Positions 1 through 64,000 of a stretch of 64,000 nt of DNA are shown here, one piece after another; positions within the stretch are counted from its first letter, which is position 1, and the number at the start of each line of letters is the position of its first letter. The position numbers were made by a program, and so were the translations under genes. Source of the stretch: Chloroflexota bacterium (lineage in GTDB: Bacteria; Chloroflexota; UBA6077; FW602-bin22; CADDYW01); NCBI GenBank assembly GCA_902810745.1, contig CADDYW010000010.1, positions 1-64,000 on the forward strand, read 5' to 3'. Under the pieces are notes generated by a model. The model made no database searches. It was given only the letters and a program-made list of their open reading frames with translations, and was not told the DNA's origin.

Positions 1-1
1 G

Positions 2-1024
2 CCGAGTCCCACCCCGCGCGCCGCGCCCACCACGCCGCCAACCGCGACGGCCACCGCATCGCCGGTTCCAGCGACCCCGACCATTGCTCCGCCGACGCCA
101 ACCAGTCCTCCGCCGACGGTCGTCGCGCCGCCAACCGCCAGCCCCGATCGGATTGTCGCGACCATCCGCGTTGGGTCGACGCCCACGGGTATCGCGGTGA
201 ATCCGGCGACGAATCGCATCTACGTCGCCAATAGCGCGAGCAGCACCCTGTCGGCGATCGATGGCCGCACCAATCGCGTCGTCGCCACGCTCGATGTGGG
301 AACGACGCCCGTCGGCGTGGCGGTGAATCCCACGACCAACCGCGTCTACGTTGCCAACAGCAGGGCAAGCTCCCTCTCAGTGGTCGACGCGGCGAGGAAT
401 CGCATCGTCGCCACGATTCGCGTCGAAGATCATCCGGAGGCCGTCGCGGTGAACCCGACGACCAACCGGGTGTACGTAGCGAACGTCGAGGCGAACAGCG
501 TCTCGGCGATCGACGGAGCGACCAATCGGGTTCTCGCGACGATCCCAGTCGGCGACAAGCCGGCGGCCCTGGCCATAGACCCGGCCAGCAACCGCGTCTA
601 CGTGACCAACGTGGACGACGGAAACGTGTCGGTGATCGACGGCAGGACGAACCAGGTGATCGCGACAGTGCCCGTCGGAGACCAGCCCGATGCCATCGCG
701 ATCGATCCGGAAACGGGCCGCGTCTACGTCGGAGATTACCTGGGAAGTAGCGTCACGGTGATCGACGGTGCAACCGACAAAGTGCTCGCGACAATTCCCG
801 GCTTCGACGGGCCGTTTGGCATCGCGGTCAACCCGACGACGAAGCAGATCTACGTGGCGAATTACTCCGGAGGCAGTGTTTCGATCGTCGATGGGCTGCG
901 CAATCGGGCCATCCTCGACGTGACCGACGTCGCGGGCGCGTACGGCGTGGCGGTCAATCCGACGACCAGCCGAATCTACGTCACCAGCAGCGCTCACAAT
1001 GCGGTCGTGGTGATCCGAGGCTAG
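2..1024 (+). CDS. YVTN-family beta-propeller repeat protein (5' end outside window)
   Basis: The reading frame is open from the first bases of the window, so the start lies upstream. The visible part begins with a Pro/Thr/Ala-rich linker of about 50 residues, typical of an extracellular spacer, and continues with about seven tandem repeats of about 42 residues. Each repeat has the pattern NRVYVAN...VSVIDG.TNRVLATIPVG, the YVTN beta-propeller signature; such repeats fold as propeller blades and usually belong to secreted or surface proteins. No catalytic residues are visible and no specific function can be assigned. A tRNA follows on the opposite strand. The repeat identification is firm; the cellular role is unknown. 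Confidence 0.85.
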   Translation, partial: PSPTPRAAPTTPPTATATASPVPATPTIAPPTPTSPPPTVVAPPTASPDRIVATIRVGSTPTGIAVNPATNRIYVANSASSTLSAIDGRTNRVVATLDVGTTPVGVAVNPTTNRVYVANSRASSLSVVDAARNRIVATIRVEDHPEAVAVNPTTNRVYVANVEANSVSAIDGATNRVLATIPVGDKPAALAIDPASNRVYVTNVDDGNVSVIDGRTNQVIATVPVGDQPDAIAIDPETGRVYVGDYLGSSVTVIDGATDKVLATIPGFDGPFGIAVNPTTKQIYVANYSGGSVSIVDGLRNRAILDVTDVAGAYGVAVNPTTSRIYVTSSAHNAVVVIRG

Positions 1025-1045
1025 GTCTGCACCAGAGGTCCAGGC

Positions 1046-1120
1046 TGGTGGGCCCAGGAGGGATCGAACCTCCGACCAACCGCTTATGAGGCGGCCGCTC
1101 TACCATTGAGCTATGGGCCC
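1046..1120 (-). tRNA. tRNA with CAU anticodon (elongator Met or Ile2)
   Basis: On the minus strand the acceptor strands GGGCCCA and TGGGCCC pair, the D arm and T arm (GGAGG-TTCGATC-CCTCC) are normal, and the anticodon loop CTCATAA carries CAU. The CCA end is encoded. The G1-C72 pair argues against initiator tRNA. Sequence alone cannot separate elongator tRNA-Met from tRNA-Ile2, whose C34 is modified to lysidine. Confidence 0.93.
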
Positions 1121-1127
1121 GCGCGTC

Positions 1128-1157
1128 GAACGTGACGCGTGAAACGTAAAACGTAAG
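1128..1157. repeat. ACGTGAAACGTAAAACGT-type intergenic repeat, single block
   Basis: A short run of CGTGA/CGTAAAA units lies just upstream of the tRNA 5' end (the tRNA reads leftwards from 1120). The same unit recurs as inverted pairs at 3771-3925 and, more diverged, at 62936-63092, so this is one member of a dispersed intergenic repeat family. Confidence 0.6.
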
Positions 1158-1295
1158 GTCGCCAGACCGTGCTTCGCGCGTGATGCGCCCGATGAATGGC
1201 CACTCCATGATAGCATGAATCGCCCGGTGCGTGGACGCGAGGACAACGCAGCTGACCGGCGTCGCCTCGGCTCCTGCTTGATTCTCCGTGAGGTT

Positions 1296-1301
1296 TATAA
1301 T
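1296..1301 (+). promoter_or_regulatory. Perfect -10 box upstream of hemC
   Basis: TATAAT at 1296-1301 is an exact sigma-70 -10 hexamer; no good -35 lies 16-18 bp upstream (a TTGATT sits only 12 bp away). Transcription would start near 1308, almost on top of the TTG that opens the hemC frame, which bears on the choice of hemC start. Confidence 0.5.
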
Positions 1302-1310
1302 TGAAGGCGA

Positions 1311-2261
1311 TTGCCGGTTCACCAGGAGGTCCTCATCCGTCGCTACGTCGTCGGTACGCGCGGCAGCGCACTTGCGCTGGCTCAGACCGAGAGGGTCATC
1401 GCCGCCCTGCGGCAGGCCCTTCCGGAAAACGAATACGTCGTCCAGACGATTAGGACGCTCGGCGACCGCGTCGTCGACGTCCCGCTCAGCCAGTTCGGCT
1501 CGACCGGCGTCTTCGTCAAGGAGATCGATCGCCTGCTTCTCGACGGTGCGATCGACCTGGCAGTCCACAGTCTGAAGGACGTTCCGCCGGAGGAGACGCC
1601 CGGCCTGGTCCTCGCCGCGTTCCCGGAGCGTGCCGATCCGCGCGATGCGCTGGTCTCGCGCGACGGCACGCGCTTCGTGGAGCTTCCAAGCGGTGCACGT
1701 GTCGGAACCAGCAGCATCCGTCGCCGGGCCCAGCTTCGCGCTCACCGTCCGGATCTTCGCTATCTCGACAACCTGCGTGGCAACGTCGATACCCGGCTGC
1801 GCAAGCTCGCCCAGGGCGATTACGACGCGATCGTGCTCGCCGCCGCCGGGCTGGAGCGCCTCGGCCGCGCGAACGAGATCAGCGACTACCTCCCGGTCGA
1901 CCTCTGCCTGCCCGACGCGGGCCAGGGTATTCTCGCCGTTCAGGTGCGCGAGTCCGATGCCATCGCCCTCGAGCTCATCTCGCGCATCGACAACCCGATC
2001 GTGCGCGCCGAGGCGCTGGCCGAACGGGCAGTTCTGCGAGCATTTGGCGGCGGCTGCAAGGTACCGGTCGCGGCCTACGCCCATCACGACGGGTCGACGA
2101 TCCATCTCGAAGCCCTGATCGCCGCGCCGGATGGCTCCCGCATCATCCGCGCGGGTCTCAGCGGCCCGGCCGATGCGCCGGAGGCGCTGGGCGCGGCGCT
2201 CTGGCGGCGGCTCGTGACGAATGGTGCCGAAGCGCTGCTCAACGAGGTATCCAGTGGCTGA
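1311..2261 (+). CDS. hemC: Porphobilinogen deaminase (hydroxymethylbilane synthase)
   Basis: Cytosolic enzyme that joins four porphobilinogens into hydroxymethylbilane, using a dipyrromethane cofactor bound to a cysteine. Family hallmarks are GTRGSALALAQ near the N-terminus, the HSLKDVP motif, the GTSSIRRRAQL segment, and the cofactor cysteine in the FGGGCKVPVAAY segment; the length of about 310 residues is normal. It leads a hemC, cobA-hemD, hemB, hemL cluster and overlaps the next gene by 8 bases. The coordinates use TTG 1311, but a strong AGGAGG at 1324-1329 points to codon 1335, which is ATC and begins exactly where homologues usually begin. The true start is therefore uncertain. Confidence 0.95.
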   Translation: MPVHQEVLIRRYVVGTRGSALALAQTERVIAALRQALPENEYVVQTIRTLGDRVVDVPLSQFGSTGVFVKEIDRLLLDGAIDLAVHSLKDVPPEETPGLVLAAFPERADPRDALVSRDGTRFVELPSGARVGTSSIRRRAQLRAHRPDLRYLDNLRGNVDTRLRKLAQGDYDAIVLAAAGLERLGRANEISDYLPVDLCLPDAGQGILAVQVRESDAIALELISRIDNPIVRAEALAERAVLRAFGGGCKVPVAAYAHHDGSTIHLEALIAAPDGSRIIRAGLSGPADAPEALGAALWRRLVTNGAEALLNEVSSG

Positions 2262-3786
2262 AACCAGGACCGGCTGCGTTTACCTGGTCGGGAGCGGCCC
2301 GGGAGATCCGGGGCTGCTCACGCTGCGCGGGAAGGAATGTCTCGAACGCGCCGAGGTCGTCGTCTACGATCGCCTGATCGACCCATCGCTGCTTCGCTTC
2401 GCGTCGCCGAACGCCGAGCGCATCTTTGTCGGCAAGGAGGCCGAGCACCAGCTTCTCGGCCAGGACGAGATCAACCGGATTCTGATCAGCCGCGCTCGCG
2501 ATGGGAAGACGGTGGTGCGCCTGAAGGGGGGCGATCCGTTCGTCTTCGGACGAGGCGGCGAGGAAGCCGAGGCGCTCGCCGACGCGGGAATCGCCTTCGA
2601 GGTCGTTCCCGGCGTAACCTCGGCCACGGCGGTGCCAGCTTACGCTGGCATCCCGGTGACTCACCGAGGCTTCGCCTCGTCTTTCGTGGTAGTCACGGGG
2701 CACGAAGACGCCGGGAAAGCCCGGACGCGCCTCGACTGGGCGCATCTCGCGGGCGAGTCCGGAACTCTCGTCTTCCTGATGGGGTTGTCGAACCTCGATC
2801 AGATCGCGAGTCGGCTGATCGAGCACGGGCGCGCGCCCGAGACGCCGGTCGCGGTGATTCAGCACGGAACCCGCCCGAACCAGCGGACGGTCCTGGGATC
2901 GCTCGCCGACGTCGCCGAGCGAGTGCGCGCCGCGAAGCTTGGACCGCCCGCGGTGATCGTCGTCGGCGAGGTAGCTACCCTTCGCCAGCGCCTTGCCTGG
3001 TACGATAACCGGCCGCTCTTCGGAAGGCGCGTGCTGATCACTCGGGCGCGCGAGCAGGCCGGGGCGCTGGCGGCTTTGCTCGCCGAGCGCGGTGCTATCC
3101 CGCTCGAGCTCCCGACGATTCGCCTCGAGCCGCCAACCGATTGGGCACCGGCCGACCGCGCGATCGCTCTGCTCGATCAGTACGCCTGGGCAATCTTCAC
3201 CAGCGCCAACGGCGTCCGCTATTTCTTCGAGCGCCTCGCGCACCACGGATGCGACGTGCGGGCACTCAAGGGTGTCCGCCTCGGCGCGATCGGTCCCGCG
3301 ACTGCTGCCGCTCTGTCGGCATTCCACCTCCGCGTCGAGTTCTGCCCGGCAGAGTATGTCGCCGAGGCAATCGTCGAAGGAATGAAGCAGTTCGATCTGA
3401 GGGACAAGCGCATACTCCTGCCGCGGGCGCAGGATGTTCGCGAGGTGCTGGCAGAAGGATTGGCCGCTCAGGGCGCGCTGGTCGACGACGTACCGGTCTA
3501 CCGGACGCTGCCAGCAGGCGACCCAGACGTCGCACGTCGATTGTTCACCGAAGATCAGGTGGACGTCGTCGCTTTTACCAGCTCGTCGACAGTCCGCCAT
3601 CTGGTCGAGCTGCTCGGCAATCAGGCACCGCGACTTCTCGGGCGCGTGACGGTGGCGACGATCGGCCCAATCACGAGTCAGACTGCCCGCGAGCTGGGCC
3701 TGACCGTGCAGATCGAGGCCGCCGAGCACACGATACCGGGACTGGTGGCCGCGCTGGAGGCGGCGACGGAGAAACGCAAAACGTAA
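2254..3786 (+). CDS. cobA-hemD: Uroporphyrinogen-III C-methyltransferase / uroporphyrinogen-III synthase fusion
   Basis: Two-domain protein of 510 residues. Residues 1 to about 245 are a SUMT/CobA SAM methyltransferase (YLVGSGPGDPGLLTLRG, GDPFVFGRGGEEAEAL, VPGVTSATAVPAYAGIP), which makes precorrin-2 for siroheme or cobalamin. From about residue 255 onward is HemD, which cyclises hydroxymethylbilane to uroporphyrinogen III. Such fusions are known in several phyla. GTG 2254 is chosen because GAGG at 2244-2247 gives good spacing and the protein then begins just before the first methyltransferase motif; it overlaps the hemC stop. The last residues (EKRKT) and the stop codon fall inside an intergenic repeat block, suggesting the repeat has overwritten the original 3' end. 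Confidence 0.95.
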   Translation: MAETRTGCVYLVGSGPGDPGLLTLRGKECLERAEVVVYDRLIDPSLLRFASPNAERIFVGKEAEHQLLGQDEINRILISRARDGKTVVRLKGGDPFVFGRGGEEAEALADAGIAFEVVPGVTSATAVPAYAGIPVTHRGFASSFVVVTGHEDAGKARTRLDWAHLAGESGTLVFLMGLSNLDQIASRLIEHGRAPETPVAVIQHGTRPNQRTVLGSLADVAERVRAAKLGPPAVIVVGEVATLRQRLAWYDNRPLFGRRVLITRAREQAGALAALLAERGAIPLELPTIRLEPPTDWAPADRAIALLDQYAWAIFTSANGVRYFFERLAHHGCDVRALKGVRLGAIGPATAAALSAFHLRVEFCPAEYVAEAIVEGMKQFDLRDKRILLPRAQDVREVLAEGLAAQGALVDDVPVYRTLPAGDPDVARRLFTEDQVDVVAFTSSSTVRHLVELLGNQAPRLLGRVTVATIGPITSQTARELGLTVQIEAAEHTIPGLVAALEAATEKRKT

Positions 3787-3925
3787 AACGTGAAGCGTAA
3801 AGCGTAAACGTGGTTGGAGTAGGCTTCTTTCTGGTCGCGGTGCATCGAGTAGGCACGTGGCATCGCAACTGACACTGCGTTTTCTTTTCACGTGTCACGT
3901 TTTACGTCTTACGCTTCACGTTTTA
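3771..3925. repeat. Inverted pair of ACGTAAAACGT-type repeats
   Basis: The left block (3771-3811) and right block (3885-3925) are near-perfect inverted copies built on TAAAACGTGAAGCGTAA, separated by about 73 bp. As RNA this would form a long stem-loop between cobA-hemD and hemB. It supplies the stop codon of the former and ends 13 bp before the start of the latter. Related blocks occur at 1128-1157 and 62936-63092. Confidence 0.7.
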
Positions 3926-3938
3926 GAAAGGACGAACC

Positions 3939-4949
3939 ATGGCATTGAAGATCGATCTACCGACGTCGGCAGGCGCGTTCCCGATTCGACGGCTTCGACG
4001 ACTGCGTGGACGGGAGCCGTTGCGGCGGATGGTCCGCGAGACGGCACTCGATGTCGCCGACTTCATCTATCCGGCGTTCGTCTGCCACGGCCAGGGCGTA
4101 CGCGAAGAGATTCCCTCGATGCCGGGCGTCTTTCACCTGTCGACCGATCTGCTCGCCGAGGAGGCCGTGGCAGTCGCGAGCGATGGGATCCCAGCGATGT
4201 TACTCTTCGGCCTGCCGCGCTCCAAGGATGAGGTCGGTTCGGAGGCATACGACGACGAGGGCATTATCCAGCAGGCCGTGCGCGCGATCAAGGCCGCCGC
4301 GCCCGGTTTGATCGTGATCACCGACCTCTGTCTCTGCGAGTACACCAGTCACGGTCACTGCGGAGTAATTCGGGATGGCACCGTCGACAACGACGCGACG
4401 CTACCTCTCCTGGCGCGAACCGCGGTCAGCCAGGCGCGGGCCGGTGCCGACGTCATCGCGCCGTCGGATATGATGGATGGCCGCGTCGGCGCCATTCGCC
4501 AGGCACTCGACGAGCACGGCTACGCCGAGACGCCGATCATGGCGTACTCGGCGAAGTACGCCTCGGCGTTTTACGGCCCGTTCCGTGAGGCAGCCGACTC
4601 GGCACCACAGTTCGGAGACCGCCGCGGCTACCAGATGGATCCGGGCAACGCGCGCGAGGCGCTGGCGGAGATCGCGCTGGACATCGCCGAGGGAGCCGAC
4701 ATCGTGATGGTGAAGCCGGCCCTCCTCTACCTCGACGTGATCCGCCAGGCGCGTGAGATCTTCGTCCAGCCAATCGCCGCCTACAACGTCAGCGGCGAGT
4801 ACAGTATGATCAAAGCCGCCGCCCGCAATGGCTGGCTGAACGAGCGCCAGGCCGCCCTCGAGGCCCTCACCGCGATCAAGCGCGCCGGTGCTGACATTAT
4901 CATCAGCTATTTCGCCCGCGATGTCGCCCGCTGGCTCAAGGAGGGGTAA
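3939..4949 (+). CDS. hemB: Delta-aminolevulinic acid dehydratase (porphobilinogen synthase)
   Basis: Condenses two 5-aminolevulinate molecules to porphobilinogen in the cytosol. It has 336 residues, normal for the family. The two Schiff-base lysines are visible as Lys206 ([16 protein letters not shown]) and Lys259 ([10 protein letters not shown]). The cysteines Cys131, Cys133 and Cys141 ([12 protein letters not shown]) mark the zinc-dependent type. ATG 3939 is preceded by AGAAAGG. It lies directly upstream of hemL, 3 bases apart, in one operon with hemC and cobA-hemD. Confidence 0.97.
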
Positions 4950-4952
4950 CCA

Positions 4953-6248
<1,296 letters not shown>

Positions 6249-6261
6249 AGCGCTCGCGTCT

Positions 6262-6372
6262 CTAGTGCCCCGCTAACGGAAATATGAGGGGTAGCAATTT
6301 GGGAAAATTGGCCCTGCGGGCCAATTTTCCCAAATGCTTCCACCCATCAATTTCTGCTTGACACACCACTAG
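6262..6372. mobile_element. 111-bp MITE-like palindromic element
   Basis: An almost complete palindrome. The centre is a perfect 18-bp stem, ATTTGGGAAAATTGGCCC at 6297-6314 and its complement at 6318-6335, around a TGC loop. The outer arms are imperfect inverted repeats that both begin CTAGTG and share GAAAT...GGGT..AGC. The ends read C-TA-GTG...CAC-TA-G, compatible with the TA target duplication of IS630/Tc1-type elements. No transposase is encoded, so it would be non-autonomous. It sits between convergent hemL and the ParA-type gene, supplies the TAG stop of the latter, and could double as a bidirectional terminator. The AT-rich core contrasts with its surroundings. Confidence 0.65.
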
Positions 6373-7748
6373 CGACCCCACTCGAACCGACGAAGAATCT
6401 TGAACGACCGCGAGAAACGCTCGACGCCAGCGGTCTTCGGCGGGAGTGGATGGGAAACGCCTCGAGTATCGTGATGCTCATCCTGCCGCGCCGTGTCCGA
6501 CGTGATCTCCTCCGAGCCTGCCCATTCCGGCGACGCCGACAGCGGATCTCCGGTCTGGTCAGCACGCCCACCAATATAGCGACCAGCAGCCGACGGTAGT
6601 GGGGGAGTGATCGACGCTGACGTACTCCCATCGTCCAGGCTACCAGCGGCGAGATCCGGCAGCAGGACGTATCCCCGCGATGGGACGACCGGCTCGCTCT
6701 CCTGACGCAGCTGTGCGGCCGGCATCATCACACTGGACGTGCCATCCTCGGACAAACGGCGTCGCGTCTCCGGTGGCAGTTCGAAGGATCCCCCGCGCAA
6801 TCCCAGCCGCGCCGCCAGCGATGCCGCACGAACCGATCGCACGGCCGGTGGCGCGGTCGACCCTGCGCTCGATGAATCCGCGCCAGTGCGCGCCGCGGGC
6901 TGATCTGCCGCACCCCAGCCCGTCGGCGGCACCTCGGTCAGGGTCGGCTTACCGGTCAGGAGACGTCCAACCTCGGCTCCCAGCGCCCGGTACGCCTGGG
7001 CAGAGCGAGCCAGCGGATCATACTGGAGCACGCTGATGCCCGCGCGGGTACTGTCCTTCAGCTTGACGTCGACCGGGATGCAGGTATCGAAGACCGGCAC
7101 GCGGCCGGGTGATATCTCCCGCACCGCTGCCATGACCTCGCGGCTGTGCCGCGTTCGAAAATCGACCATTGTCAGGAGAATGCCCCAGACCGACAGGCGA
7201 CGGTTCAGGCGCTCCCGCACCAGCTCGACGTTCTGGAGGAGCTGAGCCAAGCCGTAAACTGCCAGGTACTCGGCCTGGACCGGTATGATCAGCCCATCGG
7301 CCGCGGCCAGACCGTTGACCGCGAGCAGACCAAACGTCGGAACACTGTCGACGATGATCACATCGTAACTGGCGCGCGCCACGGCGAGGGTGTCCCGCAG
7401 GGCATACTCGCGGCCATAGACGGTGTAGAGCGAAGCTTCTGCGCTCGCAAGCTGCTGACTCGAGGGGACCAGATCAACGCCCGAGGGCGTGTGGATGATC
7501 ACGTCCAGCAAGCTGACCGGTCGGCTCACCGGCCCGTGCACGCTCGTCAGCACCGCGTCCGCGATGGTCTGGCCAGAACCATCTCGGCCAAGGTCATTGG
7601 ACCCGCAGCATGCTGTCAAGCTGGCCTGTGGATCGAAATCGACAACCAGGACCCGCCAGCCATGCTCCTGCAGGGCCGCCGCGAGATTGAGCGTTGTCGT
7701 CGTCTTGCCGACGCCGCCCTTCTGGTTCATGACCGTGACTACCCACAT
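6369..7748 (-). CDS. ParA/MinD-type ATPase with long disordered C-terminus
   Basis: The N-terminal half is a Soj/ParA P-loop ATPase with the deviant Walker A KGGVGKTT at residues 10-17 (signature Lys10 and Lys15), DFDPQ and DSVPTFG. Such proteins dimerise on ATP and position DNA or protein cargo. ParA proteins usually have about 250-270 residues; this one has 459, and the extra ~190 are rich in Ser, Pro, Thr, Ala and charged residues with no recognisable domain. No parB lies next to it, so ordinary chromosome segregation is not supported. The neighbour 225 bp upstream on the same strand is a STAND NTPase, a possible partner. The stop codon falls in the edge of the MITE-like element, so the native C-terminus may have been altered. 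Confidence 0.85.
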   Translation of the reverse strand: MWVVTVMNQKGGVGKTTTTLNLAAALQEHGWRVLVVDFDPQASLTACCGSNDLGRDGSGQTIADAVLTSVHGPVSRPVSLLDVIIHTPSGVDLVPSSQQLASAEASLYTVYGREYALRDTLAVARASYDVIIVDSVPTFGLLAVNGLAAADGLIIPVQAEYLAVYGLAQLLQNVELVRERLNRRLSVWGILLTMVDFRTRHSREVMAAVREISPGRVPVFDTCIPVDVKLKDSTRAGISVLQYDPLARSAQAYRALGAEVGRLLTGKPTLTEVPPTGWGAADQPAARTGADSSSAGSTAPPAVRSVRAASLAARLGLRGGSFELPPETRRRLSEDGTSSVMMPAAQLRQESEPVVPSRGYVLLPDLAAGSLDDGSTSASITPPLPSAAGRYIGGRADQTGDPLSASPEWAGSEEITSDTARQDEHHDTRGVSHPLPPKTAGVERFSRSFKILRRFEWGR

Positions 7749-7973
7749 CCTAGCTACCTCACGTTCCCACGCGATTCCTTCAAGCCAACGGCTGACTCGG
7801 CACCAGACCAGACACCATCTTCATCCTGACCTGAGCCGACGCGACCGGGTCGCATCACACCTTTGCCGCCTTCCCCGTGCATGCTCTCGCGTCCGCGCGC
7901 GCTACACACAAAGCGACCGAGCGAGCCCGAGCCTTCCATCAAGAAGATAACCTGTCAACAACCGTCGCGAGCG

Positions 7974-10172
7974 TTAGAAAGCCGTAGAGGCAGGGCTCGC
8001 GAGCGACGCAGCCTCCGCGATACCGTCGAGCTCCTCGCGATCACACACGAGAGGCGAGAATGTCAGATCCTGTCCCGGTCCGGTAGAAAGGTCGCTGGCC
8101 ACGTCGTTCGGTAGACGGCCGTAAGCCGCCGACGGCAGGTCGAACATCCTGGTCTTCGAGGAAAGCTGAGCCTGCCAGGCCAGCGCCCGTCGCCGATTGG
8201 CCGGATCGAGGCAGCCGGTCGCGAGCAAGGCGTCAAATGTCTTAGCCACCGACCCGTAGCGTCGATAGATAAACGCCTCGATGCTCTGGAGAAAGCGCTC
8301 TCCCCACAGCCGGGTGACCTGATCCGCCGCGTCCTGGCCAGCCTCGCAGATAGCTTCGGCCCAGCGGCGCGCCCCCATCTGATCGCCGCCAAAGCACGCC
8401 ACGAAGCCATTCAGGGCCTGAGCACGATAGCCAGCCGCGTCCTGGCAGAGACGATGGTAGAGCGCCTCGGTCGCATAGGTCTGACGGGTCATCGCGCGGA
8501 GTGGGCTGGGCGGCTCCCGCTCTAGGTCTGCGTCGAGCCGCTCGTAATACTCGGCCACACGCTGGTGCAGCTTGCCCCATCGGTCCGGTGCCGCGTCGCG
8601 CACGTAGTGCAGCAGAATCTCTCGCACGGCGCGGCGGTAGGTCCAGGCGCCGCCACGACGCTCGACGAATGGCATCTTTCTGAGCCAGTCCACGAGCGCA
8701 ATCGCGTTCTCATCATCTACCACCACCTGGAGCACGTCCACATCGAGGTGGCGTGGTACCGCGGCGGCCAGCGCGACCGCGCGCCGGGCCGGATCGCCGA
8801 GCATTGCAAGAAAATAATCGAGTGCGCTTCGCGAGGGGTCGGCAAGGCACTCCTGACGATCACTCGCGCGCACGGCCATCGTCGCAACCAGAACCGGCAG
8901 GTGCCCAGAAACGTGCTGGATCGTTTTCACCGCTCGATGGTCCAGGATCCAGTGGTGAAGGAGCAGCCCCCGAACCTCCTCGTCGGAGAGTGGTCCAAGG
9001 GGCACTCGCGCAAGAATCGAGTCGAAGCAGCTCCAGGTGGTGCGATCGAGGGGCGTCTGTCCGGCAATGGCCAGGATGGTCGTCCCCGGGAGATCCCCAT
9101 ACTGCCCGTTCAGGATGGAACGGAGCCAGCTATCGAGGAAGGGTGCAGTTCGGTCGTAGCCATCGAAGAACAGGCCAACTGGCCGGACCTCGGCAACGTT
9201 CTGCAGGCAGCGCAAGAAGAGTGGCGTGAGCACCTGGACTGCCCGCCGGAGCGGGCCAATACTGGCCATCGTGGCGAGGAGTGGATCCGGTATCGCGAGA
9301 CTGCGCAGATCAGTCGCCACGTCGTCGTAGTGGTCGTCGTGAAGATCAGCCAGTGGGACAAGCGCAGTCGATCCGATAGTTTCGCGCGGGCCTGCCATCG
9401 CCTCCGGCGGCTGGTCGGCTCGCCAGGGCTGAATTCCACGCCAGTACTGACGGTACCGTCGCAGCTCCTCGTCGAACGCTTCGAAGCGCCATCCCTGCGC
9501 GGCGAGCTGACCCACGATCTGCTCCATGACGTCGACCACGTCCTCGAGAGAGTCATCGGCCCAGACGACGACCCCGCCGGTGCGCCGAAACTCCTCAGCG
9601 TAGCGCTGCAGCAACCAGGTCTTGCCGATGCCGCTCGCGCCAGAGATATTGAAGATGAAACGGCGACGGTCGTCGTCCAGAGAGAGCGTCAGGTTGTGCC
9701 GGAATTCGGCAAGCTCCTTTGCCCTGCCGACGAAGGCGGTCGATCGTCGATAGGTGATGATCTCCGAGGCAGGACCCGACGCTGGCCAGCCGACCCGGCG
9801 CGAGCACGACGATGCGGGCTTCGCGGGGGCCGGACAGCCAGGATCTTCGCTCGCGGCGCCGTCCTCGCCCGTCGGTGATACCGAGCGTGACCGCTCGGCT
9901 GCCCGCTCCCCATCGACGGTCTCCTCGCAGACGGTGGCGGGCTCCAGCTCGTCGCCGGAGCAGAGGATCGCCGTGTACAGCCGCTGACCATCGGTGACCG
10001 GCTGGTCAAGGGCGACCAGCCAGTGAAACTCATCACTCACAAACGGCCAGGAGTAGCGTACCGTGCCGTACTCGCCGTCGAGCACACGGGGACGGTCGAG
10101 CCTCGGGTGCAATCGGACGCGCACCCCTGGCGCGGGGCTCCACGCGCTCCGACGATGCATTCTCTCAGTCAC
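7974..10172 (-). CDS. STAND-type NTPase, N-terminal small beta domain
   Basis: A 732-residue protein. Residues about 15-65 look like a small beta-rich domain, followed by a low-complexity linker to about 135. A STAND/AAA-type NTPase then begins with FVGRAKELAEF, followed by Walker A GASGIGKT (Lys184) and a Walker-B-like strand GLFFDGYDR. A helical region resembling winged-helix and TPR-like arms makes up the C-terminal half. STAND proteins act as signal-dependent switches, including in transcription control and antiphage defence. No effector domain (nuclease, TIR, protease) is recognisable. GTG 10172 is chosen because GAGGGGGAG lies at proper spacing. The ParA-type gene follows on the same strand, so the two may be co-transcribed. 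Confidence 0.8.
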   Translation of the reverse strand: MTERMHRRSAWSPAPGVRVRLHPRLDRPRVLDGEYGTVRYSWPFVSDEFHWLVALDQPVTDGQRLYTAILCSGDELEPATVCEETVDGERAAERSRSVSPTGEDGAASEDPGCPAPAKPASSCSRRVGWPASGPASEIITYRRSTAFVGRAKELAEFRHNLTLSLDDDRRRFIFNISGASGIGKTWLLQRYAEEFRRTGGVVVWADDSLEDVVDVMEQIVGQLAAQGWRFEAFDEELRRYRQYWRGIQPWRADQPPEAMAGPRETIGSTALVPLADLHDDHYDDVATDLRSLAIPDPLLATMASIGPLRRAVQVLTPLFLRCLQNVAEVRPVGLFFDGYDRTAPFLDSWLRSILNGQYGDLPGTTILAIAGQTPLDRTTWSCFDSILARVPLGPLSDEEVRGLLLHHWILDHRAVKTIQHVSGHLPVLVATMAVRASDRQECLADPSRSALDYFLAMLGDPARRAVALAAAVPRHLDVDVLQVVVDDENAIALVDWLRKMPFVERRGGAWTYRRAVREILLHYVRDAAPDRWGKLHQRVAEYYERLDADLEREPPSPLRAMTRQTYATEALYHRLCQDAAGYRAQALNGFVACFGGDQMGARRWAEAICEAGQDAADQVTRLWGERFLQSIEAFIYRRYGSVAKTFDALLATGCLDPANRRRALAWQAQLSSKTRMFDLPSAAYGRLPNDVASDLSTGPGQDLTFSPLVCDREELDGIAEAASLASPASTAF

Positions 10173-10250
10173 TGGTCTCCCCCTCGTCTATCTCCGGCGC
10201 AGTATCGCCAACGCTCGGGTACACGTCTGCTCTCGCTTTCCGTAACCATA

Positions 10251-10270
10251 GCGTTTTCTTACTTAAACGC
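10251..10270. promoter_or_regulatory. Inverted repeat GCGTTT-N8-AAACGC in a divergent promoter region
   Basis: A 6-8-6 inverted repeat lies about 80 bp upstream of the STAND gene start and about 50 bp upstream of the citrate synthase -35 box. Its AT-rich surroundings suggest an operator or promoter element for the minus-strand gene. The binding protein is unknown. Confidence 0.3.
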
Positions 10271-10318
10271 GCATAAGAATCGGGAGGAATTCCGGGGTCG
10301 CCGGTGGATTGGCCGGCC

Positions 10319-10346
10319 TTGACAGTTCCGGGTAGCTCTCTATACT
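10319..10346 (+). promoter_or_regulatory. Sigma-70 promoter of the citrate synthase gene
   Basis: TTGACA (10319-10324), a 16-bp spacer and TATACT (10341-10346) form a near-consensus promoter. Transcription should begin around 10353, leaving a leader of about 60 bases before ATG 10412. Confidence 0.8.
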
Positions 10347-10411
10347 GACCAACGGTCGAAGCCCCGAACGTGGCGTGTCGTTTGTTTCGGGCCCACTCGC
10401 AGGAGAATGCT

Positions 10412-11572
10412 ATGCCTCAAGTCACTCCGGAGATCCCCGGTCTGGTGCGTGGCCTCGAGGGGATTATCGCCGCGCCGACCGCTATCTGCGACCTCGACGG
10501 TGTCAACGGTCGGCTGGCCTACTGTGGTTACGACATCGAGGACCTCGCGCGCCATTCTACTTTTGAAGAAGTCGTCTACCTGCTCTGGAACGGTGAGCTG
10601 CCGACGCGCGAGCAGCTCGGCACGCACCAGCGGGCCCTCGTCGCCGCTCGCGCGATCCCCGAGCCCCTGATCGCGGCGATGCGGCTCTACCCGAAGCCAG
10701 CCGTCTCGATGGCTGCGCTCCGGGCAGCCGTCGCGCAGCTCGGGCTGTACGACACGGAGGCCGAGGACGTCTCGGCCGAGGCACAACGTCGAATCGCGCT
10801 GCGCCTGACCGCGCAGATGCCGACCATCGTCGCGGCCTACCAGCGCATCCAGCTCGATCAGCCAGTCATTCCTCCGCGCCCTGATCTGGGCCACGCGGCG
10901 AATTTCCTGTACATGCTCACGGGTGAGGAGCCCGATCCCCGTGATTCGCGCGCGCTTGATACAACGTTGATCCTCTACGCCGAGCACGAGATGAACGCCT
11001 CATCCTTTGCCGCCCGCGTCGCAGCATCGACGCTTTCCGACGTCTATTCGGCCGTCACGGCGGGCATCGCGACGATCAAGGGGCCACTCCACGGTGGAGC
11101 CGGCGAGGCGGTGATGCGAACGCTCGAGGAGATCGGCTCGATCGACAACCTCGAGCCCTTCGTCATGCAGGCCCTGGCCGCCAAGCGCCGCTTCATGGGA
11201 TTTGGCCACCGCGTCTACAAATCGGGCGACCCACGTGCCCGCATCTTGATGAGCATGGCAGAAGAGGTTTGTGCGCGGCACGGCGACGAGAAGTGGTATC
11301 GACTGTCGCGTGGGCTGCACGAGATCGTGTACCGAGAGAAGCGACTGCTGCCCAACGTCGACTTCTATTCAGCAGCGCTCCTGCGCGCGATGGGCATACC
11401 AATGGAGCTAAACGTGCCCATTATCACGATCGCCCGCATCGCCGGCTGGACCGCCCAGCTCTTCGAGCAGTACGCGGACAATCGTCTGTTCCGACCGCGC
11501 GCCGCCTACATCGGTCACGGCCGTCGGGAATACACGCCGCTCGAGCAGCGTAACCCTGGCAACTCGCGATGA
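10412..11572 (+). CDS. Citrate synthase family protein (citrate or 2-methylcitrate synthase)
   Basis: A 386-residue type of citrate synthase that condenses acetyl-CoA (or propionyl-CoA) with oxaloacetate. The catalytic triad is visible: His227 (GPLHGG), His266 (MGFGHRVY) and Asp317 (NVDFYSA). The short, roughly 380-residue form is typical of Gram-positive, archaeal and Chloroflexi enzymes. ATG 10412 follows AGGAGA. The next genes are aconitase and a PrpF-family isomerase, so a role in a methylcitrate-type pathway is possible; sequence alone does not separate CS from PrpC. Confidence 0.9.
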   Translation: MPQVTPEIPGLVRGLEGIIAAPTAICDLDGVNGRLAYCGYDIEDLARHSTFEEVVYLLWNGELPTREQLGTHQRALVAARAIPEPLIAAMRLYPKPAVSMAALRAAVAQLGLYDTEAEDVSAEAQRRIALRLTAQMPTIVAAYQRIQLDQPVIPPRPDLGHAANFLYMLTGEEPDPRDSRALDTTLILYAEHEMNASSFAARVAASTLSDVYSAVTAGIATIKGPLHGGAGEAVMRTLEEIGSIDNLEPFVMQALAAKRRFMGFGHRVYKSGDPRARILMSMAEEVCARHGDEKWYRLSRGLHEIVYREKRLLPNVDFYSAALLRAMGIPMELNVPIITIARIAGWTAQLFEQYADNRLFRPRAAYIGHGRREYTPLEQRNPGNSR

Positions 11573-11584
11573 TCGGGGGACGCT

Positions 11585-11721
11585 CACCACAGAGACACAG
11601 AGAAGACGCGGAGAACGCGGAGTGGAGATGAGAGTCCTGACCCTTTGGTCCGCCCAGCCCGACACGCCAGAATCCCAGGCATCTCCGCGTTCTCGGTGTG
11701 ACCTCTGTGCCTCTGCGGTGG
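11585..11721. repeat. CACAGAGACACAGAG-type long inverted repeat
   Basis: The left arm (11585-11622, beginning CACCACAGAGACACAGAG) and right arm (11683-11721) are imperfect inverted copies of about 38 bp around a 60-bp loop. The element lies 12 bp after the citrate synthase stop and would form a strong RNA hairpin. A diverged second copy is at 28035-28135. Similar purine-rich hairpin repeats are scattered through many environmental bacterial genomes. Confidence 0.7.
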
Positions 11722-11788
11722 ACGCACCCCGGTCGAATCTTCCGAGATGACGCTGCACAAGAGTGACGTAGTGGGGAGCGACGGAGAG

Positions 11789-13729
11789 ATGGGACAATCA
11801 CTCGTCGAGAAGCTAATCGACGCGCATCTCGTCGAGGGCGGCGCACATCCCGGCGACGAGATCGCACTCCGCATCGACCAGGTCCTCCTCCAGGATGCGA
11901 CCGGCGCGATGGCGTTCCTCTGCTTTGAAGCGATGGGGCTGGAGCGTGTTCGGCCGCGGGTGGTCGTCCAGTACGCCGATCACCAGACGCTCCAGAATGA
12001 CGGTCGCCACAGCGATGACCATCGCTTCCTCGAGAGCGCCTGTCGAAAGTTCGGAGCGTATTATGCCAAGCCGGGTGTCGGTATCTGCCACGTCGTCCAC
12101 CTCGAGCAGTTCTCCATCCCCGGCGAGTCGATCCTGGGTAGCGATAGCCACACCCCGCACCTGGGGGCCGTGGCAATGCTGGCCATCGGGGCGGGCGGCA
12201 TCGACGTGGCGGTCGCGATGGGCGGTGGTCCCTACGTCCTGCCTCGACCAAGCGTCGTGCGGGTCAACCTCGTTGGCCAGCTTCGCCCGTGGAGCACGGC
12301 AAAGGACGTTATCCTGGAGCTCCTTCGGCGTCTGACCGTCAAAGGTGGCATCGGCAAGGCCTTCGAATACGCCGGACCGGGCGTCGCCACGCTGAGCGTT
12401 CCGGAGCGGGCGACCATCGCGAACATGGGCACCGAGCTTGGTCTGACGTGCTCGGTCTTCCCGAGCGATGACCAGACCCGCGATTATTTTCGACGGCTCG
12501 GACGCCTCGGCGACTGGCGTCCGTTCGGGGCGGATCCCGATGCACACTATGACGATGAGATGACGTTGGATCTGGGATCGATCGAGCCGCTCGTGGCGTG
12601 TCCAAGCCAGCCCGATGCGGTCGTACCGATCGCGGAGGTTGCTGGGACGCCGATCCAGCAGGTGATCGTCGGTTCCTGCACGAATAGCTCGTATCACGAC
12701 CTGGCCGCCGTTGCGAAGCTCCTGCGCGGTCGTCAGGTCCACCCACGCGTAAGCTGCGTCATTTTTCCCGGCAGCTTCGAATCGACGGTTGAGCTGGCGC
12801 GCAACGGCTACGTCGCCGATCTGATGGCTGCAGGCGCGGTCGTCTCCGAGGCGACCTGCGGCGCCTGCCCCGGCTACGTTCACGTTCCGGCCGAGGGCAC
12901 GCGGAGCCTGCGCACCTTCAACCGCAACTTTCGCGGCCGGAGCGGCCTGCGCGACGACCAGGTCTACCTGTGCAGTCCCGAGGTTGCAGCCGCTTCGGCG
13001 CTGACCGGCCAGATCACGGATCCACGAACGTTGGATCTGCCCGCGCCGGGCGTCGAGCTACCGGACAAGCTCTCGGCGAATCATCTCCTGATCGTCGCCC
13101 CTCCCGCGGATGGCACAAGCGAGAAGCTTACCAAGGGTTCCAACATCGCGGCCGTTCCCCTCGGCCGGCCCTTCGGCCAGCGTCTCGAGGCCGAGGTCGT
13201 CATCCAGCTTGGCGATAAGATCTCGACCGACGACATCACGCCCGCTGGCGCCGAGGCAATCACGTTTCGAACCAACGTCCCGAAGCTTGCCGAGTTCGTG
13301 TTTCGCCGGGTCGAGCCGGACTTCGTTCGACGGGCGAGAGCGGCCGGCGAGAGTATCATCGTCGCGGGTGAAGCGTACGGACAGGGCTCCTCGCGCGAGC
13401 ACGCGGCGATTGCGCCGATGTACCTTGGCGTGCGCGCGGTGATCGCAAAGTCGCTGGCACGGATCCATCGCGCCAATCTGATCAACTGGGGTATTCTGCC
13501 ACTCGAGTTCGTCGATCCTGCCGAGTACGACACGATTCGGGTCGGCGACCGCCTTGCCATCGTCGACCTGCCGGAGCAGCTCGGGCGCGGCGAGATCGTC
13601 GAGGTTCAGAACCAGAGAACCGGCGCGCGAATTCGCTGCCGAGCCAGCCTCACCGCGCGGGAGCGCGCAACCGTCCTGGCGGGAGGACTGCTCGCCTACA
13701 CGAAGCAGCACTCCAGCGGCCCGAGGTGA
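11789..13729 (+). CDS. Aconitate hydratase
   Basis: Iron-sulfur hydro-lyase interconverting citrate and isocitrate through cis-aconitate. The cluster cysteines are Cys297 (VGSCTNSS) and Cys357/Cys360 (ATCGACPGY). The swivel domain shows GDKISTDDITPAG and GQGSSREHAAI. At 646 residues it is the shorter, clostridial/archaeal-type aconitase, not the ~890-residue AcnA or the AcnD of 2-methylcitrate dehydration. The start at 11789 gives MGQSLVEKLIDAHL, which matches the usual family N-terminus, and has GGGGAG/GGAGAG upstream. An in-frame ATG at 11747 would add 14 unconserved residues. It overlaps no other gene and is followed 4 bases later by the PrpF-family gene. Confidence 0.93.
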   Translation: MGQSLVEKLIDAHLVEGGAHPGDEIALRIDQVLLQDATGAMAFLCFEAMGLERVRPRVVVQYADHQTLQNDGRHSDDHRFLESACRKFGAYYAKPGVGICHVVHLEQFSIPGESILGSDSHTPHLGAVAMLAIGAGGIDVAVAMGGGPYVLPRPSVVRVNLVGQLRPWSTAKDVILELLRRLTVKGGIGKAFEYAGPGVATLSVPERATIANMGTELGLTCSVFPSDDQTRDYFRRLGRLGDWRPFGADPDAHYDDEMTLDLGSIEPLVACPSQPDAVVPIAEVAGTPIQQVIVGSCTNSSYHDLAAVAKLLRGRQVHPRVSCVIFPGSFESTVELARNGYVADLMAAGAVVSEATCGACPGYVHVPAEGTRSLRTFNRNFRGRSGLRDDQVYLCSPEVAAASALTGQITDPRTLDLPAPGVELPDKLSANHLLIVAPPADGTSEKLTKGSNIAAVPLGRPFGQRLEAEVVIQLGDKISTDDITPAGAEAITFRTNVPKLAEFVFRRVEPDFVRRARAAGESIIVAGEAYGQGSSREHAAIAPMYLGVRAVIAKSLARIHRANLINWGILPLEFVDPAEYDTIRVGDRLAIVDLPEQLGRGEIVEVQNQRTGARIRCRASLTARERATVLAGGLLAYTKQHSSGPR

Positions 13730-13733
13730 TCAG

Positions 13734-14891
13734 GTGCAAGCGAAGATTCGTTCGGTTTTTATGCGTGGCGGGACAAGCCGGGCCCTCTTCTTTCGGAGCG
13801 ACGATCTTCCGGCCGATCCGGCGCAGCGCGATCGCATCTTTCTCGCCGCGCTCGGCAGCCCGGATCCGTACGGGCGCCAGCTCGATGGGCTTGGCGGAGG
13901 GTACTCATCGACCAGCAAGATTGCGATCATCTCCCCGGGCAGTCGGCCGGGCGTCGACGTCGACTATACCTTCGCGCAGGTCGAGGTTACCCGGCCGCGG
14001 GTCGATTATCGCGGCAACTGCGGAAATATCTCGTCGGCCGTCGGTCCGTACGCGATCGACGAGGGGCTCGTGCCGTCGATCGTCGAACCAGTCACGATCG
14101 TTACCATCTTCAACACCAACACTGGCAAGTGCATCGTCGCCCACGTCCCCGTCGAAGATCACCAGGCCGCGGTCGAAGGAGACTTCGGGCTGGATGGCGT
14201 ACCCGGGAGCGGCGCCAGGATCCAGCTCGATTTCCTCGACCCGGGTGGCGCGGTCACCGGGCGGCTACTCCCGACCGGCCAGGCACAGGATGATCTGGAG
14301 GTGCCCGGCCTGGGCCTGATTCGAGCCTCGCTCGTCGATGCAACCAATCCCATGGTCTTTGTCCGAGCAGCCGATCTTGGCCTGACTGGCACGGAGAGCC
14401 CGGCGGCCATCGATGCCGACGCGACGCGCTCGGCCACGCTGGAGAGGATTCGGGCGGCTGCCGCGGTGCGGATGGGGATCGCGCCTGACGTGATGACCGC
14501 GACCGAACAGAGCCCGGCTGTCCCGAAAATCGCCGTCGTTGGTCCACCACGCGACTACGTCGACATCTCCGGACGGGCGATTGCCGGCCCGGCCGTCGAT
14601 CTGGTCGCGCTGGTCATCTCCATGGGAAAGGCCCATCGAGCCTTCGCGCTCACCGCGGCGATGTGCCTGGCCGTCGCCGCGCACGTACCCGGCACCGTCG
14701 TCGCCGAGGCGGCGCGGCCACTGGCGCCGGGACAGAACGTGCGCATCGGCCATCCATCGGGTATCCTACCCATTGCCGCCACTGTCGAGGCAAGAGCCGG
14801 CAGCTACCACGCGGTCAAGACGAGCGTGTACCGTACTGCTCGGCGGCTCATGGAGGGGTGGGTCCGGATCCCGGGCAGCATCCTGTCGTGA
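13734..14891 (+). CDS. PrpF-family (2-methylaconitate isomerase-like) protein
   Basis: A 385-residue diaminopimelate-epimerase-fold protein of the PrpF/AcnD-accessory family. Visible family segments are VFMRGGTSRALFF at the N-terminus, GGGYSSTSKIAI, DYRGNCGNISSAVGP, NTNTGK and the C-terminal GQNVRIGHPSG. PrpF isomerises trans- to cis-2-methylaconitate; relatives act as 4-oxalomesaconate or itaconate-type isomerases. GTG 13734 follows GAGGTGAT, 4 bases after the aconitase stop, so the two are translationally linked. This pairing suggests isomerisation of an aconitate-like metabolite. The exact substrate cannot be told. Confidence 0.88.
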   Translation: MQAKIRSVFMRGGTSRALFFRSDDLPADPAQRDRIFLAALGSPDPYGRQLDGLGGGYSSTSKIAIISPGSRPGVDVDYTFAQVEVTRPRVDYRGNCGNISSAVGPYAIDEGLVPSIVEPVTIVTIFNTNTGKCIVAHVPVEDHQAAVEGDFGLDGVPGSGARIQLDFLDPGGAVTGRLLPTGQAQDDLEVPGLGLIRASLVDATNPMVFVRAADLGLTGTESPAAIDADATRSATLERIRAAAAVRMGIAPDVMTATEQSPAVPKIAVVGPPRDYVDISGRAIAGPAVDLVALVISMGKAHRAFALTAAMCLAVAAHVPGTVVAEAARPLAPGQNVRIGHPSGILPIAATVEARAGSYHAVKTSVYRTARRLMEGWVRIPGSILS

Positions 14892-15045
14892 TCTCGGCGC
14901 GCAACGCCCGGGATGCGCGCCGGAGACAACGCTGCTCTGCCAGATCGACCGAGCGCATCGCACCTGAAGGCGCGGAGTTTCGTTCTGCGATTACCCGGGA
15001 ACGTGGAGAAGGTTCTATTTCGAACGCAATCCGAGGGTTACCAAC

Positions 15046-16080
15046 GTGAAGAAGCTGAATCTGCCACTTCTGCCGACGACGGTCGTCGGCTCGCACGGCA
15101 AGCCAAGCTGGTGGACCGCTGGCGTTCGGCTCTGGGAATCGGGCCAGTGGGGGCCTGCCGATCTGGAGGAGATGCTCAGCCACGCGGTCGACGTCGCCAT
15201 TCGCGACATGGAAGACGCGGGCATCGACGCGATCACGGACGGAGAGATGCGACGTCTCGACGGGTACGTCGATAGCTACTACGCGATCATTCAGGGGATC
15301 GAGGCGATTCCGGTCGCTCGCAAGGATGGTCCCTGGGGATACGACCAGCAGACTCGCTATCGCGCCGTCGGCGTGATCCAGACCCCGCCAGGCGGCCTGG
15401 GAATCGTGAAAGAGTTTGAGTACGCCCGGACACGCACCCAAAAGGTTCTCAAGGCAACCTGCGCCGGTCCACTCACGTTCGCCTCGCGCATCCAACCTGG
15501 AGCTGGCTACGAAAACGTCGTTCAGATCGCCGAGCGGTTCGCCGAGGTCATCAACCAGGAGCTGAAGGCGCTGGTCGCGGCGGGCGCGGAGTGGGTTCAG
15601 ATCGACGAGCCGGCGCGGGGAAACGTCAGCGGCGAGGAGATGGCTCGCCTGTTCAACCTGGCAACCGAGGGCGTCGACGCCAAGCTCGGGTTCCACATCT
15701 GCTTCGGGAACCGCAACGGGCGCGCTCGGTTCAAGCGGAGCTACCGCCCGTACTTCCCGGGCATTCTCGAGGCTCGCGCGCACCAGTTCGTGCTCGAGTT
15801 CGCCAGCCGCGAGATGGCCGAGCTGGATCTCTGGCGCACCTACAACGACGGACGCGAGCTCGGCGCGGGGGTGATCGACGTCAAATCGTTCTACATCGAG
15901 ACACCCGAGGACGTTGCCGAGCGGGTCCGCGCCGTGCTGCAGGTCTGCCCACCGGATAAGCTCTACCTCTGCCCTGATTGCGGCTTCGGCTGGAGCCCGA
16001 ATAATATGTGCACGGCGAAGCTCCGTTCTCTCGCCGCGGGCGCCCGAATCGTCCGAGCCGAGCTTGGCGTGACGGATTAG
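15046..16080 (+). CDS. MetE C-terminal-type (core-MetE) methyltransferase family protein
   Basis: A 344-residue TIM-barrel protein resembling only the catalytic C-terminal half of cobalamin-independent methionine synthase. Zinc-ligand candidates are His217 and Cys219 (GFHICFGN) and Cys312 (CPDCGFGWSP). QIDEPA matches the substrate-binding segment and PTTVVGSHG the N-terminal strand. Proteins of this short class lack the folate-binding N-terminal barrel, and some take methyl groups from corrinoid carriers. It may make methionine or act on another thiol. GTG 15046 follows CGAGGG with a 9-base gap. It is 154 bp after the PrpF-family gene, on the same strand. Confidence 0.8.
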   Translation: MKKLNLPLLPTTVVGSHGKPSWWTAGVRLWESGQWGPADLEEMLSHAVDVAIRDMEDAGIDAITDGEMRRLDGYVDSYYAIIQGIEAIPVARKDGPWGYDQQTRYRAVGVIQTPPGGLGIVKEFEYARTRTQKVLKATCAGPLTFASRIQPGAGYENVVQIAERFAEVINQELKALVAAGAEWVQIDEPARGNVSGEEMARLFNLATEGVDAKLGFHICFGNRNGRARFKRSYRPYFPGILEARAHQFVLEFASREMAELDLWRTYNDGRELGAGVIDVKSFYIETPEDVAERVRAVLQVCPPDKLYLCPDCGFGWSPNNMCTAKLRSLAAGARIVRAELGVTD

Positions 16081-16098
16081 AAACCTGGCCTCGGATCG

Positions 16099-18390
16099 TC
16101 ACCATCCCTGGCTCAGAACGAGATGATCTGTCTCGGGCAGGCCTTCGCTCCACACGGGTAGCCGATCGAGAGTTTCGCGATCGTACACGACCACGATTGT
16201 CTGAAAAGCCGAGGAATCCGGCGCGAGCGATACGGCGTGATCGTCGCGAATCACCATCCCTGGCGGCCAGAGGGTCGTGGGCAGCCGCCCGCTGACCGGC
16301 TCGCCATCGTGCTGGGCGATCAGGCGTCCCGAGCGATCGAGAAGCTGGACGGAGACGACAAAGCGGCGCGCGACGTGCTCGGCGACTGTCCAGAACAGGC
16401 TCACCTGGAGCGCCGATGGCTCGCGCCGAAGCATGAAAGCCTTCAGAGCGAGGGTAGACCCGAAGCGCGCTGCTATCGGATGAGCCTCCGCGATGGCCGA
16501 CGAATCCGGAAGTACGATCCAGCGCGCGATCGTGGCGGCATCAGCCCCTGCACTCGGCGAGGTCACCGGGATCACCTGGATCTCACCGTGATCGAGGTAA
16601 TACGCTCCGACCTCGAGCACGTACAATCCAGGCGACAGACGGCCAGGCAATGCGACGGTCTGGCTCTCCTCGATGAGCTCTCCAGGTTCCCAGAGCGTCG
16701 GCGGGAAGGTCCTTTCCAGCGGTATCTCGTCCTGACCCGACGCGATCGACTGCCCCTCCGCTCTGCTCACCGCGTGAACGAAGGCGATGAAAGGCCGATT
16801 CAGCCATTGTCTGGCCTGCCATCGCAGCCGGAGCTGTAACGTGCTGCCGGGACTCGGTAATGGCGGTAGACCGTCAACAGCCAGGAGGTCCACTCCGTTG
16901 GCGTAGCTCGCGATAGCCGGCGCAGACGCCTCCCGAGCATCGCTGGCCAGTCGCGCGGGAATCACCGGATCGCTGAGTGACGGCAAAAGGAAGACCGCTG
17001 TCCCCACGGCTAGGCCGAGGATACCGCCGAGATACCCGAACGCAAGCAGTCGCCGCAAGCGGCCAGTGGGTAGCACACCCCCCCCGATCGTGACGACGAG
17101 CGCCAGGACTGGCGCTACCGGCAGCAGGAATCGCGCGTGCGCGTCGAGATTGACCCGGGGAAATGCCTGCCGCGTGATCGTGGCATACACGAGCGGAATC
17201 GCCGCGCCGACCAGCAGTATCGTGACCAGACTCGCTCGTCGCGCTTCGCACGGTGTGAACGTTGTCTGCGAGGCGAGGTCGCAGGGGGGGAGGTCGCCGC
17301 CAGCCCGCCAGAAGCCGGCTCCCAGGGTATACAGGCAAGCCACGGCCAGACCGACCGCTGGCAGCGTAAATCCGACGTCGATGACCGCCGGCCAGTGGGT
17401 GTCGGTCGAGGCCCCGAGGTCGCCCCACCACGTCGCGTTCAGCAGCCAGAGGGCGGATGGCAGTCGTGTCCAGACCGCTGGCTGCAGTGCATCCGTGAGC
17501 CGCGTGACACCAAAGCCAACCGCCTCGCCGACCCGGCTGCCGAACGTTCGGCCGTAATCACGCCACCACAGAGTCAGGAGGCCAAGCGGGCCGGCCACGA
17601 CGAGACCGGCGGTACCCAGCCGTCGAACGAAGGACAGGCGAGCTGACCTCGACGGAGATACCGCGCGGCCAGCTGAGACCACCACCAGCGGAAGCAGGAA
17701 CAACGTGTGGAGCTTGGTCAGCAGTGCCGCGGTCAAGGAGAGGCTCACCGCCAGGAAGGTGCCAGGCGTCGCCAGGGTGCGTCTGACGACGAGGCGAGCG
17801 CAGAGCAGGAGCGTGAGAGCACTCCAGGCCATCGCGGCCGCGTCGTTGTTGATCCGCGCGCCCGCTAGCACGAAGGACGGGGTCCAGCCGAGCCAGGCTG
17901 TTGCGAACAGGGCATCGCTCTCCCGTCCCGTGATCGTGGAAACCAGCCCGTACGTCGCAAGGAGCGTGATCAGGCCGAAGACGAGGGAGATTAGCCGCCC
18001 GAGGTGGATGAAGAGCGCCAGACCATGGTAGGGCCATCTCTCGTCGGTTCGATGGAGAACATTGGCGAGGCGATAGGGATGCTTCGGCCAGCCGACGAAC
18101 GGGTTGCGATGGAGATGAGCGTTCGGAGGAAGCCAGACCGGGCTCAGCACCCCGGCCAGCAGGAGGTAGTACAGCGGGACCTGGTCGTACTCGACGTCCG
18201 GCGCGAGCGGGCCGGGGGGAGCGAGCGGATTGGACTGACCGACCGGAGGATGACCGTGTCTCTGGACATAGAGGATGTAGTCGACGTGGGACGGTTCATC
18301 CGGCGCCTCGCCAATCGGCTGTAACACATTGTACACGAGGCACAAGATGACATACACAAACAGGATGGCTACGAGAGGCGCTCGACGCAA
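16099..18390 (-). CDS. Multi-pass membrane protein, GT-C glycosyltransferase/DUF2142-like
   Basis: A 763-residue protein. The N-terminus is a membrane helix followed by an extracytoplasmic loop with GEAPDEPSHVDYI, an acidic motif placed as in GT-C enzymes that use polyprenyl-phosphate sugars. About ten further hydrophobic helices run to about residue 470. The last ~280 residues form a soluble part containing two beta-sandwich-like repeats, each with a LQLRLRW or ALQVSLFW strand and a LPGRLSPGLYVLEVG-like strand. It probably transfers a sugar or sits in the cell-envelope polysaccharide pathway; the substrate is unknown. It converges on the MetE-like gene with an 18-base gap. Confidence 0.7.
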   Translation of the reverse strand: MRRAPLVAILFVYVILCLVYNVLQPIGEAPDEPSHVDYILYVQRHGHPPVGQSNPLAPPGPLAPDVEYDQVPLYYLLLAGVLSPVWLPPNAHLHRNPFVGWPKHPYRLANVLHRTDERWPYHGLALFIHLGRLISLVFGLITLLATYGLVSTITGRESDALFATAWLGWTPSFVLAGARINNDAAAMAWSALTLLLCARLVVRRTLATPGTFLAVSLSLTAALLTKLHTLFLLPLVVVSAGRAVSPSRSARLSFVRRLGTAGLVVAGPLGLLTLWWRDYGRTFGSRVGEAVGFGVTRLTDALQPAVWTRLPSALWLLNATWWGDLGASTDTHWPAVIDVGFTLPAVGLAVACLYTLGAGFWRAGGDLPPCDLASQTTFTPCEARRASLVTILLVGAAIPLVYATITRQAFPRVNLDAHARFLLPVAPVLALVVTIGGGVLPTGRLRRLLAFGYLGGILGLAVGTAVFLLPSLSDPVIPARLASDAREASAPAIASYANGVDLLAVDGLPPLPSPGSTLQLRLRWQARQWLNRPFIAFVHAVSRAEGQSIASGQDEIPLERTFPPTLWEPGELIEESQTVALPGRLSPGLYVLEVGAYYLDHGEIQVIPVTSPSAGADAATIARWIVLPDSSAIAEAHPIAARFGSTLALKAFMLRREPSALQVSLFWTVAEHVARRFVVSVQLLDRSGRLIAQHDGEPVSGRLPTTLWPPGMVIRDDHAVSLAPDSSAFQTIVVVYDRETLDRLPVWSEGLPETDHLVLSQGW

Positions 18391-18627
18391 TGCCCGTCTG
18401 ATCGATCGTCACCTGACCGCCAGAGCGTTCCGCCTCCCGCGCTCGACCCTCGCCGGAGGGAAAAGCGCGCAGCCAGCCCGGTGCTCCGACGCTCTGGTTC
18501 GGTGGCGCGAGTCTACCGAGGGATCTTCAGGCTGTCAAGGAGAGAATCCGGGGTCCGGGGGATGGGTGCGACCAGCCGATCGCCCCGGTTCAGGGGCATC
18601 GTTCGCCCCATCCGCCCGGAGCAGGTC

Positions 18628-19311
18628 TCACTCGTACGTCGTGAGACGCTCGAACTGCCGAAGGAATTCCGGGCTCAGGATCTCTTGGAGACGCTTCTGC
18701 TCCGATTCGCGGACCTTCATCGCCTGGGCCGCGACCTTATCGGCGATCTCCTCGGGAATCACCGTGATTCCGTTTTCGTCGCCATGCAGCAGATCACCCG
18801 GACGTATCTTGACACCACTAATCGTCACCTCGGCGCCGACATCATAGATCAAGGGATTGCCGTGCGCGACGACCAGACCTGCCCCGTAGTAGTGAAAGCC
18901 CCCCAGCTCCTTCACCTCGAGGATGTCTCGCAACCCGCCGTCGGTCACCAGGCCGATTGCTCCGACCCGCTTCATCGTCGTCGCCATCATCTCGCCCGCG
19001 TGACAGGAGTGGACTCGGTCCCGTCCATCGTCCTGAATCACGACAACCACCGGCTTCGGCGACGCGGCGATCGCCTCGTACAGCTTCTGGTGCTGCCGTT
19101 CGACGTTCTTCCCCTCGGTCGTGCTATCTCCCTTGCAGGTGACGGCATAGCCGAGCATCGTTCCCAGGCCCGGGATCAGGCAGCGCACGTCGTAGCCGAC
19201 GTAGCCCTGCACGCGTCCTCGCACGTTGAAATGCTCGATTGCGTTGGCGATAGTGGGGCTGTCAATCGCGCGAAGCTCTTCGAGCTGCTCCTTGGTTAGC
19301 CGGGCGACCAT
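18628..19311 (-). CDS. RraA-family protein (HMG/CHA-type aldolase or RraA-like)
   Basis: A 227-residue protein of the RraA fold, which covers RNase E inhibitor RraA, 4-hydroxy-4-methyl-2-oxoglutarate aldolases and related divalent-metal lyases. Motifs seen are LRAIDSPTIANAIE at the N-terminus, GEMMATTMKRVGAIGLVTDGGLRD, with the conserved Arg-Asp of the active site, and GDLLHGDENGITVIPEE. ATG 19311 is chosen because GGAGG lies six bases before it; an upstream in-frame start has no such site. No RNase E is nearby, so an aldolase or decarboxylase role is more likely than RNase regulation. Confidence 0.85.
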   Translation of the reverse strand: MVARLTKEQLEELRAIDSPTIANAIEHFNVRGRVQGYVGYDVRCLIPGLGTMLGYAVTCKGDSTTEGKNVERQHQKLYEAIAASPKPVVVVIQDDGRDRVHSCHAGEMMATTMKRVGAIGLVTDGGLRDILEVKELGGFHYYGAGLVVAHGNPLIYDVGAEVTISGVKIRPGDLLHGDENGITVIPEEIADKVAAQAMKVRESEQKRLQEILSPEFLRQFERLTTYE

Positions 19312-19442
19312 CCTATACCTCCAGTACGGAATGAGGATAGGGTACATGGTCCGAACGGCGCGGACAAGGGGCGATCAGTGCGCTACAATCACATTCGCCG
19401 GCATCGATCTGCCGAGATGGAGTCTCAGCTTCCGGAATCGCG

Positions 19443-19826
19443 ATGGCTCGTGACGATCGTATCCTCCTCAGTGGTCTCACGTTCTTCGGCTACCATGGCG
19501 CGAACCCCGAGGAGCGTCGGCTCGGGCAGCGGTTCGTCGTCGACGTTGCACTCAGCTTGGATCTGAGGCCGGCCGGTCTCACCGACGACCTCACTCGAAC
19601 GATCAATTACAGCGACGTCTATCAGACCATCCAACGCGTGGTCGAGGGGCCGCCGTGCAATCTGATCGAGGCTGTTGCCGAGCGCATCGCCGAGGCGCTC
19701 TTACTGCAGACCGGCGCGATGGCCGTGCAGGTCCGCGTGACCAAGCCGTGGGCTCCGGTCAAGGGAATGGTCGCGGGGGAGGTCGCGGTCGAGATCCACC
19801 GCGCCAGCCCTTCGCCTGACCGGTGA
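19443..19826 (+). CDS. folB: Dihydroneopterin aldolase
   Basis: A 127-residue cytosolic enzyme cleaving 7,8-dihydroneopterin in folate synthesis. FFGYHGANPEERRLGQRF carries the conserved substrate-binding glutamate, INYSDVYQTI the central helix, and VRVTKPWAPVKG the catalytic lysine region. Length is normal for FolB. The start is ATG 19443; a TACAAT at 19384-19389 is a possible -10. No other folate gene is adjacent in the window. Confidence 0.93.
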   Translation: MARDDRILLSGLTFFGYHGANPEERRLGQRFVVDVALSLDLRPAGLTDDLTRTINYSDVYQTIQRVVEGPPCNLIEAVAERIAEALLLQTGAMAVQVRVTKPWAPVKGMVAGEVAVEIHRASPSPDR

Positions 19827-20084
19827 CCCCGGCGGCTCACAACGGGCACCGGCAACGCCACCAGCCGACTGGACGACGGCCAGCGCGTGCTGGTCGACGG
19901 CGATACCGGCCGAGTCATTCCCCTGTGATGTGCAGGCTCGGCAGTCCGGGCGGAAGGCCACCGGTGCACTCCGAGTCGACTGCCGCCCAGAGATCTACGG
20001 TGCGGCACGCACCTCCGTTGCCGCTGCACCAGGGGGGACTGACATCTGCACGGTTTGACTTACGTGCTGCTCGGCAGATCGAGC

Positions 20085-20990
20085 TCACCCTTTGATCCCG
20101 GTCAGCGTGATCCCCTGGATGAAGGTGCGCTGGACCAGGAAGAACAGGATGATGATCGGCAGCGTCACGCATACCGACATCGCCATCATCAGGCCCCAGG
20201 CAGTGTCGTACTCCTGCCGATAGAAGTTCAGGCCGAGCGAGATCGTGTAGGTTTCCTTCTTGTTCAGAAAGAGCAGCGGCCCCAGAAAATCCTTCCACGC
20301 TGCAAGGAACTCGAACAACGCAATCGTGGCGAGCGCGGGCTTCGTCAGTGGTAGCATCAGGTGTGTGAAGATACGAAGCTCACTTGCGCCGTCGATCCGA
20401 CCGGCCTCCGAAAGCTCCCGTGGAATCGTGAGAAAGAACTGTCGCAGCAAGAAGATGTAGAATGGATTGCCGAAGAATGGTGGGATGATCAGCGGCAACG
20501 GCGTACCGACCCAGTGGAACGTTCGGAAGACCAGGAAGAGCGGAATAACCGTCGTATAGAAAGGCAAGAAGATCGTCGCCAGCGTAATCGCGAAAAGCGG
20601 CCCGCGCCCGGGCCAGTTGATACGGGAGAAGCCGTACGCGGCCAGCGGGTTCGAGATCAGCGCACCCACGACCGAGATCGCCGCGATCACCAGTGTGTTG
20701 CGGATGAAGACGATGAATGGCGGATTCGTGTAAGTGAAGGCAGTCGGATAGTTCTCGAAGACGAGCCGATCCCAGGTCTGCGGGTCCTGCCAGGGAACCA
20801 GCAGCGGCGGCAGGACAAACATTGCCTGATCAGGCTTGAGGCTGGTGGCGACCATCCACCAGAACGGCAGAAGAAACGTCACCCCGATGACGAGCAAAAC
20901 CACGTGTCGCAGGATCCGCAGCGCGAGAGTGCCAGGGGAGATGGCAGTGCGCCTGCGGACGGCGACGTAGCGTGCTTCGGCGGTAGCCAT
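20085..20990 (-). CDS. ABC transporter permease, MalG/UgpE type
   Basis: Inner-membrane permease of a carbohydrate-type (CUT1) ABC importer, 301 residues with six predicted helices. The EAA loop that docks the ATPase reads EAGRIDGASELRIFTHLMLP. ATG 20990 is chosen because GAGGGGGG precedes it immediately after the stop of the other permease. It is the last gene of a solute-binding protein, permease, permease operon. No ATPase gene is present, so a shared MsmK-type ATPase encoded elsewhere is likely. Confidence 0.92.
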   Translation of the reverse strand: MATAEARYVAVRRRTAISPGTLALRILRHVVLLVIGVTFLLPFWWMVATSLKPDQAMFVLPPLLVPWQDPQTWDRLVFENYPTAFTYTNPPFIVFIRNTLVIAAISVVGALISNPLAAYGFSRINWPGRGPLFAITLATIFLPFYTTVIPLFLVFRTFHWVGTPLPLIIPPFFGNPFYIFLLRQFFLTIPRELSEAGRIDGASELRIFTHLMLPLTKPALATIALFEFLAAWKDFLGPLLFLNKKETYTISLGLNFYRQEYDTAWGLMMAMSVCVTLPIIILFFLVQRTFIQGITLTGIKG

Positions 20991-20997
20991 GCCCCCC

Positions 20998-21945
20998 TCA
21001 CTTGCGCTCATCGCCACCGTAGTACACCCAGCCAGCCGACGTTCGAAAGACGATGTAGCTCAGGAGAAGCACCGCCAGGAAGAGCATCCAGGCCATCGCT
21101 TCGGCTTGTCCCATGTTGAAGTTCTCGAATGCCTCCCGATAAAGCTGCATCGCGTAAAACATCATCGACTGGGCTGGCGTGCCGGTGCCACCGGTGATCA
21201 CGAACGGCTGCGTGAATAGCTGGAGTGAACCGATCAGGCCGGTAACGAGCTGGTAGAAGATGACGGGCGTGACCATCGGAATCGTCACCGACAGGAGTCG
21301 CTGGAACCAGTTCGCCCCGTCCACCGCTGCCGCATCAAGCAGATCCTGAGGAACATCCTGGAGTGCCGCGAGGTAGATGATCATTGGCTGTCCGATCAGC
21401 CAGACATTCAGCAGGACCAGCGTGGGCTTCGCCCAGGTAACATTGGCTAACCACCCCGGACCGGCGATCGACACGCCAAACACGAGCTTCGCGAATCCCT
21501 CGATCAGCGCATTGATCAAGCCAAACTGCGGATTGAACATCTGGAGCCAGACGATCGAGAGGGCAACGTCAGGGACGAGGATCGGCAGGAAAAAGAGGGT
21601 GCGGTAGAAGGGGAGTGCCCGCATCCTGGTATTGAGGATGATGGCTATCGTCAGTGCGCTGATGATTCCAGCAGGGATCGCCATCAGGGTGTAGATCAGC
21701 GTGTTTTGCACAGAGTTACCGACATCCGGATCTTCGAACAGGTGTGCGTAGTTCTGGAGACCAATGAAGGTCGGGGTCATCATCCCGTGATAGTCGGTGA
21801 AGCTATACCAGAAGGCGGCCAGTATCGGGTAAGCGCGAAACGCCAGCAATCCAATGATCCACAGCCCGCAGAAAGCAAGCCCGAGGACCAGATTACGCCA
21901 GGTCGTCTGGCTCACGCGTCGCCGTCGCGTGATCGAAGCAGCCAT
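20998..21945 (-). CDS. ABC transporter permease, MalF/UgpA type
   Basis: Partner permease of the CUT1 importer, 315 residues, six predicted helices. The EAA motif reads LDAAAVDGANWFQRLLSVTIP. ATG 21945 follows GGGGGACGC and begins MAASITRRRR, a positively charged cytoplasmic tail; an in-frame start ten codons upstream lacks a ribosome site. It lies 86 bp after the solute-binding protein gene with an RNA hairpin in the gap, and 7 bp before its partner permease. Confidence 0.92.
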   Translation of the reverse strand: MAASITRRRRVSQTTWRNLVLGLAFCGLWIIGLLAFRAYPILAAFWYSFTDYHGMMTPTFIGLQNYAHLFEDPDVGNSVQNTLIYTLMAIPAGIISALTIAIILNTRMRALPFYRTLFFLPILVPDVALSIVWLQMFNPQFGLINALIEGFAKLVFGVSIAGPGWLANVTWAKPTLVLLNVWLIGQPMIIYLAALQDVPQDLLDAAAVDGANWFQRLLSVTIPMVTPVIFYQLVTGLIGSLQLFTQPFVITGGTGTPAQSMMFYAMQLYREAFENFNMGQAEAMAWMLFLAVLLLSYIVFRTSAGWVYYGGDERK

Positions 21946-21976
21946 GCGTCCCCCGAAGTGATGCGTTATGAGCAAT

Positions 21977-22008
21977 GAGTGATGAGGGGATCGGACCCCT
22001 CATCACTC
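21977..22008 (-). repeat. 13-bp-stem hairpin between binding-protein and permease genes
   Basis: GAGTGATGAGGGG (21977-21989) and its exact complement (21996-22008) flank a 6-base loop. The adjoining CTCAGCACTCGGAACTCAGAACTC run resembles a low-complexity repeat seen at gene ends in many environmental genomes. Its place in the operon fits a processing or stabilising hairpin that leaves more mRNA for the binding protein than for the permeases. Confidence 0.6.
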
Positions 22009-22031
22009 AGCACTCGGAACTCAGAACTCGT

Positions 22032-23483
22032 CTAGCCCTTGTACTTCGCGTACGCGTCGTTGACGGACTTATTGAGTCGTTTGAGGACCGCCTCGGGCTG
22101 CTCCTTACCATGTCGTGCCAGATCGGCCGCCTGGGTTTGAGCGTTCCACAGCTCCTGACCGACCGGCAGGTTCGGGCGGAAGCGCGCGACCGACCGCAGG
22201 GGCCAGAACTTGACCCATCGTGGGTCGAACTTGTCCTTGTTCTTCTCTAGATCGTCGTAGGCAGGTAGGTAGATCGGGATGTGGGTCGTCTCGATCGCGT
22301 ACAGCGAAGCGGCATCGGTTCCGAGGTATTTCGCGAAAAGCCAGGCGCCATCTGCCTCCTTGGCTCCCTTTGGGACGACCGTGCTCCAGCCACCCCCCCA
22401 GGTGACCCGGTCTGGTCCACCCGGCGCCTTGGGATAGTACACCATGTCATACTGGTCCTTCATCTCGGGCTTCATGTACTTGTTGAACGTCGCGACCTCC
22501 CAGTCGCCGTCACTCACCATACTCACCAAGCCCGCCACGAAGGGGTTATTCTCGTTCGGCCCAAATGCCTGGGCGTACAGATCGATCGTATCGACGTTGA
22601 ACTTCTTGGCATAGGAGACCATCCATTCCAGCGCCTTGATAATCTGTGGATGGTCGAGCGTGATCACGTCCTTGTCACGGTCATAAAACTCACCGCCAAA
22701 GATCCATCCGTACGTGTAGAGGCTGCCCTGCTGGATCCAGGGGATGAATCCCATCTGTGTGTACTTCGCGCCGTCTTTCTTGCTCAGCTTCTCCGCCATC
22801 GCATCAAGTTCTTCGATTGTCGTCGGCGGCTTGTTCGGATCCAACCCCGCATCTTGCATCTGCTTCTTGTTGTAATAGAGACCGCGCAGGTCGGTATCGA
22901 AGGGAACGGCGTAGACTTTGCCTTTCCAGGTTGCCTCCAGCCAGCCCTCCTTGATGAACTTGTCCTCAGTCACGCCATCGCGCTTTGCCTTGTCAGTCAG
23001 ATCGGTGAGGAAACCGCGCGCTGCCCAGGACGTGACGATAAAGCGGTCGAAACGCGCCGCGTCCGGGGGATCGCCGCCCGAGATGGCGGCGATGAGCTTA
23101 TCGGAGAGCTGAGTTCCCGCTGTCGTTGGGACATACTGCACGTCGACGGCGTACTTTGGATTAGCTTCGAGAAAGTTCTTGATCTGCTTCGTGTGAACGT
23201 CCGCCGACACACCGACCCCAAAGTTGTGCCAGTAGTGGATGACTGTCTGATCAGACTTTGGCGTGGGCAGACCAACAATTCCCGGTCGTTCGGTTGGTGT
23301 CGGCTTCAGAACGACACCGCCAGTCGACCCAGAGCTCGCCGGTGTCGCCGTCGGCGCTCCTGCTGAGGCACCCGAGGGCGCCTGCTGACCGCACGCAGCC
23401 AGCAGAGATGCCGCTGCCCCTGCACCCAACGTCAAGAGAACGGCCCGTCGACGCGTCCGCAGCTTGGTCAAGCGAGTCTCCAT
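22032..23483 (-). CDS. Extracellular solute-binding lipoprotein of a sugar-type ABC importer
   Basis: A 483-residue family-1 solute-binding protein that captures the substrate outside the cell. The N-terminus has a twin-arginine-like run (TRRRAVLLTLGAG) and the lipobox LLAAC, so it is probably exported folded and lipidated. A Thr/Ser/Pro-rich linker follows, then the binding fold beginning IHYWHNFGVG. ATG 23483 follows GGAGGAGT; upstream in-frame codons would place extra residues before the signal peptide. The substrate cannot be read from the sequence; sugar, polyol or glycerol-phosphate are all possible. Confidence 0.93.
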   Translation of the reverse strand: METRLTKLRTRRRAVLLTLGAGAAASLLAACGQQAPSGASAGAPTATPASSGSTGGVVLKPTPTERPGIVGLPTPKSDQTVIHYWHNFGVGVSADVHTKQIKNFLEANPKYAVDVQYVPTTAGTQLSDKLIAAISGGDPPDAARFDRFIVTSWAARGFLTDLTDKAKRDGVTEDKFIKEGWLEATWKGKVYAVPFDTDLRGLYYNKKQMQDAGLDPNKPPTTIEELDAMAEKLSKKDGAKYTQMGFIPWIQQGSLYTYGWIFGGEFYDRDKDVITLDHPQIIKALEWMVSYAKKFNVDTIDLYAQAFGPNENNPFVAGLVSMVSDGDWEVATFNKYMKPEMKDQYDMVYYPKAPGGPDRVTWGGGWSTVVPKGAKEADGAWLFAKYLGTDAASLYAIETTHIPIYLPAYDDLEKNKDKFDPRWVKFWPLRSVARFRPNLPVGQELWNAQTQAADLARHGKEQPEAVLKRLNKSVNDAYAKYKG

Positions 23484-23565
23484 TACCGTACTCCTCCTAC
23501 GTCCTTGCTCGATCAACTCACAATGAGACCCGAGCAGCTTTTCCCGCGGTCTGCTCCTCCGCGGG

Positions 23566-23594
23566 ATGCTAACACGTCGATCCTCACGAGTCAA
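23566..23594 (-). promoter_or_regulatory. Promoter of the ABC importer operon
   Basis: On the minus strand TTGACT (23594-23589), a 17-bp spacer and TAGCAT (23571-23566) form a fair sigma-70 promoter, giving a leader of about 75 bases before ATG 23483. Confidence 0.55.
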
Positions 23595-23675
23595 CACAAA
23601 GTATTTCGCAGAAGACGTTATGTTATGCAGAGAAGGCGTGTCGAACGGGCAGGGGCCGCGACGCAGGCTGTCGCC

Positions 23676-23703
23676 TTGACAATTAGCCGCGGGTCAGTAT
23701 GAT
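23676..23703 (+). promoter_or_regulatory. Promoter of the 2-hydroxyacid dehydrogenase gene, with long leader
   Basis: TTGACA (23676-23681), a 16-bp spacer and TATGAT (23698-23703) form a strong promoter. The predicted start near 23710 leaves about 195 untranslated bases before GTG 23905, long enough for leader regulation, though no riboswitch class could be assigned. Confidence 0.75.
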
Positions 23704-23904
23704 GGGCGCGGTCTGGTTCACCACGGGAGACATCTCTCGCCTGGCCTGTCGCCCGTCGGCGGTTTACGTGGTCTCCGCTCAGAGAGCTGTCTGCCGCCGC
23801 CGTCTGGCACCGCGAGGGAGCGCGGCACAGGGTGGACAGCCTGATCGCGGGCTTCCATCGCCTGAACCGCTGGCGTCCGAAACACGTGCAAGCAGGAGTT
23901 GATC

Positions 23905-24894
23905 GTGCGAATTCTGTTGATTCCGAGGATCGAGGGAGACCTGCTGGAGATCTGTCAATCTCTCTTGCCCGCGGGACATACCCTCCTCATGGGCGATCCG
24001 CGCGAAGGGGGAGCGGCGCTCGCCGCCCAGGTTAGGGACGCGGACGCGATCATCTGGGCGGCAACCGCGGTCGGCTTCAAAGGCGGTATTCCCAGCGAGG
24101 TGTGGGATGCCGCTCGCGGACAGATCAAGCTCATCCATACGCTGAGCGCTGGCTATGATGAGATCGACCTCGATCGCGCGCGCGCGGCCAACGTGCCCGT
24201 CTGCACGAACGGGGGGGCAAATGCGATCAGCGTGGCGGAGTACACCATCATGGCAATGCTCGGAGCCTACCGCCGGCTGCCAGACATGATCGACATGACC
24301 CGCGCTGGAAAATGGCGCCCGCTGCCGAGAGATGCCCGCTACTACGAGCTTGCCGGAAAGACCATCGGGATCATCGGCATGGGAAACATCGGTCGGGAGG
24401 TTGCCAGGCGGCTAAAGGGATGGTCAGTATCACTGATCTATTACGACATTTTCCGCCGCTCCTCGGTCGAGGAGGCAGACCTCGATCTGACTTTCGTACC
24501 ACTGGACGAAGTCTTCAAGCGCGCCGACGTGATCACGCTGCACGTACCTCTCATGGCCGAGACCCGAAACCTCGTCAACGCCCAGCGCCTGGCCCTGGTG
24601 AAGCCAACCACTATCCTCGTCAACGCGGCACGGGGCGGATTGGTCGACGAGGAGGCCCTGAGGGCCGCACTGGACGAGGGACGCCTGCTGGGCGCCGCGC
24701 TCGACACGTTGAGCCAGGAGCCGCCCCCGCCCGATCATCCGCTCCTGCATCATCCGAGGGTGATCGTGACCCCGCACGTCGCCGGCCCGACCTGGGATAG
24801 CTGGCCACGACGGTTCGCCAACGCCTTCGCCAACGTCTCGCGTGTCGCGCGCGGCGAAAAGCCGCTCTGGATCGTGCCGGAATTGGGGGGCTAG
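23905..24894 (+). CDS. D-isomer-specific 2-hydroxyacid dehydrogenase
   Basis: A 329-residue NAD-dependent oxidoreductase that interconverts 2-hydroxy and 2-keto acids. The nucleotide-binding loop GMGNIG is at 158-163, with Asp181 after the second strand favouring NAD over NADP. Catalytic residues are Arg243 (NAARGGLVD), Glu272 (LSQEPP) and His291 (VTPHVAG). GTG 23905 is chosen because AGGAG ends six bases before it; TTG 23899 is in frame but overlaps that site. It is divergent from the ABC importer and next to an SDR, so sugar-acid catabolism is plausible. Confidence 0.93.
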   Translation: MRILLIPRIEGDLLEICQSLLPAGHTLLMGDPREGGAALAAQVRDADAIIWAATAVGFKGGIPSEVWDAARGQIKLIHTLSAGYDEIDLDRARAANVPVCTNGGANAISVAEYTIMAMLGAYRRLPDMIDMTRAGKWRPLPRDARYYELAGKTIGIIGMGNIGREVARRLKGWSVSLIYYDIFRRSSVEEADLDLTFVPLDEVFKRADVITLHVPLMAETRNLVNAQRLALVKPTTILVNAARGGLVDEEALRAALDEGRLLGAALDTLSQEPPPPDHPLLHHPRVIVTPHVAGPTWDSWPRRFANAFANVSRVARGEKPLWIVPELGG

Positions 24895-24937
24895 GACCGG
24901 AGTCGGCGGTCAAGGACGGGGAGTCAGCGACTGCGGA

Positions 24938-25054
24938 TTGGCCAGGTCTCGGAAGCAGTTCGAAACACGGGTCGAGATTGCCGCGCGGCTGGGATACCTG
25001 TCCTTCGATCGGGCCAGCGGGCTGCTAACGGAGGCTGCATCACCGGGTCGATAG
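24938..25054 (+). pseudogene. Remnant of a four-helix-bundle (S23/IVP-like) protein gene
   Basis: The frame encodes a stretch ending QFETRVEIAARLGYLSFDRA and SGLLTEAASPGR, which resembles the third and fourth helices of the small four-helix-bundle family related to 23S rRNA intervening-sequence proteins. No N-terminal half or start is present, and the preceding bases change frame. It is best read as a decayed gene fragment between the dehydrogenase and the SDR. Confidence 0.45.
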
Positions 25055-25127
25055 CTTCAGTCCGCTTGGAATGCTGTCGCCAGAGAGAACGTCTCCACCC
25101 CAACCCCTAGCCGCCAGTCCCTGGTCG

Positions 25128-25937
25128 CTAATACGTAATCCATCCTCCGGTAACGTTGACCGCCTGGCCGGTCATGTAGCCCGCCAGAGGAGACGCCAGG
25201 AAGAGGATCACGCGCGCCACGTCGTCGGGGGTACCTGCTCGCCCCATGGGGACGTTGGCGAGGCGTTGATTCATCCACTCGCGCTCGTTCAGTCCCATCA
25301 TCCGCTGGCCTTGCTCGCGGTCGATCAGTGTCCACATGTCAGTGTCGATGATACCCGGGCAGACGCAGTTGACGCGGACGCCATCGCGGGCAACGGCATA
25401 TGCCATCGTCTTGGTCATCGCGATAACTGCTGCCTTCGATACATTGTAGTGCGCGTACTTGACTCCGCTCGCCACCTTGCCCGCGGCAGAGGCCAGGCTC
25501 ACGATCGCACCCTTCCGCCGGGCGACCATCCCCCGGAGCACTAGCTGGCTCAAGAAGAAGACCGCTTTCGCGTTGATGTTCAGCATCCGGTCCCAGTCTG
25601 CCTCGGTGAGATCGAACAGGTCGACGACCTGCATGATTCCGGCATTGTTGACGAGTACGTCGATCGGCCCGAGCGCGCGCTCGGTCGCAGACACCATCTC
25701 GCGCCGGTCGGCATCCTTTCCGACATCGCCGCCCACGGCGATCGCCTTGCGCCCCAGGTTTCGGATCTCGCCCGCGACACGCTCGGCGTTCGACTGATCG
25801 ATATCCGCGACACACACGTTCGCACCCGCGCGCGCCAGATGGAGAGCCGTCGCCCGGCCAATGCCCCGTCCGCCACCGGTGACCAGCGCGGTCTGTTCGG
25901 ATAGAAGACCGTCGATGGGAAGGCTGGCAAGATCCAT
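25128..25937 (-). CDS. Short-chain dehydrogenase/reductase (SDR)
   Basis: A classical SDR of 269 residues. The cofactor loop TGGGRGIG is at about 20-27, NNAG at 97-100, and the catalytic Ser150, Tyr164 and Lys168 (YNVSK) are all in place. Asp45-type acidic residues after strand two (ADID) favour NAD. ATG 25937 follows GAGGAG. The C-terminal GYMTGQAVNVTGGW is typical of sugar/polyol and 3-oxoacyl reductases. Its convergence with the 2-hydroxyacid dehydrogenase and nearness to a sugar importer hint at carbohydrate oxidation; the substrate is unknown. Confidence 0.9.
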   Translation of the reverse strand: MDLASLPIDGLLSEQTALVTGGGRGIGRATALHLARAGANVCVADIDQSNAERVAGEIRNLGRKAIAVGGDVGKDADRREMVSATERALGPIDVLVNNAGIMQVVDLFDLTEADWDRMLNINAKAVFFLSQLVLRGMVARRKGAIVSLASAAGKVASGVKYAHYNVSKAAVIAMTKTMAYAVARDGVRVNCVCPGIIDTDMWTLIDREQGQRMMGLNEREWMNQRLANVPMGRAGTPDDVARVILFLASPLAGYMTGQAVNVTGGWITY

Positions 25938-26058
25938 TGATGTTTCTCCTCAGATCGCTATTTGGAGTCTGTCTTGCGTCGTCATCGAGATGACTGGCAC
26001 ATCACTGGGATTGTAGGCGCATCAGGTCACAAGATCAATCGCCGCGCCGTCGGTCGCC

Positions 26059-26087
26059 TTGCGGATAATCCACCGATTCGCTACAAT
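26059..26087 (+). promoter_or_regulatory. Promoter of the DksA-like/lspA/rluD genes
   Basis: TTGCGG (26059-26064), a 17-bp spacer and TACAAT (26082-26087) give a good promoter about 30 bases before ATG 26127. Confidence 0.65.
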
Positions 26088-26126
26088 TTTGAGCAATGGC
26101 AGCGGCGGCAAAAAAGGAGCCCAACG

Positions 26127-26486
26127 ATGCGTTCCTTGGACGAATTGAAACTTCGCCTGGAAGAAGAACGCCAGCGCCTGCGGGCCGATATCGACGCGGT
26201 GGCGAAGCGCCCGGCGGAGTATCGCCCAACCGTCGAATCGTACTACGGAAACCATCTGGCCGACGCCGGTACAGATACGTTCGAAGAGGAGAAGGCCCTG
26301 GCCCTGGAGGCGCATCTGGTAGGTCTGCTGGGCAAGGTCGACGAAGCACTGCGTCGGTTCGAGCAGGGCACCTACGGGATCTGCGAGGAGTGCGGACAGC
26401 CAATTCCACCGGAGCGGCTCGAGGCACTCCCGTACGCGACGACGTGCCTCAAGTGCCGACAGCCCACGGCGCGCCGAGCGCGCTGA
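26127..26486 (+). CDS. DksA/TraR-family zinc-finger protein
   Basis: A 119-residue protein with an N-terminal coiled-coil helix (MRSLDELKLRLEEERQRLRA) and a C-terminal four-cysteine zinc finger (CEECGQPI...CLKC). Members bind the RNA polymerase secondary channel or have less-defined stress roles. ATG 26127 follows AAGGAG with seven bases between. It precedes lspA by 15 bp. A second DksA-type domain occurs in the fusion gene at 33867-34739. Confidence 0.9.
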   Translation: MRSLDELKLRLEEERQRLRADIDAVAKRPAEYRPTVESYYGNHLADAGTDTFEEEKALALEAHLVGLLGKVDEALRRFEQGTYGICEECGQPIPPERLEALPYATTCLKCRQPTARRAR

Positions 26487-26501
26487 GCACAGGAGCATTG
26501 C

Positions 26502-27056
26502 TTGAAGCTCGCGATCCCCCCCGTTCCCCGCGGCCGGCGACGTGTCGAGCCTGGCGTGGTCGCTACCGCGCTGGTTGTGCTCGCACTCGATCAGATCACG
26601 AAGTACTGGATCTCCAGCACCCTCGGGCAGAATGACCCGATCCACAGCGTCGAGATCGTCGGGAACTGGATTCGCTTCAGCTACACGACGAACAGTGGCG
26701 CCGCCTTCGGGATGTTCCCGGCGGCGACCCTCGTCTTCACCGTGATCGCTATCGTCGCCGTCCCGATCTTACTGCTCGCGCGCGCGTACGTCGCCGATCG
26801 TGCCTGGTGGATCACCGTGGTCTTCGGAATGCTGGTCGGCGGCACGCTTGGAAACCTGGTCGATCGCCTGCGCATGGGCCACGTGGTCGACTTTATCGAT
26901 GTCGGCGTCGGGACGGTCCGCTGGCCATCATTCAACATCGCCGATAGCTCGTTCGTCGTCGGGATCATTCTGCTGGCGATCTATCTGAGCTTCGCGGGCG
27001 AAAAGTCGGAGAAGCTCCAGGACGACCAGCATCCGGATCAGCCATACGCCGTGTGA
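26502..27056 (+). CDS. lspA: Lipoprotein signal peptidase (signal peptidase II)
   Basis: Inner-membrane aspartic protease that removes signal peptides from prolipoproteins, 184 residues with four hydrophobic helices. The catalytic aspartates are Asp121 (GNLVDRL) and Asp148 (FNIADSS), and TTNSGAAFG is the conserved N-terminal motif. TTG 26502 follows AGGAG by six bases. It overlaps the pseudouridine synthase start by 4 bases; lspA-rluD coupling is common in bacteria. Confidence 0.96.
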   Translation: MKLAIPPVPRGRRRVEPGVVATALVVLALDQITKYWISSTLGQNDPIHSVEIVGNWIRFSYTTNSGAAFGMFPAATLVFTVIAIVAVPILLLARAYVADRAWWITVVFGMLVGGTLGNLVDRLRMGHVVDFIDVGVGTVRWPSFNIADSSFVVGIILLAIYLSFAGEKSEKLQDDQHPDQPYAV

Positions 27057-27967
27057 CGACCGCGACGTTCTCGGTCTCCGAAAGCTCGGCCGGTCTTCGA
27101 CTGGATCGCTTCCTCAGCGAGAAGCTGCCAGAGTACTCGCGTTCCTTCCTTCAGCGCCTGATCGAAAGTGGCAACGTGACCGTGGACGATCGTCGTGTGC
27201 GCCCCGGCGAGCGGGTTCGCGCCGGACAGCTCGTGCAGGTCAGCATTCCGCCGCCGCAGCCTGCTGGCATCGTCGCCACCGCCTTGCCCTTGCAGATCGT
27301 CTACGAGCGACCAGACCTGCTCGTTCTCAACAAACCGGCCGGGCTGGTCGTCCACCCTGCACCGGGTCACGCCGCCGATACTCTGGCCAATGCGCTGATG
27401 GCAAGATACCCGAATCTCGCCGTCGGCAACGCGCTGCGGCCGGGAATCGTCCATCGCCTCGATAAGGGGACGTCAGGGCTCATGGTTGTAGCTCTGGCCG
27501 ACCGAGCCTACCAGCACCTGGTCAGCCAGATGAAGCAGCGAGCCGTGCATAAGGAGTACCTCGCACTGGTGCATGGAGAGGTCAAGCCCGAGCACGGCGT
27601 GATCGAGGCACCGATCGGACGCGAGCGGCGCCAACGCCAGAAGATGGGTATCGTCCCGGGCGGCCGAGAGGCACGGACGACGTTCCGCGTTCTCGAGCGC
27701 TTTCCCGGCTTCACGCTCCTACGGATCAAGCTAGAGACTGGCCGCACTCACCAGATTCGGGTACACCTCGCGGCGATTGGGCACCCGGTCGCCGGGGACG
27801 TGGTGTACGGCCAGCGGAAGGCGGCGCTGGGGCTGGAGCGACCGTTCCTTCACGCCTGGTACCTGGGCTTCCAGCTACCGGGTGAAGAGGCGTGCCTGGT
27901 TGCCTGGGCACCGTTGCCAGAAGAGCTTCGAAGTGTCCTCGAGCGCCTTCGAGCCATCACCGCCTGA
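27053..27967 (+). CDS. RluA/RluD-family 23S rRNA pseudouridine synthase
   Basis: A 304-residue enzyme isomerising uridines in large-subunit rRNA. An S4 RNA-binding domain (LDRFLSEKLPEYSRSFLQRL) occupies about residues 15-75, followed by the RluA catalytic domain with Asp137 in HRLDKGTSGLMV. The start is GTG 27053 in a GTGA overlap with the lspA stop, indicating translational coupling. RluD is the closest familiar relative, but the target uridines cannot be assigned. Confidence 0.93.
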   Translation: MTTATFSVSESSAGLRLDRFLSEKLPEYSRSFLQRLIESGNVTVDDRRVRPGERVRAGQLVQVSIPPPQPAGIVATALPLQIVYERPDLLVLNKPAGLVVHPAPGHAADTLANALMARYPNLAVGNALRPGIVHRLDKGTSGLMVVALADRAYQHLVSQMKQRAVHKEYLALVHGEVKPEHGVIEAPIGRERRQRQKMGIVPGGREARTTFRVLERFPGFTLLRIKLETGRTHQIRVHLAAIGHPVAGDVVYGQRKAALGLERPFLHAWYLGFQLPGEEACLVAWAPLPEELRSVLERLRAITA

Positions 27968-28034
27968 ACCACGCGCGCGGGGTAACGGTCAATATGTAAC
28001 GTCCTGACCTTTCGGGATGGACGCCGGGGTTCGT

Positions 28035-28135
28035 TTATCGCGGAGACACAGAGTCGACACGGAGAGCACAGAGAGAAAGGGAATATTCTCTCCGCGCAGC
28101 CTCGGTGTTCGCTGTGTCTCCGTGGTGGGGCGTCT
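28035..28135. repeat. Second CACAGAGACACAGAG-type inverted repeat
   Basis: GCGGAGACACAGAG (from about 28040) and the complementary region around 28110-28130 (CTGTGTCTCCGTGG) form an imperfect inverted repeat with internal copies of ACGGAGAGCACAGAGAG. It is related to the element at 11585-11721, and a GTCCTGACC(C)TTT motif accompanies both copies. It lies between convergent rluD-type and Rieske genes. Confidence 0.6.
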
Positions 28136-28194
28136 CTCGATCGCACCGTCACGGAAACGCCGCGCATCCCTTCGTCGATGCGTCGGCCAGCATC

Positions 28195-32110
<3,916 letters not shown>

Positions 32111-32115
32111 GTCGA

Positions 32116-32147
32116 CTCGGCTGGTGGACGTCGGTCCACCAGCCGAG
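32116..32147. terminator. Bidirectional hairpin terminator after ligA
   Basis: CTCGGCTGGTGGAC (32116-32129) pairs perfectly with 32134-32147 around a GTCG loop. It sits between convergent ligA and the 32155-32778 gene. No U-tract follows, so it may pause or stop both transcripts as a strong stem. Confidence 0.7.
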
Positions 32148-32154
32148 AGACACG

Positions 32155-32778
32155 TTACCGCGGGCGAGCCTCGGAGATCTCACTCAGGCGACCTTGATTT
32201 CCGACCAGCCCGCCGATAATCGCGGCAATTACCGACAGGAGAAGGATAACGAAGGTCACCCACGCCGACGTCACCGCGGTTCCGGCTGCTGCCCCGGCTG
32301 GTGGAGGCGTCGCGCCGACAAATCTGAGCAGATCGGACACGAATGGCACCCGGGCCAGGTTGGCCAGGGAGCTGATCCCAGACAACGTGGCGGCAATGAT
32401 GAACACGACCGTGAAGACGATCGAGACCGCCCAGACGAGCAGACCGTGTGCCCCCGCCACCAGCGGGTCGATAATGTTCAGGGTTCGACCGGCGAACCAG
32501 CCGCCGAGGAAGAAGGCGATGATGACGCTGATCGCCTCCCAGATCGCGACGCCAGTCGCGCCCGAACTGACCCCGATTGCGACGCCGAGCGAGCTCAGCA
32601 AGAGAAACACACCGAGCGCGACGAACACTCCACCCCACGTGGGTGCCCATTCGACGAGGCCGGCGACGTTGAACGGCATCGCCGAAGGTACCGTACTCGG
32701 TCCCACGTAGCGCAGAGGTTCCGGCGCGCGTCCGGGGCGCTCCTCCTGAGGAGTCGGCTCTCGAATCGGTTCGCGCAT
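32155..32778 (-). CDS. Multi-pass membrane protein of unknown function
   Basis: A 207-residue protein with a Pro/Glu-rich N-terminal tail and about four hydrophobic segments: WGGVFVALGVFLLLSSLGVA, AIWEAISVIIAFFLGGWFAG, a third at GLLVWAVSIVFTVVFIIAA and a C-terminal one (FVILLLSVIAAIIGGLVG). Glycine-rich helices resemble stress-associated small membrane proteins, but no family is recognised with confidence. ATG 32778 follows AGGAGGAGG. It opens a region of stress-related genes. Confidence 0.75.
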   Translation of the reverse strand: MREPIREPTPQEERPGRAPEPLRYVGPSTVPSAMPFNVAGLVEWAPTWGGVFVALGVFLLLSSLGVAIGVSSGATGVAIWEAISVIIAFFLGGWFAGRTLNIIDPLVAGAHGLLVWAVSIVFTVVFIIAATLSGISSLANLARVPFVSDLLRFVGATPPPAGAAAGTAVTSAWVTFVILLLSVIAAIIGGLVGNQGRLSEISEARPR

Positions 32779-32885
32779 ACTACCTCCTCCTGACTAGTCC
32801 AGGTGCCCGCTCGATAGTGCGGGACGGTTCGTGGGGCAAATTGCGTGCCGGTTCTGCTGGCATCGATTATGTAGTCTAACCAGAC

Positions 32886-33203
32886 GTGGATCTCATCTCG
32901 GGTATCGCGGTTATCACAGCGGTCTTCTTGATCGCGCTGGCGGTCGTCGCGCACTCGCTGGCCCGCTTTCCCGGACCGACCGGCGAGCCGGGGAACGATC
33001 AGGTCGAGTATCTGATTCGGAGACGGTCGCAGACGACGTTCGTCACCCTGCTGATTGGCTTCTTCGTGGGGCTGGCCAACGTGCTCGTGGCGGCACAGCT
33101 CCCGGTCATCGCCTTCCTGAACGTCGCCGTTGGCGCCGCCACGATCGCTATTCTCTACACCGTCTCGCGACGCTCCGCCGATGACGAGCAGTGGCGACAC
33201 TAG
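32886..33203 (+). CDS. Small two-helix membrane protein
   Basis: A 105-residue protein with a hydrophobic N-terminal helix (ISGIAVITAVFLIALAVVA) and two further hydrophobic stretches (TTFVTLLIGFFVGLANVLV, LPVIAFLNVAVGAATIAIL). GTG 32886 has no clear ribosome site, so leaderless translation or a different start is possible. No function is evident. Divergent from the membrane gene at 32155 and convergent with the hemerythrin gene. Confidence 0.55.
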   Translation: MDLISGIAVITAVFLIALAVVAHSLARFPGPTGEPGNDQVEYLIRRRSQTTFVTLLIGFFVGLANVLVAAQLPVIAFLNVAVGAATIAILYTVSRRSADDEQWRH

Positions 33204-33288
33204 CGCCGACGTCCGCCACGGCGACCAGTCCTCGCCGTTTCGAGACAAAACAGCGCGGGGTCACGAGCAGGGCGGTTCTCGGGCTGTC

Positions 33289-33819
33289 TCAGTGCTCTCG
33301 CGAGCTGGCCTTGCCGCCGTGCTGAGCGTGAGCAGCCTGGGCGGTCTGACCCATCGCGGTGAAGAGGCGCCGCGCCTCCTCGGGCGAGAGTTTCGCGTCC
33401 AGGAGAGGCAGGTAGACGTCCTCTTCTTTCGAGAAATGCACGCTGATCAGAGTGTAGAGGCCGTAGAGAACTCGGCGCAGATCCTTGAGGTCAGCGTCGC
33501 TGACCGGATCCGCGGATAGACGTGTCCGCAGCGCTTTCAGTTCGTCGATCAGGCGACCAATCGCGATGTGATCCTGGCTCATCGTCGCGGTCGCCTCGGG
33601 TGCACCCAGTAGCGCTCCGACCGCGGGATACAGCACGCGTTCCTCTGCCTGGGCGTGGGGAATCAGATGATTCGCCAGGAAGGTGTAAGCGTCGTCGACG
33701 CTCCGGCGGAGTGTCCCACGCGGTACCTCTCCGATCGAATCGGCGACAGCACGCAGCGCCTCGATGTGCGAAATGAGCTCCTTGTGCTCCTCACGCAGTG
33801 GCTGCGTTACAAGCCCCAT
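33289..33819 (-). CDS. Hemerythrin-like HHE-domain protein
   Basis: A 176-residue all-helical protein with the HHE pattern of iron ligands: REEHKELISHIE, HLIPHAQAEERVLYP, SQDHIAIGRLIDE and HFSKEEDVYLPLL. HHE proteins bind a di-iron centre and sense or handle oxygen, nitric oxide or iron stress. ATG 33819 follows AAGGAGG. It is transcribed in the same direction as, and just after, the DksA-YbaK fusion gene. Confidence 0.88.
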   Translation of the reverse strand: MGLVTQPLREEHKELISHIEALRAVADSIGEVPRGTLRRSVDDAYTFLANHLIPHAQAEERVLYPAVGALLGAPEATATMSQDHIAIGRLIDELKALRTRLSADPVSDADLKDLRRVLYGLYTLISVHFSKEEDVYLPLLDAKLSPEEARRLFTAMGQTAQAAHAQHGGKASSREH

Positions 33820-33866
33820 GATCTGCCTCCTTGCTACCCCCGGGCCGGTCGCCGGTCCGACCGGAC

Positions 33867-34739
33867 TCAGACGTGGCGAGCAAATCTGCCGACGATCGGC
33901 TTCACGAGACGCTCGAAGTCAGCGTACGGCATGCTGATCGTATCTGTGTGCGTGCCAGCCTGAAACACGATCACATCGTCCTCGGTCAACGCCTTATCGA
34001 CGTAGACGGGGAGGCCGTAGAGATTGCCGAAGGGCGGCATCGCTCCAACTTCGCAGTCTGGTAGAGCGGCGGCAAGCTCCTCCTCGTGGGCGAGGCGAAC
34101 CGGCGCTCGTCCCACGACACGCTCGACTTCGTTCAGGTCGACGCGATGGGTTGCGGGCAGGGCCAACAGGTAGAGCGATCCATTGGTAGCCGCGACCACC
34201 ACCTTCACCAGCTTCTTCCCCGGAACGTGCTCGCTTGCTGCCACCTCCTGGGCGGTGTAAGCAACCGGATGGTGCTGCACCTGGTATGACACGTGATTCC
34301 GCCGCAAGAAATCCTCCAGTCGATCTTTGCAGCTCATCTGTCTTTCTCCCCTTCCGTGATGCCCCTTCTGGGCGGCCTCGGCGCACCGGACGCAGAGGTG
34401 CGCCCAGGGCAAGACCTGCAATCTCTCAACCGGTATCGGGAGCCCACACTCATCACACACGCCGTAACGGTCTTCCTCGAGACGGCGAAGTGCCGCGTCG
34501 ACCTGGGCCAGGTGATCGCGCTCAGCGCGCTCCAGTGTCAGGTCGAGCGCCTGCTCGGCAATATCGCTGGCGACGTCTGCCTGACCGCCGCCCGCGTCGC
34601 TCTCCTCTCCCTGACTCTCGGCAAGAGCCTGCTCCGCCGCAGCGAGCGCAGTAATTCGCTCCAGGATCTGCTGACGCTCACGTTCGAGACGTCGGCGTTG
34701 CTGGTCTTTGAACTCTGCCGTCAACGTCGCGGTCGTCAT
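33867..34739 (-). CDS. DksA/TraR zinc finger fused to YbaK/ProX-type tRNA deacylase domain
   Basis: One open frame of 290 residues joins two families. Residues 1-134 are a DksA/TraR-like coiled coil plus Cys4 zinc finger (CDECGLPIP...CVRC). Residues 135-290 are a YbaK/Cys-tRNA(Pro)-deacylase-like domain (MSCKDRLEDFLRRNHVSY, AYTAQEVAASEHVPGKKLVK, GAMPPFGNLYGLPVYVDKAL). YbaK-type domains hydrolyse mischarged aminoacyl-tRNA. An excellent ribosome site (GGAAGGGGAG) stands eight bases before Met135 at 34337, so the deacylase may also be made as a separate protein. ATG 34739 is preceded by GGAGGGTGG. The gene shares its promoter region with the histidine kinase. Confidence 0.85.
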   Translation of the reverse strand: MTTATLTAEFKDQQRRRLERERQQILERITALAAAEQALAESQGEESDAGGGQADVASDIAEQALDLTLERAERDHLAQVDAALRRLEEDRYGVCDECGLPIPVERLQVLPWAHLCVRCAEAAQKGHHGRGERQMSCKDRLEDFLRRNHVSYQVQHHPVAYTAQEVAASEHVPGKKLVKVVVAATNGSLYLLALPATHRVDLNEVERVVGRAPVRLAHEEELAAALPDCEVGAMPPFGNLYGLPVYVDKALTEDDVIVFQAGTHTDTISMPYADFERLVKPIVGRFARHV

Positions 34740-34801
34740 CGCTTCACCACCCTCCACGCGGCACCGCCTCGCCAGGATCATCGCATCGATCCGTTGTTCG
34801 C

Positions 34802-34894
34802 GGCGTTAACCGCGGTAAACGCCGGGTAAACGGAAGCCCGGGCGCGCCAGGACCGTTTACCTGGCGTTTACCAAGTGCAAGGCAGCAGTTTACC
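34802..34894. promoter_or_regulatory. 11-bp-phased GGTAAAC/GTTTACC box array
   Basis: GGTAAAC occurs at 34814 and 34825 (11 bp apart). The opposite orientation GTTTACC occurs at 34855, 34866 (11 bp apart) and 34888 (22 bp further). The two pairs are 20-bp inverted copies with one mismatch, and a GTTAACC box at 34806 makes the first box half of a palindrome. Direct repeats at 11-bp spacing are how OmpR/PhoB-family dimers bind. The array lies between the DksA-YbaK fusion and the kinase gene, whose partner regulator is of this family. Confidence 0.7.
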
Positions 34895-34957
34895 TCTGCT
34901 GCGTACCCTCTCATGAGCCGAACAGCGTCGGCCACGGTAAGGATCAGACGCGGCTGA

Positions 34958-34963
34958 TATACT
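34958..34963 (+). promoter_or_regulatory. -10 box of the histidine kinase operon
   Basis: TATACT at 34958-34963 lies 24 bp before GTG 34988 and has no recognisable -35, as expected for an activator-dependent promoter below the phased box array. Confidence 0.45.
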
Positions 34964-34987
34964 GTAATCATCAGGGGAGACGACATC

Positions 34988-37900
34988 GTGGCTGATACCT
35001 CCGAAAGTCTCGCCGTCCGGGCCGAACCTGGTCATCGTGATACTGCGACGGGATCTGCCTCGGAGCCACCTTTCCGAAGTCCGAATGGCCCCCCGGTGGT
35101 CAGCTCGACCGACACCAGTCTCGCCGGAGCCCTGCGTGTCGCCACGGAGTACTCGATCATCGGCACCGATGCGAATGGTATCGTCGCCATTTTCAACGAT
35201 GGCGCGCAGAGGATGCTCGGCTACTCGTTCGAGGAAGTGGTCGGGAAAGTGACGCCCCTGGTGTTCCACGATCCCGAAGAAGTCGCGGCACGCGCTCAGG
35301 AGCTGGGAATTGCTCCTGGCTTGGACGTCTTTCTGGCAGTGCCACGGAACGGCGTGGCCGAGACACGCACGTGGACGTATGTCCGAAAAGATGGGTCGCG
35401 CCTGCCGGTCTCTCTGACAGTCGCCGCCCTGCGCGACGTCAAGGGTGATGTTATCGGATTCATTGGCATCGCTCGCGACATTACCGACCAGCGGCGGGCT
35501 ACCGAGGAGCTTCGCCGGCTGAGCCACCTCCAGGAGTCGATTCTGAACTCGGCCGGAGAGGGCATCTATGGCCTTGATCGAGCTGGATGCGCGTCGTTCA
35601 TCAACCCTGCCGCCGCGCGCATGCTCGGCTACGAGATCGAGGAGCTGATCGGCGCGTCACTGCACGAGATCATTCATCACTCGAAACCGGACGGAAGCCC
35701 CTACTCACGCGAGGAATGCCCGATCTTCGGTGCGCTTCGCGACGGCGCCGTGCATCACGTCAGCGGCGAGGTGCTCTGGCGCAGGGATGGGACGAGCTTT
35801 CCGGTCGAGTACGTCAGCACGCCCATCCGCGAGGGGAGCAGCATCGTTGGCGCGGTCGTGATCTTCCGCGACGTCACCGAGCGCAAGCGTGCCGAGGAAG
35901 AGCATGCTCGGCTCCTACGCCAGGCCGAGGAAGCGGAAGAACGGTTTCGGAGTCTCCTGGAATGCGCTCCGGATGCCATTGTCATCTCGAACGATGAAGG
36001 GCGGATCGTCCTCGTCAACCGGCAGACAGAGGAGATGTTCGGGTACTCGCGCGACGAGATGCTTGGCCAGTTCGTGGAGATGCTCATCCCGCTGCGCTTT
36101 CGAGAGATGCACGTCATGTATCGTGCCGCCTACAGCTCAGCCCCACGTACCCGACTGATGGGCACCGGCTTCGAGCTCGTGGGATTGCGCAAAGACGGCA
36201 CCGAGTTCCCCGCCGAGATCAGCCTCAGTCCATCGATGTCGACCAGCGGCCTCCTGACCACGAGCATCATCCGGGACGTGACCGAAAGAAAGCGCGCCGA
36301 GGAAGAGCGCGAGCAGCTCCTCGCCCGCGAACAGGCTGCACGGACCCGCGCAGAGGATGCCGCGCGGATCATCAGTCGCCTGCAGACCGTCACCGATGCC
36401 GCCCTGGCGCATCTCGCACTGGACGAGTTGCTCGACGAGCTGCTCGATCGAATCAGCGACGTTCTCGGCGTCGACACGGCAGTCATTCTCCTCCTGGACG
36501 AGGACAATACCCTGACGCCACGCGCGTGGCGCAGCCCGATTTTTGGGACCACCTCGCCGATCCGGATCCCTGTCGGCGAAGGGTTCGCGGGCCGCGTTGC
36601 CGCCGAGCGCCGAGCCATCGCCGAAGAGAACGTCGACAACAACAGGCTGCTCAACCCGGATCTGCGCGAAGCCAGGGTCCGCTCCCTCCTGGGCGTCCCT
36701 CTGCTGGTCGAAGGACGGGTGATCGGCGTTCTCCACGTTGGGACGGTCGATGCGCGCCACTTCTCGGCGGACGATACCCAGTTGCTACAGCTTGTCGCCG
36801 ACCGTGTCGCGATGGCGGTGGACCGTGCCCGCTTGTACGAGCAGCAGCGTGCGGCACGGGCTGCGGCCGAGGATGCCCGCCACCGGGTCGAGTTTCTCTC
36901 CGAGGCAAGCAAGCTGCTTGCGAGCTCGCTCGACTATCAGACCACCCTCGCGAACGTGGCCCGGCTCGCGGTCCCGACCCTGGCCGATGCCTGCTTCGTC
37001 GATTTGCTCGAAGATGGGGTGCTGCGCCAGGTCGCGGTCGCTCACACCGATCCGGAGTACGAGGCTCTGCTGGAGCAGATCCGACGACGCCATCCCGTCG
37101 ATCTGACCGCGTCGTACGGAATCGCCCGGGTCCTGCGAACCGGACGGTCGGAGATCGCGACAGTCACCGACGACATCGTCGTCGCGAGTGCCGCCGGTGA
37201 CCTCGAATATGCCAGCCTGCTGCGCCAGCTCGCCTTCACCTCGTATCTGACCGTGCCGCTCCAGGCACGTGGCCGAACGCTGGGGACAATCTCCTTCCTC
37301 CTGGCGAAGTCCGATCGACAGTACGGACCGGATGACCTTGCGCTGGCCGAGGACCTCGCCGGACGATGCGCCCTGGCTGTCGATAATGCACGCTTGCATC
37401 GCGAGGCCCAGCAGGCGTTGGAGCGTGAGCAGGTAGCGCGTGCCGAGGCTGAGAAGCTCGCAGCAGAGCGGACGACGATCCTCGCCAAGATCACCGACGG
37501 CGTCGTCATTGCCGATCCGAGCGGGCGCGCGGTCTATCTCAACGAGGCTGCCCGTCGCCTTCTGCAGGTCGCCGCTCCCGACGCCGCGAACGACCGAATC
37601 TCCAAGCTCGACCACCCCTATTCGGGCCTTCTGTCCCGCGACGGGCATCCTCTCACCGACGACGAGCTTCCGATCGTGCGGGCCGCGGTTCACGGCGAGA
37701 CCGTCATTGGCACCGAGATGCGCATCCGACGAGCCGGTGGCAAGGAAACCGTCATGGAAGGAAGCGCCACGCCAGTCGTGACCGAGAATGGTCTGCGCCT
37801 GGGAGCGGTGATGACGCTGCACGATGTGACGACCCAGCGCGACCTGGAGCGACAGAAGGACGAGTTTCTTGCCAACGTCTCGCACGACCTTCGAACGCCG

Positions 37901-38566
37901 CTGACCGCGATCAAAGCTTCCATCGGCGTCGTACTGGCGAATGAGCAGCCGGGTACACCCGAACCTCTGCATCGCATGTTCGTGAACATTCAGATCGAGG
38001 CGGACCGGATGGCTGCACTCGTGTCTGACCTGCTCGAGCTCACCCGGCTCCAGGCCAAGCGGGTTCAGTTCCGACCTGTCCACTGTGATTTGCGAGACGT
38101 GGTGCTGCGCTCGGCGCGTGAGATCGAGCCGCTGACGCAGGCGCGACGGCAGCAGCTTCGGGTGCTGGTCCCCACCGAGCCCATTCCCGGAATGGTCGAC
38201 GTCGATCGCCTGGAGCGTGCCCTACTCAACATCCTCTCCAACGCTCACAAGTATGGTCGCAGCGAAGGACGCATCGTTCTGAGCCTGGAGAAGCGTGACG
38301 ACGAGGTCGTATTCGCGGTGAGCGACGATGGTCCGGGTATTCCCGAAGAGGAACAGAAGCACATCTTCGAGCGGTTTTATCGCTCCGAGACAGAAGCGGT
38401 TCGTCGTCGTCAAGGCAGCGGGCTGGGTCTGCCTATCGCCAAGGCGATGGTCGAGCTGCACGGCGGTCGGATCTGGGTCGAGAGCCAGCCGGGTAAGGGA
38501 GCTACGTTCCGTATCGCTCTTCCCCTCGCATCCGCCCCGATATCGTGTCAGGAGGAGGACGGCTGA
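34988..38566 (+). CDS. Multi-sensor histidine kinase (4 PAS, 2 GAF)
   Basis: A 1192-residue cytoplasmic sensor kinase with no membrane helix. Domains in order are PAS (about 45-165), PAS (180-300), PAS (318-440), GAF (460-618), GAF (636-805), PAS (828-950), then HisKA with phospho-acceptor His966 (SHDLRTPL) and HATPase to about 1180 (NILSNAHKYG, DDGPGIP, GSGLGLPIAKAM). PAS and GAF domains usually bind heme, flavin or small ligands, but the ligand is not evident. GTG 34988 follows GGGGAG. Its stop overlaps the regulator start (TGATG), so the two are translationally coupled. Confidence 0.95.
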   Translation: MADTSESLAVRAEPGHRDTATGSASEPPFRSPNGPPVVSSTDTSLAGALRVATEYSIIGTDANGIVAIFNDGAQRMLGYSFEEVVGKVTPLVFHDPEEVAARAQELGIAPGLDVFLAVPRNGVAETRTWTYVRKDGSRLPVSLTVAALRDVKGDVIGFIGIARDITDQRRATEELRRLSHLQESILNSAGEGIYGLDRAGCASFINPAAARMLGYEIEELIGASLHEIIHHSKPDGSPYSREECPIFGALRDGAVHHVSGEVLWRRDGTSFPVEYVSTPIREGSSIVGAVVIFRDVTERKRAEEEHARLLRQAEEAEERFRSLLECAPDAIVISNDEGRIVLVNRQTEEMFGYSRDEMLGQFVEMLIPLRFREMHVMYRAAYSSAPRTRLMGTGFELVGLRKDGTEFPAEISLSPSMSTSGLLTTSIIRDVTERKRAEEEREQLLAREQAARTRAEDAARIISRLQTVTDAALAHLALDELLDELLDRISDVLGVDTAVILLLDEDNTLTPRAWRSPIFGTTSPIRIPVGEGFAGRVAAERRAIAEENVDNNRLLNPDLREARVRSLLGVPLLVEGRVIGVLHVGTVDARHFSADDTQLLQLVADRVAMAVDRARLYEQQRAARAAAEDARHRVEFLSEASKLLASSLDYQTTLANVARLAVPTLADACFVDLLEDGVLRQVAVAHTDPEYEALLEQIRRRHPVDLTASYGIARVLRTGRSEIATVTDDIVVASAAGDLEYASLLRQLAFTSYLTVPLQARGRTLGTISFLLAKSDRQYGPDDLALAEDLAGRCALAVDNARLHREAQQALEREQVARAEAEKLAAERTTILAKITDGVVIADPSGRAVYLNEAARRLLQVAAPDAANDRISKLDHPYSGLLSRDGHPLTDDELPIVRAAVHGETVIGTEMRIRRAGGKETVMEGSATPVVTENGLRLGAVMTLHDVTTQRDLERQKDEFLANVSHDLRTPLTAIKASIGVVLANEQPGTPEPLHRMFVNIQIEADRMAALVSDLLELTRLQAKRVQFRPVHCDLRDVVLRSAREIEPLTQARRQQLRVLVPTEPIPGMVDVDRLERALLNILSNAHKYGRSEGRIVLSLEKRDDEVVFAVSDDGPGIPEEEQKHIFERFYRSETEAVRRRQGSGLGLPIAKAMVELHGGRIWVESQPGKGATFRIALPLASAPISCQEEDG

Positions 38567-39300
38567 TGAAAATACTGGTGGTGGACGACGATCCACATAT
38601 CCTGGAAGCGTTGACGGTCGGATTTCAGCTCCAGTGGCAGGATAGCACGATCATCCCGGCGAGCGATGGAGAAGTCGGATTGCGCGCCTTCTACGAGCAC
38701 AATCCGGACGTGGTCGTCCTCGACGTCGCGATGCCAGGCAAGAATGGCTTCGAAGTACTGCAGGAGATTCGCCGCGTCTCGGACGTGCCGGTAATCATGC
38801 TGACCGCGCGTGGCGAAGAGACCGATCAGGTTCGTGGCCTTGAGCTCGGCGCGGACGATTATGTCGTAAAGCCGTTCAGTCATCTCGCCCTCCTCGCGCG
38901 GATCAAGGCAGTACTGCGTCGCGCGGAGCTTCCCCCGCCGGTCGACGCCTTGCCCAGCTTCGTAGCCGGCGACCTCGCGGTTAACTTCCAGAACCATCAG
39001 GTCACGCTACGCGGAGAACCAGTCCGGCTCACGCCAGTCGAGTACAAGCTTCTCTACCATCTCGTGCGCAACGTCGGTCGACTCATGCCGCATCAAGCTC
39101 TGCTGGATCGGGTGTGGGGCGAGGAGTACGGAGCGACGACGGATCACCTCAAGGTGTTTATCAGCCGTCTGCGCGCCAAGATCGAAAAGCCCGGCGAGCC
39201 CCATTTCATCGAGACCGAGCGCGGCCTCGGCTACCGCTTCGTCCGGCCCCGAGAGAACGCACCGCGTTCGCCTGCCGACCCGAAGCCGTCTTCCGGGTGA
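38566..39300 (+). CDS. OmpR/PhoB-family response regulator
   Basis: A 244-residue regulator. The receiver domain has DDD at residues 7-9, phospho-acceptor Asp53 (VVLDVAMPG) and the conserved KPF lysine. The C-terminal winged helix shows LTPVEYKLLYHLVRN and TDHLKVFISRLRAKIE. It is the cognate partner of the upstream kinase, with which it overlaps by one base; GGAGGAGG precedes the start. Its likely targets are the 11-bp-phased boxes upstream of its own operon and possibly those at 43934-44071. Confidence 0.96.
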   Translation: MKILVVDDDPHILEALTVGFQLQWQDSTIIPASDGEVGLRAFYEHNPDVVVLDVAMPGKNGFEVLQEIRRVSDVPVIMLTARGEETDQVRGLELGADDYVVKPFSHLALLARIKAVLRRAELPPPVDALPSFVAGDLAVNFQNHQVTLRGEPVRLTPVEYKLLYHLVRNVGRLMPHQALLDRVWGEEYGATTDHLKVFISRLRAKIEKPGEPHFIETERGLGYRFVRPRENAPRSPADPKPSSG

Positions 39301-39363
39301 GTCGACTGCGCGGGCCGCGATCGCTCGTTTTGGCTGCCCTCTCTCTTTTGAAGAGACGACGGG

Positions 39364-39558
39364 TCAGTTCCGACGATTTCGACCCACGAGGATCAGCACG
39401 CCTGCCACGATGAGCACGATCGGCCAGAGCTGACCAAGGTCCGCGATGCGAAAGAGCCGCCTGGGCGTGACCCGTTCCCGCGAGCCCAGCTCCGTCTGCT
39501 CTGGCGGTGCCTGCTCCGGGCTTTCCTCGACCGGAGCGCTCGTCTTTTGCTCACTCAC
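39364..39558 (-). CDS. Small single-helix membrane protein
   Basis: A 64-residue protein with a Glu/Pro-rich N-terminal tail and one C-terminal helix, LWPIVLIVAGVLILVGRNRR, resembling the LiaI/LiaF-type toast-rack transmembrane region. GTG 39558 is chosen because AGGAGGT lies just before it. It could be a phage-shock-like or envelope stress partner. No domain beyond the helix is present. Confidence 0.6.
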   Translation of the reverse strand: MSEQKTSAPVEESPEQAPPEQTELGSRERVTPRRLFRIADLGQLWPIVLIVAGVLILVGRNRRN

Positions 39559-39613
39559 GTTCCACCTCCTGCCATTCATCGCGACGCACGTTCTGCCAAC
39601 GTGGCAGGCGAGC

Positions 39614-40429
39614 TCAGAATCCGAACACGATCGTGACCTGGGCCACCACCGTCACCTCGCCAGGCTCGATCGGCGCGGCTGCCGCGGCGACACCCGCGCC
39701 GGCGGGCTTCTCGCCGAGCGGCATCGGTCCACTCACCGACATCTCGGTCACCGACTGGATCCCGGAGATCTCGACGCCGAGCGCTTCGGCCATGACGCCG
39801 GCCTTCGATTTGGCCTCGCCGATTGCTGCCGCGAGCGCCTTGTTGCGCAACGCCGACTGATCCTTGAGCGTGAACCGGACGTTGCTCGCCAGATTCGCGC
39901 CGGCTTTGACCGCCGCGTCGAGCACCGGGCCGACCTGGTCGATCGCGTCGACTCTGACGGTGACGTGGTTCGAGGCCACGTAGCCAGTCACAGCCTGGTC
40001 CTCGCCGATCACTGGGTAGAGCGAAATGCCGGTCGTTTGGATCGCCGATGCCTGAACGCCCAGCGTCTTGATCGCGTCGATCACTTTTTGCATGGTCTGG
40101 TTGTTCTGGTTCTGGGCTTCCTGCGCGCTCGGCGCGCGAGTCTCGACCCCAGCGCTGACGATCGCCAGGTCTGGTCGGGCGCTCGCCTGCCCTGTACCTG
40201 TCACGACGAGCCCGTGAACCGGTCCGGAGTCCTGACCGATCGCGATGCTTCTCGCCGACGACGGCGTGGAGTCAGCCACTAGCCGAGGGCTGGCTCCGGT
40301 TGGCGCGGTGGCCCACGCGTCTGGCGACGCTGGCGGAACGAGGTTGCCCGTGGAGCAGCCGACCAGCGTGAATGACGCCACGGCGACAGCCAGAATTGAT
40401 CTAAGTGAACGCCTGACCCTCTCGATCAT
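39614..40429 (-). CDS. SIMPL-domain (DUF541) lipoprotein
   Basis: A 271-residue secreted protein. The signal peptide ends in a lipobox-like LVGCS, so it is probably lipid anchored. The body is a SIMPL domain (VTGTGQASARPDLAIVSAGV, IQTTGISLYPVI, AIGEAKSKAGVMAEALGV), a family with no enzymatic activity assigned. ATG 40429 follows GAGAGG and places the signal peptide at the N-terminus. A single GGTAAAC box lies upstream at 40530. Confidence 0.87.
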   Translation of the reverse strand: MIERVRRSLRSILAVAVASFTLVGCSTGNLVPPASPDAWATAPTGASPRLVADSTPSSARSIAIGQDSGPVHGLVVTGTGQASARPDLAIVSAGVETRAPSAQEAQNQNNQTMQKVIDAIKTLGVQASAIQTTGISLYPVIGEDQAVTGYVASNHVTVRVDAIDQVGPVLDAAVKAGANLASNVRFTLKDQSALRNKALAAAIGEAKSKAGVMAEALGVEISGIQSVTEMSVSGPMPLGEKPAGAGVAAAAAPIEPGEVTVVAQVTIVFGF

Positions 40430-40539
40430 CGTCTTCGCCTCTCGCCGAAGTCTGGACAACCCCGCCGCGTGTCCAAGCGATATCATCGCCCCCCAACGTC
40501 AACATCTCTGTGAACCGTCGTTGAGATAGGGTAAACACA

Positions 40540-40578
40540 GGCACCGAGGCCGCGGGTTCACCCGGCGACCTCGGTGCC
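40540..40578 (-). terminator. Hairpin downstream of the universal stress protein gene
   Basis: GGCACCGAGG (40540-40549) pairs with 40569-40578, and GGGT/ACCC extends the pairing in the loop. It lies after the 40637-41554 gene on the minus strand and before the SIMPL gene, consistent with transcription termination. Confidence 0.55.
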
Positions 40579-40636
40579 CGTGTCTGACCAGACTGCCCAA
40601 TCCGGTGAAAGCTACTGCCCGTGCTCGGTCTGGGAG

Positions 40637-41554
40637 CTAGCCCCCCGATTCGCCTGCGCTATCGTGGGCGGTCTCGCGTACCGCGGCCGGCCGGACGATC
40701 AGAATTGGCACGGCCGCCCGCTGGACGACGCCCGTGGCGACACTGCCCATGATCAGCCGCCTGAGACCACTACTCCCGTGGGTCGACATGGCGATAAAAT
40801 CCACAGCCTGCGCACGGGCGGTATCGGTGATCGTCGTCACGGCAAAGCCGAACTCCTCCTTCACCTCCACGACCGCTCCCTTTGCCCGGAGGCGCTCGGC
40901 GATCTGATCAAGGTAGGCACGGGCCGCTTCCAGCTCAGGCGTCGGATCGATCATGATGTAGGCCGAGGGATCCGCATAGGCATACGCGGCGGGATATGGC
41001 TCGACGACCCGGAGCAAACGTAGCTCGGCGCCAAGGACCTTTGCCAGCTCGAGCGCAGGATCGAGCGCTTCTTCGGACAGCTCGGAGCCATCGAGTGGGA
41101 TGAGAATGCGCGGTGCGCGATCTTTGTGCGTGGTCGGCTGGCATTCGGCCGGCACCAGAAGGACGGGGACGGTCGATCGGCGCATCACCTCGTCGGCAAC
41201 ACTCCCGTAGACCCATCGTCCCAGGCCAGAACGGCCGTGCGTAGACATGACGATCAGATCTACCGTCTCCTGCGAGATCTCACCGACGATGATCTCGCCG
41301 GGAATGCCAATGGCGACTTTTCTGTCGACGGGTACTGAGCCAAGGCGTGTGCTCACCTCGGAAAGGTAGGCTTCAGCATCGCGGACGTGCTGTGTCTGAT
41401 CCGCCGAGGCCGCATCGGTACCACCTTCGGTGGGTGAGACCACGCGCAGCAGAATCACTCGTGCCTGGCTGGCCTCTGCGATCATGCGCGCGTAGGGGAG
41501 CGCTCGCTCCGCGAACGGGGAGCCGTCCAGCGTCAGCAGAATACTTCGATACAC
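40637..41554 (-). CDS. Universal stress protein, tandem UspA domains
   Basis: A 305-residue protein with two UspA domains (about 1-145 and 150-295). Each has the nucleotide-binding loop: MSTHGRSGLGRWVYGSVAD and MSTHGSSGLRRLIMGSVAT. Tandem USPs bind ATP or AMP and act in starvation or oxygen-limited survival. GTG 41554 follows GGAGGG. A disrupted homologue of the family lies at 46850-47330. Confidence 0.95.
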   Translation of the reverse strand: MYRSILLTLDGSPFAERALPYARMIAEASQARVILLRVVSPTEGGTDAASADQTQHVRDAEAYLSEVSTRLGSVPVDRKVAIGIPGEIIVGEISQETVDLIVMSTHGRSGLGRWVYGSVADEVMRRSTVPVLLVPAECQPTTHKDRAPRILIPLDGSELSEEALDPALELAKVLGAELRLLRVVEPYPAAYAYADPSAYIMIDPTPELEAARAYLDQIAERLRAKGAVVEVKEEFGFAVTTITDTARAQAVDFIAMSTHGSSGLRRLIMGSVATGVVQRAAVPILIVRPAAVRETAHDSAGESGG

Positions 41555-41660
41555 CAGGTCCCTCCATCATTTTCGTCACGACGCACGTTGGTCTCCGACG
41601 TGAATACAGCAGTTGATGAGAGTATACGATAGGTTGACGGACCCACCTGATATCGCGACA

Positions 41661-41939
41661 TCAGGGTGTGGATTCCTCGATCTGCAACGCGTCACGGAGC
41701 TTCTCTGCCGACCGCTCCGCGTCGACCGCCTCGTCGCTCAGCGCGCGAATACGCTCGACGGTCAACCGAACCGCCTCCTCGCGGACACTCGTCAGATGCT
41801 CGCCTTTCTGGACGAAGTGATCACTGGCGGGTGGATCACGGTATCCCCACTCGAGGCGCCAGTGACCGGCGCGCTGACGAAGCGTCGCGTAGGCATGACC
41901 ATACCGATCGGTCCAGAAATAGACCGTGTTTTCGGACAT
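41661..41939 (-). CDS. Conserved-looking small protein, function unknown
   Basis: A 92-residue soluble protein beginning MSENTVYFWTDRYGHAY, with a short beta-rich N-terminus (aromatic residues in WRLEWGYRDPP) and a C-terminal helix rich in Glu/Arg. GGAGGAGAGCA precedes ATG 41939 at ideal distance, supporting a real gene. It follows the sigma-factor gene by 74 bp on the same strand. No family is recognised. Confidence 0.65.
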   Translation of the reverse strand: MSENTVYFWTDRYGHAYATLRQRAGHWRLEWGYRDPPASDHFVQKGEHLTSVREEAVRLTVERIRALSDEAVDAERSAEKLRDALQIEESTP

Positions 41940-42013
41940 TGCTCTCCTCCTCGCGCCAGGAGCTCACGGTCGCGGCCGACCGTCGAGGTCCAGACGTCGC
42001 GCCAGCTGCGAGA

Positions 42014-43249
42014 CTAGTCGAGGTACTCGCGCAGCTGGCGACTCGCATTCGAATGGCGGAGCTTCCGGATCGCCTCGGCCTCGATCTGTCGCGCCCGCTC
42101 ACGGGTGACCCCGAGCGCGGCACCCACCTCGTCGAGTGTCCGTCGGCGGCCATCTTCCAGGCCGAATCGCAGCACGAGGGCGCGTCGCTCACGTGGCTTC
42201 AGCTCGTCCAGCACCGCGTCGATCTGCTCGTGCAGGAGCTGCTCGGCGACAATATCCGTTGGCGATGCCGAGGTGCGATCAGGGATCAGATCTCCCAGCT
42301 CGCTCCCCTCGCGCACCGGCGCCTCCAGGGAGACCGGCGTCGCCAGGGCGCGCTGAATATCGCGCACTTTGCTGAGCGGAACCGCGGCTGCCGCGGCGAT
42401 CTCCTCCGGCGTGGGATCACGACCGAGGGTTTGTTGCAGATCTCGCATCGTCTTTACCACTCGACCACTTGCCTCGAAAAGGTGGACCGGAACTCGAATC
42501 GTTCGAGCCTGGTCAGCGATCGCGCGGGTGATCGCCTGCCGGATCCACCACGTGGCGTAGGTCGAGAATCGATAGCCACGGCGCCAGTCATATTTCTCGA
42601 TCGCACGTGTCAGACCGATGTTCCCTTCCTGGATCAGATCCAGCAACGGCACGCCACGATTCAGGTAGTGGCGGGCAATGCTCACCACCAGACGCAGGTT
42701 CGACTCGGTCAGACGACGACGCGCGTCGTCGCCCCGCCGCATATCGTGTCGAAGCTTCTCGCGCTCCTCGATCGACAGGTTGGGAGCGGCAATCGCGATC
42801 TGCGCAGCCTTGCCGCGCTCGATCGCCTGGGCAAGGGCGACCTCCTCCTCGGCTGTCAGAAGCGGGAACTGACCGATCTCACGAAGGTAGAGTGCCACCG
42901 GTCCCGGTACCTCGGTCTCCCTGGCGAGAGGCTCGAGCACCTCCTCTTCTTCCTCGACGGCTGGCAGCTCCTCGTACTCCAGGTCTTCGACGGCGCTATC
43001 GGTCGGTGGGTCGGAATCGGTCTGGACGCTGGCCTGACGACGCAGATGGTGGAGGACAGACGCGCCCCCGAACGCGGTCAAAAGGAGTGCGACGCCCACC
43101 GAGACAGTAACGGGCAAGCTAACGCGCCAGAGCGCCCCGCTCCGGAACCTCTCGCACCCACGGCGACGTTCGGTGACGCCAGAAACTGTCGCGTCCGATC
43201 GGGCACGACGTCCGAGCCATTCCACGAGCATTCGGACACGAGGCAGCAC
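42014..43249 (-). CDS. Sigma-70 family factor (group 1/2 type) with hydrophobic N-terminal segment
   Basis: A 411-residue sigma factor with region 1.2 ([24 protein letters not shown]), region 2 ([46 protein letters not shown]), region 3 and region 4.2 ([20 protein letters not shown]). It lacks region 1.1, as in alternative RpoD-like factors. GTG 43249 follows GGAGGTGA by eight bases. The N-terminal ~90 residues are Arg-rich and contain [20 protein letters not shown], a possible membrane helix, then an acidic linker. A start further inside would remove this but leaves a 350-bp gap. It follows a CBS-protein gene by 103 bp. Confidence 0.88.
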
Positions 43250-43352
43250 CGGTCTCACCTCCGATTCGATCAGTCGGATCGGCACGCCGCGCCGGAGGTC
43301 GATTCTCCGGAGCGAGGCACGTTCGCGCTGGGCGCTTCACCCCCGGCACGTC

Positions 43353-43823
43353 TCACGGGTACACGGTGGTAGGAGAGATGGGATGGGTGTGGGACGGTGC
43401 CGAGCGCACCGGCTCCGAGATCTGGTAGAACAGATCGGCTATCGCGTGGTTGTCCGTGAATTTGACGGCAAGATCGCTCACCGAGAGTATGCCGACGAGG
43501 CGGCCATCCTCGACGACGGGAAGACGATGGACCTGCTCGTGTCCCATGACCCGCAGTGCTTCTCCAATCGGCGCGTCCGGCGAGATGGTGATCGGCTCGG
43601 CAGTCATGAACTCGCGCGCACGATACTCCTGTGGATTGAGTCCAGCGGCGACGCACTCCACCGCGATGTCGCGATCAGTGATGATCCCGATGAGCTGACC
43701 GTCGGAGTTACAGATCGGAATCGCCCCCACGTTGAGCCGCTTCATCTGGGCAGCGATTTCGCTCAGGGTTGCATCCGGAGATGCGCAGCGAACGTCCACG
43801 GTCATCAGATCACGAACCAGCAT
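43353..43823 (-). CDS. Tandem CBS-domain protein
   Basis: A 156-residue protein consisting of one Bateman pair: CBS1 (RDLMTVDVRCASPDATLSEI...GIITDRDIA) and CBS2 (REFMTAEPITISPDAPIGEA...GILSVSDLA). Such proteins bind adenosine nucleotides and report energy state. ATG 43823 follows GAGGAGG at five bases; an adjacent GTG is too close to the ribosome site. It lies upstream of the sigma-factor gene, probably in one transcript. Confidence 0.92.
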   Translation of the reverse strand: MLVRDLMTVDVRCASPDATLSEIAAQMKRLNVGAIPICNSDGQLIGIITDRDIAVECVAAGLNPQEYRAREFMTAEPITISPDAPIGEALRVMGHEQVHRLPVVEDGRLVGILSVSDLAVKFTDNHAIADLFYQISEPVRSAPSHTHPISPTTVYP

Positions 43824-43933
43824 CACAACCTCCTCAGAGGAGACAAAGCGTGCACCTTCCTGCCTGCCACTCCACCACGGGAATGGCCGAGATGTCTCCA
43901 GCCGCTAGCATCGCGCCGACACGTTGCCTCCCA

Positions 43934-44071
43934 GGTGAACCGACGTAACGTCCCGGTTAACGAAGCACTCTCGCCCCGCGGCGCACCGTCAGCCTGCACC
44001 GCTCGGGATCCCCGTGCCGGATCCAGGACGACACGACGGACCGGTTGGCGACCGGTTACGTCGTGTTTACT
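43934..44071. promoter_or_regulatory. Degenerate 11-bp-phased boxes between divergent operons
   Basis: GGTGAAC (43934), CGTAACG (43944) and GGTTAAC (43955) recur at 10-11 bp. Facing them, GGTTACG (44054) and GTTTACT (44065) are 11 bp apart. Orientation and spacing mirror the array at 34802-34894, with one or two mismatches per box. This region separates the CBS/sigma operon from the phosphoribosyltransferase gene; nothing else is evident in the roughly 350-bp gap. Confidence 0.4.
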
Positions 44072-44171
44072 CCGGGCTACACGCGTGGCAACCACTCGGT
44101 GGCATCATGAGGCGAGGCGGCGATGGATTGTCGACGCTTTCTTATTCGCGGGCCAGACAGGGGAGGGCCAG

Positions 44172-44888
44172 GTGAGACTTTGGCCACGTACAGGCATGGA
44201 GTATGCTGCCTTGTTCCACGATCGAACGGACGCGGGTGCCCTTCTCGCGGAGAAGCTCGTCGCGTATCGAGGGCAGAAGGTGCTCGTCCTGGGAATTCCA
44301 CGTGGTGGCGTTCCGGTGGCGGCTGAAATTGCGCGCCAGCTGGACGCTGACCTGGATGTGATCGTAGCGCGCAAGCTCGGAGCGCCAGGCTACCCGGAGC
44401 TGGCCATCGGCGCCGTCACCGCCAACGGTGGGCGATTTTTCAACGAAGACATCATTCGCGAGCTGAGGGTGTCCGATCAGTATCGCCAGGCGATCGTCAC
44501 CCGCGAGACGGCAGAGGCACGCCGACGCGAGGATCGCTTTCGCGACGGGCGCCCGAGCGTTCCAGTGAAGGATCGAGTCGTTATCATCGTGGATGACGGC
44601 CTGGCAACCGGCGCTACGATGCGCGCGGCGGTTCGCTCGGTCCGTGCACAGAAGCCCGCAAAGCTGATTGTCGCCGTGCCTGTCGGCTCGATCGAGGCGT
44701 GCGAGGCCCTGCGCGACGAGGTCGACGAGGTCATCTGCCCGTACCAGCCTCGACTGTTCACATCCGTCGGTCAGTACTACGAGCATTTCGAACCGGTAGA
44801 CGATGTACGCGTCCGGGAAATCCTGCGACACGCCCTCGCTCGAACGAGCACGCGCGAAAGCTCGGCGGCCGGGAACGTCAGTAGCTGA
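44172..44888 (+). CDS. Phosphoribosyltransferase-domain protein
   Basis: A 238-residue type I phosphoribosyltransferase-fold protein. The PRPP loop is VVIIVDDGLATGATMRAA, the N-terminal GIPRGGVPVAAEIA is the conserved Arg-Gly-Gly segment, and ARKLGAPGYPELAIGAV matches a family often found beside universal stress and CBS proteins in stress islands. Its substrate base is not known. GTG 44172 follows GGGAGG at five bases; ATG 44196 is an alternative. A PRPP synthetase gene follows on the same strand, supplying the likely co-substrate. Confidence 0.85.
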   Translation: MRLWPRTGMEYAALFHDRTDAGALLAEKLVAYRGQKVLVLGIPRGGVPVAAEIARQLDADLDVIVARKLGAPGYPELAIGAVTANGGRFFNEDIIRELRVSDQYRQAIVTRETAEARRREDRFRDGRPSVPVKDRVVIIVDDGLATGATMRAAVRSVRAQKPAKLIVAVPVGSIEACEALRDEVDEVICPYQPRLFTSVGQYYEHFEPVDDVRVREILRHALARTSTRESSAAGNVSS

Positions 44889-45017
44889 CCCGCCGTCAGC
44901 CCGCGGCCGGCAGAATGAGTCTCGGGCCCATCCCGTCCCGTCAGATCGTGGCTCGATGTCGCCTGGCAAGATTCGCCACGTTCGAGCCCGCGACGGTCAC
45001 TCTCGGAAGGAGACCAG

Positions 45018-45956
45018 ATGAACCTGACGATCCTGGCGGGATCATCGAACCGTTCCCTGGCCGAAGCCGTGGCTGGGCAGCTCGGGACCACTCTCGGTAG
45101 CGTCGGCATCTACCGCTTTCCGGACGGCGAGCTTCACCTGGAAGTCCAGCAGAGTATCCGCGGAGACGATGTCTTCCTCGTACAGTCGACCAGCCCACCG
45201 GTGGACTCGAACCTGCTCGAGCTTTTGCTGCTCGCCGACGCCTGTCGCCGAGCGGGAGCTGCCCGCCTGACCGCGGTGATACCTTACTTCGGATATGCGC
45301 GACAGGATCGGCGAGCCACGGGACGCGAACCCGTGAGTGCTCGTGTCGTCGCGGATCTTCTCCAGGTCAGCGGTCTGCGACGGGTCGTGGCGGTCGACCT
45401 GCACAGCCCGGTGCTCGAAGGCTTCTTCTGGGTCCCGTTTGAGCACCTCACTGCCGTACCAACGCTTGCCGACACTGTCCGTCCCATCGTCACGTCCAAG
45501 AGCGTCGTCGTCGCACCGGATCTGGGGGCAGCGCGACTGGCAGATACGTACGCGCATCTCCTCCACCTGCCGGTCGCGATCGTCCACAAGACACGAGTCA
45601 GCGGAGAAGCTGTCAGCGTAACCGGCATTACCGGCGCCGTGCGAGGACGCGCCCCGATCATCGTAGACGACATGATCAGCACGGGCGGCACGATCGAGGC
45701 AGCGACCCGAGCCCTCTTATCGTCCGGTTGCCTGCCAGATATCAGTGTCGTCGCGACGCACGCGGTGCTGGTCGGGACCGCGCTGCAGCGTCTTAGCTCC
45801 CTGCCCGTGCAACGGCTGATCGTCTCGAACAGCGTCGAGCAGCCGGCGACGCTGTCGCCGCTAATCCAGACCGTAAGCCTCGGGACGCTTCTCGCCGAGG
45901 CCATCGGTCGTCTCCATCGAGATGAGTCGCTCGAGGACCTCCTGGTCCACCGGTAA
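45018..45956 (+). CDS. prs: Ribose-phosphate pyrophosphokinase (PRPP synthetase)
   Basis: Makes PRPP from ribose 5-phosphate and ATP; 312 residues, normal length. Motifs are RFPDGELHLEV near the N-terminus, IPYFGYARQDRR (ATP-binding flexible region), VAVDLHS (metal site) and IIVDDMISTGGT (PRPP loop). ATG 45018 follows GGAAGGAG. It diverges in detail from housekeeping Prs (shorter in places, for example around GSSNRSLAEAVA), so it may be a second, stress-linked copy; its position after a phosphoribosyltransferase supports that. Confidence 0.9.
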   Translation: MNLTILAGSSNRSLAEAVAGQLGTTLGSVGIYRFPDGELHLEVQQSIRGDDVFLVQSTSPPVDSNLLELLLLADACRRAGAARLTAVIPYFGYARQDRRATGREPVSARVVADLLQVSGLRRVVAVDLHSPVLEGFFWVPFEHLTAVPTLADTVRPIVTSKSVVVAPDLGAARLADTYAHLLHLPVAIVHKTRVSGEAVSVTGITGAVRGRAPIIVDDMISTGGTIEAATRALLSSGCLPDISVVATHAVLVGTALQRLSSLPVQRLIVSNSVEQPATLSPLIQTVSLGTLLAEAIGRLHRDESLEDLLVHR

Positions 45957-46029
45957 CCCGAACTGTTACGATCTCGAAACCTCCGGAAACGTGGCTTGCA
46001 ACCTTCGGGACGCATACTGACGATGCCTG

Positions 46030-46287
46030 ATGAGACAGGTCCCGCGGAAGGGACCGGAAGAGGCCACACTCGAAACCCCGCAAGGGAGGAACGGTCCGCG
46101 CGTCGATGTGGTGAAAGCCACGTGGCAGCGAAAGGTGGAAAAGCTGGAAGACGCTGCAAAGAAGTGGAAACGCTTCTCTGCTGCGGACCTGGATCATCGG
46201 GTCAGCACCTCGGCGGCTCGAACAACATCGTATCGGGTCAACCACGGTGGTGTGGTGGAGTTTCCTTCACTCCTGCGGCGGGACTGA
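46030..46287 (+). CDS. Doubtful small ORF, Lys-rich, faintly CsbD-like
   Basis: An 85-codon frame whose middle, ATWQRKVEKLEDAAKKWKRF followed by SAADLD, resembles the helical core of CsbD-type stress proteins. The expected downstream part is not in this frame; a shifted frame shows IIGSAPRRLEQHRIG, so the gene may be frameshifted. No good ribosome site precedes the ATG. The rest of the 45957-46540 gap holds only the repeat at 46432-46457. Confidence 0.25.
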   Translation: MRQVPRKGPEEATLETPQGRNGPRVDVVKATWQRKVEKLEDAAKKWKRFSAADLDHRVSTSAARTTSYRVNHGGVVEFPSLLRRD

Positions 46288-46431
46288 GCCAGCGGTCGCG
46301 TCGTGATATCGGCGGCGTTCGTACCTCGTTCCAGCGACGAGCGCCGCCAATTTCTTTGGTTGCCTCCCGATCTCCGCGTGTCCCAACGCGCTCGGGACAC
46401 GTCCGTGAGCACCAGGGAGGGTCCCAGATCG

Positions 46432-46457
46432 CAACCTTACAGCAACCTTTGTCAACC
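46432..46457 (+). promoter_or_regulatory. CAACCTT direct repeats at 10-11 bp spacing
   Basis: CAACCTT at 46432 and 46443, and CAACC at 46453, form a phased direct repeat about 85 bp before the RRM-protein gene. The spacing suits an OmpR-family or other dimeric regulator, but the sequence differs from the GTTTACC boxes. Confidence 0.35.
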
Positions 46458-46540
46458 CCAATCGTCACCCGGACATGCGAGAGTCATCACAGCTTGGCTC
46501 CCCGGTAGGGACCGAGCGCATGCGCGCACGGGAGTACACG

Positions 46541-46819
46541 ATGTCAACGCGTTTGTACGTGGGGAACGTTCCTTACAGCACCACCGAAGACGAGCTCCGA
46601 CGTCTGTTCAGCCAGGTCGGGCGTGTGGATGCGGTCGAGATCCCCAAGGATCGGCAGACTGGGCGCCCGCGTGGCTTTGCCTTCGTCGAGATGGCGAATG
46701 ATCAGGAAGCACAGAAGGCAATCGCTCGGTTCGACGGGTATACGCTGGATAGCCGGCGCATCCGTGTGAACGTGGCACAGGAGCGAGAGATACGAGCTGG
46801 GGGCTATACGCGCCGCTAA
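46541..46819 (+). CDS. RRM-domain RNA-binding protein
   Basis: A 92-residue protein made of a single RNA recognition motif, with RNP2 LYVGNV at residues 5-10 and RNP1 RGFAFVEM around 45-52. It ends in a short Gly/Arg tail (RAGGYTRR). Such proteins occur in cyanobacteria and other bacteria and are often cold- or stress-induced; they bind single-stranded RNA. ATG 46541 follows GGGAG at seven bases and gives the usual family N-terminus. The phased CAACCTT repeats upstream may control it. Confidence 0.93.
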   Translation: MSTRLYVGNVPYSTTEDELRRLFSQVGRVDAVEIPKDRQTGRPRGFAFVEMANDQEAQKAIARFDGYTLDSRRIRVNVAQEREIRAGGYTRR

Positions 46820-46849
46820 CGTCCGCGGAAGTGTCCCTCGCCTTCCTCG

Positions 46850-47330
46850 ATCGCGGCCCCTCGTTATTGGGGGCAACCCGCAGATACGCTCGGCTGGATC
46901 CGCCTCGGCGCCTGGATTGCGGTGTGGGCCTCCTCGACCTCAGCTTCCAGGTCGTACTCGAGAAAGTCGGGCGGGTAGCCCACGGCATAGACATACGATG
47001 GCGGCTCGACGACGCGAAGCAGGAGGACTGCCGCTCCCAGAGTCGAGGCCAGGTCAGTGGTCGGACCGAGAATCTCCTCGGCGAAGCTGGAGCCGTCGAG
47101 TGGAGTGAGAATTCGCGCGGCACGAACGGGCGGCCAGGGATGCTCACCGAGGGCCGGGATCAGTAGCACCGGAGTGCACGCCCGACGCACGACGCCGTCG
47201 GCCCGCTGCCGTAAAGCGCTCGCCCCACGCCTGACGGACCGTGAGTGGACATCGCAATCAGATCGACCTTCCGCGCGCGCCTCTTCGACGATCATCTCGA
47301 CGGGATCACCACGGTAGACAGCGGTGCAGA
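46850..47330 (-). pseudogene. Frameshifted, N-terminally truncated universal stress protein
   Basis: Reading leftwards, the frames give YRGDPVEMIVEEARAE, then after a one-base shift VDLIAMSTHGPSGVGRALYG, then in the first frame again ADGVVRRACTPVLLIPALG, then ARILTPLDGSSFAEE and LRVVEPPSYVYAVGYPPDF. Together these are the end of one UspA domain and the start of a second, with at least two frameshifts. The N-terminus is missing, cut where the ABC fragment begins at about 47325, and the C-terminus runs into non-homologous codons. It is a decayed relative of the gene at 40637-41554. Confidence 0.75.
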
Positions 47331-48067
47331 AGACCGACTACTCGGGATCCGGTCGCGGCGTCGAGGCGATCGATCTGCGACTGCGGCGCGGCTCCTTTAC
47401 CGTGATCACCGGCCGCATCGGCTCGGGCAAGTCCACCTTGCTCCGGGTCTTGCTCGGACTGCTTCCCCGGGAGGACGGCGAGATTCGCTGGAACGGCGAG
47501 GTCGTGGAAGACGCGGCCCAGTTCCTGGTGCCTCCGCGCGTTGCCTACACGCCGCAGACGCCACACCTCTTCAGCGAGACCCTCCGAGACAACATCCTGC
47601 AGGGGATCAGCATGGACGATCACGATCTGGACAGGGCCATCCGTCTGGCGGTGCTCGAGCGCGACCTGCTGGAGATGCCACGCGGGCTGGACACCGTCAT
47701 CGGCGCGCGAGGCGTGCGCCTGTCAGGGGGACAGGCGCAGCGGACGGCCGCCGCCCGCATGTTCGTGCGCCAGCCAGAGCTCCTGGTCTTCGATGATCTG
47801 TCGAGCGCGCTCGACGTCGAAACCGAGCGTACCCTCTGGGAGCGAGTCTTCGCGCAGGGCGGCGACCTGACCTGCCTGGTGGTGACGCACCGGCGAGTAG
47901 CGTTGCGTCGCGCCGATCACGTTATTCTGCTCAAGGACGGCCGGGTCGACGCGGAGGGCACGCTGGAGGAGCTACTCGCGACCTCCGAGGAGATGCGTCG
48001 CCTCTGGCGCGGCGACGTGGGACTCGGGCAAGACGGGGAACCTCTCGTCGGTTTCGGACGGAGCTAG
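47324..48067 (+). pseudogene. ABC exporter ATPase domain lacking its membrane domain
   Basis: The 247-codon frame encodes a complete ABC ATPase: Walker [11 protein letters not shown]-loop region, signature LSGGQAQR, Walker [14 protein letters not shown]-loop VVTHRR. The sequence starts abruptly at [16 protein letters not shown], which in relatives follows a ~330-residue membrane domain. In this exporter type the residue after the Walker B Asp is also Asp. The missing half and the abutting universal stress remnant suggest a deletion junction near 47325. It could still be translated as a free ATPase, but no permease is adjacent. Confidence 0.7.
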
Positions 48068-48098
48068 GTCGCGTACAACCCGCGTCTGTCACACCCGA

Positions 48099-48401
48099 TT
48101 ATCGGCCTCGCCGCGATGGCGAGCCCGAGAACGCCCACTCGCCGTACCGATTGATCACATTGGCCCAGTCCCAGCGCATGAGATTGCGTCGCCTCGCCGC
48201 GACGTTCGATGGAACGGCGCCCCAGCCGCGATGCTCGAGGGTCACTCGGGTTCCACCGCGGATCTCCTCGAAGCGGACCTCGACCTCGGTGCCGTCGATC
48301 TCGTGGCCTTCGTCGCGATACTCGAACACCAAGCGCACGCCTGGCTCCCAGACCGTAATGCGTCCACACTCGACACCTTCGTCGGTCGCGGCGTCGAGCA
48401 C
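48099..48401 (-). pseudogene. C-terminal fragment of an AHSA1/SRPBCC-domain protein
   Basis: A 100-codon frame from GTG 48401 encodes the C-terminal half of an SRPBCC (Bet v1-like) domain: WEPGVRLVFEYRDEG, TEVEVRFEEI, GTRVTLEHRGW, WANVINRYGEWA. The normal N-terminal strand and helices (the ...WWP-type segment) are missing; upstream codons reach a stop and then the tRNA-Pro promoter. It is probably a truncated gene left by rearrangement at the tRNA. Confidence 0.6.
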
Positions 48402-48431
48402 ATAGATTTGCGCGACGCTCCGTCGCTCGCT

Positions 48432-48460
48432 TTGACGGACGTGGCGTAACTAGGTACAAT
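48432..48460 (+). promoter_or_regulatory. tRNA-Pro promoter
   Basis: TTGACG (48432-48437), a 17-bp spacer and TACAAT (48455-48460) predict transcription from about 48467, three bases before the mature tRNA 5' end. Confidence 0.8.
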
Positions 48461-48469
48461 AGATCTGTT

Positions 48470-48548
48470 CGGGGCGTGGCGCAGTCTGGTTCAGCGCGCG
48501 TGGTTTGGGACCACGAGGTCCCCAGTTCAAATCTGGGCGCCCCGACCA
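48470..48548 (+). tRNA. tRNA-Pro (UGG)
   Basis: Acceptor strands CGGGGCG and CGCCCCG pair. The anticodon stem CGTGG/CCACG encloses loop TTTGGGA with anticodon UGG. The T arm is CCCAG-TTCAAAT-CTGGG, and CCA is encoded at 48546-48548. Broken genes end just upstream, and an intact operon begins downstream, which marks it as a rearrangement boundary. Confidence 0.95.
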
Positions 48549-48673
48549 AACGAGTATCGCCGACGACGATACATCCGTACCACGTGGCATCCGGCCCTTC
48601 GCCCCCGCCTGGCTTTTTGACTGATCCCTCCCACGCGAGCCTCCCGCGGATTCCCCTGGCATCTCCTCCTGTG

Positions 48674-48679
48674 TACAAT
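48674..48679 (+). promoter_or_regulatory. -10 box of the selenoprotein operon
   Basis: TACAAT at 48674-48679 would start transcription near 48686, about 80 bases before GTG 48765. The -35 region (TTCCCC at 48651) is poor. Confidence 0.4.
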
Positions 48680-48764
48680 GGTCCTGTGCAACGGCGCGCC
48701 GGTAGCATGCCATGAGATCCGGGGCAGGAGGGCGTCGTGCCAGGCAACGAGAGGAGGTCAGAAC

Positions 48765-50405
48765 GTGGGCAAGATCACCGTGCTAAATCCGCTGGGCTAT
48801 CCTCCGAAGGTAATCGGGAAGCCGATGGCGCCGCGCCTCGACACGCTCGACGGCAAGACGATCTATCTGGTTGACGCCCGCTTCGACGACTCGGGCATCC
48901 TCCTCGCCCAGATGCAGAACTGGTTCACCGAGCACATGCCCTCGGTCAAAACCCGACTCGTCCAGCTATCGACCGTCTACACCCAGGATGATCCGAAGAC
49001 CTGGCAGGAGATCAAGGCGAACGGCGACGCGGCGATCATCGGCGTCGGCCACTGAAGCACCTGTGCGCCGGCGGTCGCCGTGCACGGGATGACGCTCGAT
49101 AGCACCTACGGAGTGCCGACGGTCTCGCTTCACACCAAGGTCTTCGAACGGGCGGTGCGCTCGGTTGCCCGGGTGAGCGGCATGCCCCGCGCCCGCTACG
49201 CCTTCGTTCCCATGCCGGTTATGGGCAAATCCCCGGAGGAGCTGCGCGCCTACGTCGACGGCAACGATCCGATCACCGGTCGACCGGTGATGCAGGAGGT
49301 CATCGAGGGCCTCACCCGACCCCTCGACGACGAGGAGCTGAAAGGCGTCACCTTCGAGCGCTCGACACCGCGGCTCGTCGAGCCCGACACCGAAGAGAAC
49401 CTGCATCAGCTATTCCTGGAGAATAACTGGACCGACAAGCTGCCGATCATCCTCCCAACCGAAGAGCGCGTCGCGGAGATGCTGGCCCACACCAGCCGAA
49501 AGCCAGACGAGGTCGTCGGGCACATGCGGCCGACGCTGTTTCGCGAGTACTGGGAATACACCGTCGAGAAGGTGGCCGTCAACGCGGTGATGGCGGGAGC
49601 GCGGCCGGAGTATTTTCCAGTGATCCTGGCGCTGGCCGCGACCGGTACGAGTGCGCGCGGCAGCACGACGAGCTCGATGGCGGCGATGGCGGTGGTGAAC
49701 GGACCGATTCGCCACGAGATTGGCATGAACGCGGGGATCGGCGCGATGGCCCCGTACAACCACGCCAACGCGACGATCGGCCGCGCCTACGGCCTGCTCT
49801 CGCAGAATCTGCAGGGGGGATCGGTCCCGGGCCTGACCTACCTCGGCTCGCAGGGGAACAACTACATGTACAACAGCATCACCTTCGCCGAGAACGAGGA
49901 GCGCAGTCCCTGGGAGCCCTTCCACGTCCAGCACGGCTTCAAGCCGACCGACAGCACCGTCAGCGTCTTCACGGGTTGCCGCCACACGTCGTTCACGCTC
50001 GGGCTGCGCGAGACGTATTGGCGCGAGCACGTCCGCAACATGCTGCGTGGGATCGACCCGCACAATCCGCCGACACTCCTCCTGGACCCGATCACCGCTC
50101 GACAGTTCATCGATCGCGGCGGCTTCGACACCAAGGAGAAGCTGATTCACTGGATCTACGAGAACGCGCGCATGCCGGCGGGCGAGTACTGGGACTACCA
50201 GCTCATCCAGAACTACATCTATCCGCGGGCGACGTTCGGCGAGGAGCCGTGGGCGACCTTGCTGAAAGCCGCGCCGGACGAGCTGATCCCGATGTTCCGC
50301 GAAGGGGATATCCACGTCGTCGTGGTTGGTGGCGAGACGAACGGCTACTGGCGCATCATGGGATGTAACTACGCGAAGACCGTCTCCGTGGACGAGTGGC
50401 GCTAA
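48765..50405 (+). CDS. UGSC-family selenoprotein with in-frame TGA (Sec97)
   Basis: Read through TGA 49053-49055 as selenocysteine, the frame gives 546 residues. The N-terminal domain (1 to about 190) reads AAIIGVGH-Sec-STC-APAV, then YGVPTVSLHTKVFERA. This matches the UGSC family, whose motif is G-x-G-x-Sec-G-S-C; Sec97 and Cys100 form a U-x-x-C pair like a redox centre. The C-terminal domain (about 200-546) has WTDKLPIILPTEERV, GPIRHEIGMNAG, ANATIGRAYGL and SPWEPFHV, a domain commonly fused to UGSC whose activity is unknown. Homology is continuous across the TGA and both halves share one frame. AGGAGG precedes GTG 48765 by seven bases. A SECIS-like hairpin follows the TGA. A conventional caller would split this into 48765-49055 and 49080-50405. 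Confidence 0.88.
49060..49088 (+). promoter_or_regulatory. Bacterial SECIS-like hairpin after the Sec codon
   Basis: CCTGTGC (49060-49066) pairs with GCACGGG (49082-49088, one U-G pair). After a small internal bulge containing a U, CGGC (49069-49072) pairs with GCCG (49077-49080) around the loop GGUC. The loop begins 17 bases after the TGA, inside the usual window, and the same GGUC occurs in the apical loop of the E. coli fdhF SECIS. Confidence 0.75.
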
Positions 50406-50422
50406 GAAGTAAGGAGGGTCAG

Positions 50423-51631
50423 ATGCGGGTCCACTGGTTCCACCTGATGCCCTATCAGGATCTTCCCCCGGACTTCTCCCAGCGTTACCACAGCGTCTGG
50501 GTCGACGTTCCTTCCCACCTGTTCGATCCGGTGGCCTGCAGCCGGATGTACCACGAATACCTTGACGAGCTCGAAGAAGCCGACCGTCTCGGCTTCGACG
50601 GCATCTGCGTCAACGAGCACCACCAGAACGCCTACGGAATGATGCCGTCGCCCAATCTGATGGCAGCCACCCTCGCCCGCCGGACCAGGAACGCCGCGAT
50701 CGTCGTCATGGGAAACAGCATCGCACTCTACAATCCGCCGGTCCGCGTTGCCGAAGAGTTCGCGATGCTCGACGTGCTCAGCGGAGGCCGGCTTGTCGCC
50801 GGCTTCCCCGTCGGTACCTCGATGGACTCGAACTACTGCTATGGCCAGACGCCAGCCACCTTGCGCGAGAAGTACGACGAGGCCCACAACCTCATCATCC
50901 AGGCCTGGACCCGCCCGGAGCCTTTCGCGTTCAACGGAAAGTACACCCAGCTTCGCTACGTCAATATCTGGCCGCGGCCGATCCAGAAGCCCCATCCACC
51001 GGTCTGGGTGCCGGGTGGCGGTAGCGTCGAGACCTGGGAGTGGGTGGCGCGTCGAAACTACGTCTATTCGTATCTGTCCTACTCTGGCTACCTCCGCGGC
51101 AAGCGGCTGATGGATGGTTACTGGGAGACCGTTGACCGCCTCGGCATCGACGCGAATCCCTATCGCGCCGGGTTCGCCCAGGGCGTCGTCGTCGCGGACA
51201 GCGATAACGTCGCCGAGGCAGAGTACTGGGAGCACGTCCGCTACTTCTATGACAAGTGTCTGCACGTCTACGAAGGCTTTGCCGACGCGCCGGGCTACCG
51301 AAGCATTCGCACGCTCGAGGCCAACATCCCCTCGCTCTCCGGCTCGACGCCGCGGAGCGTCCGTCAAGCAGCGACCTGGCGCGACCTGGTCGACGGCGGG
51401 GCGGTGATCGCGGGCAGCCCGGCCACGGTGCGCGACCGACTGATCGACCTGGCAAAGTCGCTCCGCGTCGGACACCTGATGATTCTGCAGCAGTTTGGCA
51501 ATATGCCACGCGACAAGGTGAGGCGCAGCACCGAGCTGTTCGCGCGAGACGTGCTGCCCGCGCTGCGCGGGATCTGGAGTGAGTGGCCCGACCACTGGTA
51601 CCCAACCGGGGCGCAGGCGGTGGCGTCATGA
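50423..51631 (+). CDS. Luciferase-like (LLM) flavin-dependent monooxygenase
   Basis: A 402-residue TIM-barrel enzyme of the bacterial luciferase family, which uses reduced FMN or F420 to oxidise substrates. Seen are LEEADRLGFDGICVNEHHQN (a typical early strand and E-H-H motif), RVAEEFAMLDVLSGGRLVAGFPVGT and HPPVWVPGGGSVET. ATG 50423 follows AAGGAGGG, 17 bp after the selenoprotein stop. It overlaps the hydrolase start by 4 bases, so the three genes form one operon. The substrate is unknown; these enzymes often attack carbon-sulfur, long-chain or heterocyclic compounds. Confidence 0.92.
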   Translation: MRVHWFHLMPYQDLPPDFSQRYHSVWVDVPSHLFDPVACSRMYHEYLDELEEADRLGFDGICVNEHHQNAYGMMPSPNLMAATLARRTRNAAIVVMGNSIALYNPPVRVAEEFAMLDVLSGGRLVAGFPVGTSMDSNYCYGQTPATLREKYDEAHNLIIQAWTRPEPFAFNGKYTQLRYVNIWPRPIQKPHPPVWVPGGGSVETWEWVARRNYVYSYLSYSGYLRGKRLMDGYWETVDRLGIDANPYRAGFAQGVVVADSDNVAEAEYWEHVRYFYDKCLHVYEGFADAPGYRSIRTLEANIPSLSGSTPRSVRQAATWRDLVDGGAVIAGSPATVRDRLIDLAKSLRVGHLMILQQFGNMPRDKVRRSTELFARDVLPALRGIWSEWPDHWYPTGAQAVAS

Positions 51632-52419
51632 ACGAGCGCATCGTATCGGTTCGCGATGGGCTGTTCTCGATTCAGGTCGCGGAGGCAGGCACGGGCCAGC
51701 CAGTGCTCTATCTGCACGGCGAGCTACCGCCTCCGGCCTGGCATCCCTGGATGGAAGATCTCGCTTCAGGCTACCGTCTCGTCGCCCCCCAGCACCCTGG
51801 CTTTGGTCGATCGACCGGGCTCGAGCACCTCGACGACATCCTCGACCTCGCGATCTACTATCTCGACTTCCTCGAAACTCTTGACCTGGATTCGATCGAT
51901 CTCATCGGGGACTCGTTCGGTGGGATGCTCGCCGCCGAGATCGCAGCGCTGGCGCCCGATCACGTGCGACGGCTGGTCCTCGTCGCGCCACACGGCCTCT
52001 GGCTCGACGACACACCGACTCTCGACATCTTTGGCGTGTCCGCTGTCGAGCTGCACCAGATTGCCTGGGCGGATCCAGAGGGTACAATCGCGCGGCAGTT
52101 CGCCCCGGGCACCGGCACCGACGAGGAGGTGCGGCGCGCGTGGCTCGAGCGCATGCGCTCGCTCGCCGCGGCCGGCAAGTTCATGTGGCCAATCGCCGAT
52201 AAGGGCCTGCGCAAGCGGATCCATCGGATCAAAGCACCAACCCTCCTCCTGTGGGGAGAGCGAGACCGGATTATCCCGACGGCGTATGCTGCGCTGTTCC
52301 GGGAGAAGATCGCACGATCCGAGGTCGTCGTGATCCCCGACGCTGGACACCTGCCGCTGATCGAGCAGCCGGGCCCAAGCGTCGACGCGCTTCGGCGATT
52401 TCTGAGTGGATCCATTTGA
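51628..52419 (+). CDS. Alpha/beta-fold hydrolase
   Basis: A 263-residue serine hydrolase. The nucleophile elbow is GDSFGG, the oxyanion region LYLHGELPPPAW, and the catalytic His lies in DAGHLPLIEQP; LLLWGERDRIIP carries the acid residue. ATG 51628 is in an ATGA overlap with the LLM stop, showing translational coupling. It probably hydrolyses an ester or carbon-carbon bond in the product of the upstream monooxygenase. The substrate is unknown. Confidence 0.92.
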   Translation: MNERIVSVRDGLFSIQVAEAGTGQPVLYLHGELPPPAWHPWMEDLASGYRLVAPQHPGFGRSTGLEHLDDILDLAIYYLDFLETLDLDSIDLIGDSFGGMLAAEIAALAPDHVRRLVLVAPHGLWLDDTPTLDIFGVSAVELHQIAWADPEGTIARQFAPGTGTDEEVRRAWLERMRSLAAAGKFMWPIADKGLRKRIHRIKAPTLLLWGERDRIIPTAYAALFREKIARSEVVVIPDAGHLPLIEQPGPSVDALRRFLSGSI

Positions 52420-53099
52420 CCTGGCGCTCGCCGGCGCACGGGCATGGTACCGCGTGTAATTTCGGCTCTCAGACAAAACGGACGGCAGATCGGCAAGCGT
52501 CCAGCTGAACCGACTGGTGGACGGGCCGGCCGCGCTGGATGGACTTGACGCCCCGTACCCGGCCTGGCGGCAGGGAGGAGTCCCGTTCTGCACCGCTTGC
52601 GGCTGCGTCTCGTCTGCGCTGATGCCACGGTCGATGCGGCACCGGCACCGTGGCCGGCAGCCAGCCCGTGGACGTCGCGCGACGCGTATGACCTCTGGCG
52701 GTTCGCCGTGATCCCTGTCCCGTAGTCGAGCTTTGTCGCAGCGGCTGCCCTCGGACCGGCGAAGGGAGCACCTCTACAGCAGCTGATCGTGCTCGCCCCA
52801 GGTCCCTGCCCGCGTGGAGGGATAGGGCCACCTCCTGACGTGGATGCTTCCTCGGCACCGCTCGGCGTCGTTCCGGTGGATCACGTACTGCTCGGAGAGG
52901 TCGCGATGGCTACCCGACCTGACGCAGCCAGTCATCGAATGACTGCTCCGCGGGGCGGTCGTGCAGGGCACGCTCCCGCGTCGGACTTTCGCCAGCCCTT
53001 CCGCGAATCGCGCTATAATGGCTCCGGTCGCCCCGGGACTCCTCCGACGAGGCGCTCGGCGCCACCTTTCAACACTTTCCCAAACCCAGGTATCCGTGA
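52420..53099. other. 680-bp stretch without a convincing gene
   Basis: Several overlapping open frames exist on both strands, but none has a ribosome site, a recognisable domain or natural composition. A TATAAT at 53014-53019 is a probable -10 box for the EamA gene. The rest may be decayed coding sequence; no clear family could be identified. Confidence 0.5.
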
Positions 53100-54056
53100 G
53101 TGGGACTGGTGGATCGATCGGTAGAATCTCCCCGCTGGAGCCGTCTGCAGATCGCGGTGGCCTTCGGCGCGCTGTGCTTGATCTGGGGTCTCGCGTTCGT
53201 CGTGATGCACGTCGGTCTTCTGTATGCGCCGCCGATCACCTTCACCGCCCTTCGCGCCTTCCTCGGCAGCGTCGCGCTCGCGGCGTATCTGCTCGCGACT
53301 GGTCGGTCATTTCCGCTTGATCGGCCAACTCAGATCACCGCGATCGTCATGGGAGCCACCAACGTCGCCGGGTTCTGGGGTTTTCAGAGCCTTGCCTTGC
53401 TACGGATCACGCCCGGCGAGACCGCTATCCTGATCTACGTCCAGCCGCTGCTCGTCGCGTTCGGCGCGTGGCTCTTCCTCGGCGAGCAGCTGCCGTTCCC
53501 GAGGGTGATCGGACTTTTCGGTGGATTTGCGGGCGTCGTCCTCGTGATCGGCGGACAGGTGCTGCAGCACGCGCATCTGTCCTGGATTGGCTATGGCAGC
53601 GCGCTCGCGGGGGCACTGTGCTGGGCGATTGGAACAGTCTACTTCAAGGGCCGCGCGCACGGACAGAGTCTGCTCTGGATCGCGGCGTTGCAGGCTCTCT
53701 ATGGTTCGATTCCTCTCGTCGTGATCGCGGCCTTGCTGGAGCATCCCCACGTTGCGCCGACATTCGCTCTGTTCTGGACCCTTGCCTACGCCGGGCTGGG
53801 CGCGGCGGCGCTAGCCTACCTGCTCTGGTTCTCCCTGCTCCGCCAGCACGACGCCAGCACAGTCGCGGCGTTCGTCTTCCTCGTCCCACTCGTCGCGGTG
53901 ATCGGCGACGGGATCTTCCTCGGCGACCGCTTTGGTCTAAACGCGTTCCTCGGAGGCGCGCTGATTGTGCTCGGGATCTGGCTCGTGAGTCGGCCCTACC
54001 CCAACCTGCACAAAAACGAGGAGCCGACATTCGTGCACGTTACCAGTAGACAATAA
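53100..54056 (+). CDS. EamA/DMT-superfamily transporter
   Basis: A 318-residue membrane protein with ten predicted helices in two EamA repeats (first from LCLIWGLAFVVMHVGL, second from SWIGYGSALAGALCWAIG). The signature PGETAILIYVQPLLVAFGAW ends the first repeat. These transporters export amino acids, purines or other metabolites; the substrate is not evident. GTG 53100 lacks a strong ribosome site; GTG 53109 is equally possible. Confidence 0.88.
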   Translation: MGLVDRSVESPRWSRLQIAVAFGALCLIWGLAFVVMHVGLLYAPPITFTALRAFLGSVALAAYLLATGRSFPLDRPTQITAIVMGATNVAGFWGFQSLALLRITPGETAILIYVQPLLVAFGAWLFLGEQLPFPRVIGLFGGFAGVVLVIGGQVLQHAHLSWIGYGSALAGALCWAIGTVYFKGRAHGQSLLWIAALQALYGSIPLVVIAALLEHPHVAPTFALFWTLAYAGLGAAALAYLLWFSLLRQHDASTVAAFVFLVPLVAVIGDGIFLGDRFGLNAFLGGALIVLGIWLVSRPYPNLHKNEEPTFVHVTSRQ

Positions 54057-54103
54057 TTTCTCTACTTACTAGAGTTGGTTTATCAAGTAATCGTGGAGCG
54101 CCG

Positions 54104-54310
54104 ATGAGCATGGATCCAAACGAGCTAGGACTGAGCGAGGGCACGATCTATCGCGCGGGTCAGATGGCCCCGCCTGGTGAGTATGCGCGCGTCGGCCGGC
54201 CAGAGGTCATCATCACACTGAGTCAGGCAGGGTATCTTCCAGCGTCTTTCGACGGTACCGTTGCCCTGTACTACCGAGTCGTTCGGGTTCAGAACTCGAT
54301 CACCCGTTAG
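54104..54310 (+). CDS. Small YjzC-like protein
   Basis: A 68-residue protein with the pattern YRAGQMAPPGEYARVG and later LSQAGYLPASFDG and YYRVV, resembling the small YjzC family (KAGQKAP.NG.Y..IG ... W.Y). Role unknown. ATG 54104 follows GGAG at five bases. The 47 bp upstream are AT-rich compared with the rest of the window, consistent with its own promoter. Confidence 0.6.
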   Translation: MSMDPNELGLSEGTIYRAGQMAPPGEYARVGRPEVIITLSQAGYLPASFDGTVALYYRVVRVQNSITR

Positions 54311-54340
54311 CGAGGCGTCGATCTGAGCCTCATGCTCTGC

Positions 54341-55399
54341 TCACCGAGCACTTGCCTCGAGCTCGATGACGCCTTTGACGACCTCGTCTTTGCGCTGCTC
54401 GACGTACCGGAAGGCGTCTGGCGCACGATCGAACTCGAAACGGTGCGTAATCGGCGCGAGCAAGTCGACCCGACCGGCTGAGGCGAGCGTGATGGCAACT
54501 GGATGCTGGTGCGCGTAGCGGAAGCTCGAGCGTACCTGTAACCCGCTCCGGACGATGCGGTTGGTACTGATCGGGATTACTGGCTCCCAGGCAATGCCGA
54601 CCAAGGTGATCCGTCCACCTCGGCGCACCAGGTCGAACGCCTGGCGAATCGTCGGCGTCGCGCCAACCGCCTCGATGACGACGTCGGCACCTTCTCCGTC
54701 CGTCAGATCACGCACGATCGAGAGCGGATCCGCGAGGCGTGGATTCACTGTCACCGTCGCCCCGAGCTGGCTCGCCACCGCGAGAGGCCGTTCCGCCAGG
54801 TCTATCGACACGATCGTCCCCGCGCCACGGATACGCGCCGCCTGGAGAATCATCAAGCCGATCGGCCCGGCACCCAGGATTACGACCGTCTCGCCCGGCT
54901 TCACGCCGGCCTCCTCCACCGCCTGGAGACCAACCGCGAACGGCTCGATCATCGCTCCCGCCTCATCACTGAGCGAGTCGGGCAGACGGTGGACCCATCG
55001 CGCCGGAACACACGCCAGCCCGGCCATCAGTCCATCGGTTGGGGGGATACCAAGAAAGCGCACGTTCGGACAGAGATTATAGTGCCCGAGTCGACAGAGC
55101 CTGCACTCGCCGCAGGCCAGCCCCGGCTCGACGATCACCCGGTCGCCGGCTCGAAGACCGTCAACTCCCGGGCCAACGGCCACGACCCTTCCCGCGGCCT
55201 CGTGACCGAGGACCAGCGGCCGCTGGAGAATGCTATCGCCGATACGCCCCTCTTTGTACAGGTGCAGGTCGGACCCGCAGATGCCAACCACCCGCGGGGC
55301 CACCACGACCTCACCTGGCCCCGGGTCCGCGCAGTCGCGCGTCTCGATCTCCAGTCGCCCGGCATTCTGCAGTACGACCGCATCGACCCGCGTCGCCAT
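54341..55399 (-). CDS. Zinc-dependent medium-chain alcohol/polyol dehydrogenase
   Basis: A 352-residue MDR enzyme. Catalytic zinc ligands are Cys41 (GICGSD), His66 and Glu67 (GHEAAG). The structural zinc lobe is CGECRLCRLGHYNLC, and the NAD loop is ILGAGPIGLM with Asp after the second strand (SIDLAE). It resembles sorbitol or threonine dehydrogenases. ATG 55399 is chosen because AAAGGATGGAAG lies just before it. Its place at the end of a polysaccharide operon may be incidental. Confidence 0.9.
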   Translation of the reverse strand: MATRVDAVVLQNAGRLEIETRDCADPGPGEVVVAPRVVGICGSDLHLYKEGRIGDSILQRPLVLGHEAAGRVVAVGPGVDGLRAGDRVIVEPGLACGECRLCRLGHYNLCPNVRFLGIPPTDGLMAGLACVPARWVHRLPDSLSDEAGAMIEPFAVGLQAVEEAGVKPGETVVILGAGPIGLMILQAARIRGAGTIVSIDLAERPLAVASQLGATVTVNPRLADPLSIVRDLTDGEGADVVIEAVGATPTIRQAFDLVRRGGRITLVGIAWEPVIPISTNRIVRSGLQVRSSFRYAHQHPVAITLASAGRVDLLAPITHRFEFDRAPDAFRYVEQRKDEVVKGVIELEASAR

Positions 55400-55494
55400 T
55401 CGTCTTCCATCCTTTCTTCGCCCCGTGTCACGTTCGTGCACCGTCTCGCCACGGGCGCAAGCCCTCTGGTCCACGATTCACCTGCCGACGGCAG

Positions 55495-56202
55495 CTACTT
55501 CTTCCGCGGTGCGGGGACCCCACGGCCGGGAATCTGCCCGAGCACCGGGAGATCGACCAGGTTCGCTATATCGTCCGACGTCACCGTATCATCGAGGTAC
55601 TCGAGCAGGAACGCGAGGCCAATACCCACGGCCAATCCGACCAGCGATCGAGCCGCGAGATTGAGGATTGCGCTACGACCAGCCGGCCCGGCCACGATCT
55701 CCGGAGGATTGATGACGCTCACCACGGGATTCGCTTGAGCGCTGAGCGGATCGAAAATCGTCGTCTTCGCATCGGGCGACGTCAGGATATCAGCAACCGC
55801 TTGAGCGAGTGCCAGCGCTCCCGCGGACGTCGGGGACGAAATGGTCAGATGGAGCACACGGTGGGCCTTCTTCCCTTCGATCGTGCCGGTCGGTGGCCCT
55901 CCAGGAAAGTTCTTCAGTCGGTCGCGGACGCGCTGCAGGAATGCATTGCTCTCGACCGTGTCGATCAAATCGTCGTTCAGGTACTCGGACGCCAGGTACG
56001 AGTAATAATCGTGCGAGTAGTAGTCGCTCGTCTCCGGCGTCGCGCGCGGCTCAACCGACAGGATCAGCGCCGCCTGATACGGGGTGGCGACCTGGGGAAT
56101 CAGGTAGACCGAGGCAGCCGCGACGACGAGCGCGACGAGAAACGTTCCGATCACCACCGGGGCGCGGTCTACAACGACCCGCCAGTACTGTCGAAGCTCC
56201 AC
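55495..56202 (-). CDS. Wzz/YveK-type polysaccharide chain-length protein
   Basis: A 235-residue membrane protein with an N-terminal helix (VVIGTFLVALVVAAASVYLI), a periplasmic Wzz domain and a C-terminal helix (LVGLAVGIGLAFLLEYLDD) followed by VTSDDIANLVDLPVLGQIP, the conserved tail of polysaccharide co-polymerases. It lacks the tyrosine kinase domain. The ATG abuts the stop of the WcaJ-type gene. It sets exopolysaccharide length or export. Confidence 0.88.
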   Translation of the reverse strand: MELRQYWRVVVDRAPVVIGTFLVALVVAAASVYLIPQVATPYQAALILSVEPRATPETSDYYSHDYYSYLASEYLNDDLIDTVESNAFLQRVRDRLKNFPGGPPTGTIEGKKAHRVLHLTISSPTSAGALALAQAVADILTSPDAKTTIFDPLSAQANPVVSVINPPEIVAGPAGRSAILNLAARSLVGLAVGIGLAFLLEYLDDTVTSDDIANLVDLPVLGQIPGRGVPAPRKK

Positions 56203-57624
56203 TCAATACGCTCCATGCCCGGAAATGACCGCCGGGAGTGTCCGTAGCAGGATCTTGAGATCCAGCCCGAGCGTCCAGTTCTCAATGTACCATATGTCAA
56301 GAAGAGCCGTTTCGTCGAAGGGGAGATCGCTCCGACCCGAGACCTGCCCGAGGCCGGTGATGCCCGGATAGACCTGCAGCCGGCGCCGGTGCCATTCCGC
56401 GTACTGATCCACCTCCCAGGGGAAAGGCGGTCGTGGACCAACCAGGCTCATGTCGCCGCGCAGAACGTTGAATAGCTGCGGAATCTCATCGAGGCTGAAG
56501 CGCCGCAGCCAGCGTCCCACCCGGGTCCGGCGAGGATCGTTGCGGATCTTGAAGATCGGTCCATTGGCTTCGTTCTGAGCGATCAGAGCCTGAAGCTCCT
56601 GATCGGCGCCGTCGCGCATCGAGCGAAACTTGAAGAAGTCGAACGGCTTTCCCCAGCGCCCGATACGAACCTGGCGCACGATGATCGGCCCGGGGGAGTC
56701 AAGCTTGATCGCGATGGCGATCAGCAGCATCGGAACCGCCAGCACAATCAGCGCGATGCTCGCCACGAGCACGTCGACGATCCGCTTGATGACCTGCCCA
56801 CTCCCGGGCAGGCTCACCTCGCGCAGACCGATCAGCGGAATGCGGTTGATCTCGACGACGTCGACCTGGTTCAGGCTGAGGTCATAGAAATCCGGAACGA
56901 TCCGGAAGCGCACGTTCAGCCGGGAGCACGCGATGACGATCTCGGTGACCTTCTGATGGGACGCCGATGGGAGCGCAATGATGACCTCGTCGATCTGATG
57001 CTGCCAGACGAGTTGAGGAATCTCCGCCGTGGTTCCGAGATATTCGAACCGCCCCAGCGACTGCCGAGGCTCGTCGTCGACAAATCCGACAATCTTGTAG
57101 CCCAGCTCCGGCTGCGCCACGATATTCTGCATGATCATGCGTCCGAGCGGCCCCTCGCCGACCACCAGGACCCGCTGGAGCCCGATCCCCTTCCGTCGCA
57201 GGTAGCCGCGCCAGCCACGCTCCACCACCCGTGCCATCGCCAGGAGAACGATGATCGCCACGCAGGCGTAGATGAAGACGAGACGCGAATAGCCGAACGG
57301 GCGGACGTAGAACACGGCCACGATCATGATTGCTACGCCGACCAGCGCCCCGGCGGTGATGCCGGATACCTCGTCGGCCCAGCCCTGCCGACGGCGTCGG
57401 CCATAGACCCCGTTCAGCTTGTAGATGATTAGCAGGCAGACAGTCAGAAAGGCCTGGATGCCGAAGTAGCTGCTGATCGGAAGATAATCTGCCGCCGCGA
57501 CCTCGCGAAACAGCTCGAGCTGATAGCGGAGGTACCAGGCGATGGCAAACCCGAGATTGATCAGGACCACGTCGATCAACGCGAGGAGCACGCCCGGTAG
57601 GAAAGGGGCTCGTGTGCGAGCCAT
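56203..57624 (-). CDS. Undecaprenyl-phosphate sugar phosphotransferase (WcaJ/PssY type)
   Basis: A 473-residue integral membrane enzyme with four N-terminal helices, a central CoA-binding-like Rossmann domain ([21 protein letters not shown]), a further helix ([20 protein letters not shown]) and the catalytic domain ([53 protein letters not shown]). It puts the first sugar phosphate on undecaprenyl phosphate to begin an exopolysaccharide repeat unit. Immediately followed by the Wzz gene. Confidence 0.93.
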
Positions 57625-57649
57625 GGCTAACTCTCAGTCTTATCCAGCG

Positions 57650-58804
57650 TCAGGAACAACCGAGCGAGGTGACACCCAAAGCCGTCTGGTAAGCCTTCAA
57701 GGTAGACCTCGCCGCCTCGTCCCAGGTGAATTGCCGAGAGCGCTCGATCCCACGCACCGAGAGCTCGTGGCGCAAGGCATCGTCGCTCAGGACCGTGACT
57801 AGTGCCGTGGCGAGGGCTTCGGGGTCATCTGGATCGGCCAGAACCCCGGCATCTCCGACGACCTCCGGTAGAGATGACCGGTTCGACGCCACCACCGGCG
57901 TCCCACACGCCATCGCCTCGGCCACCGGCAGACCAAAACCCTCGTAGCGCGACGGGTAGGCGAACAGCGTGGCCGCATTATACCACAAGGGCTGCTCGTC
58001 TGTTGAGACGAAGCCGACGAGGCGAACGTACGGCCGCACGCCAAGATCGTCGACCAGGCGAGCAATCGGCTCGTCCCCCCAGCCACGGCCACCGGCGATG
58101 ACCAGCGGCTCGGTGACGCCCCGACGCCGAGCCTCGGCGTAGGCACGCAGAAGTCCGACAACGTTCTTTCGCGGCTCGATCGTCGCAAGCGATAGAATGA
58201 AACGCTCCGGGAGCCCCTTCGCCGCGCGGAACCGTTCGAGCCGCGCGAGGTCTGCCTCCGGATGGAAGCATTCGTCAACGCCGTTGTAGATCACGTCGAT
58301 GCGATCCGTCGAGATCCCGAGCAGACGTACCATGTCCTGTCGCGTGCACTCAGAGACGGCGATGAAGCGCCTGGCTCGCCGCGCCGTCCACCGACTGAAC
58401 GTTTGCAGGTAGACGCGGTTCTGCCGATTGAAGGCCGACGGCAGCAGGAAATAGCTGAGATCATGAAACGTCACCACCATCGGGCAGGGCGCCGCGAGCG
58501 GCCCGACGTAGGCCGGCGCGTGCAGCAGCTCCACGCGGTCCCGCTCGAGGATCAGCGGCAGCACCAGCTGCTCCCAGAGTATTCGCACGATCGGTCGGTA
58601 GGTAGGGAGGTTTGCCTGTCGCACGCGCATTGCGACAAGCGCAGGCGCGTCGACGGGCACGTCCGGCCCGACGAACACCGTACAGCACTCGGGGCCAAGC
58701 CGTGGCCCGAGATGGGCAAGCGTGCGATCAATGTAGCGACTGATCCCGGCACTTCGGTACCAGTGCTGATAGCTCAGGAGCTGCGCGTTAAAGGCAATGT
58801 GCAT
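57650..58804 (-). CDS. GT4-family glycosyltransferase
   Basis: A 384-residue GT-B enzyme with the GT4 signature: FIAVSECTRQDMVRLL, ILSLATIEPRKN (nucleotide-sugar site), AYPSRYEGFGLPVAEAMACG (E-x7-E motif) and TPVVAS. It transfers a sugar, often mannose or rhamnose-like, to the growing polysaccharide. It precedes the WcaJ-type gene by 25 bp and leads the operon. Confidence 0.93.
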   Translation of the reverse strand: MHIAFNAQLLSYQHWYRSAGISRYIDRTLAHLGPRLGPECCTVFVGPDVPVDAPALVAMRVRQANLPTYRPIVRILWEQLVLPLILERDRVELLHAPAYVGPLAAPCPMVVTFHDLSYFLLPSAFNRQNRVYLQTFSRWTARRARRFIAVSECTRQDMVRLLGISTDRIDVIYNGVDECFHPEADLARLERFRAAKGLPERFILSLATIEPRKNVVGLLRAYAEARRRGVTEPLVIAGGRGWGDEPIARLVDDLGVRPYVRLVGFVSTDEQPLWYNAATLFAYPSRYEGFGLPVAEAMACGTPVVASNRSSLPEVVGDAGVLADPDDPEALATALVTVLSDDALRHELSVRGIERSRQFTWDEAARSTLKAYQTALGVTSLGCS

Positions 58805-58842
58805 GACCCGGACCGAGGCAGGAATCTCCCCTGCCGCACCGC

Positions 58843-58848
58843 ATTATA
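58843..58848 (-). promoter_or_regulatory. -10 box of the polysaccharide operon
   Basis: TATAAT on the minus strand (58848-58843) lies about 40 bp before the GT4 start at 58804. No clear -35 is visible. The rest of the 375-bp gap to 59179 holds a TTGACA at 58984 that could serve the plus-strand gene, and nothing else recognisable. Confidence 0.45.
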
Positions 58849-59179
58849 GCCGCTCGGTCGGCGGAGAAGGACAGCTTCCGGGCAAAGGCGTGGCTCGGCC
58901 AGACCCGGGAATTGTCACGCGTGGACCGATCGTGCTGCCCGGCACGGCACGTGATTGACCTCCCTCCTCTCAACTTCGTAGACTTGACACGGGATGAGGC
59001 CAGGACCATCCACCCGGTGCTTCGACCCGATGCCGGGGCGATCCCTAAAACGCCGACACCGACCGTCCTGGCAGGCCAGCTCGGTAGCTCGCGTGTTGCG
59101 CTCGACGTCTCGAGGCTACCGGCAGGAAGAACGTATCACCCGGGAGCGGGAAAAGGGAATTAAAGGGAGGGACGATTCA

Positions 59180-60199
59180 ATGTCTGTTCGCGTCGCGGTG
59201 ATCGGCTGTGGTGCCATCGCGCGGGCACACGTCCCCGCGATTCGCGGAGCCGAGAACGTCGAGCTGGTCGGTCTCTTCGATCAGGATCTCTCTCGTGCCC
59301 GAGAGATGGCCTCCCAGCACGGGAACCCGCGTGTCTACGGAAGCTGGCGCGAGGTGCTCGACGATCCGCAGGTCGATTGCGTCGATCTGCTGCTCCCCCA
59401 TAACGCCCATCACCAGTTTGCTGTCGAGGCGGCGGCGGCTGGTAAGCATATCATGGTCGAGAAGCCCATCGCCACGAGCCTCGCCGAGTGCGACGACATG
59501 ATCGCGGCTGCAGAGCGCAACCGCGTCGCACTGATGACGTGCCACACCGTGCTCTTCGAGCCAGGCGCTCAGAAGGTGGAAGAGATCATCCGATCCGGAC
59601 AGATCGGCGACGTCTACATGGCCCAGACGATCGGCCTGGAAGGACCATCGACGGTGAGCGTACGACCCTGGCTGGCCAATAGTCGTGGAGGCGGCGTCCT
59701 CATGGCCCAGGCGATCCATCAGATCTACTTCCTCCAGCACCTGCTCGGCCCGGTCGCGAAGGTCAGCTCGGTCATCGGCAAGCGAAAGATCGTGCCGATG
59801 ACGACCGACGACACCTGTCTCGCGCTGCTCGAGTTCCAGAGCGGTGCGGTTGCCGAGATCACCAGCACTTTTGGCCAGACGGTCGGACCGTATAGCCGTG
59901 GGACGTATTTTTACGGCTCGGAGGGCTACGTGTCCTATCAGCCACACAACACCGCGCTTCGCCCGAACCGGCCGCTCGAAGTGGTGTCGGAGAAGACCTA
60001 CGGCGACCGCGAGCTACACGAGGTCTCCTATGAGCAAGAAAGCCAGTTCAAGCGCATGTGGCAAGCGTTCGGGGCGGCGATGGCGGCCGGACAGCCACCG
60101 CCGGTCACCGGTCAGGACGGGCGCGCGGCGATCGAGGTCGTACTGGCAGCCTACCGCTCCGCGGATGAGGGCCGGACCATTGCGTTACCCCTGACCTGA
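59180..60199 (+). CDS. Gfo/Idh/MocA-family oxidoreductase
   Basis: A 339-residue NAD(P)-dependent sugar oxidoreductase. The N-terminal Rossmann loop is VIGCGAIARAH, the conserved lysine motif is VEKPIA, and MAQAIHQIYFLQHLLG resembles the substrate-binding D/H-x3-H helix. ATG 59180 follows AAAGGGAGGG. It may oxidise an inositol or sugar derivative; the nearby polysaccharide genes would fit nucleotide-sugar modification, but the substrate is not evident. Confidence 0.9.
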   Translation: MSVRVAVIGCGAIARAHVPAIRGAENVELVGLFDQDLSRAREMASQHGNPRVYGSWREVLDDPQVDCVDLLLPHNAHHQFAVEAAAAGKHIMVEKPIATSLAECDDMIAAAERNRVALMTCHTVLFEPGAQKVEEIIRSGQIGDVYMAQTIGLEGPSTVSVRPWLANSRGGGVLMAQAIHQIYFLQHLLGPVAKVSSVIGKRKIVPMTTDDTCLALLEFQSGAVAEITSTFGQTVGPYSRGTYFYGSEGYVSYQPHNTALRPNRPLEVVSEKTYGDRELHEVSYEQESQFKRMWQAFGAAMAAGQPPPVTGQDGRAAIEVVLAAYRSADEGRTIALPLT

Positions 60200-60293
60200 A
60201 CCACGCGACCGCCGGCGCCACGGCTGCATGGCCCTCAAATTGCCACGCAGGTGATCCTCCTGCTCGATGCCGGAGAGAGAGGATCACTGACCC

Positions 60294-60791
60294 ATGTCTG
60301 GATCATCGGACTCCCATCTCCTCGTCGCTGCGTTCGCCCGTCGGGACCAGGCCGAGCGTGCCCTGGCAGAGCTCCAGCGACACGGTTTCCGAGATGATCA
60401 GGTAGGAATGGCTCAACGCGAATGCGAGGCCGAGTTCGCCGAGGCGGTAGGAGAAAGAGGCGGCACCCGTGCCGAGGAAGGAATCGCCACGGGGGCGCTG
60501 GTGGGCGGTGCCCTTGGCGCGGCGGTCGCGCTCCTGATTCCCGGGTTTGGACCGGTTCTCGCCTGGGGGATTCTAACAATTGTCCTGGAAGGAGCTCTCC
60601 TTGGCGCTGCCGCGGGCGGACTGATCGGCGGACTGACCGGCCTGGGTGTCTCCGAAGAGGATGCCCAGTTCTGTGAGCGGGAGTTCGAGAACGGTCGTCC
60701 GATCGTCGTGGTCAGGCCAGCGGGACGCGCTGCCGAGGCGCGGCGCATTCTGCGCGACTGCGGTGGGTACGACCGCAGAGGCCCGTTCTGA
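60294..60791 (+). CDS. Glycine-zipper membrane stress protein (general stress 17M/YflT-like)
   Basis: A 165-residue protein with an N-terminal ferredoxin-like segment (AFARRDQAERALAELQRHGF) resembling YflT-type stress proteins. The centre is glycine-rich and hydrophobic (GALVGGALGAAVALLIPGFG, GALLGAAAGGLIGGL), followed by VSEEDAQFCEREFENGRPIV. The central helices probably insert in the membrane. Role unknown, stress-related by analogy. GGAGAGAGAGG lies about ten bases before ATG 60294. Confidence 0.75.
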   Translation: MSGSSDSHLLVAAFARRDQAERALAELQRHGFRDDQVGMAQRECEAEFAEAVGERGGTRAEEGIATGALVGGALGAAVALLIPGFGPVLAWGILTIVLEGALLGAAAGGLIGGLTGLGVSEEDAQFCEREFENGRPIVVVRPAGRAAEARRILRDCGGYDRRGPF

Positions 60792-60815
60792 CAGTCCTCA
60801 TTCTGCCGCACCACC

Positions 60816-61469
60816 TCAACCGACGGTCCCCGGACCGCCCGGATAGATCCGCAGCAGCTCTCCGAGCATCTGTGCAGTCGCGCCCCAGATGACGTGACCG
60901 TGCCAGACGTAGGCAAGGGTCATCTCGTTCGGGCGCCGCGGATGCTGGATCGGTTGCAGGGCACCTGGCGCGCGGAGAGCGTCCAGCGGCACACGCAGGA
61001 CCTCATCGACCTCGCTGGCGGAGACCTGGAGGCGCGGGCTGGCTGGAAGCCGAACCCAGAAGGGCTGAATGATGATGCCACTCGACAGCGTCGCGACCGG
61101 CGTGAGCGGCACTGCCGCGACGTGCACAGGGAGGCGCAGACCGATCTCCTCGCGGGCCTCACGAATCGCCGCTGCCAGGGGTGTCTCATCCGACGGCTCG
61201 ATCATACCCCCGGGCAAGCTGATCTGGCCGGGATGGCGACGGAGCGACTCGGGACGACGGGTGAGAATCACGCGAGGGCCACGCCGAGTTTCATAGGTGA
61301 CAACCAGCGTCGCGGCCTGAAGGTGGGCTCCGGGCGCTCGATGGTTGGCCGCGGACGACCCGTGCTCGGTCGTCGGCGGCGGACGCGGGGAGTCGGCGGA
61401 ACGTTCACGCAGTCCGGATTCTTGCTGGCCCGTGTCGGCGACGGGGCGCACGGCTTTACTTGACTTCAT
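60816..61469 (-). CDS. Nudix hydrolase, CoA pyrophosphatase type
   Basis: A 217-residue Nudix enzyme. The Nudix box reads GGMIEPSDETPLAAAIREAR followed by EEIGL, and the upstream LTRRPESLRRHPGQISLPGG is the CoA-pyrophosphatase signature. It would hydrolyse CoA or acyl-CoA to phosphopantetheine and 3',5'-ADP. ATG 61469 is favoured over the upstream in-frame ATG 61490, which has no ribosome site. The N-terminal ~50 residues are Pro/Arg-rich and not part of the domain. Confidence 0.9.
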   Translation of the reverse strand: MKSSKAVRPVADTGQQESGLRERSADSPRPPPTTEHGSSAANHRAPGAHLQAATLVVTYETRRGPRVILTRRPESLRRHPGQISLPGGMIEPSDETPLAAAIREAREEIGLRLPVHVAAVPLTPVATLSSGIIIQPFWVRLPASPRLQVSASEVDEVLRVPLDALRAPGALQPIQHPRRPNEMTLAYVWHGHVIWGATAQMLGELLRIYPGGPGTVG

Positions 61470-61567
61470 CGCTCCGTTCTCCACTCCCATCTACAGGGAT
61501 ACCGGATGCTCCCCGGGTCTAGCCAGATCCGGTCGGATCAGTCCGCGTTTTGATCGAGACCCGCGAC

Positions 61568-62914
61568 CTACTCTGCCCGACCGCCCTCCGCGTAGAGCTT
61601 CCGGTCGGCGGGAACCGCGGCTCTCATCTGGCCGATACGATGATGCGTAGTCCGTTGCTCCTCCAGGGGATCCGGGTTTCCGGTCTGCGCGCACCGACGC
61701 TCCACCCACTCGTCGAGGCGCGCGGTCAGGTCCCGGACAGTCCGGGGCAGATCATCCGCGAGGTTCCGCTGCTCGGTTGGGTCGGCGGAGAGGTCGAAGA
61801 GCTGCACCGGTGGAAGATTGTGAAAATCTGGTTCTAGCGCACGGATCAGCTTCCAGCGGGCGGTTCGCAGTCCACGTTTGCGCATCCAGGTACACTCGGT
61901 GAGAAAGATTAGATCCGTACCCGGTGCGCCCTCGATCAGCGGAATCGCACTCTGCCCGGTCATTCCAACGTCCCGCGGCACGTCCCCCGCGCCGATCAGG
62001 TCTAAAATCGTCGGCGCCACGTCGAAAAGCTGAACGAACCCGTCGACGACACGGCCGGCGGGCAGCCTTCCCGGGAGACGCAGAATCAGCGGGACGTGGA
62101 TGTTCGTCTCGTACAGACCGTGATGATCGAAGTAGCCTTCGTGCTCGTCCATCACCTCGCCGTGATCGGCGACGAGCACGACCAGCGTTTCCTCCTCGAG
62201 ACCAAGCTCGGCGAGACGGCCGAAGAGATGCTCCAGGGCCGTGTCGACGTAGGCAATCTCGGCGTCATACTGGGCAATCGGAAATCTGATGTCGGTCACC
62301 CCGCCCATCCACTGCTCGAAGTAGGCGCGAAAAGGCTCGAACGCGAACACTGGCTCCATGCTGCGGTTTGCCGGATCAAATGGGTTGCCAGGATAGAACA
62401 TGCCGTCGAATGGCCGGGGTGGCAGGTATGGCGTGTGTGGGTCCCAGTAATGGACGAACAGGAACCAGGGGCGGGACTGGCCCGCGACCAGATCGAGCGC
62501 GGTGAGCGCCTGGGCGTTGACTGCCTCGGCCTTGCGCCAGGCAACACTCGGGTCGGTCGACCAGGGGAAGCGGTAAGGCAGAACCGCGTCGAACCCGCGC
62601 GTGAACCACCGCCCGAGATTATCGACACTCGCGGTGAAATAGCCGTGCGCCTTGAGGTTCTCGGCCAGCATGGGAATGGATGGGTCTGGCTCGACCGTGC
62701 CTCCGTGAGTGACAACCTGGTGCCGGATGACGTCCACGCCAGTGTGCAGCGTCGTGAACGCGGGGTGGGTCGGGATGTGTGGGCTGAAGCAGTTGGCAAA
62801 CCGCACGCCTTGCGACGCCAGACGATCGATGCGTGGACTGGTGAGGCGCGAATATCCGTAGCAGGAAAGATGATCGGCGCGCAGAGTATCGATCGCGATC
62901 AGGAGAACGTTCAC
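61568..62914 (-). CDS. Sulfatase-fold hydrolase with Thr in place of the formylglycine Cys/Ser
   Basis: A 448-residue alkaline-phosphatase-superfamily enzyme. Metal-binding motifs are IAIDTLRADH (Asp9) at the N-terminus and VADHGE further on. Where sulfatases have C/S-x-P-x-R, this protein has T-H-P-A-F (Thr49 to Phe53) before TTLHTG. It therefore cannot form formylglycine and may act through Thr, as phosphoethanolamine and lipoteichoic-acid transferases do. GTG 62914 gives the standard N-terminus; GGTAGG is a weak ribosome site. Upstream codons are intergenic repeat. Confidence 0.87.
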   Translation of the reverse strand: MNVLLIAIDTLRADHLSCYGYSRLTSPRIDRLASQGVRFANCFSPHIPTHPAFTTLHTGVDVIRHQVVTHGGTVEPDPSIPMLAENLKAHGYFTASVDNLGRWFTRGFDAVLPYRFPWSTDPSVAWRKAEAVNAQALTALDLVAGQSRPWFLFVHYWDPHTPYLPPRPFDGMFYPGNPFDPANRSMEPVFAFEPFRAYFEQWMGGVTDIRFPIAQYDAEIAYVDTALEHLFGRLAELGLEEETLVVLVADHGEVMDEHEGYFDHHGLYETNIHVPLILRLPGRLPAGRVVDGFVQLFDVAPTILDLIGAGDVPRDVGMTGQSAIPLIEGAPGTDLIFLTECTWMRKRGLRTARWKLIRALEPDFHNLPPVQLFDLSADPTEQRNLADDLPRTVRDLTARLDEWVERRCAQTGNPDPLEEQRTTHHRIGQMRAAVPADRKLYAEGGRAE

Positions 62915-62935
62915 GAGACGCCTACCGAAAGACGA

Positions 62936-63092
62936 AAAATGTGAAGCGTGGAACGTAGCGGCGCTGGCGCGAGAAGCTACCGAGCAATGCCCACCGCTCA
63001 GTGCGCCGATCCAACCTCTCTCGGCGCGCCGGCCCTGCCGGCTGGGTGTTGCGCTTGACGGTTCTCGTCTCACGCCTCACGTTTCGCACCCT
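62936..63092. repeat. Diverged inverted pair of ACGTAAAACGT-type repeats
   Basis: AATGTGAAGCGTGGAACGTA (62939-62958) and, about 110 bp on, CTCACGCCTCACGTTTCGC (63070-63088) are rough inverted copies. The layout matches 3771-3925. The element fills the gap between the M16 peptidase and the sulfatase-fold gene. Confidence 0.5.
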
Positions 63093-63095
63093 ACC

Positions 63096-64000
63096 TCAGA
63101 ACTTCAGCAGCCGCGCGAAGCGGTCTTCGCTGCGGTACGGTCCGATCACCGCCAGGCAGAGCTTGTCCGACACGAAGAGACGCTCCGCCAGCGAGCGCAG
63201 ATCGGATGCCTGGACCTGGTCGACCCGCTCGATCACGTCGTCGACGGTGTAGATCTCGCCAAGCAGAAGCTCTTGAGCACCGAGCCATGACGCGATACTG
63301 CGCGTATCCTCGAGCCGCAAAAGCATCCGCCCCTTCCAGAACTCCTTGGCGCGCGCCAGCTCGTCTTCGGGAATCGGCTCGCAGAGACGAGCCATCTCGC
63401 CGAGCGTCGCCCGCAGAGCTTCGTCGATCCTTCCCGGCTCGACCCCGGCGTAGACAACCAGCGACCCGGCGTCGTTGTACTCGTTCGTATACGAATGAAC
63501 GTCGTATGCCAGTCCATACTTTTCGCGAATCGCGAGAAATAGTCGTGAGCTCATTCCCTCGCCGAGAACGATGTTGAGCAGCTCAAGGGCATAGCGCTCG
63601 GGGTGATCGTACGGGAGGCTGGGCACAGCCAGGCAGAAATGTGCCTGCTCGGTACGCTTCGACTTCAGCAGGACTCTGGACACCGGACTCTGGCCAGCCG
63701 GCGGCCACTCGGGAGGTACCGAGCCATCCCACCGGCCCAGGTGTCGTTCAACCTCGGCGCAGATATCCTCATGATGAATCGGACCGGCCATGCTGATGAC
63801 AAGGTTAGACGGGACGTAATACGTCCTGAACCAGTCGAGCAGCTGATCCCGGCTCAGATTCAGAACGCTCTCGCGCGTTCCAGCGACGTCGCGGCCGAGC
63901 GGCTGGCTTCCCCACATCGCCGCGTCGACGAGGACGTGGACCCAATCGCCCGGGCTGTCTGCCAGCATGCCGAGCTCCTCGGCGATGACCTTCCGCTCCT
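63096..64000 (-). CDS. M16-family zinc peptidase, C-terminal part (5' end outside window)
   Basis: The frame is open to the right edge, so the N-terminal part with the zinc HxxEH motif is not seen. The visible ~300 residues begin ERKVIAEELGML, a segment that follows the active site in M16 peptidases. They include DQLLDWFRTYYVPSNLVISM and the second domain (AHFCLAVPSLPYDH, LNIVLGEGMSSRLFLAIREK, GLAYDVHSYTNEY). They process misfolded or targeting peptides; a general proteolytic role is likely. Confidence 0.9.
   Translation of the reverse strand, partial: ERKVIAEELGMLADSPGDWVHVLVDAAMWGSQPLGRDVAGTRESVLNLSRDQLLDWFRTYYVPSNLVISMAGPIHHEDICAEVERHLGRWDGSVPPEWPPAGQSPVSRVLLKSKRTEQAHFCLAVPSLPYDHPERYALELLNIVLGEGMSSRLFLAIREKYGLAYDVHSYTNEYNDAGSLVVYAGVEPGRIDEALRATLGEMARLCEPIPEDELARAKEFWKGRMLLRLEDTRSIASWLGAQELLLGEIYTVDDVIERVDQVQASDLRSLAERLFVSDKLCLAVIGPYRSEDRFARLLKF

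Follow-up and report, generated by a model that had tools for sequence, protein, structure and literature searches.

Is the TGA at positions 49053-49055 the end of a broken gene, or a codon for selenocysteine (Sec) within a whole one? In the window (i.e., the entire 64,000-nucleotide stretch of Chloroflexota DNA analysed here), standard ORF calling breaks the gene in two, the second ORF being 49080-50405. An earlier, sequence-only reading had taken both ORFs for a single frame parted by this TGA, and direct translation agrees with it: the frame 48765-50405 contains one internal TGA, at residue 97, and gives a read-through protein of 546 residues in which the Sec-flanking sequence quoted at the time can be recognised as GVGH-U-STC-APAVAVH. 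We conclude from sequence comparison that this apparent stop is very probably read as Sec. For the locus as a whole, we hold it highly probable that a single gene encodes a selenoprotein of the UGSC family, with a hairpin directing the insertion of Sec97, and that the protein acts as a component of a reductase. The features concerned are listed in Table 1; outside them, a tRNA-Pro gene (TGG) lies at 48470-48548, about 220 nt upstream of the selenoprotein gene.

Table 1. Position of the features discussed, in window coordinates.
Feature	Position	Strand	Remarks
Shine-Dalgarno-like AGGAGG	48752..48757	+	7 nt 5' of the GTG start; read from the sequence
Probable selenoprotein gene, 546 codons, TGA as Sec97	48765..50405	+	GTG start, TAA stop 50403-50405
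UGSC domain, residues 6-164	48780..49256	+	PF24696, 83.8 bits, gathering score 25
UGA codon, putative Sec97 in the U-S-T-C motif	49053..49055	+	sequence and orthologue columns
Hairpin of the sequence-only reading, extended form	49060..49088	+	lower stem not conserved
SECIS-like hairpin, conserved core (+10 to +28)	49065..49083	+	core pairs and fixed synonymous positions
GGUC apical loop (+18 to +21)	49073..49076	+	31/31 main Sec genes
C-terminal domain, residues about 196-546	49350..50402	+	no Pfam model matched
Luciferase-like (LLM) monooxygenase gene	50423..51631	+	PF00296, 131.3 bits; 17 nt downstream

The split ORF calls, in a bin that is a draft of 293 contigs (5.59 Mb, 96.6% complete, 7.9% contaminated), could suggest that the TGA is a nonsense mutation or a sequencing error and that the ORFs are the remains of a disrupted gene. 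Against this stands the distribution of the codon in the phylum. Matches were found in 43 of 400 genomes, evenly drawn from a larger group, and each of the 14 full-length orthologues among them (window included; separate assemblies, 71-100% identical) carries a single TGA, always at one and the same alignment position, and the protein is conserved both before and after it. A codon shared by 14 out of 14 orthologues is more than chance, and relatives that lack the TGA have Cys in its place and nothing else, all of which brings the probability of a disrupted gene close to nil.

A scan of named genomes extended this comparison to 121 relatives, the best 80 of which were kept; several of their assemblies are also in the 400-genome set, and the two sets are not independent. 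In these best 80 of 121 the Sec column is TGA in 34, TGC in 44 and TGT in 2, and thus residue 97 is Sec or Cys only in all 81 members of the subfamily, window included, which is the conservation that the sequence-only reading had proposed to look for among homologues. Of the two patterns searched for, GVGHCSTC is biased towards Cys forms and Sec forms could be reached via the other only, so that the 34:46 ratio of Sec to Cys is not a natural frequency. The S-T-C that follows this column is constant among the rows listed. The window and its orthologues have U-S-T-C, and not the literal U-G-S-C, as had been read from the window itself; what was then taken for a variant of the motif, however, is no lone case but is fixed across the subfamily.

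The residue inserted is itself not visible to sequence tools, and UGA could be read as Trp or as some other residue, through a change of code or a leaky stop, and without any selenium. Yet it is Cys, and never Trp, that occupies the column in 46 of the 46 rows without TGA, no further TGA interrupts the gene, and the bin holds both the genes for Sec and a second selenoprotein, SelD; such a reading is therefore exceedingly unlikely. The bin was searched for selA, selB, selC and selD, whose absence would have spoken for a disrupted gene, and all four score over their cut-offs: selA with 558.1 bits (cut-off 267.9), selB with 368.7 (242.25), tRNA-Sec, with the anticodon TCA, with 69.5 (gathering score 47, next best 42.7), and SelD, on contig C18 and itself a selenoprotein with its own in-frame TGA in the motif GUACK (L052), with 389.3 (125). 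In 14 control genomes the cut-offs were passed by selA in 1, selB in 2, tRNA-Sec in 5 and selD in 2. On the evidence of the bin alone contamination is possible, because contig C2 carries selA, selB and tRNA-Sec whereas the window belongs to contig C10. Across the best 80 of 121 relatives, 31 of the 34 genomes with the Sec form have a selB over the cut-off, as opposed to 15 of the 46 with the Cys form (Fisher p 8e-8, uncorrected for kinship); the Sec-form bins lacking a full selB are L064, L069 and L095, of which L095 has a fragment of 159.6 bits. SelB and tRNA-Sec of the host would be the ones to decode UGA 49053-49055 as Sec.

Decoding would be directed by a short hairpin just 3' of the UGA, with its core at +10 to +28 and its GGUC loop at +18 to +21. 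A hairpin after the TGA had been pointed out before, with its loop placed at +17; the hairpin stands, the position of the loop needs this small shift. In what follows, 31 main Sec genes, window included, are considered apart from four Sec genes of the alphaproteobacterial side. The loop GGUC is present in 31/31 main Sec genes, in 5/46 Cys genes and in none of the four set apart, and the apex, CGGCGGTCGCC, is nucleotide-identical in all 31. Of the 35 Sec rows 30 contain the 15-base string GCGCCGGCGGTCGCC, and of the 46 Cys rows 1. Of the 31 main Sec genes, 30 or 31 form each of the pairs 10-28, 11-27, 12-26, 14-25 (or 13-25), 15-24, 16-23 and 17-22, as opposed to 12, 12 and 22 that form pairs 9-29, 6-32 and 5-33. 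The long lower stem CCUGUGC/GCACGGG, formerly counted as part of the SECIS, is not conserved and has to be dropped from it, which leaves the short apical hairpin as the conserved SECIS.

Most core pairs are invariant in the main Sec genes, and hence pairing is less telling than synonymous constraint. Pair 12-26 is G-U in 13 of these genes, G-C in 16, U-A in 1 and mismatched in 1, which amounts to one compensated change, from G12-U/C26 to U12-A26, in L127. In the 31 main Sec genes, on the other hand, codons +4 to +8 have normalised codon entropies of 0.10, 0, 0, 0 and 0, where the gene mean is 0.569 (330 usable columns), and of 363 sliding stretches of 11 codons the one with the lowest entropy begins at codon 101. 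The same codons in the 46 Cys genes have values of 0.53, 0.79, 0.60 and 0.59, the fifth being unscorable (mean 0.594). Since synonymous positions of the apex are fixed where the gene has Sec and vary where it has Cys, the constraint acts on the RNA and tracks the UGA. Folding energies are mixed. That of 49053-49100 has a minimum of -21.9 kcal/mol; 12 of 200 dinucleotide-shuffled sequences are as stable, for a z-score of only -1.89. Compared with synonymous recodings of the same peptide, the window has -21.4 and the recodings a mean of -13.0, with 0.3% as stable; 95% of such recodings are beaten by only 7/31 main Sec genes, 4/4 alphaproteobacterial-side Sec genes and 0/46 Cys genes. An Rfam search of 49000-49200 gave no SECIS family, chance matches only.

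Two departures from this pattern deserve mention. The four Sec genes of the proteobacterial side (L094, L095, L101 and L110) have another loop, without GGUC at +18, and their hairpin could possibly represent a second route to Sec insertion, or Sec gained from Cys. A single Cys gene with TGC (L085) retains the exact 15-base string of the Sec forms, perhaps as a relic of a recent change from Sec to Cys.

The tree places 31 Sec genes on one side with full support (Chloroflexota, Rokubacteria, Binatota and deltaproteobacterial bins), and the 46 Cys genes on the other, with the remaining 4 Sec genes among them. The fewest changes between Sec and Cys on this tree are two, and again two once the motif columns and two rows are taken out. 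The AU test does not reject a common clade of all Sec genes (p 0.486); an independent gain of Sec in these four genes, for which the tree asks two changes, is no more than possible.

The ORF 49080-50405 is there to be translated, and the locus might accordingly make two real proteins, a peptide of 96 residues and a C-terminal protein starting at GTG 49080; the two domains are, after all, often encoded by separate genes in distant relatives. From the 400-genome search, 34 UGSC domains of such relatives were read, 33 of them distinct. Their Sec column is TGA in 32 of 33 and Thr in one, and their motifs are mostly UGSC, with UGGC, UAGC, UGNC and UGAC once each and USTC in none. The C-terminal domain is fused as in the window in 12 of the 33; for the other 21, a separate gene for it lies on the same strand in 19, on the other strand in 1, and in 1 none occurs in the stretch read. 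But where the genes are split, one gene encodes the UGSC domain in full, including a TGA of its own, whereas GTG 49080 lies within the hairpin and within the UGSC domain, and not at the domain border near residues 165-195. In addition, the Cys relatives read straight through, and we consider two separate proteins very unlikely. The pattern is as expected if the UGSC and C-terminal domains work together, since they are fused or neighbouring in distant relatives. The one relative with Thr in the Sec column (L038) is a fused protein, perhaps a non-redox paralogue.

With one gene as the preferred reading, its family can be considered. The sequence-only reading had assigned the protein to UGSC, which Pfam upholds (PF24696, Table 1) and the NCBIfam equivalog NF041046 does not, its score of 59.3 bits being below the cut-off of 125. 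On this sequence evidence the USTC proteins are a subfamily lying under NCBIfam's cut-off, which the present analysis adds. When 67 members were compared with NCBIfam, weak matches to selenoprotein B models of glycine, sarcosine, betaine and D-proline reductases appeared in 11, 8, 4, 3 and 2 of them (best E 5e-4), next to unrelated models matching 4-5 of the 67 at E 0.003-0.004. Pfam GRDB (PF07355) matches none of the 67 at E up to 1, and nothing in the bin, and neither this model nor TIGR01917/01918/04483 makes the proteins members of GrdB/PrdB, the weak NCBIfam matches being confined to at most 11/67. Alignment of profiles (hhalign), with 49 UGSC domains on one side and seven GrdB/PrdB-like proteins on the other, gave a probability of 94% (E 1.4e-7 as a single comparison) and brought the Sec columns into register; the reversed-profile control gave 0.5%. 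This weak, Sec-aligned homology suggests that the UGSC domain is distantly related to selenoprotein B of glycine and proline reductases.

A Sec protein that folds like thioredoxin and serves thiol redox in general, as in the 2008 suggestion for UGSC proteins (PMC2398784), would fit the UxxC motif. An AlphaFold model from 67 sequences (pLDDT 94, pTM 0.92; a run with 14 sequences, at pLDDT 60.9, was set aside) predicts with confidence, however, strand-helix units one after another, with Sec following strand 3, an order that reads as Rossmann-like and not thioredoxin-like in the N-terminal domain. Foldseek returned no convincing whole-chain match (one match at E under 0.001, TM 0.14), and there is no thioredoxin-named entry among the 50 matches listed; the sequences of solved structures gave none at E up to 1. 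Together with the profile similarity to GrdB/PrdB, this makes the thioredoxin-like alternative unlikely.

Where could the electrons of a reductase come from? A gene for a thioredoxin-reductase-like (TrxR-like) flavoprotein with a CxxCD motif (Pyr_redox_2) is directly adjacent in 35 of 81 loci, namely 7/35 Sec and 28/46 Cys loci. It follows the UGSC gene immediately and on the same strand in 7/35 Sec and 25/46 Cys loci (at least 900 nt of downstream sequence being available for 32 Sec and 42 Cys loci), immediately precedes it in 3 Cys loci, and in 4 further loci is located elsewhere. In the window locus the gene is not beside the selenoprotein gene, and its best homologue in the bin is an ordinary TrxB, encoded elsewhere. 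This homologue was also considered as a second selenoprotein and rejected, for it is a TrxB with CATC whose in-frame TGA is its stop. The Cys form together with an adjacent TrxR-like gene occurs in culturable hosts, e.g., Neorhizobium galegae and Ramlibacter.

As for the window's own neighbours, the luciferase-like monooxygenase gene is possibly co-transcribed with the selenoprotein gene. An operon with the window neighbours was nevertheless rejected, as this monooxygenase has only 4 weak matches in 80 loci (25-29% identity, minus strand, 1.6-4.5 kb off); the neighbouring alpha/beta hydrolase and EamA genes have no match at E 1e-8 in the 80 loci. In some rhizobial loci (L116, L121 and L098), genes for a malonyl-CoA decarboxylase and an AMP-binding ligase directly precede the UGSC-family gene, and genes for a GntR regulator and an ABC transporter follow it; these neighbours hint at the pathway.

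The conserved UGA, the interchange of Sec and Cys, the constraint at the RNA level, the machinery in the bin and the adjacency of genes are computed observations, and the best reading of them, on comparative grounds, is that the window protein is a Sec/Cys component of a reductase. Sec97 and Cys100 would sit at the turn from strand 3 to helix 3 of an N-terminal alpha/beta domain, itself presumably related, at a distance, to the selenoprotein B subunits of the reductases for glycine, betaine, sarcosine and D-proline. Once inserted, Sec97 would act on a substrate that the C-terminal domain may help to bind; the oxidised Sec-Cys pair would then be re-reduced, in many relatives with electrons coming from the adjacent, NADPH-dependent TrxR-like flavoprotein. 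It is tempting to go further and speculate, quite tentatively and with doubts prevailing, that the fused USTC proteins of Chloroflexota, Rokubacteria and rhizobia supply the catalysis in a so far undescribed NADPH-driven reductase, with a GrdB-like Sec domain and the C-terminal domain in one chain and a dedicated TrxR-like flavoprotein, i.e., a one-chain equivalent, perhaps tolerant of oxygen, of the clostridial glycine/proline reductases, with an organic compound as its substrate.

This way, an apparent pseudogene becomes a full-length enzyme, and the 34 Sec and 46 Cys forms of a 546-residue protein offer a natural comparison of what selenium adds. The Sec-aligned relation to GrdB/PrdB and a TrxR-like gene that recurs as a neighbour make, as far as we know, the first concrete and testable biochemical proposal for UGSC. 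Novelty lies in these functional leads and not in the recoding itself, given that the UGSC selenoprotein family was already published (PMC2398784), with 255 Sec and 21 Cys forms in an ocean set and a UGSC/Unknown_1 fusion. The passages of the UGSC literature covered here present the family and its distribution, and give no function, GrdB relation or TrxR neighbour. Judged by sequence, the window gene is a real selenoprotein gene, a fused USTC form of a known family, to which are newly added the USTC subfamily, the weak Sec-aligned homology to GrdB/PrdB, and the adjacent TrxR-like gene, with its CxxC, in 35/81 loci.

Three known systems can be set beside it. With the UGSC family (PF24696, NF041046) the window protein shares the N-terminal domain, the Sec column, the UxxC spacing and the fusion to a conserved C-terminal domain (reported for the family as UGSC/Unknown_1, possibly with the same domain as here), but it differs by U-S-T-C in place of U-G-S-C and by its score below the NF041046 cut-off. 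With the thioredoxin-like UxxC selenoproteins it shares Sec and Cys two residues apart, whereas the predicted order of its fold and its Foldseek list are unlike thioredoxin. With the GrdB-type selenoprotein B and PrdB (PF07355, TIGR01917/01918/04483), finally, PF07355 is unmatched, the C-terminal domain is a different one and no partner subunit of such a reductase was noticed beside the window gene; what is shared is the remote homology in the profile comparison, with the Sec columns aligned, and the weak NCBIfam matches.
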